NCBI RefSeq assembly: GCF_040564635.1 | Contig: NZ_CP159837.1 | Location: forward strand, 685,001-749,000 | Length of the DNA stretch: 64,000 nt | Source: Planktothricoides raciborskii GIHE-MW2 | Lineage (GTDB): Bacteria > Cyanobacteriota > Cyanobacteriia > Cyanobacteriales > Laspinemataceae | Reading direction: 5' to 3' | Notes under the pieces: generated by a model | Seen by the model: the letters and a program-made list of their open reading frames with translations, nothing else | Databases searched by the model: none | Told to the model about the DNA's origin: nothing | Program-made: the position numbers and the translations under genes | Part shown: positions 1 to 64,000 of the stretch, one piece after another | Numbering within the stretch: the stretch's first letter is position 1 | Layout: each line of letters begins with the position of its first letter

Positions 1-42
1 CCTGGACCAAAACCAGGTGCCTTACCACTTGGCGACGCCCCA
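1..42 (-). tRNA. tRNA-Gln (TTG), 5' half, cut by window edge
   Basis: Read on the minus strand this begins TGGGGCGTCGCCAAGTGG, a typical tRNA-Gln acceptor and D-arm, and runs into an anticodon arm with stem CCTGG/CCAGG and seven-base loop TTTTGGT, giving anticodon TTG. The variable, T and 3' acceptor parts lie outside the window. Confidence 0.9.
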
Positions 43-463
43 TTGACTTAGCCTTAGTAATAATAACATCGATCTATGGGAATTTGTCAACCCTTTTGGC
101 AAAAATTTTTTTAAATCCATCCCCTGCCTAGGATTCAGGGTAAATCTGCTCCTCTGGATCCAGGGTTTAGATGTACCAGATCCGGGGGCGGCAACGGCAA
201 AACCCTGTACCAGGAAAACCAGCCACACTGGTCGCCCACGGAACTTAAGCAAAATTAAGCAATTTTTTATAATTGGCAGATTCTATTACCGTCAATCAAA
301 AGGATAGACTAATTTTCTAATATTCATCCCCCTGGCAAAAATCGGTGAATTGGTTAATTTTATTAAGCAATTCACCGATTTTTGCCAGGGGGATAACCAC
401 CGCACAGTTAATTTTTTATAATATAATAAAGTTAAAGACCGTTTACAGTTTAAAAACTCGGCC
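43..463. other. intergenic region with large hairpin
   Basis: No convincing gene lies between the tRNA and the permease gene; short open frames here lack family features and one reads through the hairpin. The stretch holds the 27-bp inverted repeat at 326-394 and AT-rich sequence just before the permease start, which probably includes its promoter. Confidence 0.6.
326..394. repeat. perfect 27-bp inverted repeat, 15-nt loop
   Basis: The left arm (326-352, starting ATCCCCCTGGC) is the exact reverse complement of the right arm (368-394); positions 353-367 form an AT-rich loop. It is too long and too exact for an ordinary intrinsic terminator and is not followed by a T tract on either strand. 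It could be a MITE-like element or a structured leader of the downstream permease gene. Confidence 0.9.
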
Positions 464-1645
464 ATGCCCTCAATTGCCCGGAAAAACCTGTTTGAAGACC
501 TGCCGCGCTTCCTCGTTGCTCAAGCGGGCATCATGTTTGCTGTTAGCTTAATTACCATTCAAACCGGAATCTTGCAAGGAGTGATTCGCTCGATCTCCCT
601 CTTGATTGACTATTCAAAAGCCGATATCTGGGTCGGTTCCCAAAACACTGCCTCTTTAGAATTGACCTTGCAAATTCCATACAAACGCTTTATCCAAGCC
701 CAAGAAGTTGAAGGAGTCGAGTTAGCAGAACCCGTAATTTTCAACGGGGGAAGTTGGCGATCTTTTTCCGGGCAAATCAATCATGTCCGAGTGATTGGCT
801 TTAATCCTGATAGCCAACTCTTTGTACCTGGTGAAATTAGCAGAGGAAATCTGAGTTCCCTCAAAGAACCTTATACCTTCTTTATTGATGAAAAAAACAA
901 GGATTCCCTGAATGTTGAATGGATTGGCGATCGGGTAGAAATGGGAATTTTTCAAGCCAAACTGGTGGGCTTGACCAGAAACACCCAATCAACCATCTCC
1001 AGTCCCTTTGTGTTCACCTCCTTAGAGAATGCCTCAGCGATCGTCACTTCGCCAATGACCGAAGAACCATCCAAATTATTGGCACCGAATCCAGAATCCT
1101 TAGAAACCGACGATCTGATTACTTATGTCTTAATTCGAGCCAAACCCGGTCAAGACTTGGAAGCACTCAAGCAAAGACTAGAAAAAGCTTTACCATACAG
1201 TCGAGCATTTACCAAAGCAGAATTTTCCGAAATGACTCGCACCTACTGGCAAAAGCGCACCGGCATCGGCTTTGTCTTGGGACTGGGGGCCTGCGTTGGT
1301 GTAGTGGTGGGCATCGTGGTGGTGGGACAAATCCTTTATTCTTCCGTATCTGACCACCTCAAAGAATTTGGCACTCTCAAAGCAATGGGTGCGTCTAACT
1401 ACTTGATCTATAGCGTCATTATTGAACAATCCCTGTGGATGGCGGTGCTGGGTTATATTCCCGGTATGGCCCTTTGTTTTGGGGTCAAAGCTTGGGCATT
1501 CGCCGCCCAAGGACTGGTGATTTTAATTACCCCGACCACCGCTGCAAGTGTTTTTGGCATCACCGTGTTGATGTGCGTTGGTTCCGCTTTGTTTGCCATT
1601 CAAAAAGTCAATCGTGTGGATCCGGCAATTGTGTTTAAAGCTTAA
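464..1645 (+). CDS. DevC-like ABC transporter permease (FtsX family)
   Basis: Encodes a 393-residue inner-membrane permease of the MacB/FtsX type. An N-terminal membrane segment (around residues 18-40) precedes a long periplasmic domain (about 45-265), and three hydrophobic segments close the protein (about 270-385), the usual four-helix FtsX plan. The motif DHLKEFGTLKAMGAS in the cytosolic loop is characteristic of DevC. In heterocystous cyanobacteria DevBCA exports envelope glycolipids; here the ATPase gene follows at 1866-2639 on the same strand, but no membrane-fusion (DevB/HlyD) gene is visible next to them. Substrate unknown. The ATG at 464 comes just before the conserved RKNLFEDLPRF start. 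Confidence 0.88.
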   Translation: MPSIARKNLFEDLPRFLVAQAGIMFAVSLITIQTGILQGVIRSISLLIDYSKADIWVGSQNTASLELTLQIPYKRFIQAQEVEGVELAEPVIFNGGSWRSFSGQINHVRVIGFNPDSQLFVPGEISRGNLSSLKEPYTFFIDEKNKDSLNVEWIGDRVEMGIFQAKLVGLTRNTQSTISSPFVFTSLENASAIVTSPMTEEPSKLLAPNPESLETDDLITYVLIRAKPGQDLEALKQRLEKALPYSRAFTKAEFSEMTRTYWQKRTGIGFVLGLGACVGVVVGIVVVGQILYSSVSDHLKEFGTLKAMGASNYLIYSVIIEQSLWMAVLGYIPGMALCFGVKAWAFAAQGLVILITPTTAASVFGITVLMCVGSALFAIQKVNRVDPAIVFKA

Positions 1646-1865
1646 CCAGCAATGATTTTGGTGACAAATCTCACGGATCAAGTATTTTCTCTGATGAAAA
1701 ATGTTCATAGTGATAAACACCTTTCTTGATCGAAAGCTACAAGAAAGCGAACCGCCCAAAGCATTATCATATTGGTAATTGGCATTGGCACAAGATTATC
1801 CGTTCACTTTGGTGCTTCCTCACACCACTGGCCGTACTACCTTTACAACTAAAAATAAATTCGGC

Positions 1866-2639
1866 ATGATTGCTTCTTCTATTACCATTGATCAGTCTTA
1901 TCGCAATATACTCATTCCAGTGGCTGAAGCTACCAAGGAAATGGCAACTGCGAAAACAGTTGCCCTGAAAGCCCGGGGTGTCAAAATGGTGTACGAATCT
2001 GGTTTAGGCTACTATGAAGCCCTTAAGGGAGTAGACCTGGATGTGCATCATGGTGATATTGAGCTATTAATGGGTCCTTCTGGTTCAGGGAAAACCACCC
2101 TACTCTCAATTTTGGCAGGCTTGTTGACTCCCTCAGTGGGACAAGTCACTATCCTCGGACAAGATATTACCCGAATGTCTCGGGCGAAACTTTCTAAGTT
2201 TCGCCGGGACAACATTGGTTTTATTTTTCAGGGGTTTAACTTATTTCCCGCCCTTACTGCGGCTGAGAATGTGGAAATGGCATTAAAGGTGAAAGGAATT
2301 CGTGGGCGCCCAGCCCGATCGCAAGCGGAAAACTTACTGGAACAAGTCGGGTTAGCGGATAAAGCCAAACTCCGCCCCAGGGATCTCTCTGGGGGACAAA
2401 AACAACGGGTGGCGATCGCCCGTGCTCTAGCGGGACATCCTCAAATAATTATGGCCGATGAACCCACCGCTGCCCTCGACTCCCACAGTGGTCATGCCGT
2501 CATTGAACTTTTGCGTAAACTCGCCAAAGAAGAAGGTTGCACAGTGCTGATGGTGACTCACGACCCTCGGATCCTTGATGTGGCCGATCGCATTCTCTAT
2601 CTGGAAGATGGCATCTTAACCCCCCAAAGTCCTCGATAG
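1866..2639 (+). CDS. DevA-like ABC transporter ATP-binding protein
   Basis: ATPase partner of the upstream permease. It has Walker A (MGPSGSGKTTLLS), Q-loop (FIFQGFNLFPALT), signature LSGGQKQRVAIARAL, Walker B IIMADEPTAALD and the switch His (MVTHDPR), as in the MacB/LolD/DevA subgroup. Start is uncertain: the open frame extends to a TTG at 1779; ATG 1866 gives 257 residues and ATG 1941 gives 232 residues, close to the family length. The 220-bp gap after the permease suggests either a loose operon or its own promoter. Substrate is not predictable from sequence. Confidence 0.88.
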   Translation: MIASSITIDQSYRNILIPVAEATKEMATAKTVALKARGVKMVYESGLGYYEALKGVDLDVHHGDIELLMGPSGSGKTTLLSILAGLLTPSVGQVTILGQDITRMSRAKLSKFRRDNIGFIFQGFNLFPALTAAENVEMALKVKGIRGRPARSQAENLLEQVGLADKAKLRPRDLSGGQKQRVAIARALAGHPQIIMADEPTAALDSHSGHAVIELLRKLAKEEGCTVLMVTHDPRILDVADRILYLEDGILTPQSPR

Positions 2640-2649
2640 TCTGACAAAA

Positions 2650-2694
2650 AAACCCGGTTTCTCAAATCTCTAACCCTGACAAGAAACCGGGTTT
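2650..2694 (+). terminator. terminator-like inverted repeat built from AGAAACCSGGTTTCT
   Basis: Arms AAACCCGGTTTCT (2650-2662) and AGAAACCGGGTTT (2682-2694) are complementary and follow the ATPase stop codon by 10 bp. The arms belong to a palindromic 15-mer family that recurs at 3484-3498, 53277-53291 and 53346-53360. No strong T tract follows, so it may act as a processing or stability hairpin. Confidence 0.55.
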
Positions 2695-3143
2695 CTTGTT
2701 CTGGTTAGGTGAACATAATTAATTGCACTTTTCTTTCCCCGCCGTAAATCCTTGGATTCCCGCATATAGGAAGGATGCATAGGAGAGAGATTCGTAGGAG
2801 AGAGAAGAGAGAATATCTTTACTATGCATCTCTTTACTCTTTCCTCTTTTCTTATAATGGGGTCTGTGGTGAATTTATTTCTGCCCGTAAACTTATATTG
2901 GACTTAAACAAATTTAAAGCCCAAACAAAGCCCAAACTCCCTTTATAAGCTGCGAATACGTCTCAATTTTGGTGCTGCCAATTGACAAATCGACATGATA
3001 TCGGTCTTCAAATAAAAAAAGCTTCTTGAAAGTCACGAACGCCGAAATATTTATGAAATTAAAATACATCTTATGTCAAGATATAATTTAGCATTTAAAT
3101 CACCACAAAGTTACTATAATATTTTGAAAAATAGTCAATTAAC
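2695..3143. other. intergenic, no gene seen
   Basis: AT-rich spacer with short imperfect direct repeats (GGAGAGAGA-type, about 2777-2810). I see no conserved coding or RNA signature. Confidence 0.5.
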
Positions 3144-3382
3144 TTAGCAAAAAGCTAATCTACAAAATTCCCTAGTTTTCACTTCTTGGGCAAATAGCTG
3201 CTGGGCTTTGGCTAGAACCCCAGGGAAAGCGGCTTTTACCTGGAGATGCTTCACCACCCATTGGGGGTGGTTTGGTCGTTGGGTATCCGCAGCGAGATAG
3301 GTTTGACCAAAGCCGCCTTTGCCCAATGGTTGTAAGATTTGATAGCGTCCTTTAAGGAGTTGGCCCTGGATTTGATTGCTTC
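3144..3382 (-). pseudogene. 5' fragment of a Ser/Thr protein kinase gene
   Basis: The translation contains QLLKGRYQILQPLGKGGFG followed by QTYLAADTQRPNHPQWVVKHL, the glycine-rich loop and ATP-binding Lys region that open cyanobacterial serine/threonine kinases. The reading frame continues upstream of the first possible start (TTG at 3326) without an ATG, and similarity stops after FAQEVKT, about 70 residues into the kinase fold. No HRD or DFG motif follows. It is therefore a decayed N-terminal fragment, not a working kinase. Confidence 0.75.
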
Positions 3383-3604
3383 TGTGGTGGAATATATTTC
3401 AATTTTAGATAAGAGAACCGGGAATTAGACTCAGAAACCGAGCTTCTTTTCCCCATTTTGGCTTTGAAGCAAAAATTGGAGGCAGAAACCCGGTTTCTTA
3501 AAGACGGGCTAAAAATGGCTAAAAATGCTAAAAAAACAGATCCAAGGGCGCCGAGTGCGGTAGTCTAGATCGAGTGACTTTATTTAAAATTTGGCGATAT
3601 TTTA

Positions 3605-4573
3605 ATGACTTCTACCGTGGTAAACCCCTCTCATACCGTGCGTCTTGGTTCCCGAAAAAGCCAACTGGCTTTGGTGCAAACTGAGTGGGTGCAAGCAGAA
3701 CTACAAAAACATTACCCCAACAGCACATTTGAAATCCACAAGATGAGTACCCAAGGGGACAAGATTTTAGATGTGCCTTTGGCCAAAATTGGGGATAAGG
3801 GTCTGTTCACCAAAGAATTGGAAGTGGGGATGCTGAACAAGGAGACGGACTTAGCGGTTCATTCCTTGAAAGACCTGCCCACCAATTTGCCCGAAGGATT
3901 GGTGCTCGGCTGTATTACGGAAAGAGAAAATCCAGCGGATGCCTTGGTTCTGCACCAAAACTATAAAGATAAGCAACTGGATACTTTGCCCCCTGGGGCG
4001 GTGGTGGGTACTTCATCTCTGCGTCGTTTGGCCCAGTTACGTCACCATTTTCCCCATCTAGAGTTTAAGGATATTCGGGGAAATCTGAATACTCGCTTGG
4101 CTAAGCTAGATGCGGGTGAGTATGATGCCTTGATTTTGGCGGTGGCGGGTTTACACCGTTTGGGAATGGGCGATCGCATCGATCAAGTGATTCCCCCAGA
4201 AATCAGTCTGCACGCAGTAGGTCAAGGAGCTTTGGGAATTGAATGTCGCGATGGGGATACGGAAATTCTCGAAATTATTAAAGTGTTGGAACATGAACCT
4301 ACCAAGTATCGCTGTTTGGCGGAACGCGCTTTTCTGCGGACTCTGGAAGGGGGATGTCAAGTTCCCATTGGCGTGAATACGGTCATTGAAGGCGATCAAC
4401 TAACTTTAACTGGGATGGTTGCCAGTTTAGATGGCAAACGTTTAGTTAAAGATACAGTGGTTGGGGCGGCGACTGAAGCGGAACAACTGGGAATTGAATT
4501 GGCTGAAGAGTTAAAAAATCAAGGCGCCCAAGATATTTTAAACGAGATTTTTGCTCAAATTCAGCGTAGTTAA
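3605..4573 (+). CDS. hemC: hydroxymethylbilane synthase (porphobilinogen deaminase)
   Basis: Condenses four porphobilinogen molecules into hydroxymethylbilane on the path to heme and chlorophyll; cytosolic. The 322-residue protein has the N-terminal [14 protein letters not shown] substrate-binding segment, the DLPTNLPEG loop, [25 protein letters not shown], and the cofactor-anchoring Cys at about residue 251 in [10 protein letters not shown]. Length matches the family. It stands alone, followed by a strong hairpin at 4595-4631. The heme-linked gene hemW lies 2.2 kb downstream but is not co-transcribed with it. Confidence 0.97.
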
Positions 4574-4594
4574 AGCAGGCACAAGAGCCTATCA

Positions 4595-4631
4595 ATTGAT
4601 AGTTGATAATTGATAATTATCAACTATCAAT
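4595..4631. terminator. hairpin after hemC (17-bp arms, 3-nt loop)
   Basis: Perfect arms 4595-4611 and 4615-4631 around GAT, 22 bp after the hemC stop, followed by an A-rich rather than T-rich tail. AT-rich and probably a transcript-end stabiliser; the arms consist of ATTGATAGTTGATAA-type repeats. The 4574-4917 spacer also has a small ACCCCG/CGGGGT hairpin near 4654-4668 and presumably the psb28-2 promoter; no gene is seen in it. Confidence 0.55.
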
Positions 4632-4917
4632 TATCAATAAAAACATAACTGCTACCCCGGATCGGGGTGATTTGACAGAGGTTAATTAACGGCAAAAGTG
4701 TAATTTCGCAGTAAGATAGTTATATAGGAGTTACGCAGTAGAAGCCTATAACCTTTGTGTGATTCGCCAACTCCATCAAACCGCCGATCCAGAAAACATT
4801 CAGAAAATAGGCAGAATCTCTACAAACTCAATATAGAGTCCAATAGACTCCAATCTGGCAACTGGGTAATTTCTAGTAATTTCTATAGTTGTTACAAAAA
4901 GTTTATAGGAGCCCATT

Positions 4918-5271
4918 ATGCCTGTATCCGTGCAATTTATAGATGGGATCAACGAAGAAGTGAGTGGAATTAGCCTACGCCGTCGGCGAGACAGTGGCAC
5001 CAACTTGGTTGTTTTATTGTTTGAGGACTTAGAGGCATTAAAAGGAGGACGGAGTTTTACTAATAAAATTGATACCTTGTCTTTACGGGATCAAGAAGGG
5101 GAAATTAAAGTTATCCCCAGTGGCATGAAGTTCTTTTTTGCCGATGACGAGCATGATTTAGCCAAAGCCGAATGTTCTTTTGAACTGAGGACACAAGCGG
5201 AATTGGAGCGAGTGATGCGATTTTTACATCGCTATGCTGATGCATATGGCTTTGAATTTCAGTCAAATTAA
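4918..5271 (+). CDS. psb28-2: Psb28-2, photosystem II assembly protein paralogue
   Basis: A 117-residue Psb28-family protein. The family binds the cytosolic face of CP47 in photosystem II assembly and repair intermediates. It shares the family plan with the second copy at 39084-39419: N-terminal beta strand VQFIDGINEEV, R-rich LRRRRDSG, EGEIKVIPSGMKFFF, and C-terminal ELERVMRFLHRYADAYG. It is the more divergent of the two, which fits the Psb28-2 branch known from Synechocystis. A TAGGAG ribosome-binding site precedes the ATG. It is monocistronic and ends in a hairpin-rich repeat. Confidence 0.88.
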   Translation: MPVSVQFIDGINEEVSGISLRRRRDSGTNLVVLLFEDLEALKGGRSFTNKIDTLSLRDQEGEIKVIPSGMKFFFADDEHDLAKAECSFELRTQAELERVMRFLHRYADAYGFEFQSN

Positions 5272-5333
5272 ACAACTGCCTCGATAAACAACTGCCTCGA
5301 TAAACAACTGCCTCGATAAACAACTGCCTCGAT
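5270..5333. repeat. four tandem 16-bp repeats (unit about AACAACTGCCTCGATA)
   Basis: Four copies run directly on from the psb28-2 stop codon. Each contains ACTGCCTCG, the left arm of the terminator hairpin that ends at 5368, so the array multiplies the left arm of one hairpin. Confidence 0.9.
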
Positions 5334-5368
5334 TTCTCCTCTCTGGTATGAGAGAGAACCGAGGCAGT
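5323..5368 (+). terminator. hairpin after psb28-2
   Basis: ACTGCCTCG (5323-5331) pairs with CGAGGCAGT (5360-5368), with further partial pairing between TCTCCTCTCT and AGAGAGA inside. No T tract follows, so termination efficiency is uncertain. It may serve both psb28-2 and the convergent gene at 5437-6519. Confidence 0.6.
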
Positions 5369-5436
5369 GTCGGTAAAGCGATCGCCAAGGATCGCCCTGA
5401 CAAATCATGCCTTCAAAATCAGTCATTGCCTACAAT

Positions 5437-6519
5437 TTATCCAGCAATCACTGAAGCATGGGGACGAGCAAAAATCATCCGACCGGCAGAAGTTTGTAAA
5501 GCTGATGTCACCACCACTCGCATCATCGCACCGATATGAGTTTCCGCTTCTTCCACCACCACCATCGTGCCATCTTCTAAATAGCCGACCCCTTGGGCAG
5601 CTTCTTTCCCTTCCTTGAGAATTTTTAACTCTAAAGTATCTCCAGGCAGATACACTGGACGCACCGCTTGAGTCAAGTCATTAATATTCAAGACCGGCAC
5701 CTTTTGTAAAGCGGCTACTTTGCTCAAGTTGTAGTCATTGGTTAACAAAATGGCATTAATTTCTTGAGCTAAACGCACCAACTTAGCATCCACCGTATGA
5801 ATATCTTCGTAGTCAGCAGGGTGAATCACAATGCGATCGGGGTAATTTTCCTGCATTTGATTCAGAATATCCAATCCTCTGCGGCCACGAACTCGTTTTT
5901 GATCGTTGGAGGCATCCGCGACTAACTGCAATTCTTGTAAAACAAATTGGGGAACGAGAATTTGCCCTTCCAGAAACCCAGTTTCCAGCAAAGATTCTAC
6001 CCGACCATCAATAATACAGCTTGTATCCAAAATTTTGGTTTGGGCGGGTTTCAAGGTGCCTTCGGCGACTAACATCATTTCGACGGAATTGGGATTAATC
6101 AGTCTTAAGAAAGCCCGACCGTGGCTGTCAGCGAGGGAAACCCCGGTAAAAGCAAAGAGGATACTGCCTAAAACGGCGGTCAGGGGTTTAATAAAGCCAA
6201 ATTCTCCGGGAATGGGCAGTAAAAACAGGGGGGCTAACATTAAGTTGGCCACCAGAAGTCCGATCACTAAACCGATCGCCCGCGTGATCAGCATATCAAT
6301 GGGCATATGGCGGACTTTGACTTCCAGCCGTCGGTAGTTAATTTGCATAAATAAACCGACGCCAAATCCAATTAAAGCGCCAAATCCAGCGGTTACAGAT
6401 CGCAACCCTTCCAGACTTGTCACTTGATTAGTAGCACTACTGGGCAGCATATCGATTCCGTAAAAACCGATGCCCACCCCTGTTAAGATGAATGAGATCA
6501 CGATAATTGCATCAAGCAT
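5437..6519 (-). CDS. PIN-TRAM domain membrane protein (YacL-like)
   Basis: A 360-residue protein with about four membrane segments in the first 130 residues, a PIN ribonuclease-like domain (about 160-285, acidic residues in KILDTSCIIDGR, DAKLVRLA and LTNDYNL) and a C-terminal TRAM domain (about 290-350, GVGYLEDGTMVVVEEA). This is the architecture of Bacillus YacL and its cyanobacterial orthologues. PIN domains usually cleave RNA and TRAM binds RNA, so a membrane-tethered RNA-processing role is likely, but the substrate is unknown. Divergent from hemW, with a 266-bp shared upstream region. Confidence 0.9.
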   Translation of the reverse strand: MLDAIIVISFILTGVGIGFYGIDMLPSSATNQVTSLEGLRSVTAGFGALIGFGVGLFMQINYRRLEVKVRHMPIDMLITRAIGLVIGLLVANLMLAPLFLLPIPGEFGFIKPLTAVLGSILFAFTGVSLADSHGRAFLRLINPNSVEMMLVAEGTLKPAQTKILDTSCIIDGRVESLLETGFLEGQILVPQFVLQELQLVADASNDQKRVRGRRGLDILNQMQENYPDRIVIHPADYEDIHTVDAKLVRLAQEINAILLTNDYNLSKVAALQKVPVLNINDLTQAVRPVYLPGDTLELKILKEGKEAAQGVGYLEDGTMVVVEEAETHIGAMMRVVVTSALQTSAGRMIFARPHASVIAG

Positions 6520-6785
6520 TGTTCCTAAATCCTTTTAGAGATCAATTTAACGGTTGACTGATTAACGGTTGACGGGCAATTCCTCCGCAAGTATTGCCCA
6601 GGAATTGAATCCGATTTTTGGGATAATTCTACAATTCCTCTATTATACTCTTAAGTTTTTCCAGATTCCTCAGCAGTGGATACTCATTAAAGTTACAAAA
6701 CTTACCAGAGATCGTGAATCAGGCCAATGGGTGATTCGTTAGCAGCGATCGCCTCTTAAAAAAACATCACCAAATTAGAAAAACC

Positions 6786-8024
6786 ATGAATTTCAATGAG
6801 AATGAGCAACCGAAATCCGTTTATATTCACATACCCTTTTGTCGTCGTCGCTGCTTTTATTGTGATTTTCCGATCTTTGTCATCGGCGATCGCCAACAAG
6901 GGGAGAATTCTAGCACGATCCAGAAATATATAGAAACGTTGATTCAAGAGATCGAGATGACTCCCGGTGGCGGTCAACCCTTGGAAACAGTTTTTTTTGG
7001 CGGGGGTACTCCTTCTCTGCTTTCAGTTCATCAGTTAAACCAAATTATGGAAATTCTCGATCGCCGGTTTGGTATCAGCGCCAGTCCAGAAATCTCCATC
7101 GAAATGGATCCAGGAACCTTTGACTTAGAAAAGTTGTATGGTTACGTCCAAGGGGGAATTAATCGCGTTAGTTTAGGCATCCAAGCATTTCAAGACGAAT
7201 TACTAAGTATGTGTGGGCGATCGCACAGTTCTAAAGACATTTTTACAGCCATCGACCTGCTGTACCAAGTAGGGGTTTCCGACTTCAGCATCGATCTGAT
7301 CTCTGGACTGCCCCATCAAACCCTAGATCAATGGCAAAACTCCCTAGAAACCGCCGTCATGCTGACACCTAGCCACATTTCTAGTTACGACTTAATCATC
7401 GAACCAGGGACGGCTTTTCATCGCTACTACAAGCCTGGAGTTCCTCCCTTTCCCGACGATCAAAGCACTGCGGATATGTACCGTCTAGCGGTGCAAATTT
7501 TAACCGATGCGGGTTATCAACACTATGAAGTCTCCAACTATGCCTTCCCCGGACATCAATGTCGGCATAATCGAGTTTATTGGGAAAACCTGCCTTACTA
7601 CGGTTTTGGCATGGGTGCCACCAGCTATGTCCAAGGACAAAGGTTTACCAGACCCCGGAAAATCGCTGAATATTACCAATGGGTCGAACAATCGATCGCC
7701 GCAGGGGGAAAAATTGATTGCCCAAAAACTCTGGAAAGCGAACGCTTGCTAGAAACTATCATGCTGGGATTGCGTTTAACTGATGGCATAAATTGTGCCA
7801 CCCTGGTCGAACGGTTTGGTGACAATGTACTTCAGCGAATTTGGCCAAGTTTACACCAATACCACCGTCAAGGATGGGTAGAAATCCTCACCTCTGAAGG
7901 AATACCGATCCCCTTATCCCCGGAATCCCCATTACCCCCAAGCAGTCGCATCCGACTCACGGATCCCGAAGGATTTTTATTCTCCAATACGATTTTGGCG
8001 ACCCTGTTTCAACAACTAGAATAA
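6786..8024 (+). CDS. hemW: HemW-like radical SAM heme chaperone
   Basis: A 412-residue radical SAM protein of the HemN/HemW family. The Fe-S cluster motif is C19-x3-C23-x2-C26 in PFCRRRCFYCDF; FFGGGTPSLL and MDPGTFD are SAM-binding elements; the C-terminal HemN domain is present (LGLRLTDGI). It has the CxxxCxxC arrangement of the family but lacks the N-terminal extension of true coproporphyrinogen dehydrogenase HemN, which favours HemW, a protein that binds heme and passes it to apo-proteins. Single gene; no terminator is obvious. Confidence 0.88.
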   Translation: MNFNENEQPKSVYIHIPFCRRRCFYCDFPIFVIGDRQQGENSSTIQKYIETLIQEIEMTPGGGQPLETVFFGGGTPSLLSVHQLNQIMEILDRRFGISASPEISIEMDPGTFDLEKLYGYVQGGINRVSLGIQAFQDELLSMCGRSHSSKDIFTAIDLLYQVGVSDFSIDLISGLPHQTLDQWQNSLETAVMLTPSHISSYDLIIEPGTAFHRYYKPGVPPFPDDQSTADMYRLAVQILTDAGYQHYEVSNYAFPGHQCRHNRVYWENLPYYGFGMGATSYVQGQRFTRPRKIAEYYQWVEQSIAAGGKIDCPKTLESERLLETIMLGLRLTDGINCATLVERFGDNVLQRIWPSLHQYHRQGWVEILTSEGIPIPLSPESPLPPSSRIRLTDPEGFLFSNTILATLFQQLE

Positions 8025-8289
8025 TCAGGGGCGATCGGCGTGACTCAACTTACAGAAAATAAATGATTTCGATCGCCATAAAACGGTGATTTCACCATTG
8101 GCGATCGAGGTGAAATTGACCCGCTGGCCTGCTTGTGTAAACTTTTCTTAAAGTTGACCCAAATTTAAGGGTTTTTTGTAAAGATTTGCGAATTACTGCA
8201 TCCACCCGACCGGACTCACCCGATCCATTGAATACAATAAAAGAAGTCACTAAAAGAAGTCACTTTTTGATTGTTAAGGAGGGGGGAAG

Positions 8290-10059
8290 ATGGTGGACTT
8301 TACCGTAGCAATTCCGACTTATAACGGCGAAACTCGATTACCTGATGTACTGGAACGACTGCGATCGCAAGTTGAGACTGAATCATTTACCTGGGAAATT
8401 TTAGTCATTGATAACAACAGCTGCGATCGCACCGCTCAGGTAATTCGCGAATATCAAACCCAGTGGCCTTCATGGTGCCCATTAATCTATTACTTTTGTC
8501 CCGAACAAGGGGCAGCATTTGCACGCCAAAAAGCCGTAGAAAAAGCCAAAGGAAAACTCATCGGATTTCTCGATGATGATAATCTACCGGAAAAAAACTG
8601 GGTAGCTGCTGCTTATGAATTCGGCCAAAACCATCCCCAACTTGGCGCTTATGGCAGCCAAATTCATGGGTATTTTTTTGAAGCCAATACCCCAGAAGAA
8701 ATGCCGAAAAATTTTAAAGAAATTGCTAGTTTTTTAGCCATTGTCGAAAGAGGAAATACACCCCATTTATATAATCTATACCATAAAATACTACCCCCAG
8801 GGGCAGGGTTAGTGGTAAGAAAAGATGTTTGGTTAAAAAGCGTACCCAATCGGTTATTTTTAAATCATCAAGGCAAAGAAGCTGGTATGGCCAGTGAAGA
8901 TTTAGAAGCGTTATTGCATATTCAAAAAGCCGGGTGGGAAATTTGGTATAACCCAGAAATGATTGTATATCATAAAATTCCTAATAATCGCTTAAAAGCC
9001 GATTATTTACGGCTACTTACTCGCTGTGTCGGCTTAAGCAGACATAGACTACGTATGATGACCCTAGAAACTTGGCAAATACCTTTAGCCTTTCCTGCAT
9101 ATTTGGCTAACGATCTGCGTCGATTAGTTCTTCATTTAATTAAACATGGTCTGAACGTAAAAAAAGATCCCGTTGCGGCCTCCCAAAGAGAATTTCTCGT
9201 CAGTACCCTGGTGAGTCCTTTATTTTTATGGAAGAAAAAACAGAGCAAAAAGATTCCCAGGGAAATCTTCAGTCAATCTTTACAAAAAACCGAACAAATT
9301 CTCAATCAAATTGCTCAAGGATTTGAACAAGATCGCTTTTGTCTTTATGCTCAAGAAATTCAGCCGATTAGCCCCTTTAATTCCTCAAACCAACATACAG
9401 AAATTCTCTTAAGACTAAAAGACGAACTCGATCGCATTCTCCTGCCGAGTGAATTTATGCCGATCGCCCAACATTATAAATTGATGCCCACCATTGACCG
9501 CTGGGTCGTTCGCCAAATTTTTAGGGAAATTGCCGGGGAAAGTCTCGACCCCAGTTTATCTTTATATGAAATCAATGTTTCCATAGAAACGGTGAAAGAT
9601 CCTAATTTTATCAATTTTCTTCACCGTGAATTTAGAGAGTATGAAATTACGCCAGAAATGATATCCTTTGCGATTTCAGAAACTTGTGCGATTGCTAATT
9701 TAGAAACAATAATTAAATTTATTAACTACATCAAAAAAATCGGCAGTCAACTCACCTTAGATCATGTGGGCAGGGGAAATATTTCTCCTAAATATATCAA
9801 AAAAATGCCAGTAGATTACTTGAAAATTGATGGTAAATTCTTCAGCCAGCGGGCGTCAAATCGGCCAAGCATTGATAAAATTTATCAGATCAATGATTTA
9901 GGTCATCAACTTGGCATGAAAACAATTGCCGAAGCCGTAGAAAACCAAGAAATTTTTGAACAAATGAAATCCATAGGAGTCGATTACGTCCAAGGGTATG
10001 GCATTGCCCCAACCCACCCCTTAATCACTTACAGTCATCGGCAATCTCTCCTCAGTTAG
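8290..10059 (+). CDS. HpsE-like glycosyltransferase fused to a divergent EAL domain
   Basis: A 589-residue two-domain protein. Residues 1 to about 240 form a GT2 glycosyltransferase (VAIPTYNGETRLPDVL, DDDN at 95-98, a SEDLE motif near 202-206) most like HpsE of hormogonium polysaccharide synthesis. Residues about 340-589 form an EAL domain (cyclic-di-GMP phosphodiesterase fold): E371 in TEILLR, N429 in EINVS, E464 in SETC, D491, K512 in LKIDG, E548 in AEAVE and Q568 in VQGYG. The second Asp of the usual DDFG is His492 (DHVG) and loop 6 is degenerate, so it may sense rather than cleave c-di-GMP. A strong AAGGAGGGG ribosome-binding site precedes ATG 8290. Domain identity is firm; the regulatory role is inference. 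Confidence 0.85.
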   Translation: MVDFTVAIPTYNGETRLPDVLERLRSQVETESFTWEILVIDNNSCDRTAQVIREYQTQWPSWCPLIYYFCPEQGAAFARQKAVEKAKGKLIGFLDDDNLPEKNWVAAAYEFGQNHPQLGAYGSQIHGYFFEANTPEEMPKNFKEIASFLAIVERGNTPHLYNLYHKILPPGAGLVVRKDVWLKSVPNRLFLNHQGKEAGMASEDLEALLHIQKAGWEIWYNPEMIVYHKIPNNRLKADYLRLLTRCVGLSRHRLRMMTLETWQIPLAFPAYLANDLRRLVLHLIKHGLNVKKDPVAASQREFLVSTLVSPLFLWKKKQSKKIPREIFSQSLQKTEQILNQIAQGFEQDRFCLYAQEIQPISPFNSSNQHTEILLRLKDELDRILLPSEFMPIAQHYKLMPTIDRWVVRQIFREIAGESLDPSLSLYEINVSIETVKDPNFINFLHREFREYEITPEMISFAISETCAIANLETIIKFINYIKKIGSQLTLDHVGRGNISPKYIKKMPVDYLKIDGKFFSQRASNRPSIDKIYQINDLGHQLGMKTIAEAVENQEIFEQMKSIGVDYVQGYGIAPTHPLITYSHRQSLLS

Positions 10060-10103
10060 AACCTTAACAGGACGCAGCAGCACAAACCCCTGTAACTCCT
10101 AAC

Positions 10104-10216
10104 TTGCTTTGGGTTGCTTTGGGTTGCTTTGGGTTGGTTTGGGTTGGTTTGGGTTGGTTTGGGTTGGTTTGGTTTGGTTTGGTTTGGTTTGGGTTGGTTT
10201 GGGTTGCTTTGGGTTT
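10104..10216 (+). repeat. G-rich decamer array (GGGTTGGTTT/GGGTTGCTTT)
   Basis: About eleven head-to-tail decamers: GGGTTGCTTT at both ends, GGGTTGGTTT in the middle, and a central stretch collapsed to the pentamer GGTTT. All G runs are on the plus strand, so the transcript upstream of the RRM gene could form stacked G structures. The rest of the 10060-10419 spacer presumably carries the long 5' leader and promoter of the RRM gene. Confidence 0.95.
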
Positions 10217-10419
10217 CCTCCAGTCGATCATGTTAAGTTTTGTAAGATTTTGTGGCAGCCTCAGCCCCAGATCAAAAATCTATGTTATAGTAGAGTCTCA
10301 GAGTAAAATTCGGTTGCAGCGTTTGTTTGTAGTATTAATAGGTATGTCCTTTTTAGTATTGGCAGGCTTCTCTCCGAAAACTCAAACACTACACTTTTTT
10401 TGATGTCGGAGAGGATCCT

Positions 10420-10764
10420 ATGTCTATTTACGTTGGTAATCTTTCATACCAAGTTACCCAAGACGACTTGAATGAGGTTTTTGCTGAATATGGAACCGTT
10501 AAGCGAGTTCAACTCCCCACGGATCGTGAGACTGGAAAGATGCGGGGTTTTGGATTTGTCGAATTGGACACCGAAGCGCAAGAACAAGCCGCCATTGATG
10601 CCCTCGATGGTGCCGAGTGGATGGGTCGTGATATTAAAGTCAACAAAGCCAAGCCTCGGGAAAGTGGGGGAAATCGGGGTGGCAGCTTCAAAGGCGGCGG
10701 CAACGGCGGCGGCGGCGGTCGTCGTGGTGGCGGCGGCGGCGGCTACAATCGTAACCGCTTCTAA
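10420..10764 (+). CDS. glycine-rich RRM RNA-binding protein
   Basis: A 114-residue protein with one RNA-recognition motif (residues 1-80: RNP2 IYVGNL, RNP1 RGFGFVEL) and a glycine/arginine-rich tail ending GGYNRNRF. This is the cyanobacterial Rbp family, small RNA-binding proteins that are often cold-inducible and, in Synechocystis, help place photosynthesis mRNAs at the membrane. GGAGAGG lies just upstream of the ATG. A canonical terminator follows at 10821-10848, so it is a single-gene unit. Confidence 0.95.
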   Translation: MSIYVGNLSYQVTQDDLNEVFAEYGTVKRVQLPTDRETGKMRGFGFVELDTEAQEQAAIDALDGAEWMGRDIKVNKAKPRESGGNRGGSFKGGGNGGGGGRRGGGGGGYNRNRF

Positions 10765-10820
10765 GCTTTTCATGGTAGTCTTTCAAATCAATTGATTTGA
10801 CTGAATTTGATATAACAAAG

Positions 10821-10848
10821 ACCCAAGTCTTGATGCTTGGGTTTTTTT
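10821..10848 (+). terminator. rho-independent terminator of the RRM gene
   Basis: Stem ACCCAAG (10821-10827)/CTTGGGT (10836-10842) followed by seven T residues. Confidence 0.9.
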
Positions 10849-10867
10849 GGCTTGGCGATCGCCAAAC

Positions 10868-10906
10868 CCAAAAAACAAAACCCGACTTCCGGCACGAAAT
10901 CGGGTT
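10868..10906 (-). terminator. terminator of the cyclase-like gene (minus strand)
   Basis: On the minus strand AACCCGATTTC and GAAGTCGGGTT form a stem, followed by TTTGTTTTTT. It lies 31 bp past the stop of the minus-strand gene at 10937-11830. HIP1 sites (GGCGATCGCC) flank it on both sides. Confidence 0.75.
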
Positions 10907-10936
10907 GGCGATCGCCAAGGGATTGCCCATGGGAAA

Positions 10937-11830
10937 TTATTGTTCGCCGGTAATACTCCAGGCGCCATCCCAATCATCAGCGGGAGGATTTTTGATCAAC
11001 TTTTGGCACCGTTGCAACAGCAACCCAGCCGCTTGATCGTGGGCATTTATTTTTCTAACTCTGGCAAACTCACCCATCGCATTGGCAAACTGACGGTTCA
11101 AATAAAACTCACGACCTTTATGATACAGTTCGAGAATCTGCTCCTGATCCGAAGACAAGGGGTCAGAACGTAGTCCCAAAATTTCATAAATAGGTACTGG
11201 GGTCTTATTATTCCGCATCCGAATCACATCCAGTTCTCTCACCCAGACGCGATCGGCACATTTTTCATAAGTATTTTTACTCAGTACGATATCGCAACCA
11301 TACTGCTTACTCAGACCTTCTAAATAATAAGCAATACTGACCCCTTCACCAATGGCGGTGAATTCCATTCGTTTAGTGGAACCCTTTTGACCACTTAAAA
11401 TCAGATCGGAATTAATCCCAATGCCAATTTTAATCGCTGGTTTATTTTCCGTTTGCCGCCGCTGATTAAAATCCGCCAAACGCTTGCACATTTGCATTGC
11501 GGTTTGAACTGCCAGCCATGCATGATTCTCCACGGCAATTGACGAACTAAACACAGCGACAATTGAATTTCTAATTCCCGCTAATTCTATTTGTTGGTCT
11601 AGATTTTGTTTATATTCATACACCGCATTAATCATTAACTGAAAATATTCATCAAGCAGATTGGCTACCTCTGATGACTCAAAATTTTGAATCAAATATT
11701 TGTAACCATAAATATCAGAAAACAAAATCGAGCATTCCTTGATTTCGCACCCCAATTTATCAGCATCAAGAGCGGTTTCTTGGGGAATGCCGGACGGGAA
11801 AACATTAACTGACTGGCTATCTACTACCAT
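10937..11830 (-). CDS. degenerate class III nucleotide cyclase-like protein
   Basis: A 297-residue protein colinear with the C-terminal 265 residues of the adjacent cyclase (11997-14708): ECSILFSDIYGY matches EVSVLFSDIRSY, and the ends NPPADDWDGAW and NPPADNWDGVW align. Catalytic residues are lost. The GDAIMAVFG segment holding the second metal-binding Asp has become RNSIVAVFS, and the NLASRLEG transition-state Asn/Arg has become SIAYYLEG; the first Asp (SDI) and the KRME base-contact Lys remain. It has no GAF or PAS domains. Probably a pseudo-cyclase that arose by partial tandem duplication and may pair with or regulate the upstream enzyme. About 165 bp separates it from that gene. Confidence 0.85.
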   Translation of the reverse strand: MVVDSQSVNVFPSGIPQETALDADKLGCEIKECSILFSDIYGYKYLIQNFESSEVANLLDEYFQLMINAVYEYKQNLDQQIELAGIRNSIVAVFSSSIAVENHAWLAVQTAMQMCKRLADFNQRRQTENKPAIKIGIGINSDLILSGQKGSTKRMEFTAIGEGVSIAYYLEGLSKQYGCDIVLSKNTYEKCADRVWVRELDVIRMRNNKTPVPIYEILGLRSDPLSSDQEQILELYHKGREFYLNRQFANAMGEFARVRKINAHDQAAGLLLQRCQKLIKNPPADDWDGAWSITGEQ

Positions 11831-11996
11831 TGTTCTGTGAAAAAAATCGACTTTTTACCTTGGTTGTAGGGATGGCCTGGAAGTAATTTTTTCAGATCGG
11901 GAAAGGTGGATCTGCTAGATGCCAATAGACAGCCGGCAGCGCCAATCCACATACTCCTAACTCAAACCCTAAGATAAGGTCATCCCAACTACCATA

Positions 11997-14708
11997 CTAT
12001 TTTTCTGTGAGCTTCCAAACACCATCCCAGTTGTCTGCGGGCGGATTTTCGATGAAATGTAAACACCGATCGATATGCAAATTGGCGGCTTTGTTATCTT
12101 TATCAATTTCAATCACTTTACCAAACCTAGACATTGCCAGTTCAAACTCGCGATTTAGGTAATATTCGCGACCTTGGTGGTAAGCGTCGATCAACTCCTT
12201 CTGTTTTGGATCGATTTCTTGCGCCAGAGGGCCATCTTTAAGGCCGACTAACTCATAAATTCTCACTGGCTCAGTTTTACCTTTAACCGTAATAAAGTCG
12301 AGTTCCCGAACCCAAACACGATCTTTACAGGCTTCGTAAGTTTTTTCACTGATCACGATCACGCAGCCGTACATTTTGCTGGTGCCTTCCAAACGAGAGG
12401 CTAAGTTTACCCCGTCCCCAATGGAGGTTAATTCCATCCGTTTGCTGGAGCCAATATTACCACTGACCACGGCATCGGAATGAAGCCCAATGCCAATAGA
12501 GAGAGTTTTCTTCCCTTCCGCTTGGCGCTTTTTGTTAAACACTTTTAAGCGTTGTCCCATTTCCACAGCGGTTTGCACCGCACACCATTCGTGGTCAGCC
12601 AAGGGTAACGGGGAACCAAACACGGCCATAATTGCGTCCCCAATGTATTTGTCCAGGGTGCCTTTGTATTTAAAGACCGCATCCACCATTGACTCAAAAT
12701 ACTCGTTGAGCATGGCCACCACTTCTTCCGGTTCCATCCCTTCTGTGAGAGTGGTGTAGCTGCGAATATCCGAGAACAGCACCGAGACTTCTTTCTTCTT
12801 GCCACCCAGACCCGTATCGCCACTTTGGAGTAATGCTTCGGCCACTTCCTGGGTCATGTAACGATACATGGTACTCTTGAGCCGTTTTTCATCACTGATG
12901 TCATCCATGACCACCAGAGCCCCATAGACATTTGTGGGATCTTTGGCGTCGGAGATCGAATTAATGGACAAATTAATACTATGCTCTTCCTCTGAATTAT
13001 GGGAGAGCAGGGTTTGTTCGGGATAGTATTGATTGCGGGCTTTTTCGTCTGTCCCCGCCAAAGCTTGTTCAAACCATTTGGCAAACTGATCTTCTTGTTG
13101 CAGCTTGACGACGTTGCAGATGTGCTGCTCTTCTAAGCGATCGTCTTTGCCAAAACCAAGCAATTGTTTAGCGGTTTGATTGGCAGCAATAATAATTCCA
13201 TTTTTATTGGTAGAAATCACCCCATTGCTGAGACTGCGGAGAATATCCCGTTGCAGTTGTTCTTGTTGTCTAACGGTGGCAAATAGTTTGGCATTTTGCA
13301 ACGCCACCCCTGCTTGGGTGTTAAACGCTTCCATGAATTCCTGGTCAGAACGACTAAAAGACGCTTTCCAGAATTCTGGCGCTTCCGGCCAAGTGGTCGG
13401 ATCGTACGGAGGATGTTCGTTATATTTCTTTTTGTTCACCAATTGAGTTACGCCAATCAACTCGCCATCGGAGTTAAATACTGGCATACAGAGTAAGCTG
13501 CACGTCCGATATTTAGTTTTTTGGTCGGTTTGTTTGGAGGTTTCTGACCCAGGATGGGCATATAAGTCAAAGGAAATGTTCAAAGGCTTGCCGGACGTGG
13601 CCACTTGACCAGCAAAACCAGCATTTCGGGGAATCCTAACTTCTTGTATTACTCCATCGATAGGGATTTTTGTCCAGAGCTCATTTTTTTCTTCGTCGAT
13701 CAACCAGAGGGTTGAGCGATCGGCGTTCATCAGCTTTTTGGCTTCATCCATGACCCGTTTCAGGGTATCTTCCAGGTCTAAGCTACTCTTACTCAGAGAT
13801 TGAGTTGCCGACATCAGGGCAGCGGCAGCCCGTTGCCGCTGCGAGGCTTTGCGGAAAGACCGAGAAGATTCCAGGATCATCAATACCGATGGGGCGAATT
13901 CTTGGAAAACTTTCTCATCTTCTTCGGTAAAGCCTCTGGTATCGATGCGATCGCTTAGTGGCTGTTCGGGATCGTGAACTTTTTTTAACTTGTTCATCAA
14001 CTGCACCACAGCCACCAACTCCTCCGGTTTGTTGTCCTCTTGTTTTTTTAACAAGGGCATACAGAGCATGGTGTAGGTGCGGTATTTAGTCTGTTTGTAG
14101 GTTTTTTTGGATTGCGCCGATCGCGCATCATCAAAAAAGTCAAAGGGTATATTCACCACTTTCTTAAAGGTGGCCACTTCCCCGGCAATCCCTTGATCTG
14201 CCGGAATGCGAATCTCTAAGGAGTCTCCCGTGTCTCCTTTGGCGACAATTGACCAGAGTTCGTTTTTATCTTCATCTAATAAAAAAATCGTGGTGCGATC
14301 TGCTCCGAGTAATTCCCCTGTTTTTAAGGTGATGGAACGCAACATTTCATTCAGTATGGAGTCAAACCCCTGGGCGTCTAAGAGACTGTCCAACATGGAC
14401 AGGGTTTGATTCACCACCTCTAGTTTTGTCTCAACGTCGCTGACAACTTGTTTAAAGTTTTCTTTGTTCAGAGGGGCGAGAAACGACTTAAAGGTTCCCT
14501 GGGTAGTTACTAGGGCATTACTACTCGTAGGTGCAGCTTGTTCCTCGGCAGGCTGTGCAAATGCGGGTGCTTTTTCTGATGCTGGTTTTTGCTCAATGTT
14601 TTTGCCGTCATTTTCGAGGTTGACAACAGTGGCATCAATGGTGACGGTATGTGTACTGTTTTCCATATTACTGTTGTGAATACGGCGATTCGGAGATGCA
14701 TCTGTCAT
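11997..14708 (-). CDS. GAF-GAF-PAS class III adenylate cyclase (CyaB type)
   Basis: A 903-residue signalling enzyme. Order: low-complexity N-terminus (1-85); GAF-A (about 110-280) and GAF-B (about 310-480), each with the NKxnxF-like segments of cyclic-nucleotide-binding GAFs; PAS (about 490-610); class III cyclase domain (about 640-810); and a C-terminal TPR-like segment ending WDGVWKLTEK. Catalytic parts are intact: metal Asp in SDIRSY and GDAIMAVFG, Lys in SSKRMELT, and Asn/Arg in NLASRLEG. This is the CyaB1/CyaB2 plan of Anabaena, whose GAF domains bind cAMP. It is first of a tandem pair on the minus strand. Confidence 0.93.
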   Translation of the reverse strand: MTDASPNRRIHNSNMENSTHTVTIDATVVNLENDGKNIEQKPASEKAPAFAQPAEEQAAPTSSNALVTTQGTFKSFLAPLNKENFKQVVSDVETKLEVVNQTLSMLDSLLDAQGFDSILNEMLRSITLKTGELLGADRTTIFLLDEDKNELWSIVAKGDTGDSLEIRIPADQGIAGEVATFKKVVNIPFDFFDDARSAQSKKTYKQTKYRTYTMLCMPLLKKQEDNKPEELVAVVQLMNKLKKVHDPEQPLSDRIDTRGFTEEDEKVFQEFAPSVLMILESSRSFRKASQRQRAAAALMSATQSLSKSSLDLEDTLKRVMDEAKKLMNADRSTLWLIDEEKNELWTKIPIDGVIQEVRIPRNAGFAGQVATSGKPLNISFDLYAHPGSETSKQTDQKTKYRTCSLLCMPVFNSDGELIGVTQLVNKKKYNEHPPYDPTTWPEAPEFWKASFSRSDQEFMEAFNTQAGVALQNAKLFATVRQQEQLQRDILRSLSNGVISTNKNGIIIAANQTAKQLLGFGKDDRLEEQHICNVVKLQQEDQFAKWFEQALAGTDEKARNQYYPEQTLLSHNSEEEHSINLSINSISDAKDPTNVYGALVVMDDISDEKRLKSTMYRYMTQEVAEALLQSGDTGLGGKKKEVSVLFSDIRSYTTLTEGMEPEEVVAMLNEYFESMVDAVFKYKGTLDKYIGDAIMAVFGSPLPLADHEWCAVQTAVEMGQRLKVFNKKRQAEGKKTLSIGIGLHSDAVVSGNIGSSKRMELTSIGDGVNLASRLEGTSKMYGCVIVISEKTYEACKDRVWVRELDFITVKGKTEPVRIYELVGLKDGPLAQEIDPKQKELIDAYHQGREYYLNREFELAMSRFGKVIEIDKDNKAANLHIDRCLHFIENPPADNWDGVWKLTEK

Positions 14709-14969
14709 AGGGCTTTAGACCTAGAATCGTCAAAGGGTTTTTCAAGGTAGTTTTTAATTAGCAAGCCTTGATTGACTGACTTTAAAGGATCCAACCTAGT
14801 TAGATCAAGTGCTAGATAATCTATTGGTACAATTCTTAAAGTTGTCAATGTTTCCAGAGCCTACCAGATGCATTGTATTGGTTTTTAGCATGCATATATG
14901 TCAGACGACCAGCTTGCCAGTTCCAGTTGTTTGGTTTCTCTGAGTCAAAGGTACGGGCGCGCCCAACCG

Positions 14970-14992
14970 GGCGACAGGAGTCGCCTTTTTTT
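14970..14992 (+). terminator. orphan plus-strand terminator
   Basis: GGCGAC (14970-14975), loop AGGA, GTCGCC (14980-14985), then seven T residues. No plus-strand gene precedes it within the spacer, so it may end a small RNA or an antisense transcript. Confidence 0.6.
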
Positions 14993-15021
14993 CGGGGGTG
15001 GCAATTTGCTATTTTTCTCTG

Positions 15022-15086
15022 ACCTCTTCGTACCTCTTCGTACCTCTTCGTACCTCTTCGTACCTCTTCGTACCTCTTCGTACCTC
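15022..15086. repeat. 10-bp tandem array ACCTCTTCGT x6.5
   Basis: Six exact copies plus a half copy. Open frames on both strands through it are simple repeats, so I do not treat it as coding. Confidence 0.95.
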
Positions 15087-15213
15087 AAGTCTTGGTACTG
15101 TTGGTTTTTTCGTAGGGTGTGAAAGCGCGAAGCGTAACGCACCGCAGTTTTTTCCTTAGTTTTTTCCTGATCTGTTGCCGATATGTCAGCCAGATATCTG
15201 CTGCTACGTCTCT

Positions 15214-16971
15214 CTAGCTGCGTAAGGAAAGACGGATTTGTGCCGCTTGCCCCAGGAGGGATTCCGCAAACGCGATCGCCTCTCCCGCCGACTTGCCTCC
15301 GGCGAGTTGGGCTAGTTCTTCCCGTCGTTGATGATTGGCTAAGGGCTGAACCCGTACCACTGTCCGCTGTCCAGGATCGTTTTCTGGATTATCTGCTGAG
15401 TAATCTACGGAATCAGCGGTGATGATTTTTTTGTGGACATGGAAATGATGGTCAGCCATTGCCGCGACAATGGGTTGGTGGGTGACAAATAAGATTTGCT
15501 GCCGATAACTGAGTTGGTGCAGTTTTTCGGCGATCGCCTGGGCTACTCTGCCGGAAACTCCCACGTCGATTTCGTCAAAGACTAAGGTTGAGGATACCTC
15601 TACATCGATAAAACAAGCTTTTAGGGCCAAGAGAAAACGACTCATTTCACCCCCTGAGGCGGTTTCACTCAAGGGTTGCAAAGGTTCCCCCGGATTGGGA
15701 CTAAATAAAAAGGTGATCCGATCGGCGCCGGTACTGGTAGGGGCGATCGGTGTAATCTCTACTTCAAAGCGGACTTTATCCATTGCCAAGGGTCGGAGTT
15801 CTTCTAGTAGGCGATCGCTCAGGTTTCTCGCCCCTACTCGACGCAAATCCGTTAACTGGTTACAACGATTTTTCAGTTCCATCTCAGCTTGTGCCGCTGC
15901 TTGCTCTAATTTTTCTAAAGAGTCTTCCCCACTGGTGATTTCCGCGAGTTCCCCTTGTATGCGATGGTAATAGGCGATCGCTTCTGGCAAGCTAGGGCCA
16001 TACTTGCGGCAAATCTTTTTCAGTTCATTAATTCGCTGTTCCACTTCTTCGAGACGGTCGGGATCCGCTTCCAAACTAGCACTATAGCGACTCATTTGCC
16101 GCCCCGCTTCCACCACATCGGTTAAGGCTTCTTTAACTAAATCCAAAACCGATTGTAACTCTGGATCGTATTGCACCATGTCGGCGATCGTGGACTCCAC
16201 TTGACCCAGGAGATCCGCTGCGGCTTCCGACCCGAGATCGTTTTGGTAAAGGGCTTGATAAACTTGATAACTTTGTTGTTGCAGTTCTACTACATGACTA
16301 AGCCGTTGCCGTTCTTGCTCAAGCTGCGACAACTCTTCGGGATCGGTCAAAGCCGCTTCACCGAGTTCTTTGACTTGATATTGCAGGACATCTAAGCGTT
16401 GTAAGCGTTGTTGTTCTGATTTTCGCCGGTTTTCTAAGGTTTCTTGACATTTGCTGTAGTGGGTAAATGCTTGAGCGACCGCTTGCCGTTGCTGGATTAA
16501 ATCGGCGCCCCCAAAAGCATCCAGCCAGTCTCGTTGTTTGGCTGGTTGTCCCAGTTGTGTGGTTTGACCTTGGGCGGTAATTTCCACGAGGCGATCGCGC
16601 AATGAATCCATCATTTTTCGATTCACCAAAATGCCATTGAGTCGAGAACGACTCCGCATGGCCCCAGTTCGATTCATACTCAGATCCCGACTGGCTACCA
16701 GCCACTTGCCATCTAGGGGATCGATTTCTTGTTCTCGTAACCATTCCGCCACCAATGGTGTGACCGCAAAAGTCGCCTCCACAAGCGATCGCTCCGTACC
16801 TGTGCGAATCATGCGCCCGTTAACTTTCCCGGCTAACGCCACATCCACCGCATCTAAAATAATTGATTTACCAGCACCAGTTTCCCCAGTTAGGACATTA
16901 AGACCTTGACCAAATTCTAATTCCAGATGGTCAACTAAAGCAAAATTTTCAATTCGCAGGGAGAGCAACAT
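15214..16971 (-). CDS. recN: DNA repair protein RecN
   Basis: A 585-residue SMC-like ATPase that gathers broken DNA ends during double-strand-break repair. Walker A GETGAGKS is at residues 29-36; the central part (about 150-380) is coiled coil; the signature SGGEMSRFLLALK and Walker B TLVFDEIDVGVSG are near residues 445-475. Length is standard. ATG at 16971; the 363-bp upstream region is AT-rich. No LexA-type box was recognised by eye. Confidence 0.96.
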   Translation of the reverse strand: MLLSLRIENFALVDHLELEFGQGLNVLTGETGAGKSIILDAVDVALAGKVNGRMIRTGTERSLVEATFAVTPLVAEWLREQEIDPLDGKWLVASRDLSMNRTGAMRSRSRLNGILVNRKMMDSLRDRLVEITAQGQTTQLGQPAKQRDWLDAFGGADLIQQRQAVAQAFTHYSKCQETLENRRKSEQQRLQRLDVLQYQVKELGEAALTDPEELSQLEQERQRLSHVVELQQQSYQVYQALYQNDLGSEAAADLLGQVESTIADMVQYDPELQSVLDLVKEALTDVVEAGRQMSRYSASLEADPDRLEEVEQRINELKKICRKYGPSLPEAIAYYHRIQGELAEITSGEDSLEKLEQAAAQAEMELKNRCNQLTDLRRVGARNLSDRLLEELRPLAMDKVRFEVEITPIAPTSTGADRITFLFSPNPGEPLQPLSETASGGEMSRFLLALKACFIDVEVSSTLVFDEIDVGVSGRVAQAIAEKLHQLSYRQQILFVTHQPIVAAMADHHFHVHKKIITADSVDYSADNPENDPGQRTVVRVQPLANHQRREELAQLAGGKSAGEAIAFAESLLGQAAQIRLSLRS

Positions 16972-17334
16972 TAGATTTTTATCTAAGAGTAAAGTTGTAA
17001 TGTTTAAAAGTTATTATCGTTTTTTTTGTGTGATTATCCATTGATTTTTTGTGTTGTCTTGAAAATTTTTAATCTTGTTATAAAATATCGATATTATATA
17101 AACGCTGAATTCCAATTGATTTATCATATTTATTTTAGATTGATTATTGGCTTTTATATTTAATTGAGCAGCCGGGATTTTATTTATGTGATTTTTTAGC
17201 CCATTTTCATCAATAGCAAAACCCCGGATGCTCTAGGTACGACCATGATGCTTCTTAATTTTTAGATGAAAAAGCGATCCATCGCACCTATTATTTTCAT
17301 ATCCTTTCGTTAGACCTTAATTTTTCGCGATATT
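16972..17334. other. AT-rich intergenic region
   Basis: No gene, repeat array or terminator that I can support. It presumably holds the recN promoter on the minus strand and the end of the KGK transcript. Confidence 0.5.
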
Positions 17335-17574
17335 TTACGCTTCTTCCTCATCGGGACAAAACTCTAAACGGAGTTGAATTTTTCCTTTCCGCCATTGCTT
17401 ACCCGGGCTAAGGACTTCGCAATCTATTCCTTCGGAAAATAGACTTTCTTCTTCTAATTTACTATGAATAATTGTCATAAATTCACTAACTTTGAACGTG
17501 CATTGAAACATTAAACTACTACCACTGGTAGAAATGACATCTCCTGCATGGAGAGCTTCAAATTTTTCCGCCAT
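17335..17574 (-). CDS. KGK domain-containing protein
   Basis: A 79-residue cyanobacterial protein with the defining C-terminal motif GKQWRKGKIQLRLEFCPDE, from which the KGK family takes its name. Acidic tail DEEEA. Function of the family is unknown. AAGGAG lies 6 nt before ATG 17574; a GTG three bases earlier is a poorer choice. It follows ccsA on the same strand after about 140 bp of CAATAAC heptamer repeats. Confidence 0.85.
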   Translation of the reverse strand: MAEKFEALHAGDVISTSGSSLMFQCTFKVSEFMTIIHSKLEEESLFSEGIDCEVLSPGKQWRKGKIQLRLEFCPDEEEA

Positions 17575-17622
17575 CACTATCTCCTTTATGGACTTATATG
17601 GACTTATTTTTACATCAGGGCT

Positions 17623-17706
17623 TTTGATGGTTATTGGTTATTCGTTATTCGTGATTTCCTTTTCCGGGCAAATAATCAATAACCAATAACCAATAACCAA
17701 TAACAA
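17623..17706. repeat. STRR-type heptamer repeats (TTATTGG/CAATAAC)
   Basis: Two facing runs, GTTATTGGTTATTCG... and CAATAACCAATAACCAATAAC, form a loose inverted repeat between ccsA and the KGK gene. Confidence 0.85.
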
Positions 17707-17717
17707 GTATATAAAGT

Positions 17718-18782
17718 TTAGAAAAACCAACCGTAAGAGTGCAACCCTTTGCCCAAAAGATTGACCCCAAGATAGCAGATCCAAACGACCACAAAACCAG
17801 TGGCGGCTAAAATTGCCGGACGGCGACCTTGCCAACCCCGGGTAATCCGGGCATGAAGATAGGCGGCGAATACCAACCAGGTAATCAGCGCCCAAGTTTC
17901 TTTGGGATCCCAACTCCAGTAGGTGCCCCAAGCTTCATTGGCCCAAACTGCCCCGGCAATAATCCCAATGGTCAGCAGGGGAAATCCCAGACCAATGATC
18001 CGATAACTAATGTTATCCAGGGTTTCCGCAAGGCTGAGACGTTGCGGAGAGAGGGTGGTGGCTTCTTGGAATTGTCCGGCGGTTTTCACCTGCTTGGGTT
18101 CCAGGAGTGCCACGTTGGAGGAACTCCCAGGGCTGCCATTATTTTGGCTAAATCCGGCAACTTCGGCGGTGGTCATAGGGCTAAATTGATTGATGACTAA
18201 GGCGTCAGCCCCTAGTTGTAAGCGATTTTCTGAGTTGCGGTAGGCGCCGTTACCAATGGAACTGCCTCGGAGTTCCACCGCTTGTCCGCGAGTGACAATG
18301 AGGAAGGCGATCGCCAAGACCGCACCCACCATCAGGGTGGAATAACTCAGCATCATCACACTGACGTGCATCATCAGCCAGTTGGATTTGAGGGCGGGAA
18401 CCAAGGGTTCTGCGGATTGCATTTGTGGCGGCAAGGTTAAAGCGGCAAAAGCGGTAATCCCCATTGCCACGGGTGCGGTAGCCACTCCCACCAACCGGCT
18501 GCGGCTCATATTTTCCGCAATCAAATGCATGGTGGTAATGCCCCAAGCCAGGAAAAAGAGCGATTCATACAAGTTACTCAAGGGAAAGTAACCGGCTTCG
18601 ATCCAACGGGCACCGAGTAAGGTGGCCATGCAGAGGTTGGCGATCGCCATGCCACTGGTTCCCAAACCCCAGAGCAAAGGAATCCCCGGAAAGGCAGCAC
18701 CCACCCAATAAAGCATCATAGTCACCAGCAATACGGCAAATGCTGCATTGTCCAGGTAATTCTGGAGTAATACCAGATTCAT
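17718..18782 (-). CDS. ccsA: cytochrome c biogenesis protein CcsA (CcsB in some schemes)
   Basis: Heme-handling subunit of the System II cytochrome c synthase at the thylakoid membrane, needed for cytochrome f and c6/c550 maturation. The 354 residues are largely hydrophobic with about eight membrane helices. The WWD heme motif is present ([18 protein letters not shown], about residue 285-305), and histidines that could ligate heme are present ([15 protein letters not shown]). A Gly/Ser/Asn-rich loop (about 175-245) is longer than in plastid Ycf5. Its partner Ccs1 is not in the window. Confidence 0.95.
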
Positions 18783-18859
18783 AAAAATTTCACCCCTTCA
18801 GTTATTTACCATTAATTTTCCAGTTCTTTCTATCAAAGCATAGTGGAAGCGTGAGAAAC

Positions 18860-18932
18860 CCATTATCTTTATTTGTTATTTGTTATTTGTTATTTAATTA
18901 AAAATAGCAACAAGCAACAAGCAACAACAAAT
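18860..18932. repeat. STRR heptamers (TTATTTG) and AACAAGC repeats
   Basis: Four TTATTTG-type units followed by AACAAGC units between the DUF3352 gene and ccsA. Confidence 0.85.
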
Positions 18933-18937
18933 AAAGA

Positions 18938-20653
18938 CTAATCTTTTGCCGGAGGCAATGGCCCCGGTGTGCCTGCGGTTTTCAGCCGGACAAAAATCTC
19001 ATACTGGGCGGTTCGCGGACTGAGATTTGCTGCCGTGACCCCAATAGAACGAATACCGTTGACCATAGTTTTTTGGTCAGGAGGCAGTCTTAGCCAACTC
19101 GGAGGGTTTTGGTTAATGATACGTTCCACATCAATGAAGAATTGACCATTGTTCGGAGATAGCTGACTGGGAACCGCTTGTTGAAATTCCTGATTCATCC
19201 CCAGGGGATTGCTAGGTTTGGGGACAAATGTGGGACTCAGGGGCGCACCAAAGGTTAAAAACGCTAAATCACCATCAAGCCAGCCGTGAGTAACCTGTAA
19301 AGCACCATATTCTGAGGTCCAATTGACTATGGGTTCTTCGCCAATTTTTCCCGGTTCGACTTTAAAGTTATATTGCTCTGCCATCACCTGATCAAGCTGA
19401 CGGAAAATATTTTCTCCTGCACGGCGATCGCTCGCTTTTACCATAAACACCAAGGCCGACTGAAACTTAGAGTCGTTGTTATTCTCACCAGCGGCGACTA
19501 ACCCTAGAGCGAATTGTCCCGCCATCCAACTCAATAAATCTTTCTCTAAATCTAATTTAGTGGTGTTTTTAATCGCCGTGGGTAGCCAGTCAGGTTTCAG
19601 GGCTGCCAGGGGATTGGTTTGTGTTCCTTGGATATAGTCCTGCCATAACTGCTGTAAATTTTCCCCGGAAACCACCATTGAGGTTTCTGATGGTAGGCGG
19701 TTGAGGATGCTATCCCCGGGTTTGGGAATGGGATATTTGCGATCGCTATCAGCTTTTAGCCACGCGATACTCTGAAACCGGATTCCTTCTGGCTCGAGCA
19801 TAACATTCGTCGCCATCCCCTGCTGTTGCTGCACAGAAGCTAAACTCTGGGGACTTACCGCCTGATCTAATTGCAAAGCAGTCACAGCGGCAGCGACAGG
19901 TATATTCACATAAAATTGAGCAAATGCTCTGGACTCGTCTAAATTAGCCCAAGCTTGTTTAACACCGGATCCCTCCCTCAGAGAACTTCCTTTTTTATAA
20001 GTGTCAATGGCGCGGTTAATCGCCTCCGAACTATTAGCGATCGCCAAATATTTGCCACCGATCACCGAGATCGAGTAATTTTCCGGAATTCGGTCAACGG
20101 TTTCTTTAATCTCAATTCCTTGATAAGTCCGGTCAACCCACTTCACTTGACCGACAGATTTCGGAGAGGCTAAAAATTGTTTAGCTTTGGCCGCATTAGC
20201 GATCGGCAACACCATCACCACCGACTGCGAGGCTAAAGTCCCTGGGGCGGTTGGTGGCGTCGATTCCTTTTCCTTTTCTGTCAAATTAAGACCCGGTGGC
20301 GGCAAAAAACCAATGGTGATTTCTCTGCCGACCCAAGGCTGCATATCTTCAACATAGTTATAGCCGTTGGCCGTTAAAAAGCGATCGCGCAGTTCGGTCA
20401 ACTTCCCATCAAATATTTTTTGACTTTCTGGCGTACCAAACTGACGCAGCTTTGTCCATTGTCGCTCATCAGTCGTCACAGAAATCGCCATCAAAGTATT
20501 CTCAGGTAATAACTCACTTCCAAGCAAACCTTGGCTTTGGGATTGTTTGGAAGTAATCCCCCAAAATGTGGCAATTCCTCCAATCAGCACCAGGGTAGCG
20601 GCCCCGGTGGCAATCATTATATTTCGTTTATCTTGTGAAATCATCACTTTCAT
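18938..20653 (-). CDS. DUF3352 membrane-anchored protein
   Basis: A 571-residue protein of the cyanobacterial DUF3352 family, of unknown function. One N-terminal membrane segment (about residues 10-35, IMIATGAATLVLIGG) is followed by a large soluble domain that begins ELLPENTLMAISVTTD and contains IGFLPPPG and LAFLTFGAPLSP. The C-terminus LPPAKD is Pro-rich. The frame is open to a TTG at 20683, but ATG 20653 (MKVMISQDKRN) gives a normal signal-anchor. Likely exposed to periplasm or thylakoid lumen. Confidence 0.85.
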   Translation of the reverse strand: MKVMISQDKRNIMIATGAATLVLIGGIATFWGITSKQSQSQGLLGSELLPENTLMAISVTTDERQWTKLRQFGTPESQKIFDGKLTELRDRFLTANGYNYVEDMQPWVGREITIGFLPPPGLNLTEKEKESTPPTAPGTLASQSVVMVLPIANAAKAKQFLASPKSVGQVKWVDRTYQGIEIKETVDRIPENYSISVIGGKYLAIANSSEAINRAIDTYKKGSSLREGSGVKQAWANLDESRAFAQFYVNIPVAAAVTALQLDQAVSPQSLASVQQQQGMATNVMLEPEGIRFQSIAWLKADSDRKYPIPKPGDSILNRLPSETSMVVSGENLQQLWQDYIQGTQTNPLAALKPDWLPTAIKNTTKLDLEKDLLSWMAGQFALGLVAAGENNNDSKFQSALVFMVKASDRRAGENIFRQLDQVMAEQYNFKVEPGKIGEEPIVNWTSEYGALQVTHGWLDGDLAFLTFGAPLSPTFVPKPSNPLGMNQEFQQAVPSQLSPNNGQFFIDVERIINQNPPSWLRLPPDQKTMVNGIRSIGVTAANLSPRTAQYEIFVRLKTAGTPGPLPPAKD

Positions 20654-20731
20654 TCTCGGTTCAGGCTCACTTGCACTGATCAAATAGCTTTGCTTTATGT
20701 TCTCAGGGATCGCATCCTTAAATCATGGCCG

Positions 20732-21919
20732 TCAGCTTGTTGACATGGAAATCATCCGCCGATCTACCGGCTTATATAAGGTATCTCGTTGTTGAGGCTG
20801 ACGACCAATCGAGGCGATCGCAGCTTGTAAAGTTTCTGGTTCCAGACAAGTCCCGCCAACTGCCCCGGCCATCGTTGTAATATGTTCTTCCATCAAAGTG
20901 CCGCCAATATCATTACACCCCCAATTCAGCGCTTCGGTTGCCCCCGCTAAACCCAGTTTCACCCAACTGGGCTGATGATTGGGAATCCAATCACCCAGAA
21001 ACATTCGGGCAACCGCCGTCAAATGCAAGGTATCGGCCAAAACAGGCTGGTCACGGCCAACCCGACGACGCAACGGCGCCGGGGCTTCCCTACCGACCCC
21101 GTCCCCACCGACAAAAGGCAGCAAGATAAATTCCGTAATCCGCGCCGGGTAATTTCTTTCTATTGCCGTTTTTTGGAGCGATCGCAACTGGGCCAAATGG
21201 TTAACTTGCTGTTCTGGGGTTTCAATATGTCCACAAAGCATCGTACTGGTAGTGGGCATTCCCAAGCGATGGGCTGTACACACAATCTCTAACCAAGTCT
21301 GGCTATTCAACTTTTCAGGACAAATCACCTGTCTGATGCGATCGTCCAGCACCTCTGCCGCAGTTCCTGGCATCGAACCCGCCCCCGCATCCGCCAAAGC
21401 GCCAATCACCTGCTCATAAGTCAAACCATCCTCCCTAGCAATAAACTGCACTTCCTGGGGGGAAAAAGCGTGAAGATGTAAATCAGGAAAGCGATTTTTA
21501 ATCGTTTGGACTAACTTGATGTAATAAGGTAAACAGGCGCCGCCAACCTTCGCTGCCGGATTCAACCCTCCTTGCATACAGATTTCCGTTGCCCCTCGCC
21601 TGACCCCTTCTGCCGCCTTTTGCTCGATTTGTTCCCAATCTAGCCAAAAAGCCCCCGCTGCACCGGCATCCCGCCGAAACGCACAAAAGCTACAATGTTG
21701 TTCACAAATATTGGTAAAATTAATATTCCGATTAATCACATAAGTCACCACATCTCCAACTTGCTGGCGTCTTAGTTGATTAGCCGTTTCTTGAATCATC
21801 AAGCGCACATCTGGATTCGTTACCTTGAGCAGTTGCACTGCTGCGGCCTCAGATAACTCATTACCAGCCAGTATCTTCTCAAGAAGTTGCTCAACAGTTA
21901 TAGTAGTCACAGATCGCAA
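20732..21919 (-). CDS. cofH: FO synthase subunit 2, CofH
   Basis: Radical SAM enzyme that, with CofG, makes 7,8-didemethyl-8-hydroxy-5-deazariboflavin (FO). In cyanobacteria FO serves as antenna chromophore of DNA photolyase. 395 residues; cluster motif C72-x3-C76-x2-C79 in [19 protein letters not shown] and HAFSPQEV are typical CofH segments, and the C-terminal half [15 protein letters not shown] is diagnostic. cofG is not in the window. Start uncertain: TTG 21919 or GTG 21910; no ATG lies nearby. Confidence 0.93.
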
Positions 21920-22323
21920 TTAGGTGTAAGTCACTGGTTCTATTTTGACATTTTTTGGGTAAATTAATCTAACAGTTATTTATCTTTTTTTATTCCTTAG
22001 CCCATCAGTAAATCAACGACTTTTCAACGTTTCCTGATTTGTGAAAATCGGTGATCGGCCAAGTCGGAAGGGGCTGAGAAAAGATAAAAGATAAAAGAGA
22101 GGCTCTTTCCTCTCTCCTCTTGCCTCTCTCCTTCCGTTAGGGTTTACTAAATTCATCTATCTTATGATTCAGCGGAAACATCCAATCCGAGAGGTTGAAT
22201 TGACTTCGGGGGCGATCGCTTATATAAAATAAAAATTTCACATTTATAGAACTTGCAATCGCCAATCATCGTCAATTATCAGAAATCATCAGAAATCATC
22301 CTCAAGATTTGTTTGCACAAAAA
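21920..22323. other. divergent upstream region of cofH and the GT2 gene
   Basis: Contains an AAAGATAAAAGATAAAAG run and a CCTCTC-rich run (about 22080-22137) plus ATCATC-type short repeats before the GT2 start. No gene seen. Confidence 0.5.
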
Positions 22324-23382
22324 ATGGAACCAGCAAAAATGGCCGCTCAAGCATCTAACAATCAAGAATCTAACACTCAAGAATCTAACACGAGAGCCGC
22401 TCATCAGCCTCCCAAAATCTCCGTGGTTGTTCCCATTTACAATGAAGTAGACAGCATCCCCCGACTAATTGATGCCATATCCTCCACCCTCAAACCGACG
22501 AACATCACTTATGAAATTATTTGTGTGGATGATGGCTCAAAAGATGGCTCTAGAAAGCTTCTCAAAGAAATTGCCGAACAAAGAACCGATCTCCGAGCGG
22601 TTCTTTTACGTCGCAACTATGGGCAAACTCCAGCAATGGCGGCTGGGTTTGAATATGCTAGAGGGGAAATTATTGTCACAATGGATGGGGATTTGCAAAA
22701 TGATCCCACAGATATTCCCAGAGCGATCGCCAAACTAGAAGAAGGATATGATTTAGTCAGTGGTTGGCGGCAAAAAAGACAAGATGATGCGTTAACGAGA
22801 CTCTTGCCTTCCAAAATTGCCAACTGGCTAATTGGGCAAGTCACTGGCGTTCAATTACATGACTATGGCTGCTCGCTAAAAGCTTATCGCAGTGAAATTG
22901 TTAGCGATCTTAACCTTTACGGGGAATTGCATCGGTTTTTGCCCGTATTAGCATTTATTGAAGGTGCCAGAATTACGGAAATTCCTGTATTACATCATGC
23001 GCGACAGTATGGAACCAGCAAGTATGGACTCAGCCGAACTTTCCGGGTCATCATGGATTTAATGACCATCTTTTTTATGAAGAAGTTTTTAACCCGACCC
23101 ATGCACGTTTTTGGCTTGTTTGGCATTATATCCATGTTTTTGGGTACGGCATTAGGTATGTATTTAACTTTCCTAAAACTGGGTTTAGGACAAGCAATTG
23201 GCCAACGACCTTTGCTGATGTTGGCCGTGCTTTTATTGCTGACCGGAGTGCAGTTATTTTGTTTTGGAATATTATCAGAATTGATGATGCGAACTTACCA
23301 TGAATCGCAAAACCGTCCGATTTACCGAGTTCGAGAAGTAGTTGATTCAAAGGTTCACCCCGATTTGACAAAAACTGAGTAA
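22324..23382 (+). CDS. family 2 glycosyltransferase (DPM1/ArnC/GtrB-like)
   Basis: A 352-residue membrane-linked GT2 enzyme expected to transfer a sugar to polyprenyl phosphate. The catalytic domain covers about 35-260: ISVVVPIYNEVDSI, CVDDGSKDGS, MDGDLQNDP (DXD-like) and LHDYGCSLKAYR. Two C-terminal membrane helices follow (about 265-330), as in GtrB. The N-terminal 30 residues carry a small repeat, SNNQESNTQESNT, from a 15-bp duplication. ATG 22324 is preferred over TTG 22309. A terminator follows at 23488-23526. Sugar and acceptor are not predictable here. Confidence 0.9.
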   Translation: MEPAKMAAQASNNQESNTQESNTRAAHQPPKISVVVPIYNEVDSIPRLIDAISSTLKPTNITYEIICVDDGSKDGSRKLLKEIAEQRTDLRAVLLRRNYGQTPAMAAGFEYARGEIIVTMDGDLQNDPTDIPRAIAKLEEGYDLVSGWRQKRQDDALTRLLPSKIANWLIGQVTGVQLHDYGCSLKAYRSEIVSDLNLYGELHRFLPVLAFIEGARITEIPVLHHARQYGTSKYGLSRTFRVIMDLMTIFFMKKFLTRPMHVFGLFGIISMFLGTALGMYLTFLKLGLGQAIGQRPLLMLAVLLLLTGVQLFCFGILSELMMRTYHESQNRPIYRVREVVDSKVHPDLTKTE

Positions 23383-23487
23383 AATTTTAAGCTAGTAGCT
23401 ATTAGCGATCAGCTATCACTAAGAACCTACTCGTGATTTAAATTCGCATAATCCCTATGAATTGGCTATTAGTAAATTATAGTTAAA

Positions 23488-23526
23488 AGAAGTCCCTGAT
23501 AAGTTTAGATGTGGGACTTCTTTTTA
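23488..23526 (+). terminator. rho-independent terminator of the GT2 gene
   Basis: AGAAGTCCC (23488-23496) pairs with GGGACTTCT (23513-23521), followed by TTTTT. Confidence 0.88.
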
Positions 23527-23583
23527 TCTGGGTGAAAATATAGACACTGAGAATTGTTTCAAGCAATTTAATCCAGTAATCAT

Positions 23584-24990
23584 CTATTGTACGGTCAAGG
23601 TATAGCGTCCCCGTCCCCGATTATTTACCGTATTGGCTAAAATTCGATATTTGCCAGTGGTGGGTAAAGTAATCAGAATCGTAGAATTGGTGGTTTGAGA
23701 ATTTCTATCGTCATTTTCTTCTAGGGCTCGACCGTCGGGACCGATTAAGACCAAATAAGTATCAAAATCATCACTATCCATGTTAATCGTGATTGTTTGA
23801 CCGGCACGACCTTCAAATTGATAATCATCATATAAACTGCCATCAGAAGGGATAACCGCATCACCCACTGTGAGTTCTTCTTCTACTCGCAAAATCCACT
23901 GGTTGCCAATGGTGTTCGCTGATAAACGGTATGTGCCAAATTCTTGCCCTTGAGCCGAATTTGCCAGTAAAGTATAAGTTCCATTTTCCGGTAATGTCAC
24001 CCGTATTTTGGCATTGCGGTTCTGCCCTCCATCATCGTCTTGAGCCAGTTCTTGTCCGGTGGTATCGAGTAAGATTAAATAGCTATCAATCTCATTACTA
24101 CTCATTTCCAGAATTACTTCTTGACCCGCTTTGCCTTCAAATGTATAAATATCAAAAAAGCTACTATCGACTGGTAAAACATTCGCATCTTGGCTCAGGC
24201 TTCTTTCAATCGGTGACTGATTGAGGACTAAGGTTTCCGCCGGTCTCAAATTCCGTCGCTGTGGCCGACGCTGGGTAATTGCCGGGGCAGTTCCCTCTCG
24301 CACGGCGGTTAAAAAAGGTTGAATCCGGTCAGTAGAAATGGCAAAGCCAATGCCAATATTCCCTGTATTTTCTCTGGTGGTAAAAATAGCCGTATTTACG
24401 CCAATTAATTCACCGCGAGAATTAAGTAATGGCCCGCCAGAGTTGCCCGGATTAATTGCGGCGTCGGTTTGAATTAAACCTCTTTGTGGATCAATTCGGC
24501 TAATAATTCCGATGGTAAAGGTTCCCTGAAGACCGAAGGGATTGCCGATCGCAAATGCTCGTTGTCCCACTCTCACTGAATTGGGACTGGCAATAGGAAT
24601 TGTAGGCAGATTATTTTGATCGCGAATTTTCAGCACCGCTAGGTCTAAGCCATGGTCAGCGACGGCAATAATGTCCGCTCTAAACCGTTGGCGATCGGCC
24701 ATCACCACAGTGACAACATTAGTTCTAGCACTGGCAATAACGTGAGCATTGGTTAATACCAAGCCATCTGGGGTAATAATAGTACCACTGCCTCGCGATC
24801 CACTGACGGAAATAGAAACCACCGCCGGACTGGCTTTTTCATAAACCTGTATGTTTGTGTCTTCATCACCATTTTGAGCATGAGCAGGCAGGAGGCGAAA
24901 CGGATCCGTCAAGGGGATCGCACCTGTTGTAATTGCTGCCGCTAACATTACAGATGTTGTGAAACGTAAAATCTGAGAATGGGAAGTCAT
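23584..24990 (-). CDS. secreted HtrA-like serine protease with two PPC domains
   Basis: A 468-residue trypsin-fold protease with a signal peptide ending near LLPAHAQ (residue 39). The triad is visible: His83 (TNAHV), Asp116 (LDLAVLK) and Ser184 (GNSGGP). Instead of the PDZ domain of Deg proteases, it carries two bacterial pre-peptidase C-terminal (PPC) beta-sandwich domains (about 275-360 and 375-468), each with the sequence pattern IYTFEGKAGQEV / DYQFEGRAGQTI and the D-rich segment YLILLDTTG / YLVLIGPDG. Probably periplasmic or extracellular. Single gene. Confidence 0.92.
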   Translation of the reverse strand: MTSHSQILRFTTSVMLAAAITTGAIPLTDPFRLLPAHAQNGDEDTNIQVYEKASPAVVSISVSGSRGSGTIITPDGLVLTNAHVIASARTNVVTVVMADRQRFRADIIAVADHGLDLAVLKIRDQNNLPTIPIASPNSVRVGQRAFAIGNPFGLQGTFTIGIISRIDPQRGLIQTDAAINPGNSGGPLLNSRGELIGVNTAIFTTRENTGNIGIGFAISTDRIQPFLTAVREGTAPAITQRRPQRRNLRPAETLVLNQSPIERSLSQDANVLPVDSSFFDIYTFEGKAGQEVILEMSSNEIDSYLILLDTTGQELAQDDDGGQNRNAKIRVTLPENGTYTLLANSAQGQEFGTYRLSANTIGNQWILRVEEELTVGDAVIPSDGSLYDDYQFEGRAGQTITINMDSDDFDTYLVLIGPDGRALEENDDRNSQTTNSTILITLPTTGKYRILANTVNNRGRGRYTLTVQ

Positions 24991-25055
24991 AACTAAATGA
25001 TGAAAAGTGTTTAATTTTGCCGACGATCAGCACGAATCTGTCGTTCCATACTTGT

Positions 25056-25400
25056 TTGTTGTTCGTTATTTGTTATTTGTTATTGGCTATTTGTTGTTTG
25101 TTGGGTAGGGATTCTTTGTTTGTTGGGTAGGGATTCTTTGGTTGTTGGTTGTTGGGTAGGGATTCTTTAGTTGTTGGTTGTTGGTTGTTTGTTGTTTGTT
25201 GGTTATTAATTCGCCCCTCTGCTCCTCCGCCTCTCCGCCGATGGCGGCCTCCTCCCCCCGCCGATGGCGGCCTCCTCCCCCCGCCGATGGCGGCCTCCTC
25301 CGCCGATGGCGGCCACCTCCGCCCCTCCGCCGATGGCGGCCACCTCTGCACCTCTGCACCTCTGCACCTCTGCCGATGGCGGCCACCCGATCGCGGCCTC
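25056..25400. repeat. composite low-complexity array
   Basis: From left: TTGTTATT heptamers; three GTTGGGTAGGGATTCTTT units interspersed with GTTGTTG; then a GC-rich part with repeated GCCGATGGCGGCCTCCTCC units and CACCTCTG units. Long open frames on both strands are artefacts of the repeats. A similar composite occurs at 48958-49165. Confidence 0.9.
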
Positions 25401-25415
25401 ACCACCACCAGCCGC

Positions 25416-25949
25416 TCACCGAGGATCCATTGGCACATTTAAAGGTTTGCCGGATTGGTCGTAGACTAAAATATCCCATTGGCCATTGGCACTGGATTCA
25501 AAGGCAATGGTACTGCCATCGGCACTAATGGTAGGATGACGAACTTGGGCAGGGAGGTTAGCAGTAAGATTTCTCAATTGACGAGTTTCTCGATCGTACA
25601 AATAAATGTCGGTGTTGTCTTGTTGAATGCGAGTAAACACAATATAACGTCCGTCTTGAGAAATCCCTGGGTCTGAGGCGATCGCATCCAAACTATTTAA
25701 CCCGGGCAAATCAATCAAACGCCGACTTAACCCATCAAACAGATAAATATCTTGGCGTCCTAATCGGTCAGAGGCAAATACAATATAACGTCCAGCAACT
25801 TGAGGGCTAAGTTCATCAAACTGCGAATTTAACCCCCGTCCTCCAGTATCAAAGGGAAAACTAAGCATCCGGGGATAAATAGTGCAACTACTTAAAATCG
25901 TCGCGATCGCGGGGGGAAGAAGGAATTTAAGGACTTTGGCGATTTTCAT
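25416..25949 (-). CDS. TolB-like (PD40 propeller) lipoprotein
   Basis: A 177-residue protein with a lipoprotein-type signal peptide (MKIAKVLKFLLPPAIATILSSC, acylation Cys at about 22) and PD40/WD40-like blades with the repeated plan SxDGRYIVFxSxRxxxxDIYLYD (for example GRYIVFASDRLGRQDIYLFD and GRYIVFTRIQQDNTDIYLYD). Too short for a full six-blade propeller: about three blades. It is a paralogue of the gene just upstream (26024-26590), so the two may assemble together. Starts at ATG 25949; the TTG nine bases earlier is less likely. Confidence 0.8.
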   Translation of the reverse strand: MKIAKVLKFLLPPAIATILSSCTIYPRMLSFPFDTGGRGLNSQFDELSPQVAGRYIVFASDRLGRQDIYLFDGLSRRLIDLPGLNSLDAIASDPGISQDGRYIVFTRIQQDNTDIYLYDRETRQLRNLTANLPAQVRHPTISADGSTIAFESSANGQWDILVYDQSGKPLNVPMDPR

Positions 25950-26023
25950 GGCGTCCAAGGGGCTTCAGGTGCTTCAGGGGCAGGGGCGAACCAACAACAA
26001 ATAACAAATAACAAATAACAAGG

Positions 26024-26590
26024 TTATGGGGTCAAAGATGGGGCAAGGGGTACACCATCGAGTAAATCTAATTCTATGTTTGGGCCTCGGTCAATTACCC
26101 CAATATCCCACTGACCGCGTAACCCATTTTCAAACACAATATAGCGACCATCGGGACTAATCCGAGGGTTGCGGATACTGCCTTGGTAGGCTTCGTAAAT
26201 AATTCTAGATTGCCGAATTAAGCGATCGTAAACCACGATCGCCGGTCTCCCTTGGTCATTGGTGAGATAACTAATATAACGGGCGGTATTACTAACACTA
26301 GGCCGAGAAGCGATCGCCTCTGGTTGATTTAAACCGGGCAACTCTACAAATTGTCGCTGTTGTAAATCATACAACCAAACATTATGACTCCCACTGCGAT
26401 TAGAAACAAACGCTAAAAAACGACCATCCGCACTCAAAGCCGGATGTTGTTCTGTCGCCCGACTATTTAAAGAAGTTGGGTCAATCGGCACAGTAGTAGA
26501 AGTACAGCCACCCATCAACGCCGCGAGACTTACCGTGAAGCTGACAGTCAGCCAATACCGGATTTTCTGGATCACACGAAATTTTTTCAC
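26024..26590 (-). CDS. TolB-like (PD40 propeller) lipoprotein, paralogue
   Basis: A 188-residue lipoprotein, first of the tandem pair. Lipobox LMGGC at about residue 29. Three PD40-like blades follow: ALSADGRFLAFVSNRSGSHN, SVSNTARYISYLTNDQG and RISPDGRYIVFENGLRGQ, with LPGLNQPEAIAS matching LPGLNSLDAIAS of the neighbour. GTG start at 26590. The 75-bp gap to the next gene contains AACAAATA heptamers. Probably surface or periplasmic; function unknown. Confidence 0.8.
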   Translation of the reverse strand: MKKFRVIQKIRYWLTVSFTVSLAALMGGCTSTTVPIDPTSLNSRATEQHPALSADGRFLAFVSNRSGSHNVWLYDLQQRQFVELPGLNQPEAIASRPSVSNTARYISYLTNDQGRPAIVVYDRLIRQSRIIYEAYQGSIRNPRISPDGRYIVFENGLRGQWDIGVIDRGPNIELDLLDGVPLAPSLTP

Positions 26591-26954
26591 GTTCAGGTTA
26601 GACTATCAATAATAGAACCGAACGACATCGGCTTATTGGTTTGTAACTTCAATTGATATAAACTTTAAGCCCTTGATTAATTAACCTGTGGTCAATTTTG
26701 GCTCAATTTTGCTTGATAATTTCAAGATGATTTGAAGATGATTTCAATATGATGGTAAAAATAGAAACTGGGGAAATTTTTCGTTAATTTCGAGCGCACT
26801 TATCACCATAATTTTTGCAGCCCATACCAACCAAATGCTCAAAAGATAAACATAGTTGGCAAAATTATCGTTGGCAAAATTATCATTGGCTGATGACTTT
26901 TTCCGGTTTTTTCCCCAAGTTTCTTAACCCAAACCTATTTAGGCGATCGCCTAG
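26591..26954. other. intergenic, short direct repeats
   Basis: Contains AAGATGATTT-type and GTTGGCAAAATTATC direct repeats (about 26720-26755 and 26855-26890). No gene or terminator I can support. Confidence 0.5.
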
Positions 26955-27779
26955 TTACGTATCAAACTGTCCAGCATTATCATCCTCATCATCCCGTTGT
27001 GGATCGATGGGCTGATAATCCACATAATCCGTGGGGGTCGGATCGAGATCATCTTCAAAATCCCGCCGATTCGTTGGGGGTTCTTCCGCAGGACTAGGCT
27101 TTCGGCGTCTCGACGGATCTTCTGGTCTGGGACTGGCAGTAGTAGAAGCGCGACGGGAATAATAGGAAGCGTCATCGGTTTCCACAGAAGCTTGCCATTG
27201 CTCAGTTCTCGGATTCATAGAAGGATCTGATGGAGGCCGACGGCGGGGCTGACGATCCGAGTTAGTCGGGCGATCGTAGTCACCACTAGGGCGTCTACTG
27301 CTGCTAGGGCGGCTTGAAGATCGTCTAGGTAGATCATCTTCATAATATGAACTTCGAGACGGACGAGACTCTTGGGTCCCTCGGATGCGACGCCGAGTAA
27401 TCGCCAACTCAGCATCGTAGGGTTCAATTTGATCCAATTCCGCATCGACTCGGTAAACATCGCTCACCGGACGGCGTTCATCAACGATTGGCGCTTGTCG
27501 TCTAGCTTGGGCAGTCGTCACCCCCCGTAAACGAATATTTTCAAAAGCAAAGAAAATCGCCGATCCACCGAGCAGAATTTGCCCGAACTGCATAATCGGA
27601 TCGAAGCGCCATCCGTAAAAGAACAAAATCCCGCCACAGAGTAAAGCCACCGCCGCAAAAAACAGATCGTAATCTCGCGAGAGTTCTGGGCGCCAAGACC
27701 TGACGGCGTACAGCCCTACCCCGCCGATCGCCAGGGCAATGCCCACAATACTCGCTAAGTTAAGACTAAAATTTACCAT
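26955..27779 (-). CDS. ycf66: Ycf66 family protein
   Basis: A 274-residue protein of the family conserved in cyanobacteria and some plastids, function unknown. N-terminal 90 residues carry three hydrophobic segments (LASIVGIALAIGGVGLYAV, DLFFAAVALLCGGILFFYG, MQFGQILLGGSAIFFAFEN). The remainder is hydrophilic, rich in Arg, Ser, Pro and Asp and probably disordered (RRSSSRPSSSRRPSGDYD). GGAG precedes ATG 27779. psbX lies 200 bp upstream on the same strand. Confidence 0.92.
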   Translation of the reverse strand: MVNFSLNLASIVGIALAIGGVGLYAVRSWRPELSRDYDLFFAAVALLCGGILFFYGWRFDPIMQFGQILLGGSAIFFAFENIRLRGVTTAQARRQAPIVDERRPVSDVYRVDAELDQIEPYDAELAITRRRIRGTQESRPSRSSYYEDDLPRRSSSRPSSSRRPSGDYDRPTNSDRQPRRRPPSDPSMNPRTEQWQASVETDDASYYSRRASTTASPRPEDPSRRRKPSPAEEPPTNRRDFEDDLDPTPTDYVDYQPIDPQRDDEDDNAGQFDT

Positions 27780-27980
27780 TGTTTTTCTCCTTTACTTGTC
27801 CTATGTTAGCGAGTGCCAGTTCAAATCAGAAATCCTTTCATAAATCCCTAGCCTGATGCTGACAATTGCATCAGGTTTACGGAAAAATCGAGAAAACCTC
27901 AGACTAGGAGGCTTTGGGCAATAGAGCATAATGGCGCTTCCCAAAGAATCTAGCTGAGGCTTCTAAAGGTTTTGCCCGAT

Positions 27981-28103
27981 TTAAAACCGGCGCTCAATTT
28001 TATCTTTTTGGCTGAGGAAGATTAAGGCAATGGTTGCGGGGATTACCACAATCACAGTACCCCAAAGCAGACTCCAGAAAAAATTGGCCAATGAAGGTGT
28101 CAT
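27981..28103 (-). CDS. psbX: photosystem II protein PsbX
   Basis: A 40-residue single-helix protein, beginning [15 protein letters not shown] and ending KDKIERRF, with one hydrophobic segment ([14 protein letters not shown]). Start, length and the SQKDK tail match PsbX of cyanobacteria, a low-molecular-mass photosystem II subunit near cytochrome b559 and the QB site. AAGGA lies 10 nt upstream of ATG 28103. It is too short for most gene callers. It is followed by a CCTGATGC/GCATCAGG hairpin at 27852-27875. Confidence 0.93.
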
Positions 28104-28465
28104 AGTTATTGATTCCTTAAGAGAACGATTGATTTTTTTCAATTTTAGTTGAATGTTGCTCTGTTGAGAAGTTTATCGTACAGGACTTACGCCTGGATTA
28201 AAATCATATATTTTATGTTATTTTTTATCTGTTATCTGTTATTTTTAAATTCGGCGGGGGAGCGGAGGAGCTTCTGGTGCTGAGGAGACAAAGCCCCCGT
28301 GCTCGATGGGCGACTCGATTGGCGGCTCCCCATCCCTCCGGATCGCTTGCTCCCAAATAACCAATAACAAGTAATTAATAAGTAATAAAAAATAAATCAT
28401 ATTAATCAAAGCCTGATTTTGGTAATATTATTTTTAACAAAACTTAAAAGCTGCGGAAAAAAACG
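28104..28465. other. divergent spacer psbX / yggT
   Basis: Contains TTATCTGTTATTT heptamer-like repeats (about 28218-28246), a GGAG-rich low-complexity part (28252-28290) and AATAACAAGTAATTAATAAG repeats. Should hold promoters of both genes; no extra gene seen. Confidence 0.55.
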
Positions 28466-28750
28466 ATGACACCTGTAACAATAACTGGCTTAATCCTGGG
28501 AATTTTATTCGCCCTGATGACTCTATTATTTATTTTTCGGATTGTGTTAACTTGGTATCCTCAAATTGATTTAAATCAGTTTCCTTTTAGTTTGGTGGCT
28601 TGGCCAACGGAACCTTTTTTAGCGCCAACTAGAAAAATTATTCCCCCTTTAGGCGGTGTGGATATTAGTCCAGTGATTTGGGTGGGAATTTTTAGCTTGT
28701 TACGAGAAATGCTGGTTGGTCAACAAGGGCTGATTACGATGATGCATTAA
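28466..28750 (+). CDS. YggT family membrane protein (YlmG/CCB3-like)
   Basis: A 94-residue protein with two hydrophobic segments: ITGLILGILFALMTLLFIFRIVLTWYP and ISPVIWVGIFSLLREML. The motif LVAWPTEPFLAPTRKIIPP is diagnostic of YggT. Cyanobacterial and plastid homologues (YlmG, CCB3) are linked to cell division, nucleoid distribution and heme attachment to cytochrome b6; which role applies here cannot be read from the sequence. A large palindrome (28775-28825) follows the stop by 25 bp. Confidence 0.9.
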   Translation: MTPVTITGLILGILFALMTLLFIFRIVLTWYPQIDLNQFPFSLVAWPTEPFLAPTRKIIPPLGGVDISPVIWVGIFSLLREMLVGQQGLITMMH

Positions 28751-28774
28751 ATGCATTAATAAGAATTACCCATT

Positions 28775-28825
28775 AACTATACCTAGGAGTTGGTGGGCAA
28801 TGCCCACCAACTCCTAGGTATAGTT
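28775..28825. repeat. perfect 25-bp palindrome with 1-nt centre
   Basis: 28775-28799 (AACTATACCTAGGAGTTGG...) is the exact reverse complement of 28801-28825. No T tract on the plus strand. A possible transcript-end hairpin of yggT or a mobile palindrome. Confidence 0.95.
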
Positions 28826-28975
28826 TGATTAGCCAATATTGGCGGTGGCGTAATTTATGATAAAAATTTAACCAGATATATTTCTGATAATCTTGATAGA
28901 TATAACCTAAAATAAATATATGCTAAAAAATTACATTACAGCGGTTTTGTGAATTAATCAAGGCTCGAAAAAACT

Positions 28976-29003
28976 GTAGAGGCAATTCGCGAATTGCCTC
29001 TAC
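28976..29003. repeat. 28-bp perfect palindrome, GTAGAGGC family
   Basis: GTAGAGGCAATTCG followed by its exact reverse complement, no loop. Related by its ends (GTAGRGGC...GCCYCTAC) to 33534-33560 and 53293-53320. The rest of the 28751-29265 spacer is AT-rich (AATAAATAAAT runs) and contains a TTACAGCGGTTTT sequence at 28936 that resembles one end of the element at 50177-50322. Confidence 0.95.
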
Positions 29004-29186
29004 ATAACATAATAAATAATAAATAAATAAATAAATCAATAAATAATAAATTAATTTATTATTTATTGGTTATTAAAATGACAATATTTGGGAAAAATAT
29101 TGAAATATTTTAATCTATTGGCGTTATAAACCTTACATTGTGGCCTGCAAAAACATGGATGGCAATGAAAATAAAATTATTTATTG

Positions 29187-29242
29187 TAAAAAAAATCAAT
29201 AAAAAGGGTTTTAGATTTATTATAAGATCCTTTTTATTGATT
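29187..29242 (-). terminator. rho-independent terminator of accC
   Basis: Read on the minus strand, AATCAATAAAAAGG pairs with CCTTTTTATTGATT (14 bp, 21-nt loop) and is followed by TTTTTT. It lies just past the accC stop. Confidence 0.85.
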
Positions 29243-29265
29243 GTGATGCTTTTTCTGCCAAGATG

Positions 29266-30615
29266 TTAACTCTTATTCATCATGTTTTCCACAAAGTTGG
29301 TGTAAACTTCCCCAGCTAAGAAATCTGGCTCTTCGAGGATTTTTTGATGAAATGTAATGGTTGTGGGTAATCCCGTGATGGCGCATTCTCTTAAGGCGCG
29401 TTTCATCCGTTTAATTGCCGCAGGGCGATCGGGACCCCAGACAATTAGTTTAGCAATTAAAGAGTCATAATAAGGGGGGATTTCATAGTCGGTGTAAACG
29501 TGAGAATCCCAACGGACTCCTGGCCCTCCCGGTGGTAAAAAGCCGGTGATTCTTCCGGGATGAGGGCGGAAGTTGCGATCGGGATCTTCGGCGTTAATCC
29601 GACATTCGATCGCATGACCTGTCAGGTTTACTTGGTCTTGGGTGACTTGTAATTTTTCCCCTTGGGCAACGCGAATTTGCTCGGCAATTAAATCAAATCC
29701 AGAAATTACTTCTGTAACCGGGTGTTCTACTTGAATCCGAGTATTCATTTCCATGAAATAAAAATGACCGGAACTATCTAAGAGAAATTCCACCGTACCG
29801 GCGCCGGTATAACCAATGGATTTGGCTGCTAATACCGCCGCCCGACCCATTTTTTGCCGTAATTTTGGCGTTAACGCTGGACTAGGGGATTCTTCTAAGA
29901 GTTTTTGATGTCGGCGTTGAATGGAACAGTCCCGTTCACCCAGGTGTATGACATTGCCGTAGTTGTCAGCGAGGATTTGAAATTCAATATGACGAGGGCG
30001 ATCGATAAATTTTTCCATATAAAGCCCAGGATTACCAAAAGCGGCTTGGGCTTCCCCTTGGGCAGCGGCAAATAACTTACCGAGTTCATCGGCAGACTTG
30101 ACCAAACGCATCCCCCGACCACCCCCCCCAGCGGTGGCTTTCAGCATCACAGGATAACCAATTTCTCTCGCGAGTTCTTCGGCTTCGGCCATATCCGTCA
30201 GCAATCCCTGACTACCGGGAACTGTGGGAACTCCGGCTTTTTGCATGGTTTTCTTTGCCGTGGATTTATCCCCCATTGCCAGAATTGCTTCAGGAGTAGG
30301 GCCAATAAAGGCAATTTGGTGATCCGCGCAAATTTCCGCAAACCGAGCATTTTCCGCTAAAAAGCCATAGCCCGGGTGAATCGCCGAGGCGTTATGGGTT
30401 AAGGCGGCGGCAATAATATTGGGAATATTGAGATAACTTTTACTACTGGGTGCTTCACCGATACAAACCGCTTCATCCGCCAATTGAACATGGAGCGCTT
30501 GACGGTCAATAGTGGAATGAACAGCAACCGTAGCAATTCCCATTTCCTCACAACTGCGAAGAATACGAAGCGCGATTTCCCCTCGATTGGCGATAAGAAT
30601 TTTGTCAAATTTCAT
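29266..30615 (-). CDS. accC: biotin carboxylase subunit of acetyl-CoA carboxylase
   Basis: Carboxylates biotin on AccB with ATP and bicarbonate, the first step of fatty-acid synthesis. 449 residues, the normal length. The ATP-grasp fold is complete: [11 protein letters not shown] at the start, [10 protein letters not shown] glycine loop (about 163-172), [32 protein letters not shown]-type catalytic segment (here [15 protein letters not shown]) and the C-terminal ECRINAEDP. It stands alone with its own terminator. accB and the carboxyltransferase genes are not in the window, as is usual in cyanobacteria. Confidence 0.97.
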
Positions 30616-30813
30616 TTATTCACTGTCCCCTCGCTCATAATGTCAAACTGATTATCGTATCATGGCAGGGGAGCGGGGGAGCGGATGGTGCGGATGGTGC
30701 GGGGGAGTGGAGGGGCAGGGAAGGCGTTTACGGATAACTAATATTTTTTTCAGATTTTTTTCAGAAAAAGTCTTGCGTTGTCTTGAGTGAATGTGATATA
30801 TTAGTTAAGCCAT

Positions 30814-30895
30814 GCGGATATGGTGGAACTGGTAGACACGCACGCTTGAGGGGCGTGTGGGGAGACCCTTGCGAGTTCGAGTCTCGCTATCCGCA
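30814..30895 (+). tRNA. tRNA-Leu (GAG)
   Basis: Acceptor stem GCGGATA (30814-30820) pairs with TATCCGC (30888-30894), discriminator A. Anticodon stem CACGC/GCGTG with loop TTGAGGG gives anticodon GAG. A long variable arm marks a class II tRNA. CCA is not encoded. Followed immediately by a strong terminator. Confidence 0.97.
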
Positions 30896-30896
30896 T

Positions 30897-30940
30897 AATC
30901 CCTAAAGCTTTATACATAAGGCTTTAGGGATTTTTTTTCT
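30897..30940 (+). terminator. terminator of tRNA-Leu
   Basis: AATCCCTAAAGC (30897-30908) and GCTTTAGGGATT (30921-30932) pair perfectly and are followed by a run of T residues. Confidence 0.95.
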
Positions 30941-31124
30941 GTGTATTTGATCTGGTTGGACGTAGGGGGAATTTTTTCATGTTCGATTTGTATGGCGATG
31001 GGATTCTATGGCGATGGGAAATGTTCTTTAATAAGAGATGACAGATAACAGATATTTAATAAAATTAATTGCCGAAAGATGATAGGATGTGCCATTGGCA
31101 GTAGGTAATTTGGGCAAGGGGAAA

Positions 31125-32003
31125 ATGCCAAAAATTTGGGAATTAGATTTTTATTCTCGACCGATTTTAGATGAGAACGGTAAGAAAGTCTGGGAAGTGC
31201 TTTTGTGTGAAACTCCGGTGGTGATTTCACAAGATGCTCCTTTATTTCGGTTTAGTAAGTTTTGTCCGAGTACCGAGGTGAATTCGATTTGGCTGCAAGG
31301 GGCGATCGCAGAGGCGATCGCGGCTGCTCCGATTCCACCCACAGCGATTCGCTTTTTCCGGCAGCAGATGAAAAATATGATTACCAAGTCTTGTCAAGAT
31401 TTGGGCATTGATGCGGTGCCGTCTCGCCGGACGATCGCGCTGCAAGGGTGGCTGGAAGAACGCATGGCACAAGTTTATCCTCAAGATCCAAATTACCAAG
31501 CGGCAGCACCGACGGCATCGGTGCGAATGGAGTCAGCCCCGGCATCTCTGCTACCGGATGCTTTGTTGGGCGAAAAATGGGCTTTTGTGAGTTTGGCGGT
31601 AAGTGATTTCGCCGATTTAAATGAATGGGATATTGGGTTTGGGGAGGTTTTCCCAATTTTAGGGGAAAAAAGTTTGGTGCCGGAGTTGACCCCTGAAAGT
31701 CGCATTCCGGGAGTGATTATTTTTTCTTCACGGGCGACGGCTTTGGCTGCGTGGATGTCTGGCTTAGATTTGGCCTTTTTGTCCATACAGCAAGAACGAC
31801 CAGCCCGATTATTCCTGGAAACTGGAGGGTGCGATCGCTGGATTTTAGCGAATATTGTCAATGCTCAAACTCTGTCGGAAGCCCAGGGATTTTTGGCGGC
31901 TAAGGAAAAAGCCCAGCAAGTGCATTTTCTGGCGGTTCAATCTAATCCAGAGTCGGCATCTTTTGCGGGATTTTGGCTGTTAAAGCAAATTAAACTGCCT
32001 TAA
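31125..32003 (+). CDS. Tab2-family RNA-binding protein
   Basis: A 292-residue homologue of Chlamydomonas Tab2 and Arabidopsis ATAB2, which bind psaB mRNA leaders and are needed for photosystem I synthesis. Family segments: IWELDFYSRPI at the N-terminus, TPVVISQDAPLF, RFFRQQMKNMI, PSRRTIALQGWLEER, and the C-terminal FLAAKEKAQQVHFLAVQ and FAGFWLL. ATG 31125 with a GGGG-rich ribosome-binding site is preferred to GTG 31089. Single gene. Confidence 0.88.
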   Translation: MPKIWELDFYSRPILDENGKKVWEVLLCETPVVISQDAPLFRFSKFCPSTEVNSIWLQGAIAEAIAAAPIPPTAIRFFRQQMKNMITKSCQDLGIDAVPSRRTIALQGWLEERMAQVYPQDPNYQAAAPTASVRMESAPASLLPDALLGEKWAFVSLAVSDFADLNEWDIGFGEVFPILGEKSLVPELTPESRIPGVIIFSSRATALAAWMSGLDLAFLSIQQERPARLFLETGGCDRWILANIVNAQTLSEAQGFLAAKEKAQQVHFLAVQSNPESASFAGFWLLKQIKLP

Positions 32004-32007
32004 TTTG

Positions 32008-32104
32008 GTGCGTTACGGCAGGCTGGTGAATTTTGTTGATAGTTCATAAATAAATTTGTAAATAAATTTGTAAATAAATTTGTTTGGCCTGCCAAACGCA
32101 CCCT
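32008..32104. repeat. GGTGCGTT...AACGCACC hairpin around AAATAAATTTGT repeats
   Basis: GGTGCGTTACGGCAGGC (about 32008) and GCCTGCCAAACGCACC (about 32087-32102) face each other across three AAATAAATTTGT units. The GGTGCGTTACG core is a common dispersed repeat of cyanobacteria and also occurs at about 15113-15145. Confidence 0.75.
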
Positions 32105-32199
32105 CCCTCTACTATCTCTACATAAAGCGTGGCGATTCGTGATTAATTAATCATCGGTTTTATAAGTGGTTTGGTACTCCCAAGGAAATAGGAGAAGTC

Positions 32200-33513
32200 A
32201 TGGGGTCTGGTAGTTTACATTCGGAAGAACTGGCGATCGCTTTACTAGAACTGGCGCAACGGTCGGGGGCTGAAGCCGCCGAGGTTTTACAGTCTCGATC
32301 GCACTGTAGCCCGGTGTTTTTCGAGGCCAACCGGCTGAAAGAATTGCAAAGTTCTGAGTCAGAAGGGACAGCCTTACGAGTTTGGCGCAATAGTCGTCCG
32401 GGTATTGCGGTGGCTTATGGCCCAGTCAACCCACAAGTGTTAGTGGATCGGGCTTTGAGTCTGAGTGAACTGAATCAACCGGAAACTATTGAACTGACTC
32501 AGGGAACCACGATCGCTTATGCGGATGATGGTAAAGCGGTGCTGGTGGAACAGTTACTCAGTTGGGGGAAAGAGGCGATCCTGCGAGTCCGAGAAGTTTA
32601 CCCCGATGTCCTCTGTACCGTTGATTGTGACTGTGAATTAGAAAGCACTCGTTTAATTAACTCTCTCGGTTTAGATGTTCGTCACCAAGATACAACCCTC
32701 CACTTTGCTATGTCTGTGGACTGGGTGCGCGGCGATGATTTTTTAACCGCCAGCGATGGTATTTCCACACGGGGTGATTTAGATCCCCAGGCGATCGCCA
32801 ATCAGATTATCCAACGCTTAGACTGGGCACAAGAGAATGTCGAACCTTGTAGCGGACGGGTGCCGATTTTATTTACCTCTAAAGCGGCAGATATGTTGTG
32901 GGGGACGTTGCACGCGGCGTTAAATGGCAAACGAGTGCTCGAGGGTTCCTCTCCCTGGAGTGAATACAAGGGCACCCAGGTGACTCACGAGGCAATTACC
33001 ATTTCCCAAGAACCGGATATCGGCCCATTTAGTTGTCCTTTTGATGATGAGGGCACGCCAACTCAGCATCTTGTGTTTATTCAAGATGGGGTATTGCAAA
33101 ATTTTTATTGCGATCGCACCACGGGCAGACTACTGGGTCAACAGACTACGGGCAATGGGTTTCGCCCTGGGTTGGGCAGTTATCCCACCCCCGGTCTATT
33201 TAATTGGTTAGTGAAACCAGGCGATCGCTCTTTCATGGATTTAATCGCCGAACTTGAAGATGGCATCATTGTGGATCAAATCCTCGGCGGTGGTGCAGGT
33301 ATTTCTGGGGATTTTTCTATCAATGTGGACTTAGGCTATCGGGTGAAAAAAGGCCAAATCATTGGCCGAGTCAAAGACACAATGGTAGCAGGAAATGTCT
33401 ACACCGCTTTAAAGCAATTGATGCAACTGGGTGCTGACGCGGAATGGAATGGGTCTTGTTACACCCCTTCATTAATTGTCGGCGGTTTATCAGTCACCGG
33501 GCGGCAACTATAA
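32200..33513 (+). CDS. pmbA: TldD/PmbA-family protein, PmbA (TldE) type
   Basis: A 437-residue member of the TldD/TldE family, whose heterodimer trims and matures peptides such as microcins in Enterobacteria. The HExxxH zinc site of TldD is absent and the sequence follows PmbA: N-terminal GAEAAEV, a central LFTSKAADML-like segment and the C-terminal GGAGISGDFSINVDLGYRVKKGQIIGRVKDTMVAGN. It therefore needs a TldD partner, which is not in the window. AGGAG lies 8 nt before ATG 32200. Confidence 0.92.
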   Translation: MGSGSLHSEELAIALLELAQRSGAEAAEVLQSRSHCSPVFFEANRLKELQSSESEGTALRVWRNSRPGIAVAYGPVNPQVLVDRALSLSELNQPETIELTQGTTIAYADDGKAVLVEQLLSWGKEAILRVREVYPDVLCTVDCDCELESTRLINSLGLDVRHQDTTLHFAMSVDWVRGDDFLTASDGISTRGDLDPQAIANQIIQRLDWAQENVEPCSGRVPILFTSKAADMLWGTLHAALNGKRVLEGSSPWSEYKGTQVTHEAITISQEPDIGPFSCPFDDEGTPTQHLVFIQDGVLQNFYCDRTTGRLLGQQTTGNGFRPGLGSYPTPGLFNWLVKPGDRSFMDLIAELEDGIIVDQILGGGAGISGDFSINVDLGYRVKKGQIIGRVKDTMVAGNVYTALKQLMQLGADAEWNGSCYTPSLIVGGLSVTGRQL

Positions 33514-33533
33514 AGTTATTGGTAGGAGCGCCA

Positions 33534-33567
33534 GTAGGGGCGAGAAAGCTTTCTCGCCCCGATTTTT
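33534..33567 (+). terminator. 24-bp perfect palindrome with T tract after pmbA
   Basis: GGGGCGAGAAAGCTTTCTCGCCCC (33537-33560) is a perfect palindrome preceded by GTA and followed by GATTTTTTA. It works as a terminator shape and by its ends belongs to the GTAGGGGC palindrome family. Confidence 0.85.
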
Positions 33568-33616
33568 TATTTTTTGATGATTGGTTACTGATGATTGCAT
33601 GGCTGGGGCAAGCTTC

Positions 33617-33677
33617 TTTATTCGTTATTGGTGATTAGTTATTTACCCTAAATAACTAATCACCAATAACGAATAAA
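33617..33677. repeat. 29-bp perfect inverted repeat of STRR heptamers, 3-nt loop
   Basis: Arms 33617-33645 and 33649-33677 around CCC are exact complements. The arms are built from TTATTGG/TGATTAG-type heptamers. The remainder of the 33514-33867 spacer should contain the psaD promoter and leader. Confidence 0.95.
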
Positions 33678-33867
33678 TAATCAAAATAATTAACAATTCT
33701 TAATTGTTTTGAGGAATTTTCGGGCAATTTAGTAATATTACTTAGTCTATTCGGCCAATTACTTAAAGAAGTGTAACAGTTCTTGACAAAGTAGGGAGAC
33801 TCGGTAACGCTCGGTGATAACATTCGATGAAAATTGCGTAAAAATTTTTGGCAAGCGAGAACCATCT

Positions 33868-34296
33868 ATGGCAGAAACCCTGACAGGACAACCTCCAAAG
33901 TTCGGTGGCAGCACCGGCGGCTTGTTGAGCAAAGCAACCCGTGAAGAAAAATATGCAATCACTTGGACTAGCAAAAAAGAACAAGTGTTTGAAATGCCCA
34001 CAGGCGGCGCGGCAATTATGAATGAAGGGGAAAACCTTCTTTATGTCGCCCGTAAAGAGCACGCTTTGGCTTTGGGTACTCAATTGCGTACCAAATTCAA
34101 GCCCAAAATCGAGGATTACAAAATCTATCGGATTTATCCCAGTGGAGAAACCGAGTATCTCCATCCCAAGGATGGCGTGTTCCCCGAAAAAGTGAACGAA
34201 GGTCGTCCCTATGTAGGTAAGATCGATCGCAAGATTGGCAACAATCCCGAACCTGCCACACTGAAGTTCAGCGGCAAAAATCCTTACGACGCCTAG
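33868..34296 (+). CDS. psaD: photosystem I subunit PsaD
   Basis: Stromal (cytosolic) subunit II of photosystem I, docking site for ferredoxin. 142 residues, family length. Typical segments: [54 protein letters not shown]-like and [16 protein letters not shown]-like. The frame is open upstream to 33814, but ATG 33868 fits known PsaD N-termini. A strong hairpin follows (34349-34376). The next gene is trpE, the same order as psaD-trpE in Synechocystis. Confidence 0.98.
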
Positions 34297-34348
34297 TTGT
34301 TTGGCCGATCGCCTAGTTCTACTGACAAATCCTTTGTCATAAACCGTG

Positions 34349-34376
34349 GGAAGGTAGCACAGTTGTGCTACCTTCC
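34349..34376 (+). terminator. hairpin after psaD
   Basis: GGAAGGTAGCACA and TGTGCTACCTTCC (13-bp perfect arms, 2-nt loop), then TTATTGTTAT. Likely ends the abundant psaD mRNA. Confidence 0.85.
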
Positions 34377-34390
34377 TTATTGTTATGCCG

Positions 34391-34506
34391 TCGTTATGCC
34401 GTCAATAACTAATAACTAATAAATAATAAATAATAAATAATAAATAATAAATAATAAATAATAAATAATAAATAACAAATAATAGCTAATAACTAATAAC
34501 TAATAT
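34391..34506. repeat. STRR array, TAAATAA heptamers
   Basis: A run of more than ten AATAATA/TAAATAA heptamers with AATAACT units on both ends, filling the psaD-trpE spacer. Confidence 0.95.
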
Positions 34507-34526
34507 TCTCCGTTACCTGTCAAATT

Positions 34527-36074
34527 ATGATTTTTCCTGAATTTTCCGAATTCTCTCATCTAGCCACACAAGGTAATTTTGTGCCGGTGTATCAAGAGTG
34601 GGTGGCAGATTTGGATACCCCAGTTTCTGCTTGGTATAAGGTTTGTGCCGGTCAGCCCTACAGCTTTCTGTTGGAATCCGTCGAAGGTGGCGAAAAAATT
34701 GGCCGCTATAGTTTTTTAGGTTGCGATCCTTTGTGGATTTTATCCGCCAAAGGCAATCAAACGACGAAAACTTATCGGGGTGGTAAGGAGGAAATCTTTT
34801 CCGGGGATCCGTTTGTGGTGCTGACTGACTGCCTGAAATCGATCGCCCCTGTGAAGTTACCCCAGTTACCCCCTGGAGTTGGTGGTTTGTTTGGCTTTTG
34901 GGGATATGAACTGATTCGGTGGATGGAACCCAGAGTCCCGGTTGATCCAGCCCAAGAGAATGATTTACCTGATGGGTTGTGGATGCAGGTAGATAATTTG
35001 TTGATTTTTGACCAAGTGAAGCGGAAAATTTGGGCGATCGCCTTCGCGGATTTACGGGATCCAGCGGTATCCCTCCAGGAAGCTTATCAACAAGCGTGCG
35101 ATCGGGTGAAAACTCTGGTCAATAAATTGCAAATGCCCCTCTCTACGGAGGACACGGTGCTAGAGTGGAAACCCCCCCGGAGTCAGGGAAATCCGTCTTC
35201 CCCAGGGGAAGCGGACTATCTCTATACCAGCAATATCTCCAAAGAGCAATTCTGTCAAAATGTCCTAAAAGCCAAAGACTACATCAAAGCAGGGGATATT
35301 TTCCAAGTAGTAATTTCCCAGCGGCTATCAACGGAATTCAGCGGCGATCCGTTTGCCCTCTATCGTTCTTTGCGCTTAATTAATCCTTCCCCGTACATGG
35401 GATATTTTCACTTCAAAGATTGGCAAATTATTGGCTCATCCCCGGAAGTGATGGTAAAAGCCGAAAATGCACCGGGCAAAGGTAAAATAGCTTCCCTGCG
35501 TCCGATCGCGGGCACCCGACCACGGGGGCAAACTCCCCAGGAAGATGCGGCATTAGCGGAAGACTTACTCCAAGACCCCAAGGAAATTGCCGAGCACGTC
35601 ATGTTAGTAGACTTGGGGCGCAATGACCTGGGACGAGTCTGCGTGAAAGGGTCGGTGAAAGTTGATGAATTAATGGTGATTGAGCGTTATTCTCATGTCA
35701 TGCATATTGTGAGTAACGTAGTCGGACAGCTTGAAGAGAGTAAAACCGCATGGGATTTACTCAAAGCCTGTTTTCCAGCGGGAACCGTCAGCGGCGCCCC
35801 CAAAATTCGAGCCATGGAAATTATCAATGAGTTAGAACCTTGTCGTCGGGGTCCTTATTCTGGGGTTTATGGCTATTACGATTTTGAGGGTCAACTGAAT
35901 ACGGCGATCGCCATTAGAACGATGGTCGTCCGGGCAAACGACCAAGGCAAACTCACCGTATCGGTGCAAGCGGGGGCTGGTTTAGTTGCGGACTCTGACC
36001 CAGAGAAAGAATACGAAGAAACCCTCAATAAAGCCAGAGGGTTACTTGAAGCGATTCGCTGTCTAGTTCGTTAA
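34527..36074 (+). CDS. trpE: anthranilate synthase component I
   Basis: Converts chorismate and ammonia to anthranilate, the first step of tryptophan synthesis. 515 residues. The N-terminal feedback region has LLESVEGGEKIGRYSFLG (the LLES tryptophan-binding motif). The C-terminal chorismate-binding domain has GDIFQVVISQR, PSPYMGYF, SSPEVMVK, IAGTRPRG, DLGRNDLGRV, PAGTVSGAPKIRAMEII and QAGAGLVADS. The TrpG partner is elsewhere. It follows psaD, separated by a heptamer array. Confidence 0.96.
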   Translation: MIFPEFSEFSHLATQGNFVPVYQEWVADLDTPVSAWYKVCAGQPYSFLLESVEGGEKIGRYSFLGCDPLWILSAKGNQTTKTYRGGKEEIFSGDPFVVLTDCLKSIAPVKLPQLPPGVGGLFGFWGYELIRWMEPRVPVDPAQENDLPDGLWMQVDNLLIFDQVKRKIWAIAFADLRDPAVSLQEAYQQACDRVKTLVNKLQMPLSTEDTVLEWKPPRSQGNPSSPGEADYLYTSNISKEQFCQNVLKAKDYIKAGDIFQVVISQRLSTEFSGDPFALYRSLRLINPSPYMGYFHFKDWQIIGSSPEVMVKAENAPGKGKIASLRPIAGTRPRGQTPQEDAALAEDLLQDPKEIAEHVMLVDLGRNDLGRVCVKGSVKVDELMVIERYSHVMHIVSNVVGQLEESKTAWDLLKACFPAGTVSGAPKIRAMEIINELEPCRRGPYSGVYGYYDFEGQLNTAIAIRTMVVRANDQGKLTVSVQAGAGLVADSDPEKEYEETLNKARGLLEAIRCLVR

Positions 36075-36103
36075 CTTAACTGATTCTGATGCGGATTCTG
36101 AGG

Positions 36104-37345
36104 CTAAAGTCTCGTCACTTCCTGACGGGCTTTTTGGTCTCGCTGCGCGATGGCGGGTTTCATAATCACTGCTTTATAAGGAATTACCCCAGTGTGTTCG
36201 CTGCCCAACTCCTGGGCGGCTCCCAGGGACAAATCCAATGTGCGGGGCGGAATGTATGGGCCGCGATCGTTAATCCGCACAATCACTGACTTACCATTAT
36301 CTAAGTTTGTCACCTTTAAATAGGTATCAAACGGCAACGAAGGATGAGCCGCCGTTAAGTCATACTGGTTGTAAGTTTCTCCATTCGCCGTCAAACGACC
36401 GTGGAAATAAGGCCCATACCAAGATGCTAAACCCGTGAGAATTTCTTTACTTTCCTGTAACCCGTACATCTGAGATTGGGAATTAGCCAAGGTCAAGGGT
36501 GGAGCAGCCAGGGCTTGACGGAGATTATTAATCCAATTCAAAGCTAACTGTTTTGGGCGATCGTTTAATTGTTCCGCCAAGGTTTCCGAGACAATCAATA
36601 ACACCTCTGAACCAACTTGAATTGCTGGTTGGTTATGGACTATCGTGGCCTCGATCTGCTGTGGATCAAAATTAGGATCTTGCAACAATTGTTGAAGTTG
36701 TAAGCCAAGTACATGGGCAGAAATTGGGTCAGGCAGTTTGCCAACTAAACATCCACCAACCCAAATTTCATAAAAAGAATCCAGAGAATCCATGAATTGA
36801 TAGTTGGGGCTGGTGGGATATGATCGCACCACCTGCACCAGGGTCGCTGTCGCTGTCGCTTTGGCAGGGGTAGTTCCGGGGATGGGCAAAATTTCATCCA
36901 TCCATTGCAACATGGTTTGAGTCGGATTGTCCGAGTCACGGTTGTGAGAAATTAGTTGCCCGGAATTCGCCGCCTGGGTGTCCGTCAACCATATGGGCAA
37001 AAATGATGAGAATTGGGTTTTGGTTTTAATCGGGTCAGGTCGTTGACAAACTTGGCTTTTGCTTGATTTTTTTGAGAGGAAAGATTGCAACAATGGCTTA
37101 ATCAAACCCTCATGCAACTGCAAATCGCTGGACATTTGACCGGATGATTTTCGGCGCTGCTTATGGGACTGTCCCCGTTTCTGAGCCGAATTATGAGCCG
37201 AATTATGATCCGAATTATATGCAACTAATAAAACATTAGCCGCATAAGAGTTATGCCCCGATTCAGCCGCCATTAATACAGGGTTACTCGATGAGAAAAA
37301 ATCAAGTAACCAAGAAGTGAGCCAAACAATTCCTAGATATTCCAT
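36104..37345 (-). CDS. rlpA: RlpA-like septal ring lytic transglycosylase family protein
   Basis: A 413-residue envelope protein. A hydrophobic N-terminus may serve as signal/anchor, a basic Gln/Ser/His-rich stretch follows (about 40-90), a less conserved middle region covers 100-290, and the double-psi beta-barrel RlpA domain lies at about 310-400 ([56 protein letters not shown]). The Asp of the VRINDRGP motif is present. In E. coli and Pseudomonas, RlpA acts on peptidoglycan at the septum. Convergent with trpE, 29 bp apart. Confidence 0.88.
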
Positions 37346-37525
37346 AATGAAAGAATGAACGATGACTGTCTACCCATAGGCAGACTAAGAAATTCGTAAT
37401 AGATTACACGCTGATGCCAAAATAATCAAATGTGTGGGGATCAAAGTGGAAGCGACTAAAAAATGAGTCAACCCATTGATCCCAAGCACAAACTTAATTA
37501 TACTCATCATAATTTTTGAGGCTCT

Positions 37526-38440
37526 ATGAATTCATTAGAATTTTTTATCGTTGATGTATTTGCGGAGACTAAATATAGCGGCAATCAACTGGCTGTATTC
37601 CCCCGCGCTGGTCAAATTTCCCCGGAAATAATGCAACGAATAACCAAGGAAATTAATTATTCAGAAACCACGTTTATCACCCATCACGAGGCGATCAATG
37701 GGGGATATAATGTTCGCATTTTTACCCCTGCCCAAGAGGTTACCTTTGCCGGACATCCGACTTTGGGAACGGCTTATATTATTCAACGCGAATTAATTAA
37801 GGCTCCGGTGGCTCAGGTGAATTTAAATCTGCTAGTTGGTCAAATTACTGTGACATTTGCCTATCAAGATGGCCAAGTGAGTTGCTTACAAATGCAACAA
37901 AAGCCGCCGAAATTTGGACAAGTCATCGACCCTGGGGCTTTGGCAGAAGTATTGAATTTAGAGGGTTCTGAAATTGACGTTCGCGGTAGCGGTGCGGAAC
38001 ACTATCGCTTTCCTTGCCAAGAAGTGTCTACGGGAATTCCATTTATCATTGTGCCGTTGAAAAATCACCAAGCATTAAAACGCGCAAAAGTCAATAGAGA
38101 TAAATATTTTAAATTAATTGAAACGACAGACGCGAAATGTATTTTCATCTTTTGCCCGGAAACCAATCATCCGCAAAATCATTTAAGTGGACGGATGTTT
38201 GGGGATTATTTGGGAGTACCGGAAGATCCAGCCACGGGTAGTGCGAATGGCTGTTTGGCGGGGTATTTGGTGAAGTATCGCTATTTTGGGGAAGATAATA
38301 TTGATGTGCGGGTAGAGCAGGGATATGAAATCGATCGCCCGTCTCTGCTATTTTTGCAAGCATACCCGCAAGCAAACGGGGAAATTGCTGTGTTTGTGGG
38401 CGGTTCGGTGCAATTGGTGGCGAAAGGAGAATTTCTCTAA
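37526..38440 (+). CDS. PhzF family isomerase/epimerase-like protein
   Basis: A 304-residue PhzF-fold protein: FIVDVFAETKYSGNQLAVF at the start, catalytic-type Glu in NYSETTFI (about residue 47), FTPAQEVTFAGHPTLGTAY and the second-lobe motif EDPATGSANGCLAGYLV. Two diaminopimelate-epimerase-like lobes are expected. The family includes the phenazine enzyme PhzF and many proteins of unknown substrate; no phenazine genes are nearby, so a housekeeping isomerase is more likely. ATG 37526, single gene. Confidence 0.9.
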   Translation: MNSLEFFIVDVFAETKYSGNQLAVFPRAGQISPEIMQRITKEINYSETTFITHHEAINGGYNVRIFTPAQEVTFAGHPTLGTAYIIQRELIKAPVAQVNLNLLVGQITVTFAYQDGQVSCLQMQQKPPKFGQVIDPGALAEVLNLEGSEIDVRGSGAEHYRFPCQEVSTGIPFIIVPLKNHQALKRAKVNRDKYFKLIETTDAKCIFIFCPETNHPQNHLSGRMFGDYLGVPEDPATGSANGCLAGYLVKYRYFGEDNIDVRVEQGYEIDRPSLLFLQAYPQANGEIAVFVGGSVQLVAKGEFL

Positions 38441-38522
38441 TTATTCTCTAATTATTCTCTAATTATTATGATGGATGAAGTTTTAAAACAATGGCTGCGA
38501 TCGCCCCTGAATTATGGATGGT

Positions 38523-39029
38523 TCACTTGATATTTATTTGCGTCACCAGGTGAACTAATTCTGGCAAAATCAGGGATGCCATCGCCAGTTTGACTGCCCC
38601 TGAAGAACCGGGAAGGGAAAAAATTAATTTAGATTGATAGACTCCGGCGATCGCCCGTGAAGCGATCGCCCGTGAGCCAATTTCTTGATAACTTAACCAG
38701 CGAAACACCTCTCCAAAACCGGGTAGGGTTTTTTCTAACAGAGAGGCGATCACATCGTAAGTTGTATCCCTGGGAGCAATTCCGGTGCCACCATTAAAAA
38801 TCAATGCATCTAAATCCGGACGCTGGCACCACTGTATAAGTTTACCTTGAATCTGATCTGGTTCATCTGGCAGAATTTGGTAAGCGTTAACCCGATGACC
38901 GGCATCGCCGAGCAACTGCTGAATTAGCTGACCACTGCGATCGGTTTCTACGGTGCGCGTATCACTGACGGTAATCACCGCACATTTCACAGTGATGGGG
39001 TCTGAGTCGGGATGAGGAACTTTTGACAT
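38523..39029 (-). CDS. moaB: MoaB/Mog-type molybdopterin biosynthesis protein
   Basis: A 168-residue MPT-binding protein with CAVITVSDTRTVETDRSGQ, LIFNGGTGIAPRDTTYD (the GGTG and DxT motifs of the fold) and FSLPGSSGAVKLAM. It is expected to adenylylate or bind molybdopterin in molybdenum-cofactor synthesis. ATG 39029 (MSKVPHP) is preferred to the longer frame from 39077. psb28 lies immediately upstream on the same strand (55 bp), so the two may be co-transcribed. Confidence 0.9.
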   Translation of the reverse strand: MSKVPHPDSDPITVKCAVITVSDTRTVETDRSGQLIQQLLGDAGHRVNAYQILPDEPDQIQGKLIQWCQRPDLDALIFNGGTGIAPRDTTYDVIASLLEKTLPGFGEVFRWLSYQEIGSRAIASRAIAGVYQSKLIFSLPGSSGAVKLAMASLILPELVHLVTQINIK

Positions 39030-39083
39030 TGATTTAAAACGGTGGCGATCGCGATTACGGATGAGTAATTTTACCAAAAAAAA

Positions 39084-39419
39084 CTATGACTTATTCAAGC
39101 CTAATCCATGATCCTCGGCGTAGCGTTCCATAAACCGCATAAACCGATCCCACTCTGCCGCAGATTTCATAATATGAAGGGCTTCAATGCCGACTGGTTC
39201 ACCATTGACGAATTTCGCCTTCACATCTCGGCAAGTAATTTCCCCTTCTTCATCCACCAGATACATCCCCGTAATTTCATTCAGATTATCTTTATCCAAA
39301 GCCTTGGGGCGATCGAAAAAAAAGGTAGCGGTGCTATTGTTGCCACTGCGAGAGCGAGTCAAACGCACATCTGGCACCACTTCTTCGTCAACTCCCCTGG
39401 AAAATTGAATTGTCGCCAT
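39084..39419 (-). CDS. psb28: Psb28 (Psb28-1), photosystem II assembly protein
   Basis: The main Psb28 protein, 111 residues: [21 protein letters not shown] at the N-terminus, [23 protein letters not shown] and [11 protein letters not shown] at the end. It associates with CP47-containing assembly intermediates and is implicated in photosystem II repair and chlorophyll synthesis. The paralogue at 4918-5271 is clearly diverged from it. ATG 39419. Confidence 0.97.
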
Positions 39420-39491
39420 AAGCTGTTAACTTTTGTAAACGATTAATGATTTTTATTCTCGCATTAATTAGAACCCGATACAAATCTGATC

Positions 39492-39578
39492 GGTTGTTCT
39501 TGGTTGTTGGTTGTTGGTTGTTGGTTGTTGGTTGTTGGTTGTTGGTTGTTGGTTCTTGGTTGTTGGTTGTTGGTTCTT
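39492..39578. repeat. STRR array, GGTTGTT heptamers
   Basis: About eleven GGTTGTT/GGTTCTT units upstream of psb28 and downstream of the LOG-family gene. Confidence 0.95.
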
Positions 39579-39648
39579 AGACTGTTATAATGTTTTATCT
39601 GTTATCTGTTATTTGCAGAATATAAAAACTCTCCTGGGGAAAAAAGCA

Positions 39649-40719
39649 CTACCTTTGCTCTGGATGCAAGGACTCAGAGGCGATCAGGCCAAATTGATTA
39701 ATCCGGTGAATTAGCTGATATAAGCGACCAAAATCCCGCCGGTTAAAATGCAATACCAAACGGGGCAGCTTTTCCGTCTCATCTCCTTGTTCGGCGGGCA
39801 ATGCGGCACTTTTAGTAATTGCTCCACTCAGCAAAATATCGCTAAAATCCGCATTAAGTTCTGCCACCGTAGCATCGGACAGTTCACATTTGAGCCGCAA
39901 CACAAACTGCTCGTCTACATAACGACTGGAGTGATAAACCTGATAAAAGTTGGCGATCACCTGACAAGCTTCATCCACATTATCGGTAATCGTGTAGAGA
40001 CTCGAATCGTCAGGGCTAATCAAACCCCTTTGGGCTAAGTTCTTCGTAATATAGGCTTGCCAGTCTTGCCAGTAGTGTCCTCCGGGTGGATCGATCAGCA
40101 CCAGAGGGGCAGGGCCAAAGCGACCATTTTGGGTCAGGGTCAAGGTTTCAAACGCCTCATCCAGGGTGCCAAAGCCACCGGGAAACAGCGCGATCGCATC
40201 ACTTTCCTTGAGAAAAAATAACTTACGAGTGAAAAAATACTTAAAATTAATCAGTTTCTCATTTTCGGCAATAAACGGATTGGCGCTTTGTTCATGGGGC
40301 AACTGAATATTCAGACCAAAAGAACAGTGAGTTCCAGCCCCTTCATTTCCCGCTTGCATAATCCCGCCACCGGCGCCGGTCATCACCATAAAGCCCAATT
40401 CCGTGACTTTACGGGCAAACTCAAAGGCCATCCGATATTCTGGACTATCTGCGGCTAATCGGGCTGAACCAAAAATGGTCACTTTTCTGACATGGCGATA
40501 AGGCTGAAACACCTCAAAGCCTTGCTGCATATCTTGCAACGCAGCACTGAGAATTTTCCAGTCCAAACGTGAAATCTTGTCACCTTCAGCGACCAGAGCC
40601 AAAATCGTCGCCAGCGATCGAGAAATCCATTTCTGATACGGCAAGTCAGGGAGTTGCTCTAACAACTGATCAACCTGTGCATCAAGAGAAAAAGAGGAAG
40701 AAGAATTAAAAGAAGCCAT
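39649..40719 (-). CDS. LOG family protein (lysine-decarboxylase-like fold)
   Basis: A 356-residue protein with the two LOG motifs, GGGIMQAGNEGA (near 140) and PGGFGTLDE (near 200), which in LOG enzymes mark phosphoribohydrolases that release cytokinin bases or act on nucleotides. It is longer than plant-type LOG (about 200 residues): an N-terminal extension of about 90 residues and a C-terminal extension of about 100 residues are typical of the cyanobacterial/actinobacterial TIGR00730-type long form. ATG 40719 (MASFNSS) is preferred over 40779. Substrate not determined. Confidence 0.88.
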   Translation of the reverse strand: MASFNSSSSFSLDAQVDQLLEQLPDLPYQKWISRSLATILALVAEGDKISRLDWKILSAALQDMQQGFEVFQPYRHVRKVTIFGSARLAADSPEYRMAFEFARKVTELGFMVMTGAGGGIMQAGNEGAGTHCSFGLNIQLPHEQSANPFIAENEKLINFKYFFTRKLFFLKESDAIALFPGGFGTLDEAFETLTLTQNGRFGPAPLVLIDPPGGHYWQDWQAYITKNLAQRGLISPDDSSLYTITDNVDEACQVIANFYQVYHSSRYVDEQFVLRLKCELSDATVAELNADFSDILLSGAITKSAALPAEQGDETEKLPRLVLHFNRRDFGRLYQLIHRINQFGLIASESLHPEQR

Positions 40720-40919
40720 AAGAGGGTTGGCAGCGGGAGGACAGTCGGCAAATTGAGTTGGCAATTCTAAAGAGAACATTAGAGAACATTAACATTGCCG
40801 CTGTTTAGCTAAGAAGTTTTTTTCAAAAAAAGAAACCCCGCACCAGGGTCTGCCCGGACGGGTTTTTCCTTGCGGAGCAAGCTGAAACTCATCGACGCCA
40901 AAGGGAGCAACATCCCGGA

Positions 40920-40965
40920 TTGGGTCAGGTAGGGGTTTTGTTAATTCAACCCATACCTGACCCAA
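40920..40965. repeat. 12-bp inverted repeat downstream of trxA
   Basis: TTGGGTCAGGTA (40920-40931) and TACCTGACCCAA (40954-40965) face each other. No T tract in the minus direction; a likely transcript-end hairpin of trxA. Confidence 0.7.
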
Positions 40966-41021
40966 CCCGACCCAAAGACGATCCAAAGCGTTCAGCTTGT
41001 TTTGGCTGGGGCAGACAAGCA

Positions 41022-41345
41022 CTAGAGATATTTTTCTAAAGTATTTGCCAAGGTGGTTTTTGGCACTGCGCCCACAACCATATCAACCCGTTGACCTCCT
41101 TTGAAGATCATCAGGGTAGGAATACTGCGGATTCCATACTGACTCGCCACATTGGGATTTTCATCGGTGTTCAATTTGACCACTTTTAGCTGACCGGCGT
41201 ACTGTGTGGCTATTTCATCCACCACAGGCGCCACCATCCGGCACGGACCGCACCACGGTGCCCAAAAATCAACGAGTACGGGAATTTCACTGTCAAGAAC
41301 TTCTTGCTTAAAAGTAGCATCTGTAACAGGGGCTGCTGCTGACAT
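41022..41345 (-). CDS. trxA: thioredoxin (m type)
   Basis: A 107-residue thioredoxin with active site W31-C-G-P-C35 ([10 protein letters not shown]), KLNTDENP and the cis-Pro loop [10 protein letters not shown]. Reduces target disulfides, including in light-regulated enzymes. AAGGA precedes ATG 41345; a start seven codons upstream is less likely. It lies downstream of Yfr1 and guaB3 on the same strand, an order known from several cyanobacteria. Confidence 0.97.
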
Positions 41346-41984
41346 TGTTGCGAATCCTTTTCTCAATAGTTTTTCTGAGATTAATGTATCCCCGACTGCC
41401 GCGTTTTAGTGTGAAGGCCGCAAAAGAGCCGAGATCAATCAGCGCTTTATTGACCCTTCTGATCTACGGGCAAAAGACCCTCGCCAAACGGTTGACTTTA
41501 CCAAATTAGACAAAAAGTCAAACAGGAATTACTTCCTTGGGCAGCGGAAAGCGGTTACTCAGATGAAAAACCGGGCTATTTTTTTTGATTACAGCACTCT
41601 TTCCGCCAAACGGCAAGTCAACCAACCTAAGTTTACGGCGTGAGCTTGTCAGGGACTACAGGTAATTCTACCATCCACTCAAGCTCACGGAGTGAACCTA
41701 CAAGTGGATTTGGCCATTAAACATTAAACATGAAAAATTGGCGAGGTTTTCTTTAAGCCGTCTTTGGCATTAAATCATTAAAGCCTTTCAATACATTCAA
41801 GGGGTTCAGAAGCGTTGTGTCACATGACCACCAAGGGGTTACAGCGACAGATATTAAATGATCGTTAATTCTTAGACAATTCTTAGACGAGTGACATCCT
41901 GAAATGTTGTCAGCGGGATCAGACAAGGGAAGATCCTGAAACAGCAGACGATCCATAGTATATAGGAGGGGATAGATCATGCCA
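41346..41984. other. spacer between Yfr1 and trxA
   Basis: Contains an inverted repeat CGTGAGCTTG (41639-41648)/CAAGCTCACG (41680-41689) and a T-rich stretch near 41580. An open frame covering part of it also covers Yfr1 and is not a protein gene. trxA promoter expected here. Confidence 0.55.
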
Positions 41985-42056
41985 AAAAGGAACCGCCCGA
42001 ACAAGGTTCGGGCGGAGTGTGGTGTGAGGAGTGAACGGAAACATGCGTCTCCGCTA
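41985..42056 (-). ncRNA. yfr1: Yfr1 small RNA
   Basis: On the minus strand: a short 5' stem CGGAGAC/GTTTCCG with loop GCAT, then an unpaired region with the invariant motif ACTCCTCACAC (42023-42033), then terminator stem CCGCCCGAAC/GTTCGGGCGG (3-nt loop) followed by TTCCTTTTT. This is the full Yfr1 plan. Yfr1 is a near-universal cyanobacterial sRNA, often between guaB and trxA, that base-pairs with outer-membrane protein mRNAs through the CUCCUCAC core. A -10 like TACAAT (42064-42069) lies seven bases upstream of the predicted start. Confidence 0.93.
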
Positions 42057-42063
42057 TTCTCTA

Positions 42064-42069
42064 TTGTAA
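42064..42069 (-). promoter_or_regulatory. -10 element of yfr1
   Basis: TACAAT on the minus strand, seven bases before the predicted 5' end at about 42056. No clear -35 box. Confidence 0.6.
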
Positions 42070-42119
42070 TCAATAGATCGGTTTAATGCGTACTAAATCA
42101 GTTAAAATTTTCAGATTTG

Positions 42120-42260
42120 ACACAAAACCAGGCTTCTTTAAGGAGTGCAACATTTAACCTTCCTAAAGCGCTCACTCCTGAGCATTTAGGGTAGGTACAG
42201 CATCACCAATAACGGTGAAGGCTGTAGCGGGCAAAGCTCGCAACATAATGTTGCTTTTCG
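42120..42260 (-). ncRNA. candidate omega-RNA / right-end remnant of the tnpB element
   Basis: Past the tnpB stop, GGAGTG and CACTCC can pair across GAGCGCTTTAGGAAGG..., followed by TTAAAG. In IS605-type elements the 3' end of tnpB and the adjoining hairpins form the guide RNA scaffold. This is positional inference; no boundary is certain. Confidence 0.35.
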
Positions 42261-43045
42261 CCGTTGACATCTCGTGGAAGTCGGAACCCGCAATTGGGAC
42301 ATTGAAAAATCTTGGCGCCACCGAGTCGGTTGTGAATACGACCGCAATTGGTGCAGGTTTTGGATGTGTAGGACTCGTTACACCGAATCCCCAAAACACC
42401 ATTCCGTTCAGCCATCGCGCTCAAAGCTGCTGCAAATCTGGAATGACTCCATGTCAGCATATTTCTCACCGACTTGCGGTTGATTTTGCGCCCTGACTTA
42501 ATCACCATCTCAGAAACCTGATAGGTCGGCAAAAAGATGGTTTTATAATTCCTCACCAAAAAGGATGCCACCAAGGGGGTGTAAGTCTTTAACTAAGCCA
42601 GAAATCCGCTCCCTGAGCAGGTTAGCAGCTTTTATCATCAGATATAGCTTACGTTTAGATTTGGATAGGGCAGCGCGACTCAAGAGATGGTCTAGGTGCG
42701 AACACAAGCGATTGATGCGTCCGATGTCTCCCCGTCCCACCTCTAAAATGCCGTCCCCGTCATATCCCGTCAAAAAAGCCCGATTGCCCGGGTCTAATGC
42801 CATGACTCCGGTGTTTAATGAGCTAGTTTCTGTAACCCGCACCGGAATACAAGCCAGCCATTTTCCTCTCTGATCAACCAGTTCAGTGCCGTAAATACAC
42901 TCTGTTGGCATTGGTTGAGATGCCTTAAAAGTTAAACCCTTGGTCGTTCTTGGATACCAAGTTCCGACTTTAAACTGAATTGTTTGTGACTTGGCTCGAC
43001 AAGACTGAAAGCGGGCAACGCCACCGTTGCGTCTGGCTTGCCGAA
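42172..43045 (-). pseudogene. TnpB (IS200/IS605-type, OrfB) remnant, truncated and frameshifted
   Basis: Three frames join into one TnpB. From about 43045: FRQARRNGG...QTIQFKVGTW, then VMALDPGNRAFLTGYDG (first RuvC Asp); after a frameshift near 42575, LVASFLVRNYKTIFLPTYQVSEMV, SVRNMLTWSHSRFAAAL, ESYTSKTCTNCG and FQCPNCGF (zinc ribbon) and DVNG; after a second shift near 42255, AKSNIMLRALPA up to the stop at 42172. About 70-100 N-terminal codons are missing and a stop lies just upstream. PTYQ replaces the usual PTFE. No TnpA. It sits between guaB3 and Yfr1, so it is an insertion into a conserved gene order. Confidence 0.85.
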
Positions 43046-43064
43046 AGGCATCTCACCAGTCAAA

Positions 43065-44228
43065 CTACTTACCCATTCCCAGTTGTTGGGCTTTTTGATA
43101 CACCTTGCCTTCCGTGAGTAACGACGGTGCGATCACCACTTCCACCTCTTGCATTTCTTTCAGGTTCTTGGCGCCTAAAGTTCCCATGCTGGTTTTTAAT
43201 GCCCCTAGGAGGTTATGAGTGCCATCGTCAAGTTGTGCCGGTCCACGCAAAATTTGCTCCAAGGTGCCGGTGCTGCCGACGCGAATGCGAGTCCCGCGAG
43301 GTAATACGGGGCTAGGAGTGGCCATGCCCCAGTGATAACCGCGTCCGGGAGCTTCTTTGGCTCTGGCAAAAGGAGAACCAATCATCACACCATCTGCGCC
43401 ACACGCAATACATTTACAGATGTCACCGCCGGTAATTAAGCCACCATCGGCAATCACAGGCACATATTTACCTGTTTCCCGATAAAATTCTTCCCGGGCG
43501 GCGGCACAGTCAGCCACTGCCGTGGCTTGGGGGACGCCGACACCTAAGACCCCACGAGAGGTACAAGCTGCCCCAGGGCCAATTCCCACTAAAATCGCTG
43601 CCGCTCCAGCTTTCATTAATTTAAGAGTGACTTCATAAGTGACACAATTGCCTAAAATAACTGGCACTGGCATTTCGGCACAGAATTTTTCTAGGTTTAA
43701 TGGGGTGACTGACTCTGGAGACAAGTGATCCGTAGAAACCACGGTTGCTTGAATAAAAAATAAGTCAGCACCGGCTTTGGCGACTACGGAGCCAAATTGA
43801 GATGCACCGGCAGGAGTGGCACTGACCGCCGCAATTCCCCCTTGGCTTTTGATTTGCGAAATCCGCTTTTCAATTAACGCTGGTTTAATCGGCTCGGCAT
43901 ACAGTTGCTGCATCAGAGAGACAAATTCTTCTTTGCCGACGGAGGCAATGCGATCGAGTACAGGTTCTGGATCGTCATAACGAGTTTGGATCCCTTCGAG
44001 GTTGAGAACTCCAAGGCCTCCGAGTTTAGATAACAAGACTGCCATCTTTACGTCCACCACACCATCCATTGCACTGGCGATGATGGGAATTTCTCGCTCA
44101 ATGCCACCGATCGCCCAAGAAGTATCTGGCAAACTCGGATCAATGGTTCTGGTTCCAGGAACTAGGGCAATTTCATCAATTCCGTAAGCGCGGCGAGCCG
44201 TTTTACCCCGCCCGATTAAAATATCCAC
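43065..44228 (-). CDS. guaB3: GuaB3-type IMP dehydrogenase family protein
   Basis: A 387-residue IMP dehydrogenase-fold enzyme (IMP to XMP, guanine nucleotide synthesis). Catalytic Cys in [15 protein letters not shown]; phosphate-binding [28 protein letters not shown]; start [16 protein letters not shown] is typical of the GuaB3 branch of cyanobacteria and actinobacteria. It lacks the CBS domains of canonical GuaB, which explains its shorter length. GTG start at 44228. The tnpB remnant follows within about 20 bp of its stop codon. Confidence 0.93.
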
Positions 44229-45078
44229 TTCTTTTATTTATTCCCAAGACTATTTAAGTTACATTAGCAAATTTTGGAGTGTTCAAAAGTACAAATTTCG
44301 TATTTAGGGGATAAAAGTCCGGTTGAGGGGGATCCTGGAGCGGCTTTCGAGTTTGGCAAACACAAGACTTTCCTCTAATATTGTTCTAGAGGAATTTTGG
44401 CTAAATCGTGACAGAATTGGCATGGGTTTCCCTGTTGAATCCCTGTTAAATGGGTTAAGCTTTTGTGAAATCCAGGTTTGTTGACAATTTGTTGACAATG
44501 TTGACAAGATGAATGCCGATGATCCATTCCGGCGCTTGAACCAGTTGGGCAACTGTCAAGGGTAGACCAGAAAGGGGCATGAGACTTCGCCTCTGAGTCC
44601 GAGCCCCAGAAAATTCCTGCTTCGCAAAGGATTTCATCGATGAAGAATATGGATTTTCTACCAGGCTTGTCACCCACTCTGGGCAGTCAATCGTCAAACT
44701 TGCCTATTGGCTGACAATTGATTTAAGGGAGTCGGGTAAATTGAACACAGAATCAGTGAAGTTTAATCCCTATCAATCCTCAAATAGTAATCCTTTCGGT
44801 TAGTTTGCTCGGAGGAACAACTCACGAATCAATCAGGTCATAGAGCATTGGATGCAATATTTTTTGGCGGATTTGATGCCATGATGAATATTACCTTGGC
44901 GATTCTTCGTGCTGGGTTTTCCCTAATAAAATAGGGTGGCTCATCCGACGAGGCTGAAATTTGTAAGTTACTCAGTAAAGTTTAGTAAAATAGATTGATA
45001 TAGATTGATTCAGATTTGTCAAGTTTACTGATTTTGACTAAACAATTTTATTTTTTCTTTATGGGCATGGGAGGGAGT
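44229..45078. other. 850-bp spacer without a confident gene
   Basis: Several overlapping minus-strand frames (about 44304-44697) exist, one reading TIDCPEWVTSLVENPYSSS from a TTG and ending at 44455. None has an ATG with ribosome-binding site or a family motif that I recognise. This could be a decayed gene. The part nearer 45078 holds the upstream region of the DUF4214 gene. Confidence 0.45.
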
Positions 45079-46089
45079 ATGAAAGCTTTAAACTTATTAA
45101 AGTTTTTAAGTCTAAGTTCTACAATGGCGATCGCCTTTAGTGGGTCAGTGCTATTGACGCCAAAGGCTCAAGGGTTGACTGGGTATGAAAATCCTCAGCA
45201 GTTCGCCAATTTTCTCCAAGCAGATCAGTCGCTTTTACAAGCACAAGCGCAAACTCAAGCACAAGCAGAAGCACAAGCACTAGAGCGCGATCGCCAACGG
45301 ATCTCTGAACAGGTGATTTTACTCCATCGGCAAATGGTTGGGCCCAATGCCAGTCTATCGAGTCGCCACTTGGCAGCTTATGTCAATTGTATCGAGCAAA
45401 ATGTTTGCACTTGGGATGATGTTCGCGCTCACATTGCTCATACTAACCCAGTAGATAATCGCTATCAAGGTCGCTCTGAGGATGAATATAGTCGTCGTCC
45501 CATTGGTTCATCTTCCAGAGATAATCGCAGCATTAGCCAGCGCCATGGCGATCGCTATCGTGATGATGAATATCGTGATTATGAATATAATGATGGACAA
45601 GTCCTCCAAGCACAGTCAAGAGAACGCCAGCAAATCGAGGAACAAGTACGAAGACTGTATCGGCAAATGCTAGGTAATAATGCCAGAATTTCTCGCCGTG
45701 ACCTGCGGGATTATGTGAATTGCATTGAGCGGGATCGCTGTGATTGGGACGATGTGCGTGAAGAGATTGCTTATAGTGATGCCGGAGAGGAGGCGATCGA
45801 GGAAATTTACCAAGAAGTTCTCGAACGAGATCCAGATCGCGGGGGGATGAGAACTTACCAAGATCGGTTAGCCGATGATTGGAATATTCAAGATATTCGG
45901 GAGGATATTGCCGAAAGTGATGAAGCGGAACAGGCAATTAATCGAATTTATCGAGAAATATTGGGACGAAATGCTGATAGCAGAGGGTTAAGAACCTATC
46001 AAAGAAAGCTTTCTGAAGACTGGAGTCTCGATAAAGTCCGTCGCGATATTGCCAACAGTGATGAAGCGAGAAGACGGCGAGGCGGCTAA
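45079..46089 (+). CDS. secreted DUF4214-type repeat protein
   Basis: A 336-residue protein with a signal peptide (KALNLLKFLSLSSTMAIAFSGSVLL, cleavage near TPKAQG), a Gln/Ala-rich stretch (about 50-75) and four related repeats. Repeats 1 and 2 share LYRQMLGNNARISRRDLRDYVNCIERDRCDWDDVR-like sequence with a C-x6-C pair; repeats 3 and 4 are DUF4214 units (IYQEVLERDPDRGGMRTYQDRL, IYREILGRNADSRGLRTYQRKL). A charged Arg/Asp/Tyr-rich linker separates repeats 1 and 2. GGGAGG precedes ATG 45079. DUF4214 is often found in exported or S-layer-like proteins; function unknown. Confidence 0.82.
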   Translation: MKALNLLKFLSLSSTMAIAFSGSVLLTPKAQGLTGYENPQQFANFLQADQSLLQAQAQTQAQAEAQALERDRQRISEQVILLHRQMVGPNASLSSRHLAAYVNCIEQNVCTWDDVRAHIAHTNPVDNRYQGRSEDEYSRRPIGSSSRDNRSISQRHGDRYRDDEYRDYEYNDGQVLQAQSRERQQIEEQVRRLYRQMLGNNARISRRDLRDYVNCIERDRCDWDDVREEIAYSDAGEEAIEEIYQEVLERDPDRGGMRTYQDRLADDWNIQDIREDIAESDEAEQAINRIYREILGRNADSRGLRTYQRKLSEDWSLDKVRRDIANSDEARRRRGG

Positions 46090-46182
46090 GATTTTCCTGT
46101 AAAAAAAAATCCGATATCGCTATGATATTATTGTGGCGATATTCGTGAATTTAAAACATATCGTAATTTGATGTTTCTCATT

Positions 46183-46229
46183 AAAAATACTCTAAATACA
46201 ATATACAATTGAATATTTAGAGTATTTTT
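46183..46229. terminator. bidirectional-type terminator
   Basis: AAAAATACTCTAAATA (46183-46198) and TATTTAGAGTATTTTT (46214-46229): 16-bp perfect arms with A and T runs included. Confidence 0.8.
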
Positions 46230-46335
46230 AATTTATTGATGGTGTTTAAATCAAGATTTTAAAAAAGTAAAAAAAACCGGTTTAAATTTTACATTTAATA
46301 AAATTGTTCGGATAAATTTGATCGGTGAATCGGTT

Positions 46336-47043
46336 ATGCAAATCTCCTGTTATATTAAATTTTGGAGAGTATTTCTTAGTTTGACTCTTTTCGGTTTAGG
46401 TTTTTCGGTCTATTTCAGTCCGCTAGTTTCATCAAAATATCGAGAATACGCTTTCAATTTTGCTAAGAAATATTTGGAAATATTTTCACAAGAACTGACA
46501 GAAAAAGCGTGGGGTAATGTTGGGGCGATCGCTTATCCTGCTGGCGATCGGTTGATGATCGGTAATAATTCTAAACCGCAAAGCTTAGATGAGATTCAAA
46601 AGGAATACTTACGACCACATTTTGGTGATTTAGTGGATCGGGTCATGGTGGTCTACAGTGCTTTGCTGATGGAAGATTGGGTGGCGGCTAGTTTTCAAAT
46701 TAATGTCGGCAGATCTAATGCTCAAGTTTATGGTCATCGCATCTATATTCGGGATATTTATCGCCCTGGTGATTTACAGCAAATCGTTTTGTTAGCCCAC
46801 GAACTGTATCATTGTAAGCAATATGAAGAGCTAGGCAGTCTCAGTAAGTTTGGTTATCATTATTTTTTGCAATATAAAAAAGCTGACGAGAAATATAACC
46901 AAAATATATTTGAGCAAGAGGCGTTTAAATTTGAAAAGTTTTTTGCCAGTTGGTTGGCCAACGAAGTGAGAGTAAACGGAACTAGAAGCCGAAATAGAAA
47001 AGCAAAAAAATCTTCTGATATTGCTTTAGAAAATGAAGATTAA
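46336..47043 (+). CDS. predicted membrane-anchored zinc metallopeptidase (HExxH)
   Basis: A 235-residue protein of no family I can name. An N-terminal hydrophobic segment (about 8-28, FWRVFLSLTLFGLGFSVYF) suggests export or anchoring. The motif LLAHELYHCKQYEELG gives HELYH, and a downstream Glu in FEQEAFKFE could be the third zinc ligand, as in gluzincins. The pattern LAHELxHxxQY followed by FGYHYFLQYKKA resembles DUF4157-type peptidase domains. The start is ATG 46336; a TTG 18 bases upstream is open but unlikely. Basic, Lys/Arg-rich C-terminus. Confidence 0.65.
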   Translation: MQISCYIKFWRVFLSLTLFGLGFSVYFSPLVSSKYREYAFNFAKKYLEIFSQELTEKAWGNVGAIAYPAGDRLMIGNNSKPQSLDEIQKEYLRPHFGDLVDRVMVVYSALLMEDWVAASFQINVGRSNAQVYGHRIYIRDIYRPGDLQQIVLLAHELYHCKQYEELGSLSKFGYHYFLQYKKADEKYNQNIFEQEAFKFEKFFASWLANEVRVNGTRSRNRKAKKSSDIALENED

Positions 47044-47264
47044 TTTATGGATCAACAAAAATAATAGCTGGGATCAAATTATACCGATAAGCTATTTTAT
47101 TAGAAAAAATAGTTATATTTTCCTAGCAAAACGCTGGCCGGAATCTTCCTCGCTAAATTCTTACAGATATCCGTGGGGATGACAGTCTCGGTGGGAACAA
47201 ATTATAATAGATTCACGACCATGATTTATAAATTTTTATGAATTTTTCGAGGGAATTTATCACG

Positions 47265-47594
47265 ATGACATTATCAAAATTATCTCCAGCATTGTATTTG
47301 TTGCTGGCTTTGACGATCGCCTCTTGGTTGGGACTGGCAGAACCAACAATGGCCGCAACCGATCGCACTCCACAGATGGCCGATAACCCAACTGTAATCG
47401 CGTCGGTGGTACATCCTCAAACTCCCCTCTCCCAAGTGCGCGGTGATTTGGCTGCTGTTTGGAAGAATCACGGAGTTTCTGGATCCCAAATTTGGCTGAC
47501 CAGAAACGTCAATGATGGATTAAAAGATTTACCTGGATGTGCTTGTGCCGCTTGTAGTGGGATTAATCGGGAAATTTTTTCCCCGGTAGGATAA
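47265..47594 (+). CDS. small secreted Cys-containing protein, unknown
   Basis: A 109-residue protein with a clear signal peptide (KLSPALYLLLALTIASWLGL, cleavage near PTMAA) and a mature part of about 80 residues containing WKNHGVSGSQIWLTRNVN and a CACAAC cluster (C-x-C-x2-C) near the end. I do not recognise the family. A longer start at 47238 is possible. The 3' end overlaps the convergent kinase gene by 32 bp. The Cys cluster beside a metal-exporter locus invites a metal-binding guess, which is inference. Confidence 0.55.
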   Translation: MTLSKLSPALYLLLALTIASWLGLAEPTMAATDRTPQMADNPTVIASVVHPQTPLSQVRGDLAAVWKNHGVSGSQIWLTRNVNDGLKDLPGCACAACSGINREIFSPVG

Positions 47595-48948
47595 CAGTCA
47601 CCGTGGTTCCTCGATCCACCTCGCTAGATATGTGGATTTGTCCTTGATGATTTTCTACAATGGCGCGGGCGATCGCTAACCCTAATCCCGATCCAGTCGG
47701 CGAAAACTTTGCCTCACTTTGATGAGAATGATGTCTGGCTGGATCGACGCGATAAAACCGCTCAAAAATTTGTGGTAACGACTCAGCAGGGATACCAATG
47801 CCGGTATCCCTGACTTTTATCTGTAAAGGTGGAGACTGTCCCTGGCGAAAGTTTAGGGGATCGCACTGTAATTTCACTTCAATATCTCCCCCAGTGGGAG
47901 TGTATTGCAGGGCATTGGTTAATAAATTCGTAAACAGTCGGGTTAATTGTTGACTGTCCCCCCGCAGGCTGAAGATATTGCCCCGATCTCCTGTCGAGAC
48001 AATTTCCGCTTCTAATTCTGGGGAGAATTCCTGGGGTGTGGCAATATCCAGAAACAAGGTAATGCCTTTTTCGGTGGCGATCGCTTGTTGTTCAGAAATC
48101 ACAGAAATCAGCAACTCATCCAAATGCACCGTTTCCCAATTGGGTTGAACGATGCCACTATCTTGTCTAGCTAGAAATAATAGATCGTCCACCAATCGCC
48201 CTAAGCGTCTGGTCAAGCGTTCGATCATTTGTAACTGTAATCGTTGGGTGGCGGATTCCAGATTCGGATCCGCTAGGGCTACTTGCACGTTGGTTTGAAT
48301 TATCGCGATCGGACTCCGCAGTTCGTGGGAAGCATCGGCGGTAAACTGTTTCAGCCTTTGGTAAGATTCGCGCACCGGGGCGATCGCCAGCCCGGAAAGC
48401 AACCAACCAATCACCCCCACACCGATCGCCATCACCGCTGTCCCCACACTTAAATCCCAAATCAATTGTCGAATGGGTTTAGTAAATTCAAACCAGGGAT
48501 GACTCACGCGCAAATAGCCTAAGACCTGTCGCCCATATTCCACTCGTTCGGTAATTTGTCGTAACCACAACTCGTGACTATTGCCCACTAAATGCACTGT
48601 TTCTCCAGTCCGGTTGGGATGCAAGGGCAGATTTAAGGACTCAGAAAACGTTGCCCAGAGTAACTCTCCCGTAGGACTAAACCACTCTAAATCAATATGA
48701 TCGTCTTCCACCGCGTTGGTATTATTGCGAAAACTGGCTTCGACATTAACTCGCAATCCACCTTGAGAATTCGGTGAAATCACCAGCGATCGCTCCACTA
48801 CTTCCACCACGTGCTTGAGGGTATCGTCGATGCGATCGATTAAAGTATTCCGCACATAAAAATAAAAACCTGTGGCAAATACCAGCAGTAAAATCGCGGT
48901 GACGGTGGTGTACCAAAGAGCTAACCGACGGCGAGTGGTTTGAAACAT
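47563..48948 (-). CDS. two-component sensor histidine kinase (RppB/NrsS-like)
   Basis: A 461-residue membrane kinase. Two membrane helices (about 10-32 and 165-190) bracket a periplasmic sensor domain of about 130 residues. No long HAMP is apparent. H-box FTADASHELRSPIAI (His near 213), N-box LFTNLLTNALQYTP, G1 VRDTGIGIP, F-box IFERFYRVD and G2 GSGLGLAIAR are all present. Sequence order and the sensor region recall RppB, also called NrsS, which in Synechocystis senses nickel or redox state. No response regulator is adjacent in the window. It lies 215 bp downstream of dmeF, same strand. Confidence 0.88.
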   Translation of the reverse strand: MFQTTRRRLALWYTTVTAILLLVFATGFYFYVRNTLIDRIDDTLKHVVEVVERSLVISPNSQGGLRVNVEASFRNNTNAVEDDHIDLEWFSPTGELLWATFSESLNLPLHPNRTGETVHLVGNSHELWLRQITERVEYGRQVLGYLRVSHPWFEFTKPIRQLIWDLSVGTAVMAIGVGVIGWLLSGLAIAPVRESYQRLKQFTADASHELRSPIAIIQTNVQVALADPNLESATQRLQLQMIERLTRRLGRLVDDLLFLARQDSGIVQPNWETVHLDELLISVISEQQAIATEKGITLFLDIATPQEFSPELEAEIVSTGDRGNIFSLRGDSQQLTRLFTNLLTNALQYTPTGGDIEVKLQCDPLNFRQGQSPPLQIKVRDTGIGIPAESLPQIFERFYRVDPARHHSHQSEAKFSPTGSGLGLAIARAIVENHQGQIHISSEVDRGTTVTVILPGKKFPD

Positions 48949-48957
48949 AACTTCTTT

Positions 48958-49165
48958 TTGTGGTTATTGGTTGTTGGTTATTGGGTAGGGATTCTTTGGT
49001 TGTTGTTTGTTCGTTGTTGTTGGGTAGGGATTCTTTTGTTGTTTGCTCCTCCGCTCCTCCGCTCCTCCGCTCCGGGGCAACCACCGCCACGGAAAAGCCC
49101 CTACCACTGTCCTCCCCGGCTCCCCTACACCCCACACCCCACACCCCACACCCCACACCCCACTT
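48958..49165. repeat. composite low-complexity array
   Basis: TTGTTGG-type heptamers, two GGGTAGGGATTCTTT units, a CTCCTCCG run and five CACACCC units, in the same order as the array at 25056-25400. Confidence 0.9.
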
Positions 49166-50144
49166 ATATCGTCTGTTTCTGCAAATTGATGCACGGTTCC
49201 CCATGACAGTGATTCACTTCAACTAGGACATGAGAAAGAGAGGGAATATGGCTAAGTAAATTCTTATAATATTCTGGTGGCTGAGGATAATGTGTCACCA
49301 AAGAAATGGTCGCCGCTAGATGATTTTCGCTCAGTTTCCAAACGTGCAGATCGGTGACTCGATTATCCGAGTCTTGCTCAATTGCATTTAAAATTGCCAA
49401 ATTGATGTCTTTATCAATTGATCCGTCCAGCAAGATTTCACCGGTTTCAGTCACTAATCCATAAGACCATTTGGCAATCACTAATGCACCAATCAAACCC
49501 ATGACCGCATCCAGCCAAACCCAACCTAAAAACTTGCCCGCGAATAAGGCAATAATGGCAAAAAGAGAAGTTAATGTATCCGCTAAAACGTGAATATAAG
49601 CAGCACGAAGATTATGATCGTGGTGGTCATGGTGGTCATGGTCGTGGTCATGGTCGTGGTGATGATCGTGGTGATGATCGTGATGATCGTGATGATCGTG
49701 TAATAGGAAAGCACTGACAAGATTGATAAATAATCCAATCACTGCGACATAGATTGCCTCATTGAACTGAATCGATGTCGGTTGAAAAAGACGAGTCAAT
49801 GACTCGACGGCGATCGCCAGCGCAATCACTGCCAGCACAATTGCACTGGTAAAACCACCCAGTACAGTCACTTTGCCGGTGCCAAAGGTGTATTTAGGAT
49901 TGCGTGCATTTCTCCGGGCATATTGATAGGCAAACACGGCAATTCCAAAGGCTCCGACATGGGTGGCCATGTGCCAACCATCAGCCAGCAAAGCCAGGGA
50001 ACCAAAGGTTGTACCAGCGACAATCTCAGCCACCATTGTTACGGCTGTCAGTAACAGGACTATTTTGGTTTTTTTCTCTGCTTCATGTCGCTCAACAGAA
50101 AAATCATGGGCGTGTTGCCATTCTTCAAGGGTATGGATGTGCAT
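49164..50144 (-). CDS. dmeF: CDF-family Co(II)/Ni(II) efflux transporter DmeF
   Basis: A 326-residue cation diffusion facilitator that exports divalent metal by proton antiport at the inner membrane. The N-terminus MHIHTLEEWQHAHDF is typical of DmeF. Six membrane helices; metal site residues in ALLADGWHMATH and HVLADTLTSL; a His/Asp-rich cytosolic loop at about residues 149-177. The cytosolic C-terminal domain (about 230-326) ends with NHCHGEPC. ATG 50144 is preferred because the longer frame from 50228 runs into the palindromic element. A sensor kinase gene follows. Confidence 0.92.
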   Translation of the reverse strand: MHIHTLEEWQHAHDFSVERHEAEKKTKIVLLLTAVTMVAEIVAGTTFGSLALLADGWHMATHVGAFGIAVFAYQYARRNARNPKYTFGTGKVTVLGGFTSAIVLAVIALAIAVESLTRLFQPTSIQFNEAIYVAVIGLFINLVSAFLLHDHHDHHDHHHDHHHDHDHDHDHHDHHDHNLRAAYIHVLADTLTSLFAIIALFAGKFLGWVWLDAVMGLIGALVIAKWSYGLVTETGEILLDGSIDKDINLAILNAIEQDSDNRVTDLHVWKLSENHLAATISLVTHYPQPPEYYKNLLSHIPSLSHVLVEVNHCHGEPCINLQKQTI

Positions 50145-50176
50145 AAAAATTCTCACAAAAGACTTGGGCTGAATTC

Positions 50177-50322
50177 TTATAGCGGTTTTCAGATTGGTCA
50201 ACCACAAATCTCGCTTAGGGCAAAGCATGACCTCATTAAATCTCTGCTTTTAACCCTCGAATGCGGTCATGCTTTGCCCCTACCAAATCATCTGTGGTCT
50301 ATTCAACAGAAAACCGCTGTAA
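50177..50322. repeat. MITE-like 146-bp imperfect inverted repeat
   Basis: The ends TTATAGCGGTTTTC (50177-) and GAAAACCGCTGTAA (-50322) are inverted, and pairing continues inwards (ACCACAAAT/ATCTGTGGT; TAGGGCAAAGCATGACC/GGTCATGCTTTGCCCCTA), leaving a centre of about 30 bp. No open frame. It sits directly upstream of dmeF. Confidence 0.8.
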
Positions 50323-50421
50323 TCTCTAGCTTATAATTTTTTTACTCCCTGTAAACTCCTTAGCCTTACGGACAAACCGCTGATGAAAGTAAATTTTTTA
50401 ATTTTTTAATTCTTGCACACG

Positions 50422-51375
50422 CTATTCAGGACAACGACCCTTTTTCCCATCAGGCATAATCGCATTACACAAATTAGCGTCTCTAAGATTGGTATTGGTC
50501 GTATCTGCCCTCAATAAATTGGCTTCGGTGAAATCAGCCCCCTGAGTTTGAGCCGAAATCAACACGGCATTCAACAGTTGTCCTCGGAGTAAATTGACGC
50601 CAATTAGGTTAGCTTCTCTGAGGTCGGCATTTTCCAAGTCAGCTTTTTCTAGGTTAGTGCCACGAAAGCTGGTATTCATCAACTGACTATTTCTCAGGGT
50701 GACACCGGGCATTTGCGCCCCGTCTAGACTAGCCCGACTTAGGTTGGCTTGGGCTAAATTGGCACTGCTGAGGTCGGCACCTCTGAGTTGTGCGGCGGCT
50801 AAGTTCACCCCAGTCATTTGCGTATTGCTCAGGGAAGCTCCATTGAGATTGGCTCCCCGGAGGTTGGCTTGTTCGAGAAAAACTTCACTCAAATTCGTGC
50901 CACTCAGGTTAGCTTCTTCCAGGTTGCTACCCGCAAGGTTAATTAAGAATAAGTTGGCTCCTACCAGTTGCGCCCGACGAAGGTTGGCATTGAGTAGGTT
51001 GCTGCCGGTAAGTTCTGCGCCTCTAAAGTTGACGTTTTCTAAGTTGGTATTGCTCAGGTTGGCACCACTGAGATCCGCTGCTCTTAAATCACTGCCTCTG
51101 AGGGTGGCGCCGGTTAGATTGCTGGAGCGGAGATTGGCTCCCCGGAGATCAAAACCACTGAGATCCGCACCAATAAGATTACAACCGGCACAATTTTTGG
51201 TTTGTTGCAATTGTGTGAAGTCGGATGGGTTATAGCGGCGTTCGCGGCCTTCGCCGCGGTGCGGAGCACCTTCGGGAATAGATTGACCTACCGTAAAGGG
51301 GACTGTTTCGCAGAGAATAATTAACAAAGCAATAAAAACGATGGTCAGGCTTTTTCTGATGTAACGGGGAATCAT
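50422..51375 (-). CDS. secreted pentapeptide-repeat protein
   Basis: A 317-residue protein with an N-terminal hydrophobic signal segment (KSLTIVFIALLIILCETVPF), then QTKNCAGCNLIGADLSG and about 45 A(D/N)LxX pentapeptides forming a right-handed quadrilateral helix (for example GANLRSSNLTGATLRGSDL). The C-terminal cap LCNAIMPDGKKGRCPE recurs, as IMPDG, in the second pentapeptide protein at 61579-62292. Predicted periplasmic or lumenal. Molecular role unknown. TTG 51420 is a possible longer start. Confidence 0.88.
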   Translation of the reverse strand: MIPRYIRKSLTIVFIALLIILCETVPFTVGQSIPEGAPHRGEGRERRYNPSDFTQLQQTKNCAGCNLIGADLSGFDLRGANLRSSNLTGATLRGSDLRAADLSGANLSNTNLENVNFRGAELTGSNLLNANLRRAQLVGANLFLINLAGSNLEEANLSGTNLSEVFLEQANLRGANLNGASLSNTQMTGVNLAAAQLRGADLSSANLAQANLSRASLDGAQMPGVTLRNSQLMNTSFRGTNLEKADLENADLREANLIGVNLLRGQLLNAVLISAQTQGADFTEANLLRADTTNTNLRDANLCNAIMPDGKKGRCPE

Positions 51376-51844
51376 TGTTAAGCTGTTTAAGCGAGAATGT
51401 CGGTAATTTTTGATTTTCAATCGATAGCCCCCTCGTTGGCGCAGATATTTTAGGAGATTGCTTTCCGACCTAGTTGCATCTTATCGGTAATGGCTAAATA
51501 TGAATTGTAAATATGGACTGTAAATATGGACTGTAAATGTTGAGTGCGGCCACCTCTTTGCGCGACAGGCGATCGCGCTAAAAGTTGTTAGACTGCGGTT
51601 TTTGTGGCAGGTTCCAAGATCGATTGACCCTCTGCTCTCTCGTTCCCTCGCACTCATAATTACTCTCATGGTGCCTCCGGGCGTCACCAGCCTAACCCTA
51701 AACAAAGCGAATCACTTTGTGAATCACTTTTAATGGAATGATAACTTTGAGAATTTTTCTATTTATAAGTGGTGAAAAATCGTTAAAATAAGTCTGAGGA
51801 AGATTTTTTCCAAGACTCAAAGAGTCTCTATTGCAGAATCGACT
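51376..51844. other. intergenic with 13-bp direct repeats
   Basis: TGTAAATATGGAC is repeated in tandem near 51506-51540. The rest should contain the upstream regions of the two divergent genes. A minus-strand frame (51698-52051) overlaps the better plus-strand gene and is rejected. Confidence 0.5.
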
Positions 51845-52261
51845 ATGTTCTCTCATCCTATTTTTGACGATTCCTGTGAAGGATCCGATTCCGGGAATCG
51901 CGATCTCTCGGAATCCTTCTACAAAACATTGTTTAAGCGCTTGTGTGAGTCGTTTGACTATTCTACCCAAGCGCTTTTCAGTGAATGCATTTTTGGGATT
52001 GCCCCTTCTCCCGCAGGAGAAAACACTTTGTTTATCGTGGCGCCTTCCCAAGAAGTGTTAGAAAAACTGATTGCCCGCAGCGATCGCCTCCAAAATGAAG
52101 TGAATCGCCGCCTTCCGGGAATTAAGCAAACGGCGATTTGTGTTCAACCACCAGATGCCGATCGCGATCGCCTGCGGTCGTCATTGCCGCCGCAGTTCCC
52201 CCCGCAGTTTATGTTAGGCAAAATCTTCCGTCACTCTGCTGAAGATGAGTCAGTTAATTAA
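51845..52261 (+). CDS. small protein of unknown function, DnaA-domain-I-like pattern
   Basis: A 138-residue soluble protein with no family that I can name with confidence. An acidic N-terminus is followed by a compact domain at about 22-105: SFYKTLFKRLCESFDYSTQALF, then NTLFIVAPSQEVLEKLIARSDRLQ and NEVNRRLPGIKQTAICVQPP. The alternation of two helices, two strands and a helix, with TLFIVAPS followed by a charged helix, recalls DnaA domain I, but this is weak. Pro-rich tail PPQFPPQFM. ATG 51845 without a clear ribosome-binding site. Confidence 0.6.
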   Translation: MFSHPIFDDSCEGSDSGNRDLSESFYKTLFKRLCESFDYSTQALFSECIFGIAPSPAGENTLFIVAPSQEVLEKLIARSDRLQNEVNRRLPGIKQTAICVQPPDADRDRLRSSLPPQFPPQFMLGKIFRHSAEDESVN

Positions 52262-52402
52262 CTAACAGAGCCTTTAACCATCTGAGTACGATTAACCAGG
52301 GAATTTTTTTCCCGATCGCACGAGCGCAACACTAATCTGACAAAAGATTTCAGAACCGGCAAATCCTCCGAAAGCGGAAGAGATTTGTTATTCTGAAATC
52401 TC

Positions 52403-53251
52403 ATGTCGCCCCTGATTCCAGGTATGCATAAATTCTTCACTGGATCGTTAACAATTGAACGATTAAATATTCTCATTTCCCATCTGCCAGAATCCCTCAA
52501 AGGCACTAAACTTGTGCAATTATCGGACTTTCATTATGAAGGCTGGGGACTTTCAGAACAGTTACTCTTTGAGGCGATCGCCGCCAGCAATGCGGCCAAA
52601 CCGGACTTAGTGCTCCTGACCGGCGATTATGTCACTGATAAACCAAACTCGATTCATCATTTAGTCCAGCAACTCAAACATTTAGAAAGTAGCGCGGGGA
52701 TTTATGCCATCTTAGGCAACCATGATATTAAACCAAACGAATCCCGAACTGAAATAATTCAAGCCCTGACCAGTATTGGGATTCAGGTCTTATGGAACCA
52801 AATAGTTTATCCTTTTGGTGACGGTTTGGCCTTAGTGGGCATGGCCGACTTCTACTCTGGTGAATTTAACCCCAAAGCGGTGTTTCCCCATATCCCGGAA
52901 CAAGTTCCCCGCATCGTTCTGTCCCACCATCCTGACACGGCTGCGATGATGTCTCGATGGCGGATTGATTTACAACTTTCCGGTCACACCCACGGGGGGC
53001 AAATTGTCTTACCCAGAATTGGTCCATTAGCGCCTAAGTTGACAAAAATTCGTCAGATGATTCCCCAACCTTTAAGCCGTTGCCTGTCCTCGATCAATAA
53101 AAAACCGGATAAAGTCATTCGTCATTGGGAATGGAGTCAGGGATTACATCAAATTAACCAAAATTTTCTCTATGTGAATCGCGGTTTAGGCACTTATTTC
53201 CCCGGTCGCCTATTTTGTGCCCCGGAAGTGACGGTGATTACGCTATTGTAG
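52403..53251 (+). CDS. metallophosphoesterase (YkuE/YaeI-like)
   Basis: A 282-residue calcineurin-fold phosphoesterase. All five metal motifs are visible: LVQLSDFHYEGWG (DxH), LLTGDYVTD (GD), ILGNHDIKP (GNHD), VLSHHPDTA (H) and LSGHTHGGQ (GHxH). This matches the YkuE/YaeI group, membrane-associated phosphoesterases linked to lipid or cell-wall precursors; no membrane segment is obvious here. ATG 52403; an inverted repeat GATTTCAGAA/TTCTGAAATC (52347-52400) sits just before the start. Confidence 0.9.
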   Translation: MSPLIPGMHKFFTGSLTIERLNILISHLPESLKGTKLVQLSDFHYEGWGLSEQLLFEAIAASNAAKPDLVLLTGDYVTDKPNSIHHLVQQLKHLESSAGIYAILGNHDIKPNESRTEIIQALTSIGIQVLWNQIVYPFGDGLALVGMADFYSGEFNPKAVFPHIPEQVPRIVLSHHPDTAAMMSRWRIDLQLSGHTHGGQIVLPRIGPLAPKLTKIRQMIPQPLSRCLSSINKKPDKVIRHWEWSQGLHQINQNFLYVNRGLGTYFPGRLFCAPEVTVITLL

Positions 53252-53276
53252 AGATATTTAAGGACTCGCTGAACCC

Positions 53277-53360
53277 AGAAACCCGGTTTCTAGTAGGGGC
53301 GAATGGCCATTCGCCCCTACTTGGTTTTTGCCAACGGCTGATCCAAGAAACCGGGTTTCT
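53277..53360 (+). terminator. palindrome cluster after the phosphoesterase gene
   Basis: Two copies of AGAAACCSGGTTTCT (53277-53291 and 53346-53360) flank the perfect 28-bp palindrome GTAGGGGCGAATGG plus its complement (53293-53320). The outer copies can pair with one another. The serpin gene starts only 27 bp later, so this could be a terminator, a leader structure, or both. Confidence 0.75.
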
Positions 53361-53386
53361 TCTTGAAAACTTACTTTTTTAGGCAA

Positions 53387-54640
53387 ATGAAACTTATTTT
53401 AACGGCGGTGACAGGTTTGGCCATTCTCAATTTATTAATCGCCGGTTGTAGCAGTCAACCCACTACCCAAGAAATTATTCCGGCTCAACCGACAATGGCG
53501 ATGAATTCGGCTGAAGTCAACCCAGTGATTTTAGCCAATACCCGGTTTGGCTTTAAACTTTTTACGGAACTTTATCGCCAAGCAGCCGATGAAAATGCAG
53601 CGGATGAGAATATTTTTATTTCTCCCGCGAGTATTAGTGCCGCATTGTCTATGACCTATAACGGGGCAAAAGCAGAAACCCAAAGCGCGATCGCCAATAC
53701 TTTGGAAATTGCTAACATTCCCTTAGAACAAGTCAACCAAGGTCATAGTAATTTACAAAAATCTTTGGCTACCGCAGACCCAAAAGTGCAAGTAAATATT
53801 GCCAACTCTCTGTGGTTAAGCAAAACCACCACTTTTTTACCGGATTTTATCCAAAGAGTCGCGGAATCATACAGCGCTGAATTAAGTCAGCTAGACTTTA
53901 ACGATCCTCAGTCACTTTCGACAATTAACAATTGGGTGAAAACTAATACTAATGATAAAATAGAAAAAATTGTCGATCAAGTAGACCCGAATCAAATTAT
54001 GTTTCTGATTAATGCGGTCTATTTTAAAGGACTTTGGGCAAAACCCTTTGCTAAAGATGCCACCAAAGAGGCTGCATTTACCTTACTCGATGGTAGCACG
54101 AAACAGCACCCATTAATGAATCAATTTGGGGATTATCGTTATTATGAAACCGATACTTTTCAAGCGGTTAGTCTTCCCTACGGTGAAGGACGCTGGAGTT
54201 TTTATGTTTTTCTGCCAAAACCTAATGTAACTCTAGCCAGCTTTTATGAAAATCTAACCCCTGAAAATTGGGAACAATGGATGAATCTGTTTCGACTTGT
54301 CCCCGGTTCTATTACTCTGCCCCGCTTCCAATTAGAGTATGAAATGGTGTTGAATGAAACTCTGAAAATTTTAGGAATGGAAGTGGCTTTTGACCCAGAA
54401 AAAGCGGATTTTTCTGGCATTACTTCTGAAGATTCTTATATTTCCCAAGTGAAGCATAAAACTTTTATTGAAGTGAACGAAGAAGGCACGGAAGCAGCGG
54501 CATCAACTTCTGTGGGAATTGTCGCCACTTCGGCGCCACCACCGCCGTTTACAATGGTGGTCGATCGCCCATTTTTCTCGGTAATTCGGGATGATCAAAC
54601 CGGGACTATTTTATTTATGGGTTCGATTGTGGATCCATAG
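53387..54640 (+). CDS. serpin-family lipoprotein
   Basis: A 417-residue serine (or cysteine) protease inhibitor with a lipoprotein signal (KLILTAVTGLAILNLLIAGC). The serpin core is complete: NIFISPASISAALSMTYNGAK, INNWVKTNTNDKIEKIV, FLINAVYFKGLW and the C-terminal VDRPFFSVIRDDQTGTILFMGSIVDP. The reactive-centre hinge EEGTEAAASTS keeps the small-residue pattern of inhibitory serpins; counted from the hinge, P1-P1' would be about Thr-Ser in VATSAPP, with 2-3 residues of uncertainty. TTG 53363 is a possible longer start, but ATG 53387 fits the signal. Confidence 0.93.
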   Translation: MKLILTAVTGLAILNLLIAGCSSQPTTQEIIPAQPTMAMNSAEVNPVILANTRFGFKLFTELYRQAADENAADENIFISPASISAALSMTYNGAKAETQSAIANTLEIANIPLEQVNQGHSNLQKSLATADPKVQVNIANSLWLSKTTTFLPDFIQRVAESYSAELSQLDFNDPQSLSTINNWVKTNTNDKIEKIVDQVDPNQIMFLINAVYFKGLWAKPFAKDATKEAAFTLLDGSTKQHPLMNQFGDYRYYETDTFQAVSLPYGEGRWSFYVFLPKPNVTLASFYENLTPENWEQWMNLFRLVPGSITLPRFQLEYEMVLNETLKILGMEVAFDPEKADFSGITSEDSYISQVKHKTFIEVNEEGTEAAASTSVGIVATSAPPPPFTMVVDRPFFSVIRDDQTGTILFMGSIVDP

Positions 54641-54691
54641 CAGTTTTCCTGGGAAAATAATGTGATTTTTTGAGGATGATTCCTGGTGGTG

Positions 54692-55646
54692 TTAATGGCT
54701 TAATTTTTCCTGTAACCACTGGGATAAATCCTCTAGGTTATGCAAGTCTAAAATAGCGATCGCTAGTTCGGCTAATTGGTCAACGGATAGCTGCTGAATT
54801 TGTGCGATCGCGCTTTCCGGCACTTCCCCAAATCGGCGTTCCAGTTGACGTAATATTACACCCATTTGTCCTTGGACGACCCCTTGAGAAATTCCTTCTA
54901 AGCGTCCTTCAGCCAGCCCTTGAGCTAGTCCTTGCTCTTTGGCAAAAGTAATTTCACCCCGACGATCTTCAATCCACATTTCTCGTTTTTGCATTTCTTC
55001 TAATTCCGTGAGACTGACATTCGCTCGATTGGCAATTTTTAACGCTTTATCCAGTTCCGGTACTTCGGCCATTTTCGGGGGAATCACTTGTAAATTTGGG
55101 GTTTCTTTGAGGAAATAAATCCACTTTTCTGCTAAATGGTCTATCTCTTCTAGAGTCTTATTAAATTTCGGCAACTCCACAAACACCATTTTCATTTCTT
55201 GGTGAGGATAATCAAATAAAGCCCGGTCTTCTTTAAAGGAAAACTTGCTAATCACTTCCGGGCTATTTTTAAACATAATAAAGTCAGTAATTGTCAGGGC
55301 AATCACCGGCTTAAGCTGAGAATATCTAGCCCCGGACTCCAGTTGATTTCCATAGGTTTTGGCCAGATTATCTACGACTCTTTTTTCAAAGGCTCCCACA
55401 TAAAGCAGTTGCATTTCAATAATCACCGTTGACCCATTGTTTAAGACCGCTTTTACATCCAGATAACTATCTTTTAAATCCACGATGGGTCGGGAGTTGT
55501 AGGGGTCGATGATTTCTAAATCTTTGATGGTTGGTTGTTCATCATAGATTAAGGCATTTAAGAAACTGATGAGAATATCCTTACTATCGCTGGAACCAAA
55601 GATTTTTTTTAAAGGCAAAGTCGGTTTTTGGGCTAATGAATTTCAT
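54692..55646 (-). pseudogene. Rpn family PD-(D/E)XK nuclease / transposase-like gene with frameshift
   Basis: Starting at ATG 55646 (behind AAGGAG) the protein reads MKFISPKTDFAF, the usual Rpn start, then loses frame in a run of eight A residues (55603-55610 on the plus strand as T8). One base less restores KKIFGSSDSKDIL and an open frame to 54692. The nuclease core is visible (DVKAVLNNGSTVIIEMQL, with D and ExQ); the C-terminus has QGLAQGLAEGRLEG repeats and a DUF4351 region (LRQLERRFGEVP). Full length would be about 317 residues. It is a pseudogene, a sequencing error, or made by slippage; a TTG at 55618 also opens the downstream frame. Confidence 0.85.
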
Positions 55647-55758
55647 GGGTGTTTCTCCTTGATTGGTTTAGCCTGGGTAATTGGGTGATAATTTTAATTT
55701 TTCTTTTAGTTTAGCGTAAATTCAGCTTCTCATCTATTTCCCTGGGGAATTGGTCTTG

Positions 55759-55784
55759 TAGCCACGGGTTTAAACCCGTGGCTA
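55759..55784. repeat. 26-bp perfect palindrome (TAGCCACGGGTTT...)
   Basis: TAGCCACGGGTTT followed by its reverse complement, no loop, between the Rpn gene and the nadE stop. Resembles GCCTGGGGTTTAAACCCCAGGC in the element at 63394-63527. Confidence 0.9.
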
Positions 55785-55807
55785 TTTGATTTTCAATTAT
55801 CCTTTGA

Positions 55808-57550
55808 CTATCCTTTCACTACTCTTGCCGCAATGGGCATCCGCCAGCCAGTCCCAAAAGCGCGATCGGTGACTTTTAATCCTGGAGGGGCTTGACGGCG
55901 TTTAAATTCCGCACGAGTCACCAATTTGACCACACGGGCGATCGTTTCTGGGTTATGTCCCGCTGCCGCAATTTCTGCTTCTGATTCGTGCTTTTCTACT
56001 AACCGATGCAGGATATCATCTAAAATGTCATAAGCAGGCAGAGAATCTTGATCCACTTGCCCCGGTTTGAGTTCGGCGCTGGGGGCTTTGGTTAAGACGT
56101 TTTCGGGGATAATTTCTCTGGTATTTTTGCCCATATTATTACCAATCATCTCAGGACATTGATTTAACCAGTGACAGATAGAATAAACTCGCGTTTTTGG
56201 CACATCCGCAATGACGGCTAAACCACCATTCATGTCCCCGTAGAGAGTGCAGTAACCCACGGCCATTTCTGATTTGTTGCCGGTGGAAAGCAGCAAGTAA
56301 CCAAATTTGTTGGCGATCGCCATTAACAAGTTACCGCGAATCCGTGATTGCAGGTTTTCTTCCGTGACATCACTGGGCAACCCCGCAAATAAACCCCCAA
56401 GAGATTTATCATAATCTGCCATTAAATCAGCAATTTTTAAAGTATGAGTTTTAATCCCCAGATTTTCCGCTAATTTTAAGGCGTCTTTTACCGAATGATC
56501 GGAACTGTAGGGGGATGGCATGAGCACTCCCAGGACATTTTCTGACCCTAATGCGGCAGCAGCGATCGCAGCTACTAAAGACGAATCGATTCCCCCGCTT
56601 AACCCCAGCAATGCCTGAGAAAAACCGCATTTTTGGGCATAGTCTTTGACCCCTAAAACTAAGGCGGCAAAAATTTCCTCATCTTCACTCTTTGGAGCTA
56701 ATTCTACAGAGTTTAATTGGGAACTTGACTGTATTAAATGTAAAGACTTTTGGCTTTCATTCAATTCTAGAGTAATTAAATCCGCTTGAAAAGCCCCAGC
56801 CCGACAGACCATTTCCCCAGAGGAGTTAAATGCCACACTGTAGCCATCAAAAATTAAATCATCATTGCCACCTACTTGGTTGACATAAATTATCGGAGTC
56901 TGATATCTTTGCGCCGCGTGCCGCAGCATAGCTTCCCGGATTTTTTGCTTATTTACTGTATAAGGAGAAGCGGATAAATTAATCATTAAATCCACCTTTT
57001 CTTGGGCTAATTCGGCGATGGGATTACAAGGATATTGCCGTTTCCCCCAAAACTCCTCATCATTCCACAAGTCTTCGCAAATAGTCACACCAATTTTTAG
57101 ATCCCTGTCATCTAATTTGTCGTTTAATTTAAAAACATTAACCTGATTTCCCGGTTCAAAATAGCGATATTCATCAAATACATCATAACTGGGCAACAGT
57201 CGCTTATGAAATACTTGTTTTATTTCGCCATTTTCTAACCAAAAAATACTATTAAATAGTGGTTTGCCTCCGGTGGTTTCCGCTTGGGCATTTTCTTGGG
57301 CTGCCCCAACTAAAACTCCCATTGATGCTGGTAATTGATTTGCCAGGTTTTTCAGTTGTTTTAACATTCCCTGAATAAAACTCGGTTGTAATAGTAAATC
57401 CCTGGGAGGATAACCACATAAAGAAAGTTCAGGGGTTAGTAATAATCGAGTTCCTACTTTGGCCGCTTGTTCAGCCGCTTGGAGAATTTTTTTGGCGTTG
57501 CCGCTTAAGTCTCCAATGGTCGGATTGAGTTGAGCGATCGCAATTTTCAT
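55808..57550 (-). CDS. nadE: glutamine-hydrolysing NAD+ synthase
   Basis: Last step of NAD synthesis: nicotinate adenine dinucleotide + glutamine + ATP to NAD+. 580 residues in two domains. N-terminal nitrilase-like glutaminase with triad E41 (PELSLCGYPP), K116 (HKRLLPSYDVF) and C158 (TICEDLW). C-terminal synthetase with P-loop LLGLSGGIDSSLVAAI, STGNKSEMAVGYCT and YGDMNGGLAVI. Last gene of the pncB-nadD-nrtR-nadE run; 134 bp separates it from nrtR, with an AT-rich gap that could hold an internal promoter. Confidence 0.97.
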   Translation of the reverse strand: MKIAIAQLNPTIGDLSGNAKKILQAAEQAAKVGTRLLLTPELSLCGYPPRDLLLQPSFIQGMLKQLKNLANQLPASMGVLVGAAQENAQAETTGGKPLFNSIFWLENGEIKQVFHKRLLPSYDVFDEYRYFEPGNQVNVFKLNDKLDDRDLKIGVTICEDLWNDEEFWGKRQYPCNPIAELAQEKVDLMINLSASPYTVNKQKIREAMLRHAAQRYQTPIIYVNQVGGNDDLIFDGYSVAFNSSGEMVCRAGAFQADLITLELNESQKSLHLIQSSSQLNSVELAPKSEDEEIFAALVLGVKDYAQKCGFSQALLGLSGGIDSSLVAAIAAAALGSENVLGVLMPSPYSSDHSVKDALKLAENLGIKTHTLKIADLMADYDKSLGGLFAGLPSDVTEENLQSRIRGNLLMAIANKFGYLLLSTGNKSEMAVGYCTLYGDMNGGLAVIADVPKTRVYSICHWLNQCPEMIGNNMGKNTREIIPENVLTKAPSAELKPGQVDQDSLPAYDILDDILHRLVEKHESEAEIAAAGHNPETIARVVKLVTRAEFKRRQAPPGLKVTDRAFGTGWRMPIAARVVKG

Positions 57551-57684
57551 TTTGTTTGGTTATTTGTTAGAGTGAATATTGATTCTTGTTTCTTGATTCT
57601 TGTTTGTTGATTGTTGATTCAGCAATGTTTTATATTAACATAATTTGCTGTAAAATAATTAATATATTTCCTGATTTTTTGAAA

Positions 57685-58446
57685 TTAAATAAACACTAAA
57701 GGTTTATCTTTTAAAGGGGCAAATGCTTCTGGAACGAAGCGATACAGCGTAGCCGGACGCCCCGCACCACGAGAAGCTTTTAAGCCAGTTTCTTCTAAAA
57801 AGCCTAGTTTGAGTAAGCGACTTCTAAAATTAGAATAATCGGAAAAGTTTTCTCCTAAAACAGTGGTATAAAGTTGATAAACATCACTTAAAGTAAATAA
57901 TTCTGGTAACACTTCAAAGGCGATCGGGCTATACTCTAACTTATTGCGAAGTCGCCGATGACCATACTGCAAAATCTCCTGATGGTCAAAGGCTAATTCC
58001 GGCAATTCATCCAGGGGATACCAAGCAATTCCCCGTCCTCCGGTACTAATTAATTCTGCTTCTTCAAAACGGACTAAAGCAAAATAACTCACGGATAAAT
58101 ACCGCTGACTCGGTGGGGTTAACTCACGGGGGTCACGTCCTGGGCCACCGAAAGTATATAATTGCTCTAAATAGAGGTTGTTTACCCGAATTTTGGCCGC
58201 CAAAATTCGGTAAGCTGCTTCTTCTAAAGATTCGGGTTCCCGGACTAGAGTTCGGGGTAAGTTCCACTTACCTAAAAACGGTTCTCGTTCCCGCATGACC
58301 AACAAAACTAATAAACGATTTTGGGTCATATCTACCGAGAAAATTACATTATCCACCCCCACTTTAAAGTTCGCTTTTGGGGTTGTGGGTAATGTGGGTT
58401 GACGTTGATAAATCGATCGCAGAGGGTTTTCTATAGGTGCTGCCAT
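57685..58446 (-). CDS. nrtR: NrtR-like Nudix-domain regulator of NAD metabolism
   Basis: A 253-residue regulator: Nudix-fold domain (about 25-165) and winged-helix DNA-binding domain (about 175-250: PELFTLSDVYQLYTTVLGE, SNFRSRLLKLGFLEETG). The Nudix box is degenerate: the region LVREPESLEEAAYRILAAKI has lost the REXXEE glutamates, so it should bind ADP-ribose but not hydrolyse it, as NrtR does. ATG 58446 gives an 83-bp overlap with the end of nadD. The gene lies inside the cluster it presumably controls. Confidence 0.88.
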   Translation of the reverse strand: MAAPIENPLRSIYQRQPTLPTTPKANFKVGVDNVIFSVDMTQNRLLVLLVMREREPFLGKWNLPRTLVREPESLEEAAYRILAAKIRVNNLYLEQLYTFGGPGRDPRELTPPSQRYLSVSYFALVRFEEAELISTGGRGIAWYPLDELPELAFDHQEILQYGHRRLRNKLEYSPIAFEVLPELFTLSDVYQLYTTVLGENFSDYSNFRSRLLKLGFLEETGLKASRGAGRPATLYRFVPEAFAPLKDKPLVFI

Positions 58447-59047
58447 TATTTGCCTTAATATCCGTAATATTTTTTTGATATCTGTACAAGTTTTCCTGTT
58501 GAATATAAGCTTCAATTACTGCCGGAATTACCGGGTTTGAATTGCCCCTTTGCCGATATTCCGTAGAAGAAACTGCCGGTACTTGTAAATCATGGGCAAT
58601 GCTTACAAAAGTGCCTCGTTGAGAAATCTTTTTCACTTGTTCATCATCTACTGGGTATCCAGGACGAGGCACAACTAAAATATCTACTTGTGGCAATAAT
58701 TCCTCAGCCCGATACCAACGGGGCAATTGGGCAATTAAATCTGAACCCACCACCAAGGTAAAGGAATCATTCGGCCAAATTCTTCGCGATCGCTGCACCG
58801 TCTCAATAGTTCGGGGATGACTAATTTCTGGATAAAAACCCAGATTACTTCTAGAACTCGCTAATTCAGCGGTGAGTAACCGCATCATGGCTAATCGATG
58901 TTCTAAGGAGGTTTGCCCGGGTTTTAGGGGATTATCCGCAGCCCAAACTGCTACACGATCGAAGCGATCCGCTAACCAAATCAAAATTTTTTCATGCCCT
59001 CTAGTCGGCGGATCGGCGCTAGTGCCAAATAAGGCAATTTTTCCCAT
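58364..59047 (-). CDS. nadD: nicotinate-nucleotide adenylyltransferase
   Basis: Makes nicotinate adenine dinucleotide from nicotinate mononucleotide and ATP. 227 residues with the nucleotidyltransferase motif GTSADPPTRGHEKILIWL (HxGH variant RGH), VVGSDLIAQLPRWYRAEELL and SSTEYRQRG. Family proteins end near EAYIQQENLY (about residue 187); the last 40 residues here (NITDIKANN...NPKSEL) are extra and exist because the frame runs on into nrtR. Likely translationally coupled to nrtR through the overlap. Confidence 0.9.
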   Translation of the reverse strand: MGKIALFGTSADPPTRGHEKILIWLADRFDRVAVWAADNPLKPGQTSLEHRLAMMRLLTAELASSRSNLGFYPEISHPRTIETVQRSRRIWPNDSFTLVVGSDLIAQLPRWYRAEELLPQVDILVVPRPGYPVDDEQVKKISQRGTFVSIAHDLQVPAVSSTEYRQRGNSNPVIPAVIEAYIQQENLYRYQKNITDIKANNGSTYRKPSAIDLSTSTHITHNPKSEL

Positions 59048-59148
59048 ATTTAATTACCATCTTTTGGTTATCGGTAGTTTTATGTCATTAGTTAAAGGAA
59101 CGAGACTTGCAGATAGCAAATTATAACCAACCACTATATAACCAATCA

Positions 59149-60558
59149 CTATTGATTATTTTGTTTAGTTTTCTCTGTCAAAGCTTGCAACTGCTCAGAA
59201 ATTTCGACGGTCGGAGAAATGGGGTTTTCTAGCTGACGGGCAGTATCCGGCAAAGCGGCTACCGAATTACTCGTCCGGCTACTAATTTCTTCCAAGGTTT
59301 CTGGTAACGAGACTCGATATCCCCCTTGAAACACTTGTTGTAATAACGGTACTTCATCCGGCAGGGGATCTTCAGTCATCAAACCCAGGCGATCGCATTC
59401 AACAGTCCCATTTTTGTAGCGGCGGAATATTTGCTTGCGTCCGGGATAACTGGGTTTGCCACTAGACTGCTTCATCACCGGGATACCATTAATCTCGACT
59501 AACTTATAGACCCCATTCACCGGATCTCCCGTCACCAAGCGAGTCCCAAACCCATAGCCATCAATGCAAGCGCCCGCCGATTTTAATCGGGCAACTTCCC
59601 ACTCATCCAAATCTCCACTAGCCACAATTGGCACCTCTGGCAACAGCGATCGCACCTTCTGGGACAAATCCACCAAATCCCCAGAATCCAAACGCACCCC
59701 CGCTAACTCCACCTCACCTTGCTTCACCCGTTCTGTCAACTGACTCGCCGCATTCAGGGTATCGTAAGTATCAATCAACAACGGCGCACCGGGAAAGTAA
59801 GTATGAAACACCCGATAAGCCTGCATCTCGCTGCCTTCCAGGGCGGTCAAAGCCATCACCAAAGCATGAGCCATAGTCCCTGCTGGCTTACGGCCTAATT
59901 TCAAAGAAGCCAACACATTAGACGTAGCATCCAAACCTCCCGCCAAAGCCGCCCGCGCTGCCCACATAGAAGCCTGGGGACCAAACGCCCGTCGGGTGCC
60001 AAACTCCAACAACATCGCCTTTGGTCCCGCCACATCTCGCAACCGCGCCGCCCGCGTCGCAATCAGAGTTTGATAATTTAGAGTACATAATAGATATGTT
60101 TCCACAATTTGCGCCTGCCACAGAGGGGCCTCCACCCGTAACAACGGCTCATTGGCAAACACTGCCGTCCCTTCGGGCACCGCCCACACATCCCCGGTAA
60201 ACTTGCCCGACTCTAACAAAGACCAAAATTGTACTGGCGCATTGGCGAAAATTCCCGTTGCTTGCAGCGCATCAATTTGATCTTCGTGAAACCGGAATTT
60301 TTCCAAATATTCGATCCCCTGTTCCAAACCCATCGCGATCGCATAGCCAAAGCCTTCCGGTAAGCGGCGGGCAAAAAGCTCAAAACTGGCGGGGCGATCG
60401 GCCAAACTTTCCCCCGCATAGCAAGCGGCCATCGTTAACTGATATAGATCCGTCAACAGGCTGTAATCTTCTGAAGTAATATTCAGTTGCGGATCATCTC
60501 CCATCATCGAAATCGACTTTGGCCGAGGGGTATAATTCCCTTCATTATCAATTGCCAT
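59149..60558 (-). CDS. pncB: nicotinate phosphoribosyltransferase
   Basis: Salvages nicotinate to nicotinate mononucleotide with PRPP and ATP. 469 residues: SLLTDLYQLTMAACYAG, SFELFARRLPEGFGYAIA, MLLEFGTRRAFGPQA (phosphohistidine-region equivalent in bacterial PncB), LIDTYDTLNAA, VRLDSGDLVDLSQKVR and GYGFGTRLVTG. The N- and C-terminal ends are low-complexity extensions. First gene of the NAD cluster, with a 585-bp upstream region holding candidate operators. ATG 60558. Confidence 0.93.
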   Translation of the reverse strand: MAIDNEGNYTPRPKSISMMGDDPQLNITSEDYSLLTDLYQLTMAACYAGESLADRPASFELFARRLPEGFGYAIAMGLEQGIEYLEKFRFHEDQIDALQATGIFANAPVQFWSLLESGKFTGDVWAVPEGTAVFANEPLLRVEAPLWQAQIVETYLLCTLNYQTLIATRAARLRDVAGPKAMLLEFGTRRAFGPQASMWAARAALAGGLDATSNVLASLKLGRKPAGTMAHALVMALTALEGSEMQAYRVFHTYFPGAPLLIDTYDTLNAASQLTERVKQGEVELAGVRLDSGDLVDLSQKVRSLLPEVPIVASGDLDEWEVARLKSAGACIDGYGFGTRLVTGDPVNGVYKLVEINGIPVMKQSSGKPSYPGRKQIFRRYKNGTVECDRLGLMTEDPLPDEVPLLQQVFQGGYRVSLPETLEEISSRTSNSVAALPDTARQLENPISPTVEISEQLQALTEKTKQNNQ

Positions 60559-60600
60559 ATCCTGTCGCTCCTTGGCTCAATGGTTTAATTATAGTAGATT

Positions 60601-60630
60601 TTACCAAAACTAACCAGGGTTGATTGGTAA
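60601..60630. promoter_or_regulatory. candidate operator upstream of pncB
   Basis: TTACCAA (60601-60607) and TTGGTAA (60624-60630) are exact complements with further partial pairing inside (ACTAACC/GGTTGAT). About 43 bp upstream of the pncB start. Could be an NrtR site or a leader hairpin. Confidence 0.35.
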
Positions 60631-60709
60631 TTTTTTTGGCTTAAATTCTTCTCAAACCAGTATAAATCTCGATTTATATGGAAAAATTAATTTTTTTCTA
60701 GTATAAAAA

Positions 60710-60724
60710 TGGTAAAAACTACCA
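60710..60724. promoter_or_regulatory. second candidate operator, TGGTA-N5-TACCA
   Basis: Perfect 5-bp arms spaced by AAAAC, about 150 bp upstream of pncB. Shares the TGGTA/TACCA half-site with 60601-60630. Confidence 0.35.
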
Positions 60725-61143
60725 AAAATATCTTTAAACTCATTACGTATCTGTAATAGGTTCCACCCCTGCCCCCCTGCCGATGGCGGACTTCCTACAC
60801 CCTACACCCTACACCCGTTCCCCAAATATCCTAAATTAGGTTGCCAAAAACCAGCATAGAGTGATTTAATCAGAAAGTTGCCGAAAAATTACCCTCAACG
60901 CTTCTGGGATCGATTTCCCCTCGGCAGTCCTCATGGGAAAATTTGTAAAGAATTGTAACAATTTTCCTCAATTATCTAAGCAATTTTACAGAGACTTAGG
61001 CGGTTTCATCCCCAATACAGCCTCAGAGTGTTGAGATTTTATAACTTCTAATAAAAAACATTGCAAAACTATTTACAAAAGCAGATTTTAGTTTAACCTA
61101 AAAGTATGAAAGTTAATTGACCAAAAATAGTCAGGAGATGGCT

Positions 61144-61293
61144 ATGAATATCTCTAAGTCTGTTTCCAACATGATGCAATACCTGTCTGAAGCAGTGGCT
61201 CGCATTTTTGCCCCCAGTGACGATATGTATCCCCTAATCGGTGTTCAACCATTTGAAGGAGAACCTTGCAAAAAAACCCAATGGGCGGACTAA
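61144..61293 (+). CDS. 49-residue small protein, unknown
   Basis: MNISKSVSNMMQYLSEAVA at the start, an ARIFAPSDDMYPLIGVQPFEG centre and CKKTQWAD at the end. AGGAG lies 6 nt before the ATG and a textbook terminator follows 57 bp after the stop, so it is a complete transcription unit. The first 22 residues could form an amphipathic helix; no signal or membrane segment. I recall similar short cyanobacterial proteins with an (R/S)IFxPSDD...GVQPFxG pattern but cannot name a family. Too short for most gene finders. Confidence 0.75.
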   Translation: MNISKSVSNMMQYLSEAVARIFAPSDDMYPLIGVQPFEGEPCKKTQWAD

Positions 61294-61349
61294 CATCAAA
61301 TCAACGTTTTTCTTTTACACAACAGATTTGTTGCCATCCTAAATCGATT

Positions 61350-61382
61350 CCCCATTCATAAATCTTTGAATGGGGTAATTTT
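61350..61382 (+). terminator. rho-independent terminator of the 49-aa gene
   Basis: CCCCATTCA (61350-61358) and TGAATGGGG (61367-61375) followed by TAATTTTTT. Confidence 0.9.
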
Positions 61383-61578
61383 TTGGGAATTTTGGGATTT
61401 TTTATCTTTGATTATCAGGGAGCGTGGGGGTCGCCCGTACATTTGGGGTTTGATGACAAAATTTCCCTAATCCCTGCTCCTCTGCTGTGTTCCTTTGGCC
61501 AAATCACTGCATACCATCAGTCCTAAGCACATTATCCTAGTAAAATAACTTTGTTCACAGAATTGAACTAGGAATAAT

Positions 61579-62292
61579 ATGAACCTTAATGACATTCTTC
61601 AACAATATGCTCAAGGGGAGCGGACGTTTCACCGAGTAGACCTGCGGGAAGCGGAAATTTTGAACCAAAACTTACAAAACCTGGATTTCACTCAAGCGGA
61701 TCTACGGCAAGCGAGACTGGGTAAAACACATTTTAATCATGGCATTTTCCACAAAGCAAACCTGAGTGAAGCGATTCTCTGGGGAACAGATTTTAGTGAC
61801 GCAGATTTATCTGAGGCGATTTTCCGAGATGTAGACATGAGTGGAGGTTATTTGGTGCGGGCAAATTGTTACGAGGCGAATTTCAGTAAAGCCAGTTTAT
61901 GTGGGGCGAATTTTCAACGCGCAATCCTCAAGAATGCGTCTTTATTTGAAACGGATTTACGACCGAGCTTAGAACACCGCACAGACTTAAGCCAAGCGAT
62001 TTTAACCGGGGCGGATTTATGCTATGCCAATTTGCGTGGTGTCTTGTTGGTGGAAGCGAATTTAGATGGGGCAAAACTTTGTCGGGCAAATTTGACCGTG
62101 GGCAAAGAACCGGACTATTGGGAAACGGATTTAACAGGGGCAAGTTTGCGCGGCGCCGATTTGAGTTATGCGGATTTAACTGGGGCAATTTTATGTAATG
62201 CTGACTTGACTCATGCGGATTTAACTCGGACAATTCTGAAAGATGCGAATTTACAAGGGGCGATTATGCCTGATGGAACCGTTTATGATTGA
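61579..62292 (+). CDS. pentapeptide-repeat protein
   Basis: A 237-residue cytosolic protein (no signal) of about 36 pentapeptides, starting MNLNDILQQYAQGERTFHRVDL, a header common in cyanobacterial pentapeptide proteins. Repeats such as FTQADLRQARLGKTHF and GADLSYADLTGAILCNADL cover residues 25-230. Interruptions at SLEHRTDLSQ and TVGKEPDYWETD break the helix. End QGAIMPDGTVYD. CTAGGAAT lies upstream of ATG 61579. Function unknown. Confidence 0.9.
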   Translation: MNLNDILQQYAQGERTFHRVDLREAEILNQNLQNLDFTQADLRQARLGKTHFNHGIFHKANLSEAILWGTDFSDADLSEAIFRDVDMSGGYLVRANCYEANFSKASLCGANFQRAILKNASLFETDLRPSLEHRTDLSQAILTGADLCYANLRGVLLVEANLDGAKLCRANLTVGKEPDYWETDLTGASLRGADLSYADLTGAILCNADLTHADLTRTILKDANLQGAIMPDGTVYD

Positions 62293-62300
62293 AAACGGTA

Positions 62301-62366
62301 TTAGCGATAAGCCAATTGGGGGTTAAAAACCATCGAAAATTAAAAACCCCAATTGGCTCATCGCTA
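62301..62366. terminator. long hairpin after the pentapeptide gene
   Basis: TTAGCGATAAGCCAATTGGGG and CCCCAATTGGCTCATCGCTAA pair with one bulge across a 20-nt A-rich loop, 8 bp after the stop. A second GC-rich hairpin (GCCCCCGC/GCGGGGGGC, about 62373-62393) follows. The rest of 62293-62814 is AT-rich (ATTAAACTAAA repeats) plus the palindrome at 62670-62730. Confidence 0.7.
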
Positions 62367-62669
62367 AAGTCTGCCCCCGCGAATGCGGGGGGCGGATAAA
62401 TCCGACTAAAATTATATGATTACATGATTTGAAACTATGGTAGAGAGTCGGTTGTAAATAAATTAGACTAGAATTAAACTAAAAATTCAACTCAACATTA
62501 AACTAAACAAAACATTAAACTAAAATTAATTATACTCAATAGACTTCTTGCTTTCATACCGGAGCGATCCCCCATCCTCGCCCTCTTCCCCAAAACCCAT
62601 CTCCCAATTTTGCATAAAAAAATCAGAGATAACCGTTAAAGCAGTAGAAACTTAAATTTAAGGAATTTC

Positions 62670-62730
62670 ACCACAAAGGCACAAAGGACACAGAGACTTC
62701 TCTTCTTTGTGTCCTTTGTGCCTTTGTGGT
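62670..62730. repeat. 22-bp perfect inverted repeat ACCACAAAGGCACAAAGG...
   Basis: Arms 62670-62691 and 62709-62730 are exact complements, 17-nt loop. Related sequences occur at 63317-63375 and 63606-63645. Confidence 0.93.
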
Positions 62731-62814
62731 TCAAACCAGACCCTATCTGAATTTTGCATAAAAAAATCAGAGATAATCGTTAAAGGAATAGCAACCAACA
62801 AGGGAATCAACATT

Positions 62815-63309
62815 ATGGCCACAACATTAGCAGAGGTGGGGGAATTCTTACAGCGGCGCGGTTGGCGCTACCACCAGGAACCGGAACGCAACCGCATCAT
62901 TACCGGAGTGAATTCGGACGAGGTGGATCAATTTATCATCGTGGTTGAGTTACAGGAAAACGGGGAATATCTTAGTTTATTTGCCCCGCAGCTTCTATAT
63001 ATCAAAGACCATATATATAAAGGAGTGGCCTTTCAGACCATGTTAGCTATTGCCTGGGAAGTGAAGCTGTTGCGGTGGGAATATGACCCCAGTGACGGCG
63101 AAGTGCGGACCAGTGTGGGAATAGCCTTAGAAGATGCACCATTGACCGAGAGACAATTTAACCGCTTGTTATCGGGGTTAATTCACTTGACCGAACAGGG
63201 GATGAAACGGTTAAAAGCCGTCTTAGCTACCGGCAATGACCCAGGGTTAGAGACCAGAGAAGCGTTAATAGCGGCATTACGAGAAATGCTATCCGCTTTG
63301 GAAGATTAA
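62815..63309 (+). CDS. YbjN-domain-like protein
   Basis: A 164-residue protein with the YbjN / type III chaperone-like plan: helix TLAEVGEFLQRRGWRYHQEPERNRIITGV, strands FIIVVELQENGEYLSLFAPQLLY, then WEVKLLRWEYDPSDGEVRTSVGIALEDAPLTERQF and a long C-terminal helical part. The segment RWxxDPxDGEVR is shared with the next gene (63664 onward), so they are paralogues. The start ATG 62815 has AAGGGAA upstream; the longer frame runs back into a repeat. YbjN-like proteins are linked to stress and chaperone roles; exact function unknown. Confidence 0.78.
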   Translation: MATTLAEVGEFLQRRGWRYHQEPERNRIITGVNSDEVDQFIIVVELQENGEYLSLFAPQLLYIKDHIYKGVAFQTMLAIAWEVKLLRWEYDPSDGEVRTSVGIALEDAPLTERQFNRLLSGLIHLTEQGMKRLKAVLATGNDPGLETREALIAALREMLSALED

Positions 63310-63316
63310 ATTTTTA

Positions 63317-63375
63317 CACCACAGAGACACAGAGAACACGGGTCTCTCTTCTCTGTGTCCTTTGTGCCTTTGTGG
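63317..63375. repeat. second copy of the ACCACA...TGTGGT palindromic repeat
   Basis: Imperfect palindrome beginning ACCACAGAGACACAGAG and ending CTTTGTGCCTTTGTGGT, like 62670-62730. Confidence 0.85.
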
Positions 63376-63393
63376 TTCAAACCAGACCCAATG

Positions 63394-63527
63394 ACCCGCC
63401 AGGGATTAAAATCCCTGGCTGATAGCGCAAGTCGGTTGAAACCGACTCTCTACCATTCTCACGCAAAGAATACAGTCCTCTTTAGAGGACTTTAGCTATT
63501 AGCCTGGGGTTTAAACCCCAGGCGGGT
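63394..63527. repeat. 134-bp multi-hairpin element
   Basis: Outer arms ACCCGCC (63394-63400) and GGCGGGT (63521-63527). Inside: CCAGGGATTAAAATCCCTGG (63399-63418), AGTCGGTTGAAACCGACT (63430-63447), AGTCCTCTTTAGAGGACT (63474-63491), GCCTGGGG/CCCCAGGC (63502-63523), and an inner long-range stem CTGATAGC (63419-63426)/GCTATTAG (63495-63502). Confidence 0.9.
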
Positions 63528-63608
63528 TGTCAGCTAAACAAGTTGATAGAGATGCTACCCAGTGAGGCATTGGCGGGACTTCAGGCGGAACTGGAACGGC
63601 TGCACGGG
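63528..63608 (+). pseudogene. C-terminal remnant of an unidentified gene
   Basis: In frame from about 63531 the sequence reads QLNKLIEMLPSEALAGLQAE then LERLHG, a plausible amphipathic protein C-terminus lying between the multi-hairpin element and a further repeat, with no start of its own. Beyond 63608 the frame runs through repeat sequence. Probably the end of a third YbjN-like or other gene broken by repeats. Confidence 0.35.
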
Positions 63609-63645
63609 TCTCTCTTATCTGTGCTCCTCTGTGCCTCTGTGTTTC
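63606..63645. repeat. third, partial copy of the TGTGCCTTTGTGG-type repeat
   Basis: GGGTCTCTCTTATCTGTGCTC followed by CTCTGTGCCTCTGTGTTTCA, similar to the right half of 63317-63375, directly before the next gene. Confidence 0.75.
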
Positions 63646-63663
63646 ATATTTTAGGAGAACATA

Positions 63664-64000
63664 ATGGACTCGCAACAACTATTTACCCAAATTTGCGGCT
63701 TTCTCGACCAGCAAGACTGGACATATCAGCCAGACCCAGAACAGCAGCGGTTATTGCTATCAGTAAATGACATAGCTGTATTGATTGCCGTAGAAGAAAA
63801 TGGGGAATTTATCAAGATTATTCTGCCGCAATTGCTGACCGTACCCGCAGACCATCCCCACTATGAGGCAGCATTAGAAACATTGGCATATTTTGGTTTG
63901 CAGCATAAACTGGTGCGGTGGCAACGAGACCCAGAAGATGGGGAAGTGCGAGTGCAGGCAGATTTACCCATCGAAGATAGCGAACTGACCGCCAAACAGT
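63664..64000 (+). CDS. YbjN-domain-like protein, paralogue, cut by window edge
   Basis: The first 112 residues are visible: MDSQQLFTQICGFLDQQDW, then LLLSVNDIAVLIAVEENGEF, HKLVRWQRDPEDGEVRVQAD and PIEDSELTAKQ. It aligns along its length with the upstream paralogue (RRGWRYHQEPERN vs QQDWTYQPDPEQQ; RWEYDPSDGEVR vs RWQRDPEDGEVR). AGGAG lies just before ATG 63664. The C-terminal third is outside the window. Confidence 0.8.
   Translation, partial: MDSQQLFTQICGFLDQQDWTYQPDPEQQRLLLSVNDIAVLIAVEENGEFIKIILPQLLTVPADHPHYEAALETLAYFGLQHKLVRWQRDPEDGEVRVQADLPIEDSELTAKQ

Follow-up and report, generated by a model that had tools for sequence, protein, structure and literature searches.

Can a glycosyltransferase be placed under c-di-GMP control by a domain of its own polypeptide? 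The question is raised by a gene in the 64,000-nucleotide stretch of the Planktothricoides raciborskii GIHE-MW2 genome analyzed here (the window), which a sequence-only reading had described as a single chain joining an HpsE-like GT2 glycosyltransferase (GT) to a C-terminal EAL domain. The one-chain architecture is borne out: the gene (Table 1) is one open frame of 589 amino acids with zero internal stops, both domains of its product exceed curated profile cut-offs, and full-length fusions recur in 13 genomes, which rules out two separate genes or a sequencing or assembly artefact. Pfam matches a GT2 domain at residues 5-127 (82 bits) and, in the C-terminal half, an EAL domain with E = 1.6e-46, whereas the NCBIfam model NF038302 for HpsE, a hormogonium polysaccharide glycosyltransferase, reaches 451 bits (E = 1.6e-135, model positions 1-306 of 307) against a curated cut-off of 300 bits. 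The HpsE-like GT2 identity thus stands, but the extent first assigned to it, residues 1-240, falls short of an HpsE part that ends at about residue 312.

Table 1. Coordinates of the fusion gene, its parts and the upstream marker genes within the window.
Feature	Position	Strand	Basis
PIN/TRAM-type protein gene (presumed name)	5437..6519	-	second shared-site marker in g1, g5
HemW/HemN-like gene (presumed name), directly upstream of fusion	6786..8024	+	shared-site marker in g1, g5
Shine-Dalgarno-like AAGGAGG ahead of fusion ATG	8276..8282	+	sequence
GT2-EAL fusion gene, 589 aa	8290..10059	+	single open frame; HpsE and EAL profile matches; AlphaFold model
HpsE-type GT2 domain, residues 2-312; D95-D97, E203-D204 present	8293..9225	+	NF038302, motif table
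Variable linker, residues 313-338	9226..9303	+	16-32% identity to 11 fusions compared outside genus
Degenerate EAL domain, residues 339-574	9304..10011	+	PF00563, 159 bits; RbdA EAL fold match
Ala461 codon, position of RbdA metal-1 ligand Glu678	9670..9672	+	Glu in 86/86 non-fused EALs, 0/15 fusions
His492 codon, second Asp of DDFG	9763..9765	+	Asp in 83/86 non-fused EALs, 0/15 fusions

An AlphaFold2 model computed from a 39-row alignment (mean pLDDT 89.6, pTM 0.87, falling to pLDDT 60 at linker residues 321-330) can be read as a mixed alpha/beta N-terminal half, followed by long helices at 237-346 and then by strands that alternate with helices, as in an EAL barrel. The best solved Foldseek match of the model is the RbdA EAL domain (8pps; TM-score 0.90 by target length, 40% identity), followed by RbdA PAS-GGDEF-EAL structures and then by PA0575, FimX, MorA, BifA and others, with LapD at ranks 46 and 48; the best 50 rows all concern the EAL half, so that the search addresses this half of the protein. 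On the GT side, DDD 95-97 and ED 203-204, which we take to be the GT2 acidic motifs, are intact in 12 of the 13 fusions checked, and Asp95-97 and Asp204 are invariant among 55 non-fused GT relatives. Only the second Okeania copy (G307b, locus L069, 737-2554) deviates, reading NDD for DDD and EN for ED, and the glycosyltransferase of this duplicate may itself be dead.

The sequence-only reading had most EAL ligand positions kept, with a single change, His492, at the second Asp of the DDFG motif. That second Asp is itself a metal-2 ligand. The closest solved structure by both sequence and fold, the EAL domain of Pseudomonas aeruginosa RbdA (PA0861), belongs to a phosphodiesterase that is active and also contains PAS and GGDEF domains, for which the accessible sections of PMC11372557 name Glu585, Asn646, Glu678 and Asp708 as metal-1 ligands, describe a movement of Asp708 and Glu765 that admits metal 2, assign Arg589 and Glu768 to the substrate and present Asp708/Asp709 as the DDFG pair, the loop of which couples dimerization to metal binding. 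A phmmer alignment, with positions counted by eye, places the four metal-1 ligands at E371, N429, Ala461 and D491 of the window protein, and pairs Glu765 with E548, Asp708/Asp709 with D491/His492, Arg589 with R375 and Glu768 with E551. The letters originally listed (E371, N429, E464, D491, His492, K512, E548 and Q568) are all correct and His492 does occupy the second Asp position, but E464 is not the metal-ligand Glu: it corresponds to RbdA residue 681, whereas Glu678, 32 residues past Asn646, falls on Ala461. The metal centre therefore lacks two conserved residues rather than one, and the DDFGxG loop is rewritten besides (LDHVGRGNISP in the window EAL), in a protein whose partner domain, unlike that of RbdA, is a GT.

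Both changes recur throughout the fusions. We compared 15 fused EALs, including an identical pair from the window and the same-species genome G099, with 86 non-fused EALs (75 from 73 non-fused loci and 11 from the window's own genome, leaving out L051 and the fragment L052); as the rows are related by descent, the tallies are counts and not independent events. Position 461 is Ala, Gly, Ser or Cys in 15/15 fusions, position 492 is His in five, Asn in three, Lys in two and Gly in five, and Gly496 of the DDFGxG loop is found in 2/15 fusions versus 84/86 non-fused EALs. E371, R375, N429, E464, D491, K512, E551 and Q568 are present in all 15, D403 is kept in 14, position 514 is Asp in ten and Glu in five, and E548 is found in ten, being lost in all five copies of genus g5. 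Furthermore, the guanine-stacking position (RbdA Phe766) is Ala549 in the window and is aromatic or His in just 7/15 fusions (Ala 6, Thr 1, Gly 1, Tyr 3, His 4). By these alignments the metal centre appears broken in every fusion copy found, and since the metal-1 Glu and the second DDFG Asp are absent from 15/15 fusions, c-di-GMP hydrolysis by the fused EAL is very unlikely. An active phosphodiesterase is disfavored by the missing metal-centre residues, and a variant in which the EAL cuts c-di-GMP slowly or with another metal, lowering its local level at the GT, strikes us as improbable as well: although E371, N429, D491 and K512 remain and Asn takes the place of the second Asp in 3/86 non-fused EALs too, 7/15 fusions have Gly or Lys at position 492, and RbdA-type activation, according to the accessible sections of PMC11372557, proceeds through the DDFG loop, which is unconserved in the fusions. 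Given that the Glu678 position is lost in addition to the second Asp, the domain should be read as a putative receptor or interaction module rather than as a phosphodiesterase.

Ligand binding without catalysis remains conceivable by analogy with two degenerate EAL receptors. P. aeruginosa FimX, as covered in part of PMC3527489, keeps four of ten catalytic residues and holds no magnesium when bound to c-di-GMP; similarly, LapD binds the dinucleotide with a degenerate site, and binding and EAL dimerization can be interdependent, as described in part of PMC3032553. The fusions share with these proteins the EAL fold, the loss of metal residues and a putative receptor logic, and they follow the same residue pattern, with degenerate metal residues, R375, K512, E551 and Q568 in 15/15 copies and a changed stacking position; indeed, the Xanthomonas FimX EAL (4foj) keeps the matching Arg, the Asp of DRW, the Lys and the Gln in a phmmer alignment. 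The FimX and LapD structures are only 20-24% identical to the window EAL in Foldseek, and they are GGDEF-EAL modules with no enzymatic output in the chain, whereas the output of the window protein would be a GT. We propose, as a reading with an even chance of being right, that the protein is an HpsE-type GT2 whose C-terminal EAL has become a non-catalytic, FimX/LapD-like c-di-GMP receptor. The EAL pocket would bind c-di-GMP without cutting it; binding, perhaps with LapD-like EAL dimerization, would shift the position or the oligomeric state of the GT; and this shift would alter the rate of sugar transfer, up or down, such that polysaccharide synthesis could track c-di-GMP with no second protein as receptor, much as in BcsA with its PilZ domain. 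The case for such binding is weakest for the five g5 copies.

The two halves of the chain are likely to have been joined once. In a tree of 101 EAL rows, RbdA itself not among them, the 15 fused EALs form a single branch (100/100) within a cyanobacterial EAL group, their neighbours being two EALs from Calotrichaceae that read DNFG (96/85), of which one belongs to a PAS-GGDEF-EAL protein. In a quick GT tree of 68 rows, computed without bootstrap and leaving out G099 and G348, 13 fused GTs likewise group together in a single branch with SH-aLRT 100, which lies among the GTs encoded by the upstream genes of tandem HpsE-type pairs. As the EAL half and the GT half each form one clade, the fusion probably happened in a single event, and several independent fusions find support in neither tree; both topologies would fit an EAL from a signalling protein having joined, once, the C-terminus of the first gene of a tandem HpsE pair. 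GT-only relatives of HpsE type mostly occupy frames of about 315-400 amino acids, whereas in the window the GT is followed by the EAL. The nearest non-fused EALs (L126, 3-2780, and L159, 5962-6768) read DNFGSS in place of the DDFGxG found elsewhere and keep the Glu at position 461, which suggests that the constraint on the second Asp may have relaxed before the fusion arose.

That the fusion extends beyond the window's genome, a matter the sequence-only reading had left to a survey, holds for 15 genes in 14 genomes of three families, 14 of them full-length (in 13 genomes) and one N-terminally broken, although the carriers are patchy. An order-level search of an even draw from the larger group, with the best three candidates scored per genome, found the fusion in 14/388 genomes. 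Searches by family gave 8/14 genomes in the window's family (3/3 in genus g1, 5/8 in genus g5), 4/61 in family f2 and 2/27 in family f19. A phylum-wide draw at E <= 1e-142 returned 1/386 genomes, namely the window's own, the other carriers evidently lying outside that draw. Carriers include Okeania sp. SIO2F4 (two genes), a Trichodesmium metagenome-assembled genome (MAG; the broken copy), a Xenococcaceae MAG, Oscillatoria sp. HE19RPO, Laspinema olomoucense and Phormidium pseudopriestleyi, and two full-length fusions lie on contigs of 7.2 and 7.7 Mb (G000 and G006). Among the matches listed, these named carriers account for 7 of 80 loci, and the remaining 73 have no GT of this type in the same frame; such similarity queries cover relatives of the window protein, GT-EAL fusions of unrelated origin being outside their scope. 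In the Trichodesmium MAG (locus L085, 5085-7944), the fusion N-terminus lies in a different frame and the HpsE gene that follows is fragmented, a state that reflects decay or MAG error.

The fused EAL is under purifying selection: across ten pairs, Nei-Gojobori omega is 0.155-0.496 for the EAL and 0.086-0.349 for the GT, with the EAL value the higher in 9/10 pairs. A chance or decaying fusion with no function, for which one could invoke its patchy occurrence and the broken Trichodesmium copy, is accordingly hard to credit, given one clade spanning three families, EAL omega below 0.5 in 10/10 pairs and the same locus in g1 and g5. More serious is the proposal that the EAL binds no nucleotide and instead, in the manner of BluF, mediates dimerization or partner binding, thereby bringing the GT into a complex for polysaccharide assembly. 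This main rival, which we regard as unlikely though by no means negligible, would account for a metal centre short of two residues, for the loss of both the DDFG loop and the stacking aromatic, for an EAL omega above that of the GT in 9/10 pairs and for the absence of E548 from the g5 copies, and the part of the BluF literature available offers a precedent for a degenerate EAL acting through a protein partner. It sits less easily with the eight core pocket residues, which are invariant in 15 fusions even though the window EAL is only 39-50% identical to the fused EALs of other genera. This retention has its own limit: eight of 11 or 12 active-site positions kept, compared with canonical EAL columns, gives hypergeometric values of 0.07 and 0.14, not beyond other canonical columns, so that fold constraint could explain it. 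Values of 0.0016 (8/8), 0.030 (8/10) and 5e-7 (against all columns), from which retention beyond expectation might have been argued, were dropped because the position sets were chosen post hoc and omitted position 461.

The genomic setting of the fusion is partly shared. In g1 (the window and G001), as in all three g5 genomes compared for synteny (G005, G006 and G007), it lies downstream of the HemW-like and PIN/TRAM-like genes, while G008, G010, G002, G003 and G004 have both marker genes with no adjoining fusion; in G012 the contig ends at the site and a whole-genome search finds the fusion absent (genome 87% complete). An intact second HpsE-type gene adjoins the fusion at 10/12 loci outside g1, the exceptions being L075 (Trichodesmium), with HpsE pieces, and L069, a 3.5-kb contig with no second HpsE. 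At the g1 loci (L078 and L082) no second HpsE is found and the fusion persists; in the window, no second match exceeds the HpsE cut-off near the fusion gene. A type I phosphodiesterase/nucleotide pyrophosphatase gene follows the fusion in G006 and G284 (Pfam) and in G005 and G007 (tblastn), the corresponding place showing no Pfam match in G232 and another kind of gene in L072 (G359). Outside g5, the Pfam scan covered two loci, and these include two more GT2 genes, a group-1 GT and a hexapeptide transferase (G232) and a sulfotransferase (G284).

In g1, two cyclase-domain genes lie downstream of the fusion, and together with the changed stacking position and the binding of pGpG by the FimX EAL, reported in part of PMC3527489, they could be taken to mean that the ligand of the EAL is not c-di-GMP but a different small nucleotide, be it pGpG, GTP or a cyclic nucleotide. 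We give this only a slim prospect, as the kept residues are those of c-di-GMP-binding EALs and a search of three g5 loci showed no cyclase genes next to the fusion.

The preferred reading, that of a c-di-GMP receptor, also has to fit the signalling repertoire of the genome. A profile search found 33 GGDEF matches, several of them fragments, and 14 EAL matches, one being a fragment and another the fusion itself; PilZ, by contrast, gave no match in the genome or in the fusion protein, with 5/14 control genomes positive. A c-di-GMP system is thus present and the PilZ route undetected. Two further loci, L051 and L061, were inspected as a possible second GT-EAL protein of this genome, and neither is one. 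There are two ComFB matches, which we take to be linked to the ComFB/CdgR c-di-GMP receptor and which offer an alternative receptor, a point against the receptor reading. Three HpsE matches exceed the cut-off, two of them forming a separate tandem pair near 6.50 Mb; since the genome keeps this pair, the window copy is an extra HpsE.

Taken together, the receptor reading draws on intact GT motifs, on the loss of the metal-1 Glu, the second Asp and the DDFG loop alongside eight kept pocket residues, on single clades and purifying selection, and furthermore on the polysaccharide-type neighbours in G232 and G284, on a genome rich in GGDEF and EAL but free of PilZ matches, and on a g1 fusion that lacks an HpsE partner. 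Against it count Ala549 at the stacking position, the g5 loss of E548, pocket retention that does not exceed fold conservation and the higher omega of the EAL. The HpsE-type GT, the neighbours in the two relatives' loci, the conserved non-catalytic pocket and the missing PilZ match also make the direct coupling of polysaccharide synthesis to c-di-GMP, as first suggested, a reasonable inference, whereas the accompanying link to gliding draws only on the HpsE name. More tentatively, at somewhat less than an even chance, these proteins may constitute a new, directly c-di-GMP-gated class of HpsE-type GT2, in which an EAL that lost its catalytic metal centre acts as an allosteric c-di-GMP switch; the class would have arisen once in cyanobacteria, occurs in a genome with no PilZ match and was kept in g1 without an HpsE partner.

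The order GT then EAL had been called unusual, and we found no report of a GT-EAL protein in the open literature of the PMC library, subscription papers and preprints lying beyond its reach; the word "glycosyltransferase" does not occur in the available part of a c-di-GMP receptor review (PMC10519070). The cyanobacterial c-di-GMP receptors named in the excerpts at hand are a PilZ-bearing cellulose synthase and CdgR. GT2 enzymes with their own C-terminal c-di-GMP-binding domain are already known from the cellulose synthase BcsA (GT2 and PilZ) and from BgsA, at least in the parts of the literature covered, and an EAL version would be new if binding is confirmed. BcsA reportedly carries its PilZ domain C-terminal to the GT2, and HpsE is not known to be a membrane-embedded processive synthase; as the receptor domain of BcsA and BgsA is unrelated to EAL and the window protein has no PilZ, the comparison concerns the way of working only. 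If the proposal holds, joining a degenerate EAL to a GT would allow a glycosyltransferase to be gated without PilZ, and with sensor and enzyme sharing a polypeptide, binding and transfer could be measured on a single protein. Such a fusion would, moreover, illustrate clearly how a phosphodiesterase domain can turn into a receptor, every known copy lacking two residues of the metal centre but keeping most of the remaining pocket.

Finally, the region downstream of the fusion has features of its own. On the minus strand, 11997-14708 encodes a GAF/PAS class III cyclase, and the adjoining 10937-11830 a 297-amino-acid cyclase-domain protein that is about 48% identical to the cyclase C-terminus, as measured on the G001 copies. 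The GDAIMAVF stretch of the cyclase, which presumably bears a metal-binding Asp, reads RNSIVAVF in the smaller protein, which is probably a duplicated pseudo-cyclase. Around the fusion, promoter-like matches are fewer than in shuffled sequence (3 versus 5.7) and terminator-like matches more numerous (7 versus 3.0), coding region included. Between the fusion and a small gene at 10420, to which we give the provisional name RRM-like, lie 11.2 copies of a 10-bp TTGGTTTGGG tandem repeat (10104-10215).
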